Positions 1 through 10,213 of a stretch of 10,213 nt of DNA are shown here, one piece after another; positions within the stretch are counted from its first letter, which is position 1, and every line of letters starts with the position of its first letter. The DNA is taken from contig JAAYMJ010000200.1 of NCBI GenBank assembly GCA_012521455.1, positions 1-10,213 of the forward strand. Direction: 5' to 3'. Origin of the DNA: Clostridiaceae bacterium. GTDB taxonomy: Bacteria; Bacillota; Clostridia; UMGS1883; JAAYMJ01. The notes beneath the pieces are model-generated. The model worked only from the letters and a program-made list of their open reading frames with translations. It did not search any database and was not told where the DNA came from. The translations under genes and the position numbers were made by a program.

Positions 1-1
1 A

Positions 2-1516
2 AACGCCAGGGAAGCAATCCAGTGGCTTTATTTTGCGTATCTTGGCGCTATAAAGGAACAAAACGGGGCTGCCATGAGCTTGGGCAGGACTTCCACGTTT
101 TTGGATATCTACATTGAAAGGGACTTAAAAAACGGGGTTTTGACCGAAAGAGAAGCCCAGGAACTAATCGACGACTTTGTAATAAAACTAAGGGTGGCAA
201 GGCACCTAAGGACCCCTGAATACAACGAGCTTTTCGGAGGCGACCCCATGTGGATTACGGAAGGCTTAGGCGGCATGGCACTGGATGGGAGGACATTGGT
301 TACCAAAACAAGCTTCAGGTACCTAAACACCCTCTACAATTTATCCCCGGCGCCCGAGCCGAATCTGACGGTGCTATGGTCCGAAAAACTGCCTGAAGGG
401 TTTAAGAGGTTCTGCGCAAAGGTAAGCATTGACACCGACTCCATACAGTATGAAAACGACGACATAATGAGGCCCCGCTTTGGGGACGACTACGGTATCG
501 CATGCTGCGTATCCGCTATGAAAATCGGAAAACAAATGCAGTTCTTTGGCGCAAGGTGCAACCTTCCAAAGCTTTTACTCCTATCCCTAAATGGCGGGAA
601 GGACGAAAAAACAGGAATTCAGGTGGGCCCTGTCAGCGAAGTCTATGACGGGGAATACCTTGAGTACGACAAGGTTATGGATAGGTTTGCAAAATACCGT
701 GAATGGCTATGCAACCTATATGTTAACACCATGAACGCAATCCATTATATGCACGATAAATACTGCTATGAAAAACTGCAAATGGCCCTTCACGATACCG
801 AAGTTGAAAGGCTTATGGCCTTCGGCGTGGCGGGGTTATCCGTTGTGGCGGACTCATTGTCTGCGATAAAATACGCCCGCGTTAAACCCATAAAGAGCGA
901 AGAAGGCATAATTGTTGATTTTAAAATCGAAGGGGACTTCCCCAAATTCGGAAATGACGACGACAGGGTTGACCAAATTGCGGTAAAACTATTGGAAGAC
1001 ATGAACAAGGAACTTGCGAAAACGGCTGCGTACCGCGGCGCAAAACACACCTTGTCAGCGCTGACCATTACAAGCAACGTGGTATACGGCAAAAAAACAG
1101 GGGCAACCCCCGACGGGAGAAAAGCAGGGGAAGCCTTTGCGCCGGGCGCAAACCCAATGCATAACCGTGAACATGAAGGGGCGCTTGCGTCATTAAATTC
1201 CGTGGCAAAACTTCCTTATGAAAACTGCTACGACGGCATTTCCAACACCTTCACAATTGTGCCCCAGACTTTGGGAAAAGAGCCTAGGGAAAGGATTACA
1301 AACCTTGTTAGTATGTTGGACGGGTACTTCCATCAAAAGGCGCACCATATTAACGTGAATGTTTTAAATAAATCCCTTTTGGAAGAAGCCATGAAGGACC
1401 CTGCAAAGTATCCCAACCTCACCATCAGGGTTTCGGGGTACGCGGTGAACTTCCACAAGCTTTCAAAAGAGCAGCAGCTTGAAGTGCTAAAGAGAACCTA
1501 CCACGAAAGGGTTTAA
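2..1516 (+). CDS. pflB: Pyruvate formate-lyase (formate C-acetyltransferase), 5' truncated by window edge
   Basis: This glycyl-radical enzyme converts pyruvate and CoA to acetyl-CoA and formate, in the cytoplasm of fermenting anaerobes. The frame is open from base 2, and the first visible residues ([20 protein letters not shown], then [17 protein letters not shown]) are typical PFL sequence. The ATG at 74 is therefore internal and not the start. About 504 residues are visible; the family is usually about 740-760, so roughly a third is missing at the N-terminus. The catalytic cysteine pair (IACCVS) is encoded at 503-508. The radical-bearing glycine, in the motif RVSGYAVNF, is at codon 1436-1438, near the C-terminus as expected. 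The protein looks intact and active. A terminator follows 20-odd bases after the stop, so no activase gene (pflA) is co-transcribed downstream. The promoter lies outside the window. Confidence 0.97.
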
Positions 1517-1537
1517 TTGTTTGGATATATAAATTAA

Positions 1538-1573
1538 TAAAAAGGCGTGTTTTTAGAAAAACACGCCTTTTTT
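1538..1573 (+). terminator. Intrinsic terminator of pflB
   Basis: A strong stem pairs AAAGGCGTGT with ACACGCCTTT, extended by flanking A/T pairs, around a short loop at about 1552-1559. A run of six T follows. It starts about 22 bases after the pflB stop. The A-run before the stem would let it work weakly on the other strand too. Confidence 0.85.
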
Positions 1574-1726
1574 GCGTTTTAAAAAATTTTATAAAAACGC
1601 CCGCAATCCCCCGTGAAGGCCTAAATTTAAGGCTTTAGCGTTTTTTTAATGTTTTTGGCGCTAAATTTTTCAAGTTTAATTTTTAAAGTTTTGACACAAT
1701 CTAATACAGGAATTTAAAAAATAGAA
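1574..1726. other. AT-rich spacer with short GCGTTTT/AAAACGC inverted arms
   Basis: No coding region is visible. GCGTTTT at 1574-1580, AAAAACGC at 1593-1600 and GCGTTTTT at 1638-1645 can pair in alternative ways: 1574-1580 with 1594-1600, or 1593-1600 with 1638-1645. The latter ends in a T7 run and could act as a back-up terminator behind pflB. A TTGACA at 1691-1696 has no convincing -10 at the right distance. Confidence 0.35.
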
Positions 1727-1756
1727 TGAATAATTTTTGAAAGTTAATTAATACTA
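1727..1756 (+). promoter_or_regulatory. Candidate forespore (sigma-G/sigma-F type) promoter for the cot-like pair
   Basis: TGAATA at 1727-1732 and AATACTA at 1750-1756 are separated by 17 bases. Sigma-G promoters in Bacillus have GAATA-like -35 and CATnnTA -10 elements at about this spacing, so only the leading C of the -10 differs. The predicted start would fall roughly 25 bases before the ATG at 1788, leaving room for the ribosome binding site AAAGGAG at 1774-1780. The region is very AT-rich, so a chance match is possible. Confidence 0.45.
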
Positions 1757-1787
1757 AGGTTAGAAAATAAATGAAAGGAGTAATTAC

Positions 1788-1973
1788 ATGGCAAATTTAA
1801 ACCAAGTTGAATTGCAAAACTTACGTCATTTAATCGGTTCCCATGACACCGCTATTCAAAAATTCACAACTTACGCACAGCAGGCAACCGACCCCCAGGT
1901 AAAAGCCTTCTTCCAAAAACAAGTTCAAGACGCACAAGCAACAAAACAAAAACTAATGTCATTTTTAAACTAG
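1788..1973 (+). CDS. Small CotF-like spore protein (61 aa)
   Basis: This is a 61-residue, mostly alpha-helical, Gln/Lys/Thr-rich cytosolic-type protein with no signal peptide, membrane segment or cysteine. The N-terminal pattern ELQNLRHLIGSHDT and the C-terminal pattern QDAQATKQKLMSFLN resemble small proteins annotated as spore coat or CotF-like in Clostridia and Bacillus. They probably form a two-helix hairpin. The ATG at 1788 is preceded by AAAGGAG at 1774-1780. It is the first gene of a two-gene operon: its TAG stop overlaps the AGGAGG of the next gene. Related short CotF-like proteins of Bacillus (YraG/YraF type) are forespore-expressed, which agrees with the candidate promoter upstream. 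The biochemical role is not known; assignment to the spore is by family resemblance. Confidence 0.8.
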   Translation: MANLNQVELQNLRHLIGSHDTAIQKFTTYAQQATDPQVKAFFQKQVQDAQATKQKLMSFLN

Positions 1974-1985
1974 GAGGATAAGGAT

Positions 1986-2228
1986 ATGCAGGAAAAATAT
2001 ATGGTAAATGACGCGCTATCCGGTGTTAAAAGCGAATTGACTTTTTATCAAAATACAATTGCCGAATGTCAAAACCCGGAACTTAGAAACACCATCATCC
2101 AAATCAGGAATTCATGTGAACAAAGCCAGTATGAGCTATTTAAACTAGCTCAGCAAAAAGGTTATTATACACCTGCGCAAATGGCTCAGCCTCAAGAAGT
2201 GCAGGCAGTAAGAAGCCAGCTACAATAA
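1986..2228 (+). CDS. Spore coat protein, CotF family (80 aa)
   Basis: This 80-residue protein carries the short CotF-type domain: MVNDALSGVKSELTFYQ, then a central ECQNPELRNTIIQIRNSCEQSQYELFKLAQQKGYY block, then a Gln/Pro-rich tail. CotF-family proteins associate with the spore coat or are made in the forespore; their exact function is unknown. There are two predicted helices, no membrane segment, and two cysteines at about residues 28 and 44. The ATG at 1986 is set by AGGAGG at 1972-1977, which overlaps the upstream stop codon; the genes are 12 bases apart and surely co-transcribed. A second in-frame ATG six codons in lacks such a site. An intrinsic terminator follows 24 bases after the stop. 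Confidence 0.85.
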   Translation: MQEKYMVNDALSGVKSELTFYQNTIAECQNPELRNTIIQIRNSCEQSQYELFKLAQQKGYYTPAQMAQPQEVQAVRSQLQ

Positions 2229-2252
2229 CACAAACTCCTACACTCCAAATTG

Positions 2253-2285
2253 AAAAACCTCCCTATGATATATAGGGGGTTTTTC
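2253..2285 (+). terminator. Intrinsic terminator of the cot-like operon
   Basis: AAAAACCTCCCTAT pairs with ATAGGGGGTTTTT, with one T-G wobble, around a loop of about five bases. It ends in a T5 run. It lies 24 bases after the CotF-like stop. Confidence 0.85.
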
Positions 2286-2342
2286 TAATTATATTACATA
2301 TACAAAAACCCTTAAAAACATTTTAAGCTTATGTTCTCTTTT

Positions 2343-2373
2343 AAAACCTCCAATGTTATGTTGGAGGTTTTTT
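2343..2373. terminator. Second hairpin terminator, probably bidirectional
   Basis: AAAACCTCCAA (2343-2353) pairs perfectly with TTGGAGGTTTT (2361-2371) around a 7-base loop. T6 follows on the + strand, and T4 on the - strand. On + it would back up the cot terminator. On - it would end any leftward transcript from the 2374-2530 interval. Confidence 0.7.
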
Positions 2374-2522
2374 GCATAGTGAAAACCACGTGGTAGCCCC
2401 TCAAAAGAGGTTAACCTGTGAACGGTATCTAAAGTAAAAAAGTTTATTTATAATTTTTCAAAAATATTCTGGACAACAAAAGACGCGCTTGTTCTGCCTG
2501 TAGTGTGCAAGGCTATGCCCGA
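2374..2522. ncRNA. Possible structured RNA between two terminators (orientation unresolved)
   Basis: No reading frame is present in this interval, but it has dense small inverted repeats. These include ACCACGTGGT, a CCTC-AAAA-GAGG hairpin, AGGTTAACCT, and GGACAA (2471-2476) pairing with TTGTTC about 12 bases on. GGTAGCC near the left end can pair imperfectly with GGCTATGCC near the right end, which would close the whole element on the + strand. On the - strand, TTGTCC (2476-2471) and TATAAA (2452-2447) are 18 bases apart and could drive a roughly 100-nt RNA ending at the 2343-2373 hairpin. I do not recognise a known family; 6S RNA is one to test. This and the flanking terminators account for the gene-free stretch 2229-2604. 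Confidence 0.25.
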
Positions 2523-2555
2523 AAATGAAAAACCCCCCGTTTTACGGGGGGATAC
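2523..2555 (-). terminator. Intrinsic terminator of the nfeD-SPFH operon
   Basis: CCCCCCGT (2533-2540) pairs with ACGGGGGG (2544-2551) around a tiny loop. Read leftward, the stem is followed by TTTTT (2532-2528). Read rightward there is no T-run, so it serves the leftward operon, whose last stop is about 50 bases away. Confidence 0.85.
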
Positions 2556-2604
2556 TTATTAATCAATTTGAAAATTACATAATACATGACTGACGTTTAG
2601 AAAT

Positions 2605-3486
2605 TCATTCCTTTACCATTTCTTTTAAACTTGCGGCTAATGATGCCAGGTTTTGAATTTCCGAGGGGATAATAATTTTTGTGCTTTTCCCGTCAGCCAC
2701 TTTTTCTAAGGATTCCAAACTTTTTAAGGCAATTACGTTTTGGTTGGGGTTTGCCTCATTAAGAAGCTTTATCCCCTGGGCTATTGCCTCCTGAACCTTC
2801 AAAATTGCCTCCGCTTCCCCTTCGGCTTCCTTTATTTGAGCCATTTTTTTGGCTTCCGCCCTTAAAATCATGGCCTCTTTCTCACCTTCGGCAACAAGGA
2901 TTGCGCTCTTTTTTTCACCTTCTGCCTTAAGGATTGCTTCCCTGCGCTCGCGTTCCGCCTTCATTTGCTTTTCCATGGCGTCTTGGATTTCCCTGGGCGG
3001 GATTATGTTTTTAAGTTCAACCCTGTTAATTTTAATTCCCCATGGGTCAGTCGCCTCATCCAGGATAGTTCTCATTTTTGCATTTATAATGTCGCGGGAA
3101 GTGAGCGTTTCGTCAAGTTCCAAATCCCCTATAATATTTCGCAAGGTTGTAGCCGTCAGGTTTTCAATTGCCATCATTGGGTTTTCAACGCCGTAGGCAT
3201 AAAGTTTCGGGTCGGTGATTTGAAAATATATAACGGTGTCAATCTGCATGGTAACATTGTCCTTTGTAATCACAGGTTGCGGCGGGAAATCCACCACCTG
3301 CTCTTTTAGGCTCATCACCTTTGCCACTCTTTCAATTAGCGGGATTTTTACATGCAGCCCCACATGCCAGGTGGCCTGATAGGCGCCCAGGCGCTCTACC
3401 ACATAGGCCTTTGCCTGGGGCACAATTTTTATATTGGATATTAGCAAAATAAAAACAATCACAATAAGCGCAATCAAATAAGGCAT
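2605..3486 (-). CDS. SPFH/band 7 (stomatin-like) membrane scaffold protein
   Basis: This 293-residue protein has one N-terminal hydrophobic segment (about residues 2-19) followed by the SPFH/band 7 domain (about 20-190). Typical family stretches include RLGAYQATWHVGLHVKIPLIERV, VTMQIDTVIYFQITDP, and DPWGIKINRVELKNIIPP. An Ala/Glu/Lys coiled coil follows (about 170-235) with repeated AEGEK-type units, then a short C-terminal tail. Stomatin/QmcA-type proteins oligomerise on the inner membrane face and organise membrane microdomains or regulate proteases; the client here is unknown. It is encoded directly after an NfeD-type partner, the standard pairing for this family. The ATG at 3486 has AGGAGG seven bases upstream, overlapping the nfeD stop. 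Length and domain order are normal. Confidence 0.93.
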   Translation of the reverse strand: MPYLIALIVIVFILLISNIKIVPQAKAYVVERLGAYQATWHVGLHVKIPLIERVAKVMSLKEQVVDFPPQPVITKDNVTMQIDTVIYFQITDPKLYAYGVENPMMAIENLTATTLRNIIGDLELDETLTSRDIINAKMRTILDEATDPWGIKINRVELKNIIPPREIQDAMEKQMKAERERREAILKAEGEKKSAILVAEGEKEAMILRAEAKKMAQIKEAEGEAEAILKVQEAIAQGIKLLNEANPNQNVIALKSLESLEKVADGKSTKIIIPSEIQNLASLAASLKEMVKE

Positions 3487-3497
3487 AAGTAAACCTC

Positions 3498-3941
3498 CTA
3501 ATTTTGTTTTTCAACTATCAATTTTACCCCTCTGATATCCTTTACAATCACTTTTTCCCCTTTTTTTATATTTTCCTCGCTTGAAGCCGACCAGATTTGG
3601 TTTAATACCTTTACCTGGCCGGTGCCTTTTATGTTATCTATCTCCTCGATTACAACCCCTGTCTTTCCGATAACCCTGTCCGCGTTGGTTGCTTCTTTTT
3701 TTGCCATAAGTTTTTTGTCCACAAAAGGTTTTGTAAAAATTAAAAGCACAAAGCTTACCACGAAAAAGACCGCAATCTGCCAATAAAAGGGCGCGCCAAG
3801 AAAAGCCAAAACCAAAGAAAACAGGCTTCCGATGGCAAACCAGGTGGTAAGAAGGCTAACAGTAGCCGCCTCGATTACAATAAAGGCAACTAACAATATA
3901 AGCCAAAGTAATATGTCGGGATTTAAAATTAGCTGGTCCAT
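3498..3941 (-). CDS. NfeD-like membrane protein (short, protease-less form)
   Basis: This 147-residue protein has three hydrophobic segments (about residues 10-27, 31-49 and 53-70). A soluble C-terminal domain of about 60 residues (RVIGKTGVVIEE ... GTGQVKVLNQIWSA ... GEKVIVKDIRGVKLIVEK) matches the OB-fold of NfeD. It lacks the N-terminal ClpP-like serine protease of long NfeD proteins. NfeD proteins bind SPFH partners through this domain; here the partner follows 11 bases downstream. The frame is open to an ATG at 3986, but that codon overlaps the -10 box of the promoter and has no ribosome binding site. The ATG at 3941 follows a purine-rich GGGGGG/GCGGGA stretch and begins just before the first membrane segment, so I choose it. 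Confidence 0.9.
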   Translation of the reverse strand: MDQLILNPDILLWLILLVAFIVIEAATVSLLTTWFAIGSLFSLVLAFLGAPFYWQIAVFFVVSFVLLIFTKPFVDKKLMAKKEATNADRVIGKTGVVIEEIDNIKGTGQVKVLNQIWSASSEENIKKGEKVIVKDIRGVKLIVEKQN

Positions 3942-3984
3942 ATTATCCCGCCCCCCTTTATATAAAAATAAATAAGCTAGTTTC

Positions 3985-4013
3985 ATTATATCAGATGACG
4001 GGTTTTATAACAA
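3985..4013 (-). promoter_or_regulatory. Extended -10 promoter of the nfeD-SPFH operon
   Basis: On the - strand, TTGTTA (4013-4008) and a perfect TATAAT (3990-3985) are separated by exactly 17 bases, with TG one base before the -10. This is a strong housekeeping sigma-A type promoter. The transcript would start near 3978, giving a 5' leader of about 37 bases to the ATG at 3941. Confidence 0.75.
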
Positions 4014-4181
4014 TCAAAAACTTTCCCTTTGTGTTTTTCAATAAAGGATTGGTTTTTAAAAAATTTATTTTTATGCATATAAAATTTATAAAACAATATG
4101 GTTTTTTAACAGAAAACCACAAAAAATTGACTAATGCAAAAGATTATCAAGCCCATTTTTATTGTAAAAAACCAAAGTGAG

Positions 4182-4648
4182 TTTTCCACATAAATACGTG
4201 TATAAGCCAAAAAATTTAACCTTAAAAATAAATGATTATGTCAACTTCTATTAACATAATTATACACATATCCACAGGCTTATCCCACTACTTTTCCACC
4301 TAAAACAGCCCTGATTTTTAGGTTATACACAGAGTTATCCACATTATCCACAGAAATTCACTTAATTTTTCCACATTTCCATAAAAAATTTTCCACCTTG
4401 AAAATGGTGGATTTTTCAGGTTTACAAAATTATTTTACACTAATTGCCATATAGCATTTTGCACAATTAAAACACATAATTTTATATGTAGCATGATGAA
4501 TGTATAAAATTTCGCCTGCTTTGCCTTTTAGTTTGGCAAATAAAAAATTTTATAAATGTTTTTGCATAGTTATGCACAAAAAAGCACAAAACATCCCCAA
4601 AGTAAATTGTTATTATTTTTGGTGCTAATTTCTTGAAAATTATGCACC
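4182..4648 (+). other. DnaA-box cluster (origin-like or DnaA-titration locus)
   Basis: Five perfect TTATNCACA boxes occur on the + strand: 4260-4268, 4323-4331, 4335-4343, 4344-4352 and 4570-4578. Those at 4335 and 4344 abut head to tail. Boxes one base off are at 4182-4190, 4268-4276, 4367-4375, 4457-4465 and 4640-4648 (+), and 4197-4205 (- strand). Two-off sites include 4292-4300, 4389-4397 and 4433-4441. Such density with AT-rich flanks is typical of bacterial replication origins. However, dnaA, dnaN, rpmH or a plasmid rep gene, usually adjacent to origins, are not in the window. A DnaA-binding regulatory or titration cluster is the main alternative. Confidence 0.75.
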
Positions 4649-4661
4649 TGTATTTTATAAT
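4633..4661 (+). promoter_or_regulatory. Promoter of the HisD-like operon, with DnaA box in the spacer
   Basis: TTGAAA (4633-4638) and a perfect TATAAT (4656-4661) are separated by exactly 17 bases. The start would be near 4668, giving a leader of about 29 bases. This is too short for a T-box or attenuator. A near-consensus DnaA box, TTATGCACC (4640-4648), occupies the spacer, so bound DnaA could block RNA polymerase. Confidence 0.75.
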
Positions 4662-4696
4662 TATACTTAATATATAAATTCAGGGGGTTTTGTCAA

Positions 4697-5995
4697 ATGG
4701 AAGTAAATATTTTTAGGTTGGATAGTATCTCTCCCGAGGAGAAGGAAAGGCTCATTAAAAGGGCTGAAATCGACATAACCGACAAAATGGAGCTGGCAAA
4801 AAGCGTTTCTGAGGATATAAAACTAAACGGGGACAGCGCGCTTTTAAAATACACTGAAAAATTTGACGGGGTAAAATTAACCCCTGACAGGATAAAGGTT
4901 AAAAAAGAAGAAATTGAGGAAGGTTATAAGAGGCTTTCCCCAAAGACAAGGGAAGCGTTAGAGTATGCCGCGAAAAACATAAAGGCTTTTCACGAAAAGC
5001 AAAAACCCAAGCCGGTTTGGTTTACATACACCGACTCAGGCCTAATGGTGGGGGAAAAAACCACGCCGTTGGATGATGTTTGCTTGTATGTGCCCCGGGG
5101 AAAGGGAAGTTTCCCTTCGGTTTTATTAATGCTTGGGATACCTGCAAAAGTCGCGGGGGTGGAAAGAATTGTGGTCGTAACCCCGCCCAATGAAGCGGGG
5201 GAAGTGGATGACGCGATTTTAGCCGCGGCAAAAATTATCGGGATTGATGAAATATATAAAGCGGGCGGGATTCAGGCGGTTGCCGCCGTTGCGTTTGGCA
5301 CCGAAACCATACCCAAGTGCCACAAAATCATAGGCCCTGGAAATGCCTATGCCACAGCGGCAAAAAGGTATCTTGCCAATTACATCGACTCATCCCTTCC
5401 CGCAGGGCCAAGCGAGTGCATTATTTTAGCAGATGAGTATCAGGACCCAAAGAAGGTTGCTTTAGACTGGATGATTGAAGCCGAACACGGGCCTGATTCT
5501 GCCGCCCTTTTGGTAACCCATTCGGAAGAGCTGGCAAGGGCCGCAATTGAAATTGTAAAAGAAAATATTAAAAAAATCAGCCAAAGAAGGCGCGAGTTTG
5601 TGCAAACCAATTTTAAAACCTACGGCGGCGTGGTGCTAACAAAAAATTTGGAAGAAAGCATTGATTTTGTGAACGAATACGCCCCCGAGCACATGGAAAT
5701 TATGACCAAAAACCCCTTTGAGGTTTTGGAAAAAATCAAAAACGCAGGGGAAATATTGCTTGGCGACTACACACCGGTTACGCTTTGCAATTTCCTTTTA
5801 GGACCAAACGCAATCCTTCCCACAGGCGGATTTGCGAAAACCTATTCCAGCGTATCGGTGCTGGATTTTGTAAAGCGCTCATCCGTAGGGTACGCGACAA
5901 GGGAAGGGTTTTTGAAAGTGAAGGATTATGCTAAAGAAATAGCCGATGTTGAAGGCTTTGACACCCATGCGCTGGCTGTAAGCGACAGGGAATAA
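4697..5995 (+). CDS. HisD-family dehydrogenase (histidinol dehydrogenase-like), with altered metal/substrate residues
   Basis: This 432-residue protein has family length and the full HisD fold: GIPAKVAGVERIVVVTPP (147-164), AGGIQAVAAVAFGTETIP (189-206), KIIGPGNAYATAAKR (210-224), AGPSE (236-240), the catalytic pair in APEHM (E331, H332), and EGFDTH (E419, H424). Classical HisD oxidises L-histidinol to histidine with NAD and one zinc. Here the zinc-site Gln of QAEHD is Glu261 (EAEHG), the Gly-Asp-Tyr carrying the zinc Asp is Cys-Asn-Phe (N365), and the substrate His of NHVLPT is Ala372. H264 and H424 remain. The ATG at 4697 follows AGGGGG at 4682-4687. The protein is intact, with no sign of decay, but these changes suggest a paralogue with a different substrate or metal use. 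No other genuine histidine gene is nearby. Confidence 0.85.
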   Translation: MEVNIFRLDSISPEEKERLIKRAEIDITDKMELAKSVSEDIKLNGDSALLKYTEKFDGVKLTPDRIKVKKEEIEEGYKRLSPKTREALEYAAKNIKAFHEKQKPKPVWFTYTDSGLMVGEKTTPLDDVCLYVPRGKGSFPSVLLMLGIPAKVAGVERIVVVTPPNEAGEVDDAILAAAKIIGIDEIYKAGGIQAVAAVAFGTETIPKCHKIIGPGNAYATAAKRYLANYIDSSLPAGPSECIILADEYQDPKKVALDWMIEAEHGPDSAALLVTHSEELARAAIEIVKENIKKISQRRREFVQTNFKTYGGVVLTKNLEESIDFVNEYAPEHMEIMTKNPFEVLEKIKNAGEILLGDYTPVTLCNFLLGPNAILPTGGFAKTYSSVSVLDFVKRSSVGYATREGFLKVKDYAKEIADVEGFDTHALAVSDRE

Positions 5996-6028
5996 AATTT
6001 TGTTTTAAAAAGGGTTAGGAGTGGTATA

Positions 6029-6646
6029 ATGATTAATGTAAAGCGCAAATCCACCGAAAGCGAAATTTTGGTTTCAATCGCGCCTCCGCCGATTGCGGAT
6101 AATTACCGTGAAAAAATAAACACACCCATCCCGTTTTTAAGCCATATGATTGAGCAGCTTGTATACAGGTGGGGGATTAACGCCACAGTCAGCGTAAAAC
6201 TTGATAAATTCAACCTAAACCATGTAATTTGCGAGGATTTAGGCCAGGCTTTCGGCAAAGCGGTTTTGGAATATTTAAAACGCCAGCCCGGCGCCCTGTC
6301 CTTCGGGGATTCCTTTGGAATAATCGACGAGGCAAAGGCGCAGGCGTTAGTTAGCTTTGAAGACAGGAGTAATTTCTTCTTTTCTTCAAAAGTTGAAATC
6401 CCTCACTTTGCCGAAACCATGTTAAGCGAGGATTTAAAAGTCTTCTTGGACGGATTCGCCCAAGGCGCGCGCAGTACGCTGCAAATTGAGGTGTTTTCAG
6501 GGGAAAACTCCCACCACATTTGGGAGGCGGTATTCCGCGCCCTTGGTCGCGCGCTTAAAAACGCTTTTGTAACCGACCCCCAAAGGCCGGACCTTACCGC
6601 GGGGGTTGCGGGAAAAATAACATATGAAGTGACTGAAGAAGTATGA
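6029..6646 (+). CDS. HisB-family protein (imidazoleglycerol-phosphate dehydratase-like), divergent
   Basis: This 205-residue protein is close to the usual 190-200 of IGP dehydratase. It shows the family pattern: ES-E start, FLSHM (36-40, canonical FDHM), NHVICED (64-70, canonical HHTVED), IDEAKAQ (99-105, canonical MDEALA), a second half with LQIEVFSGENSHHIWEAVFRALGRAL (151-176), and a GVAGKI tail where STKG is usual. IGPD removes water from imidazoleglycerol phosphate using two Mn ions bound by His/Glu. Here one His of the HH pair is Asn64, the metal His of LH is Gln152, and the glycine-rich G-G-x-TG segment before the DHM motif is absent. H39, H65, E69, H162, H163 and E166 remain. The ATG at 6029 has AGGAG eight bases before it. 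Its stop overlaps the next start (ATGA), implying translational coupling. The substrate is uncertain. Confidence 0.75.
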   Translation: MINVKRKSTESEILVSIAPPPIADNYREKINTPIPFLSHMIEQLVYRWGINATVSVKLDKFNLNHVICEDLGQAFGKAVLEYLKRQPGALSFGDSFGIIDEAKAQALVSFEDRSNFFFSSKVEIPHFAETMLSEDLKVFLDGFAQGARSTLQIEVFSGENSHHIWEAVFRALGRALKNAFVTDPQRPDLTAGVAGKITYEVTEEV

Positions 6647-7197
6647 ATAAGATAATAACTGCACCACTTACAATTGATGTCGTAAAAACCTTAAAAGCCG
6701 GGGATAATTGTTTGGTTTCAGGCTATATCTACACCGCGAGGGACGCGGCCCACAAAAGAATGATTGAGGCGTTAAACCGGGGAGAGGAACTGCCCTTTGA
6801 TATAAAAAACCAAATCATTTACTACGTGGGCCCCTGCCCCGCAAGGGAAGGCCACATTATTGGCTCCTGCGGCCCCACCACCAGCGGCAGGATGGACGCC
6901 TACACCCCAAAACTTCTGGAGCTGGGCTTAAAAGGCATGATTGGGAAAGGCGAGCGGGACAAAAGCGTGATTGAGGCAATGATAAAATATGGCGCGGTTT
7001 ATTTTGGCGCCATAGGAGGCGCGGGGGCGCTTTTGGCCAAATCGGTTGAGGAAAGCGAGATTATCGCATACCACGATTTAGGGGCAGAAGCCATACGCAG
7101 GCTAAAGGTAAAAGATTTTCCCGTAACGGTTATAATTGACTGTGAGGGGAATAATTTATACCAAATAGGTAGGAAAAGTTTCGAAATTAATGATTAA
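6643..7197 (+). CDS. Class I fumarate hydratase/L-tartrate dehydratase beta subunit (orphan)
   Basis: This 184-residue protein matches the C-terminal (beta) half of iron-sulfur class I fumarases and TtdB: TARDAAHKRMIE (31-42), PFDIKNQIIYYVGPCP (51-66), GSCGPTTSGRMDAYTP (74-89), GMIGKGERD (98-106), GAIGGAGALLAKSV (122-135), YHDLGAEAIRRLKVKDFPV (143-161). The beta subunit helps form the active site that hydrates fumarate or dehydrates related hydroxy-acids. The 4Fe-4S cluster sits on the alpha subunit, which normally precedes it; here the preceding gene is HisB-like and the next is DUF1858. The start overlaps the upstream stop by four bases (ATGA). Family residues look intact. Alpha may be encoded elsewhere, or beta may serve a different partner. 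Fumarase, tartrate dehydratase or another hydro-lyase cannot be told apart. Confidence 0.88.
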   Translation: MNKIITAPLTIDVVKTLKAGDNCLVSGYIYTARDAAHKRMIEALNRGEELPFDIKNQIIYYVGPCPAREGHIIGSCGPTTSGRMDAYTPKLLELGLKGMIGKGERDKSVIEAMIKYGAVYFGAIGGAGALLAKSVEESEIIAYHDLGAEAIRRLKVKDFPVTVIIDCEGNNLYQIGRKSFEIND

Positions 7198-7201
7198 CTT
7201 C

Positions 7202-7230
7202 TTTACAAGTCATATAAAAATTGCTATAAT
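7202..7230 (+). promoter_or_regulatory. Promoter of the DUF1858 gene
   Basis: TTTACA (7202-7207) and a perfect TATAAT (7225-7230) are separated by 17 bases, five bases after the fumarase beta stop. The start would be near 7237. No terminator separates it from the upstream operon, so read-through from the HisD-like promoter is also possible. Confidence 0.75.
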
Positions 7231-7262
7231 TTAAACAAAGCAAAAAGAATGGAGGTAATATT

Positions 7263-7472
7263 ATGGCACAGGTAACCAAGGACACCATAATTGCTGATGT
7301 ATTGAGAATAGATCCGGGTACAGCTCCTTTTTTCTTTGAAATTGGAATGCACTGTTTAGGCTGCCCTTCTGCAAGCGGGGAAAGCATTGAACAGGCTTGC
7401 AAGGTACACGGGGTAGATACGCAGGAATTAGTGGATAAAATTAACGCATATTTGGCGAGCAAAGAAGCATAA
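7263..7472 (+). CDS. DUF1858 redox-disulfide mini-protein (hybrid-cluster-protein-associated type)
   Basis: This 69-residue protein is one complete DUF1858 domain: TKDTIIADVLRIDPGTAPFFFEIGMHCLGCPSASGESIEQACKVHGVD. The conserved C31-x-x-C34 (HCLGCP) is the proposed redox disulfide or metal-binding pair, and C46 is a third cysteine. The family occurs alone or fused to, or beside, the hybrid cluster protein and other anaerobic redox enzymes. Its molecular role is not established. There is no signal peptide. The ATG at 7263 has an ideal GGAGG at 7251-7255. It has its own promoter and no terminator before the transporter gene 26 bases downstream. No hybrid cluster protein gene is in the window. 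Confidence 0.9.
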   Translation: MAQVTKDTIIADVLRIDPGTAPFFFEIGMHCLGCPSASGESIEQACKVHGVDTQELVDKINAYLASKEA

Positions 7473-7504
7473 TTGGGCTATAAAGCCATAAGGCTGGATT
7501 GTGT

Positions 7505-8704
7505 ATGGGTATTTTTGCCAGAATGAAAAAATTCAATTCGCTAAATTATGAACTTACACCTGCACAGCTGACACTGCTCACTGTGCAAGGTGTATTTTTG
7601 CTTGCAAGCGGATTTTCAAGCGTGTTTATAAACTTGTTCATTTTTTCCTATAACGAATCAATCCAGCGGGTGGTATTATACTACATTCCCCATTTTGCCT
7701 TCACCTTTTTATCCTTTTACGCCTGCAGCTTTTTTTGCAAAAAGTACGGGGTTGTGGTGTCGCTAAAGACGGGGATTTTCTGCTACGCGGCAAGCTATGC
7801 GCTGCTTTTGCTTTTTGGCGAGTTTTTCGCCTACCATCCATGGTATTTGGGAATCCTTTTGGGGGTTTCAGCGGGATTTTACTATTTAGCGTATAACGTG
7901 ATGTATTTTGAATACTCCCAGAAAAACTGGGACACCTTTTTAAGCGCGCAAGGGGTGGTAAACAGCATATCAAGCTTAATCGCCCCCTTATCCGCAGGCG
8001 CCATAATCGGCGCGTTAAGCGGGAAGCAGGGCTATGTGACGGTGTTTTCCATATCCCTTTTATTGTTTTTATCCGCCTTTTTAATAAGCTTAAATCTGCC
8101 AAAAAGCCAAAACGGGGAAAGGACTTACTTTAGGTCCATGTTTTTATTGTTTATAAAAAACAGGGCTTATCTTCGGGGGATGTCCTCAGAGCTTTTCAGG
8201 GGCTTCAGGGAAGGGACCATGATGTTTTTGCCCCCGGTGCTTATCTATAAAAGCCTAAAAAGCGAGTTTTTAATCGGTACATATTCCTTTACCTCGTCCC
8301 TTTTTTCAATTTTGGCATACTTTATCCTTGGCAGGTTTATTGACGCCTCAAAGCGCAAGCGGTATTTGTTGTTCGGCGGGGTTTGCATGTTTTTAGTAAG
8401 CCTTATCCCACTTATCAACAACGCCGCCGCACCGATTTTCATCTACGGGGTATTGGTGAGCTTTTTTGTCCCCTTTGTAATGAACGGATACACCCCGATT
8501 ATGTATGAAACCTTAAACCAGCTTCCAAACATACAGCGGAGGCGCATTGAAAGCATGGCGGTGCGGGAAACCTTTATAAATGTGGGAAGGCTTATCGGGA
8601 TTATCCCAATCCTTTTTATGACCACCGATTTTCAGATGGATATACTGCTAATACTTTTGGGGCTGTCCCAAATCGGAATTTATTTGCTTTTGAAGGACAA
8701 TTAA
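7505..8704 (+). CDS. MFS transporter (substrate unknown)
   Basis: This integral membrane protein of about 399 residues has 11-12 hydrophobic segments in two halves, separated by a charged loop (LPKSQNGERTYFRSMFLLFIKNRAYLRG, split over that region). It has the length and layout of the major facilitator superfamily. Acidic and aromatic residues within helices are few, and I see no motif that gives a substrate. The start is uncertain: the frame opens at a TTG (7499), with ATG codons at 7505 and 7523. AAGG at 7490-7493 is the only weak ribosome binding site, so I prefer 7505, with 7523 (MKKFNSLNYEL) as alternative. It lies 32 bases after the DUF1858 gene with no terminator between, so the two are likely co-transcribed. 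A terminator follows. Confidence 0.82.
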   Translation: MGIFARMKKFNSLNYELTPAQLTLLTVQGVFLLASGFSSVFINLFIFSYNESIQRVVLYYIPHFAFTFLSFYACSFFCKKYGVVVSLKTGIFCYAASYALLLLFGEFFAYHPWYLGILLGVSAGFYYLAYNVMYFEYSQKNWDTFLSAQGVVNSISSLIAPLSAGAIIGALSGKQGYVTVFSISLLLFLSAFLISLNLPKSQNGERTYFRSMFLLFIKNRAYLRGMSSELFRGFREGTMMFLPPVLIYKSLKSEFLIGTYSFTSSLFSILAYFILGRFIDASKRKRYLLFGGVCMFLVSLIPLINNAAAPIFIYGVLVSFFVPFVMNGYTPIMYETLNQLPNIQRRRIESMAVRETFINVGRLIGIIPILFMTTDFQMDILLILLGLSQIGIYLLLKDN

Positions 8705-8730
8705 ACTGCGCAAATCTTCAATAAAAATAT

Positions 8731-8777
8731 AAAATCCCCTAAAGTATTCACAAAATGGAGGGGGATTTTATGTTTTT
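8731..8777 (+). terminator. Intrinsic terminator after the MFS gene
   Basis: AAAATCCCC (8731-8739) pairs with GGGGATTTT (8761-8769), with a 21-base loop region. ATG and TTTTT follow. It lies 27 bases after the transporter stop and before the thrC promoter. Confidence 0.75.
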
Positions 8778-8803
8778 AGGGCTGATTTTACAAAATAAAA
8801 AAG

Positions 8804-8833
8804 TTGGACAAACTAATATCTAAATGGTATAAT
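8804..8833 (+). promoter_or_regulatory. Promoter of thrC
   Basis: TTGGAC/TGGACA (8804-8810) and a perfect TATAAT (8828-8833) are 17-18 bases apart, with TG one base before the -10 (extended -10). The predicted start near 8840 leaves a leader of about 95 bases. In the leader, AATACTTTA (8849-8857) can pair with TGAAGTATT (8885-8893), with one G-T pair, around an AT-rich loop. I recognise no riboswitch or T-box in it. Confidence 0.75.
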
Positions 8834-8934
8834 ATGTTAAAAACCATAAATACTTTACAACCGGATAATTTTATATTATTATAATGAAGTATTGAACACG
8901 CCGGCAGATAAAATAAATTTGGAGGAAATATTTA

Positions 8935-10213
8935 ATGCGGTATAATAGTACGAGGGATAACCAAGTTTCAATATTGTCGTCACAGGCTGTGGTGCAGGGG
9001 CTGTCTTTGGACGGCGGCCTGTTTGTCCCCCAGTCTTTTCCCAGGTTTACTCTTGATGACATCAAGGAATTTTCAGCTATTTCCTACAACGAAAGGGCAG
9101 TAAGGATATTGTCCAAATTTTTTACCGATTTTAAAGAAAGCGAAATTGAGGAGTGCGTAAATTCGGCATATAACAAGGAAAGGTTTGAAACTGCCGAAAT
9201 AGCCCCCACATATAAAATGGATGACAACATTTATATCCTCGAACTATGGCACGGGCCCACCTGCGCCTTTAAGGACATGGCGCTGCAGATACTTCCCCAT
9301 CTTCTTACAAAGAGCATGAAAAAAGTAAACCTTGACGGGGAAGTTGTAATTTTGGTTGCCACAAGCGGGGATACGGGAAAAGCGGCCCTTGAGGGGTTTA
9401 AAGACGTGGAGGGCACAAGAATTATAGTGTTTTACCCCCACGAGGGAGTCAGTGAAATGCAAAAACTCCAAATGGTGACCCAGGAAGGGCAGAATGTGTG
9501 CGTAATTGCGGTATCCGGCAATTTTGACGACGCCCAAAACGGGGTAAAGGGGATTTTTATAGACGAAGAATACCAAAATGAATTAAAACAAAAAGGCTTT
9601 TACCTATCCAGCGCAAACTCCATAAACTGGGGCCGCCTTGCCCCGCAGATTGTGTATTATTTCTCAACTTATGCGGATTTGTTGAGAAATGAGGAAATCC
9701 AGCTGGGGGAAGAAATAAATATCGTGGTACCCACGGGGAATTTCGGGAATATCTTGGCGGCGTATTACGCTAAAAAAATGGGGCTTCCCGTTGCAAAGCT
9801 GATTTGCGCCTCAAACAAAAACAACGTGCTTACGGATTTTATAAATACAGGTATTTACAACAAAAACCGCGAATTTTTCACCACTATATCACCTTCCATG
9901 GATATTTTGATTTCCTCAAACCTTGAAAGGTTTATTTACGACATAGCGGAAAGAGACGACGAAAAAGTGCGCCAGTATATGAAAAAGCTTGCGACGGATG
10001 GCACATACCAGCTTGAGCCCGGGCATTTTTCCAAAATGCAGGGGATTCTTTATGGCGGGTTTGCTGATGATGAAAAAACCTTGCAAACCATAAAGGAAAT
10101 TGAGGAAGAATACTCCTATGTGCTAGACACCCATACGGCGGTTGCCATGGCGGTGTATATGGATTATGTTGAAAAAACCAAGGATACTAAAAAAACCGTT
10201 ATCGCTTCAACCA
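8935..10213 (+). CDS. thrC: Threonine synthase, 3' truncated by window edge
   Basis: This PLP enzyme converts O-phospho-L-homoserine to L-threonine, the last step of threonine synthesis, in the cytoplasm. The visible 426 residues start with the family pattern YNSTRDNQVSILSSQAVVQGLSLDGGLFVP and contain HGPTCAFKDMALQ, with the PLP-binding lysine at K113. They continue with VATSGDTGKAA, NSINWGRLAPQIVYYF, and VVPTGNFGNILAAYYAKKMGLP. This is the long bacterial (E. coli type) form, normally about 490-500 residues, so about 70 are missing at the C-terminus. The frame stays open to the last base. The ATG at 8935 follows GGAGG at 8921-8925. It is transcribed from its own promoter, behind a terminator, and no other threonine genes are visible. 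Confidence 0.96.
   Translation, partial: MRYNSTRDNQVSILSSQAVVQGLSLDGGLFVPQSFPRFTLDDIKEFSAISYNERAVRILSKFFTDFKESEIEECVNSAYNKERFETAEIAPTYKMDDNIYILELWHGPTCAFKDMALQILPHLLTKSMKKVNLDGEVVILVATSGDTGKAALEGFKDVEGTRIIVFYPHEGVSEMQKLQMVTQEGQNVCVIAVSGNFDDAQNGVKGIFIDEEYQNELKQKGFYLSSANSINWGRLAPQIVYYFSTYADLLRNEEIQLGEEINIVVPTGNFGNILAAYYAKKMGLPVAKLICASNKNNVLTDFINTGIYNKNREFFTTISPSMDILISSNLERFIYDIAERDDEKVRQYMKKLATDGTYQLEPGHFSKMQGILYGGFADDEKTLQTIKEIEEEYSYVLDTHTAVAMAVYMDYVEKTKDTKKTVIAST

Follow-up and report, generated by a model that had tools for sequence, protein, structure and literature searches.

A conserved DnaA-box cluster upstream of hisD in a Clostridiaceae bacterium: a likely non-origin element with phased boxes and inverted bracket motifs

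In a Clostridiaceae bacterium, a dense run of DnaA boxes lies in the intergenic gap between nfeD and hisD, and raises the question of whether such a site is an origin of replication, a DnaA-titration site or a regulatory region. The window analyzed here, a stretch of 10,213 nucleotides, is an entire contig (C289) of a 1.8 Mb assembly of 387 contigs that is about 82% complete. An earlier note, made from the sequence alone, had counted five perfect and six one-mismatch TTATNCACA boxes between 4182 and 4648, and our box scan reproduced this count to the base. The near-uniform orientation (+ strand for 10 of the 11 boxes), the head-to-tail abutting pair (4335-4343 and 4344-4352) and the AT-rich, gene-free nature of the gap (26.6% GC, with a single unsupported 61-aa ORF inside) were as described, and the two neighbours, nfeD on the - strand and a HisD-like gene on the + strand, were both supported by Pfam. 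The features are presented in Table 1. None of 2000 dinucleotide shuffles of the gap (3942-4696) reached the five perfect boxes (mean 0.08, maximum 2), and none matched the 12 boxes with at most one mismatch present there (mean 1.9, maximum 7).

Table 1. Features of the nfeD-hisD region, in positions of the window
Feature	Position	Strand	Evidence
nfeD, divergent neighbour	3498..3986	-	Pfam
DnaA-box cluster, 11 boxes with at most one mismatch, 10 on +	4182..4648	+	box scan, shuffles
Perfect TTATNCACA boxes	4260, 4323, 4335, 4344, 4570	+	box scan
One-mismatch TTATNCACA boxes	4182, 4197 (- strand), 4268, 4367, 4457, 4640		box scan
Left bracket TTATGTCAAC, one mismatch to TTATGTWAAC	4236..4245	-	motif scan, alignment
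Perfect DnaA box TTATACACA	4260..4268	+	box scan
One-mismatch DnaA box ATATCCACA	4268..4276	+	box scan
Degenerate box TTTTCCACC, two mismatches, -31 position of the array	4292..4300	+	array comparison
Core tri-box array TTATACACA-GAG-TTATCCACA-TTATCCACA, start-to-start 12 and 9 bp	4323..4352	+	box scan
Box TTTTCCACA, perfect for TTWTNCACA, +44 of the array	4367..4375	+	box scan, array comparison
Right bracket GTTTACAAAA, one mismatch to GTTWACATAA	4420..4429	+	motif scan, alignment
One-mismatch DnaA box TTTTGCACA	4457..4465	+	box scan
Perfect DnaA box TTATGCACA	4570..4578	+	box scan
Predicted hisD promoter TTGAAA-17-TATAAT, sigma-A-like, 11/12 matches	4633..4661	+	promoter scan
hisD, histidinol dehydrogenase; the element accompanies hisD in relatives	4697..5995	+	PF00815

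Across the assembly of this bacterium, perfect boxes numbered 119, whereas the reversed pattern gave 35, and boxes as such are therefore common. The objection raised in the earlier note, that a similar density might be found in many other intergenic regions, held to the extent of two places: clusters were rare, and among the matches listed (100 of the 119) only the dnaA region and contig C69 had one. Pairs of same-strand perfect boxes at most 30 nt apart were found in the window and on C69 only. The C69 cluster contains seven boxes with at most one mismatch (5107-5331); judging from translations, it is flanked by a GH36-like gene, which it partly overlaps, and by an MFS gene. The exact core array occurred in the window only, and a second core match, on contig C256, had three mismatches and looks like chance.

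We analyzed the conservation of the cluster in 80 hisD loci from one genome set, plus more from further relatives. Among 82 loci (the window and locus L054 included), eight had a region with at least three perfect TTWTNCACA boxes per 200 bp upstream of hisD, and the other 1.27 Mb of sequence in these loci had none. With TTATNCACA at one mismatch or fewer and at least four boxes per 200 bp, 13 of the 81 hisD upstream regions (window included, 56 kb) were positive, compared to seven clusters in the remaining 1.26 Mb. The HisD tree comprised 79 of the 82 sequences, short translations having been dropped; the cluster was present in 14 rows and lacking in 65, which makes the trait patchy. Six changes of the cluster label were needed, of which well-supported branches forced two, and one clade held 8 of the 14 cluster-bearing rows. 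The loss of boxes in relatives, named in the earlier note as a refuting observation, is thus true of many relatives with hisD and untrue of others, which have retained them. Rfam at its gathering score gave no match in the window and only tRNAs in six related loci, and a T-box or riboswitch leader of the his operon was rejected for want of such a match. The cluster of the window is part of an element that is conserved upstream of hisD.

A k-mer enrichment upstream of the cluster-bearing hisD genes returned TTATGTAAAC and GTTTACATAA beside the DnaA boxes. In the window, two TTATGTWAAC-type motifs, at 4236 and 4420, bracket the boxes in inverted orientation, 184 bp apart and with one mismatch per arm; when the gap was shuffled 2000 times by mononucleotides, such a pair arose in 6 shuffles. 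Of the 81 other hisD loci, 10 had an exact inverted TTATGTWAAC pair, 182-196 bp apart and bracketing boxes, and the rest of the sequence (1.27 Mb) had one more such pair. As these ten loci are the clade of eight and the sisters L140 and L148, the independent support beside the window amounts to two lineages. The window, L140 and L148 align with one another across both brackets and the core, and the L140 core, TTTTAAACT-GAG-TTTTCCACA-GCTTCCACA, has the same spacing as that of the window. Three further loci (L122, L134 and L141) had boxes with a single exact bracket motif, another three (L054, L092 and L240) had boxes without an exact motif, and genome G187 had the motif at one mismatch only. 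The motif also occurs once in the rpmH-dnaA gap of this bacterium. On C69, exact bracket motifs lie at 5246 and 5429, 183 bp apart in the same orientation, the second inside an ORF. Within the bracketed element of the window, positions 4392-4411 hold a 6-bp hairpin followed by a T-run, terminator-like on both strands.

The phased core extends well beyond hisD. With up to three mismatches, the arrangement of box, 3 nt, box, 0 nt, box was found in 176 of 391 Clostridia genomes, versus 5 of 391 for a control with shifted spacing (4/1) and nine matches in eight genomes for a reversed core (counted by hand among the matches listed). The order-swapped 0/3 array was nearly as common (149 of 391), which indicates that the 9/12-bp phasing holds generally for DnaA-box arrays in Clostridia rather than being specific to this element, and weakens the tri-box order as a unique signature. 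Among 36 arrays compared, 27 had a further box with at most one mismatch at -29 to -33, where that of the window has two mismatches; the +44 box offset recurred in families f6 and f43 (six arrays: L221, L222, L224-L227) and in other arrays. A spacer motif AAACAGCC between the -31 box and the core, first an impression by eye, was set aside for its low column information. A palindrome resembling ACAAAACANNTGTTTTGT was seen about 15 bp past the array in L201-L207, L215-L218, L220 and L234. In family f22 (G190-type), the order-swapped array was letter-for-letter identical in many genomes among the matches listed, and these copies possibly mark a second fixed site.

We tallied the neighbours of 24 arrays, hand-chosen from the 176 positive genomes. 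Half of them (12/24, from eight families) lie upstream of hpf, encoding a ribosome hibernation factor, at 180-276 bp in the nine cases fetched. Three others are beside SBP_bac_3, one is upstream of hisD (G187), four had no assignment, and single arrays lie beside the 3' end of spo0A, RNase III, seryl-tRNA synthetase and a GH3 gene. No box cluster was found upstream of hpf in this bacterium or in the genomes with hisD arrays; among the 27 hpf loci inspected, two of which had short upstream stretches (L265, L268), one (L254) had a cluster. A partnership with hpf was accordingly rejected for this genome. In 3 of the 80 hisD loci (L140, L148 and L128), hpf lies about 6-8 kb from hisD, and the two array sites may therefore share an ancestral neighbourhood. 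Chromosomal position was analyzed in 14 of 18 genomes, closed or near-closed and with rounded lengths, the multi-contig G143, G160, G274 and G375 being dropped and the two-contig G391 kept; the 14 come from eight families and are not independent. In 12 of the 14, the distance between dnaA and the best array was within 15% of the chromosome, one of these (G158) by a weak three-mismatch match. The exceptions were G082, at 24.9%, and G187, at 44.4%, where the array is the one at hisD. In G060 and in G187, some 75-110 kb separate the hisD array from the skew maximum, presumed to be the terminus; the assembly of this bacterium is fragmented.

Extra-oriC DnaA-box clusters are known functionally in B. 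subtilis, E. coli and Streptomyces, and the B. subtilis clusters (DBCs) with a function in initiation timing are called oriC-proximal. The DBCs were reportedly described by Okumura et al. in 2012. Deletion of six of them leads to early initiation, according to the portions of the sources consulted (PMC5295017, PMC13220808). On balance, the cluster of the window is likely to be a non-origin DnaA-box cluster akin to these DBCs, a reading that we prefer as the least costly and that agrees with the third possibility offered in the earlier note, a DnaA-titration or regulatory site. It resembles the DBCs, as excerpted (PMC5295017, PMC4447404, PMC13220808), in having several dense intergenic boxes away from oriC and dnaA and in being one of few per genome, and the tendency of the Clostridia arrays to lie near oriC is a further likeness. 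It differs in that the 12/9-bp tri-box core and the inverted XerD-half-like brackets were not met in those excerpted descriptions, which were compared as descriptions and not as aligned sequences. Several observations count against the preferred reading: most hisD relatives (65/79) are without a cluster, the exact bracket pairs come from two lineages, some box-bearing loci have one exact bracket motif or none, the phasing is general in the class, and the hisD arrays of G060 and G187 are near the terminus whereas the B. subtilis clusters are oriC-proximal.

In this DBC-like element, one-strand boxes at fixed 12- and 9-bp steps sit inside an inverted TTATGTWAAC pair about 184 bp apart. Several DnaA molecules would occupy neighbouring boxes of the phased array, and DnaA bound there would be withdrawn from oriC. 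Like the six extra-oriC clusters of B. subtilis, the element would in this way help to determine when initiation occurs. A partner protein probably binds the bracket motifs, XerD being our best guess for its identity. Other known systems are less close, as far as the excerpts describe them. The E. coli sites DARS1 and DARS2 share a three-box core of fixed spacing outside oriC, but their box I is opposite to boxes II and III whereas the three core boxes of the window are all on the + strand, and DARS2 depends on IHF and Fis (PMC5742627); membership of the DARS family is excluded by this orientation. E. coli datA is likewise an intergenic DnaA-box cluster, one that lowers initiation, but it depends on an IHF site that separates its boxes 2 and 3, the likeness being one of description and not of compared layouts (PMC5742627). 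DnaA-dependent attenuation of the E. coli his operon also links DnaA boxes to histidine genes (PMC10989985, in part); since the boxes there are in the hisL leader RNA and those of the window precede the promoter, the resemblance is probably a coincidence, and this parallel was set aside.

The strongest competitor of the DBC reading is a role in transcription. DnaA acts at the sda and ywlC promoters of B. subtilis, and the cluster could similarly be a regulatory region ahead of hisD, where DnaA would activate or repress transcription of this gene and of those that follow it; we regard this as possible but doubtful. A promoter scan gave nine promoter-like sites versus 5.7 in shuffles, and a one-mismatch box (4640-4648) sits in the spacer of the predicted hisD promoter. 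The core, in contrast, is 280-310 bp upstream of that promoter, and the spacer box was not repeated, by eye, in the other printed hisD loci. The element stays with hisD while the upstream gene differs, nfeD upstream of hisD having been found by tblastn in none of the other loci compared. The downstream neighbour is hpf in 12 of the 24 class-wide arrays and hisD in one, and DnaA is a transcription factor at several extra-oriC sites, as stated in the excerpted part of PMC4447404. Against this, one array group (f27, L208/L233) is beside a gene that ends towards the array, leaving no promoter to control on that side, and the arrays near SBP_bac_3, the spo0A 3' end and RNase III argue against one common target. 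Titration by the DnaA boxes and a role at the hisD promoter may both hold at once.

A quite unlikely alternative is a partition or terminus element, in which the XerD-half-site-like brackets would be the conserved part, the DnaA boxes being carried along or cooperating in chromosome unlinking or SMC unloading. The printed XerD half-site of several dif sites is TTATGTWAAC(C/T), in the excerpted text of PMC2731167, and the bracket letters equal these XerD arms; XerD is the SMC unloader at the terminus (PMC12322038, in part, citing Karaboja et al. 2021). The brackets are also better conserved than the boxes when the window is aligned to L140 and L148, the same motif occurs at the rpmH-dnaA gap and on C69, and in G060 and G062 the sole dif-like match (at most two mismatches, 6-8 nt spacer) lies at the hisD bracket. 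However, the XerD assignment leans on a 10-letter match, and hpf arrays carry at most one such motif. A dif site joins a XerC arm, a 6-bp centre and a XerD arm, whereas the window has two inverted half-sites about 184 bp apart, each with one mismatch, and no XerC arm; no dif-like match was found in G061, the G012 contig or 400 kb of G187. The case for dif at hisD is weak.

An origin, either displaced on the chromosome or belonging to a second replicon, is highly improbable. Such a reading would fit an AT-rich gap with dense boxes of a single orientation, and the GC skew changes sign at the cluster within the 10 kb of the contig; this change coincides with a change of gene strand and is thus weak evidence for an origin. 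The dnaA gene lies elsewhere, as the earlier note had proposed to check: contig C318 carries an intact rpmH-dnaA-dnaN region (Pfam), a separate canonical oriC that has its own boxes, six with at most one mismatch within 160 bp on the rpmH-dnaA side and four in the dnaA-dnaN gap. The latter gap also holds a DnaA-trio-like run, AAG-TAG-CAG-CAG-TAG, by a simple triplet scan, and the same scan found no trio in the window gap (3987-4696). Cumulative GC skew, also proposed in the earlier note, had no minimum at hisD on the long contigs of five relatives (G060, G061, G062, G012 and 400 kb of G187), being merely flat around hisD in G062. The ten window genes scanned with Pfam (PFL, two spore-coat-like, SPFH, NfeD, HisD, HisB, a fumarase C-terminus, DUF1858 and MFS) are ordinary chromosomal genes, and none of them is a rep gene, a ThrC-like frame at 8935 lying outside the scan. 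On dnaA context, trio scan and skew, we rejected the origin and second-replicon readings. Chance in a gap of 26.6% GC, in a genome with 119 perfect boxes, is a scarcely credible source of a cluster whose box counts no dinucleotide shuffle reached and whose arrangement is common to the window and its relatives.

To return to the DBC-like element, it might belong to a composite Clostridia element, in which a phased DnaA-box array and inverted XerD half-site brackets would couple the replication initiator with the machinery of terminus and segregation (XerD, SMC unloading). One branch would have such an element beside hisD, close to the terminus, and others would have it by hpf, close to the origin and without the full bracket; DnaA availability would be set at two chromosome ends. 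We consider this extension unlikely, its boldest part being the XerD link, for which the evidence is a short motif. In the open-licence literature searched, as far as its accessible text goes, no description was found of a Clostridia extra-oriC cluster with a fixed architecture. A class-wide signature, combining the 12/9-bp tri-box, XerD-like brackets and an hpf or hisD neighbour, would make it possible to predict sites of this kind from sequence and to test them in species that can be cultured. A further question would then be whether XerD and DnaA come together on one DNA.
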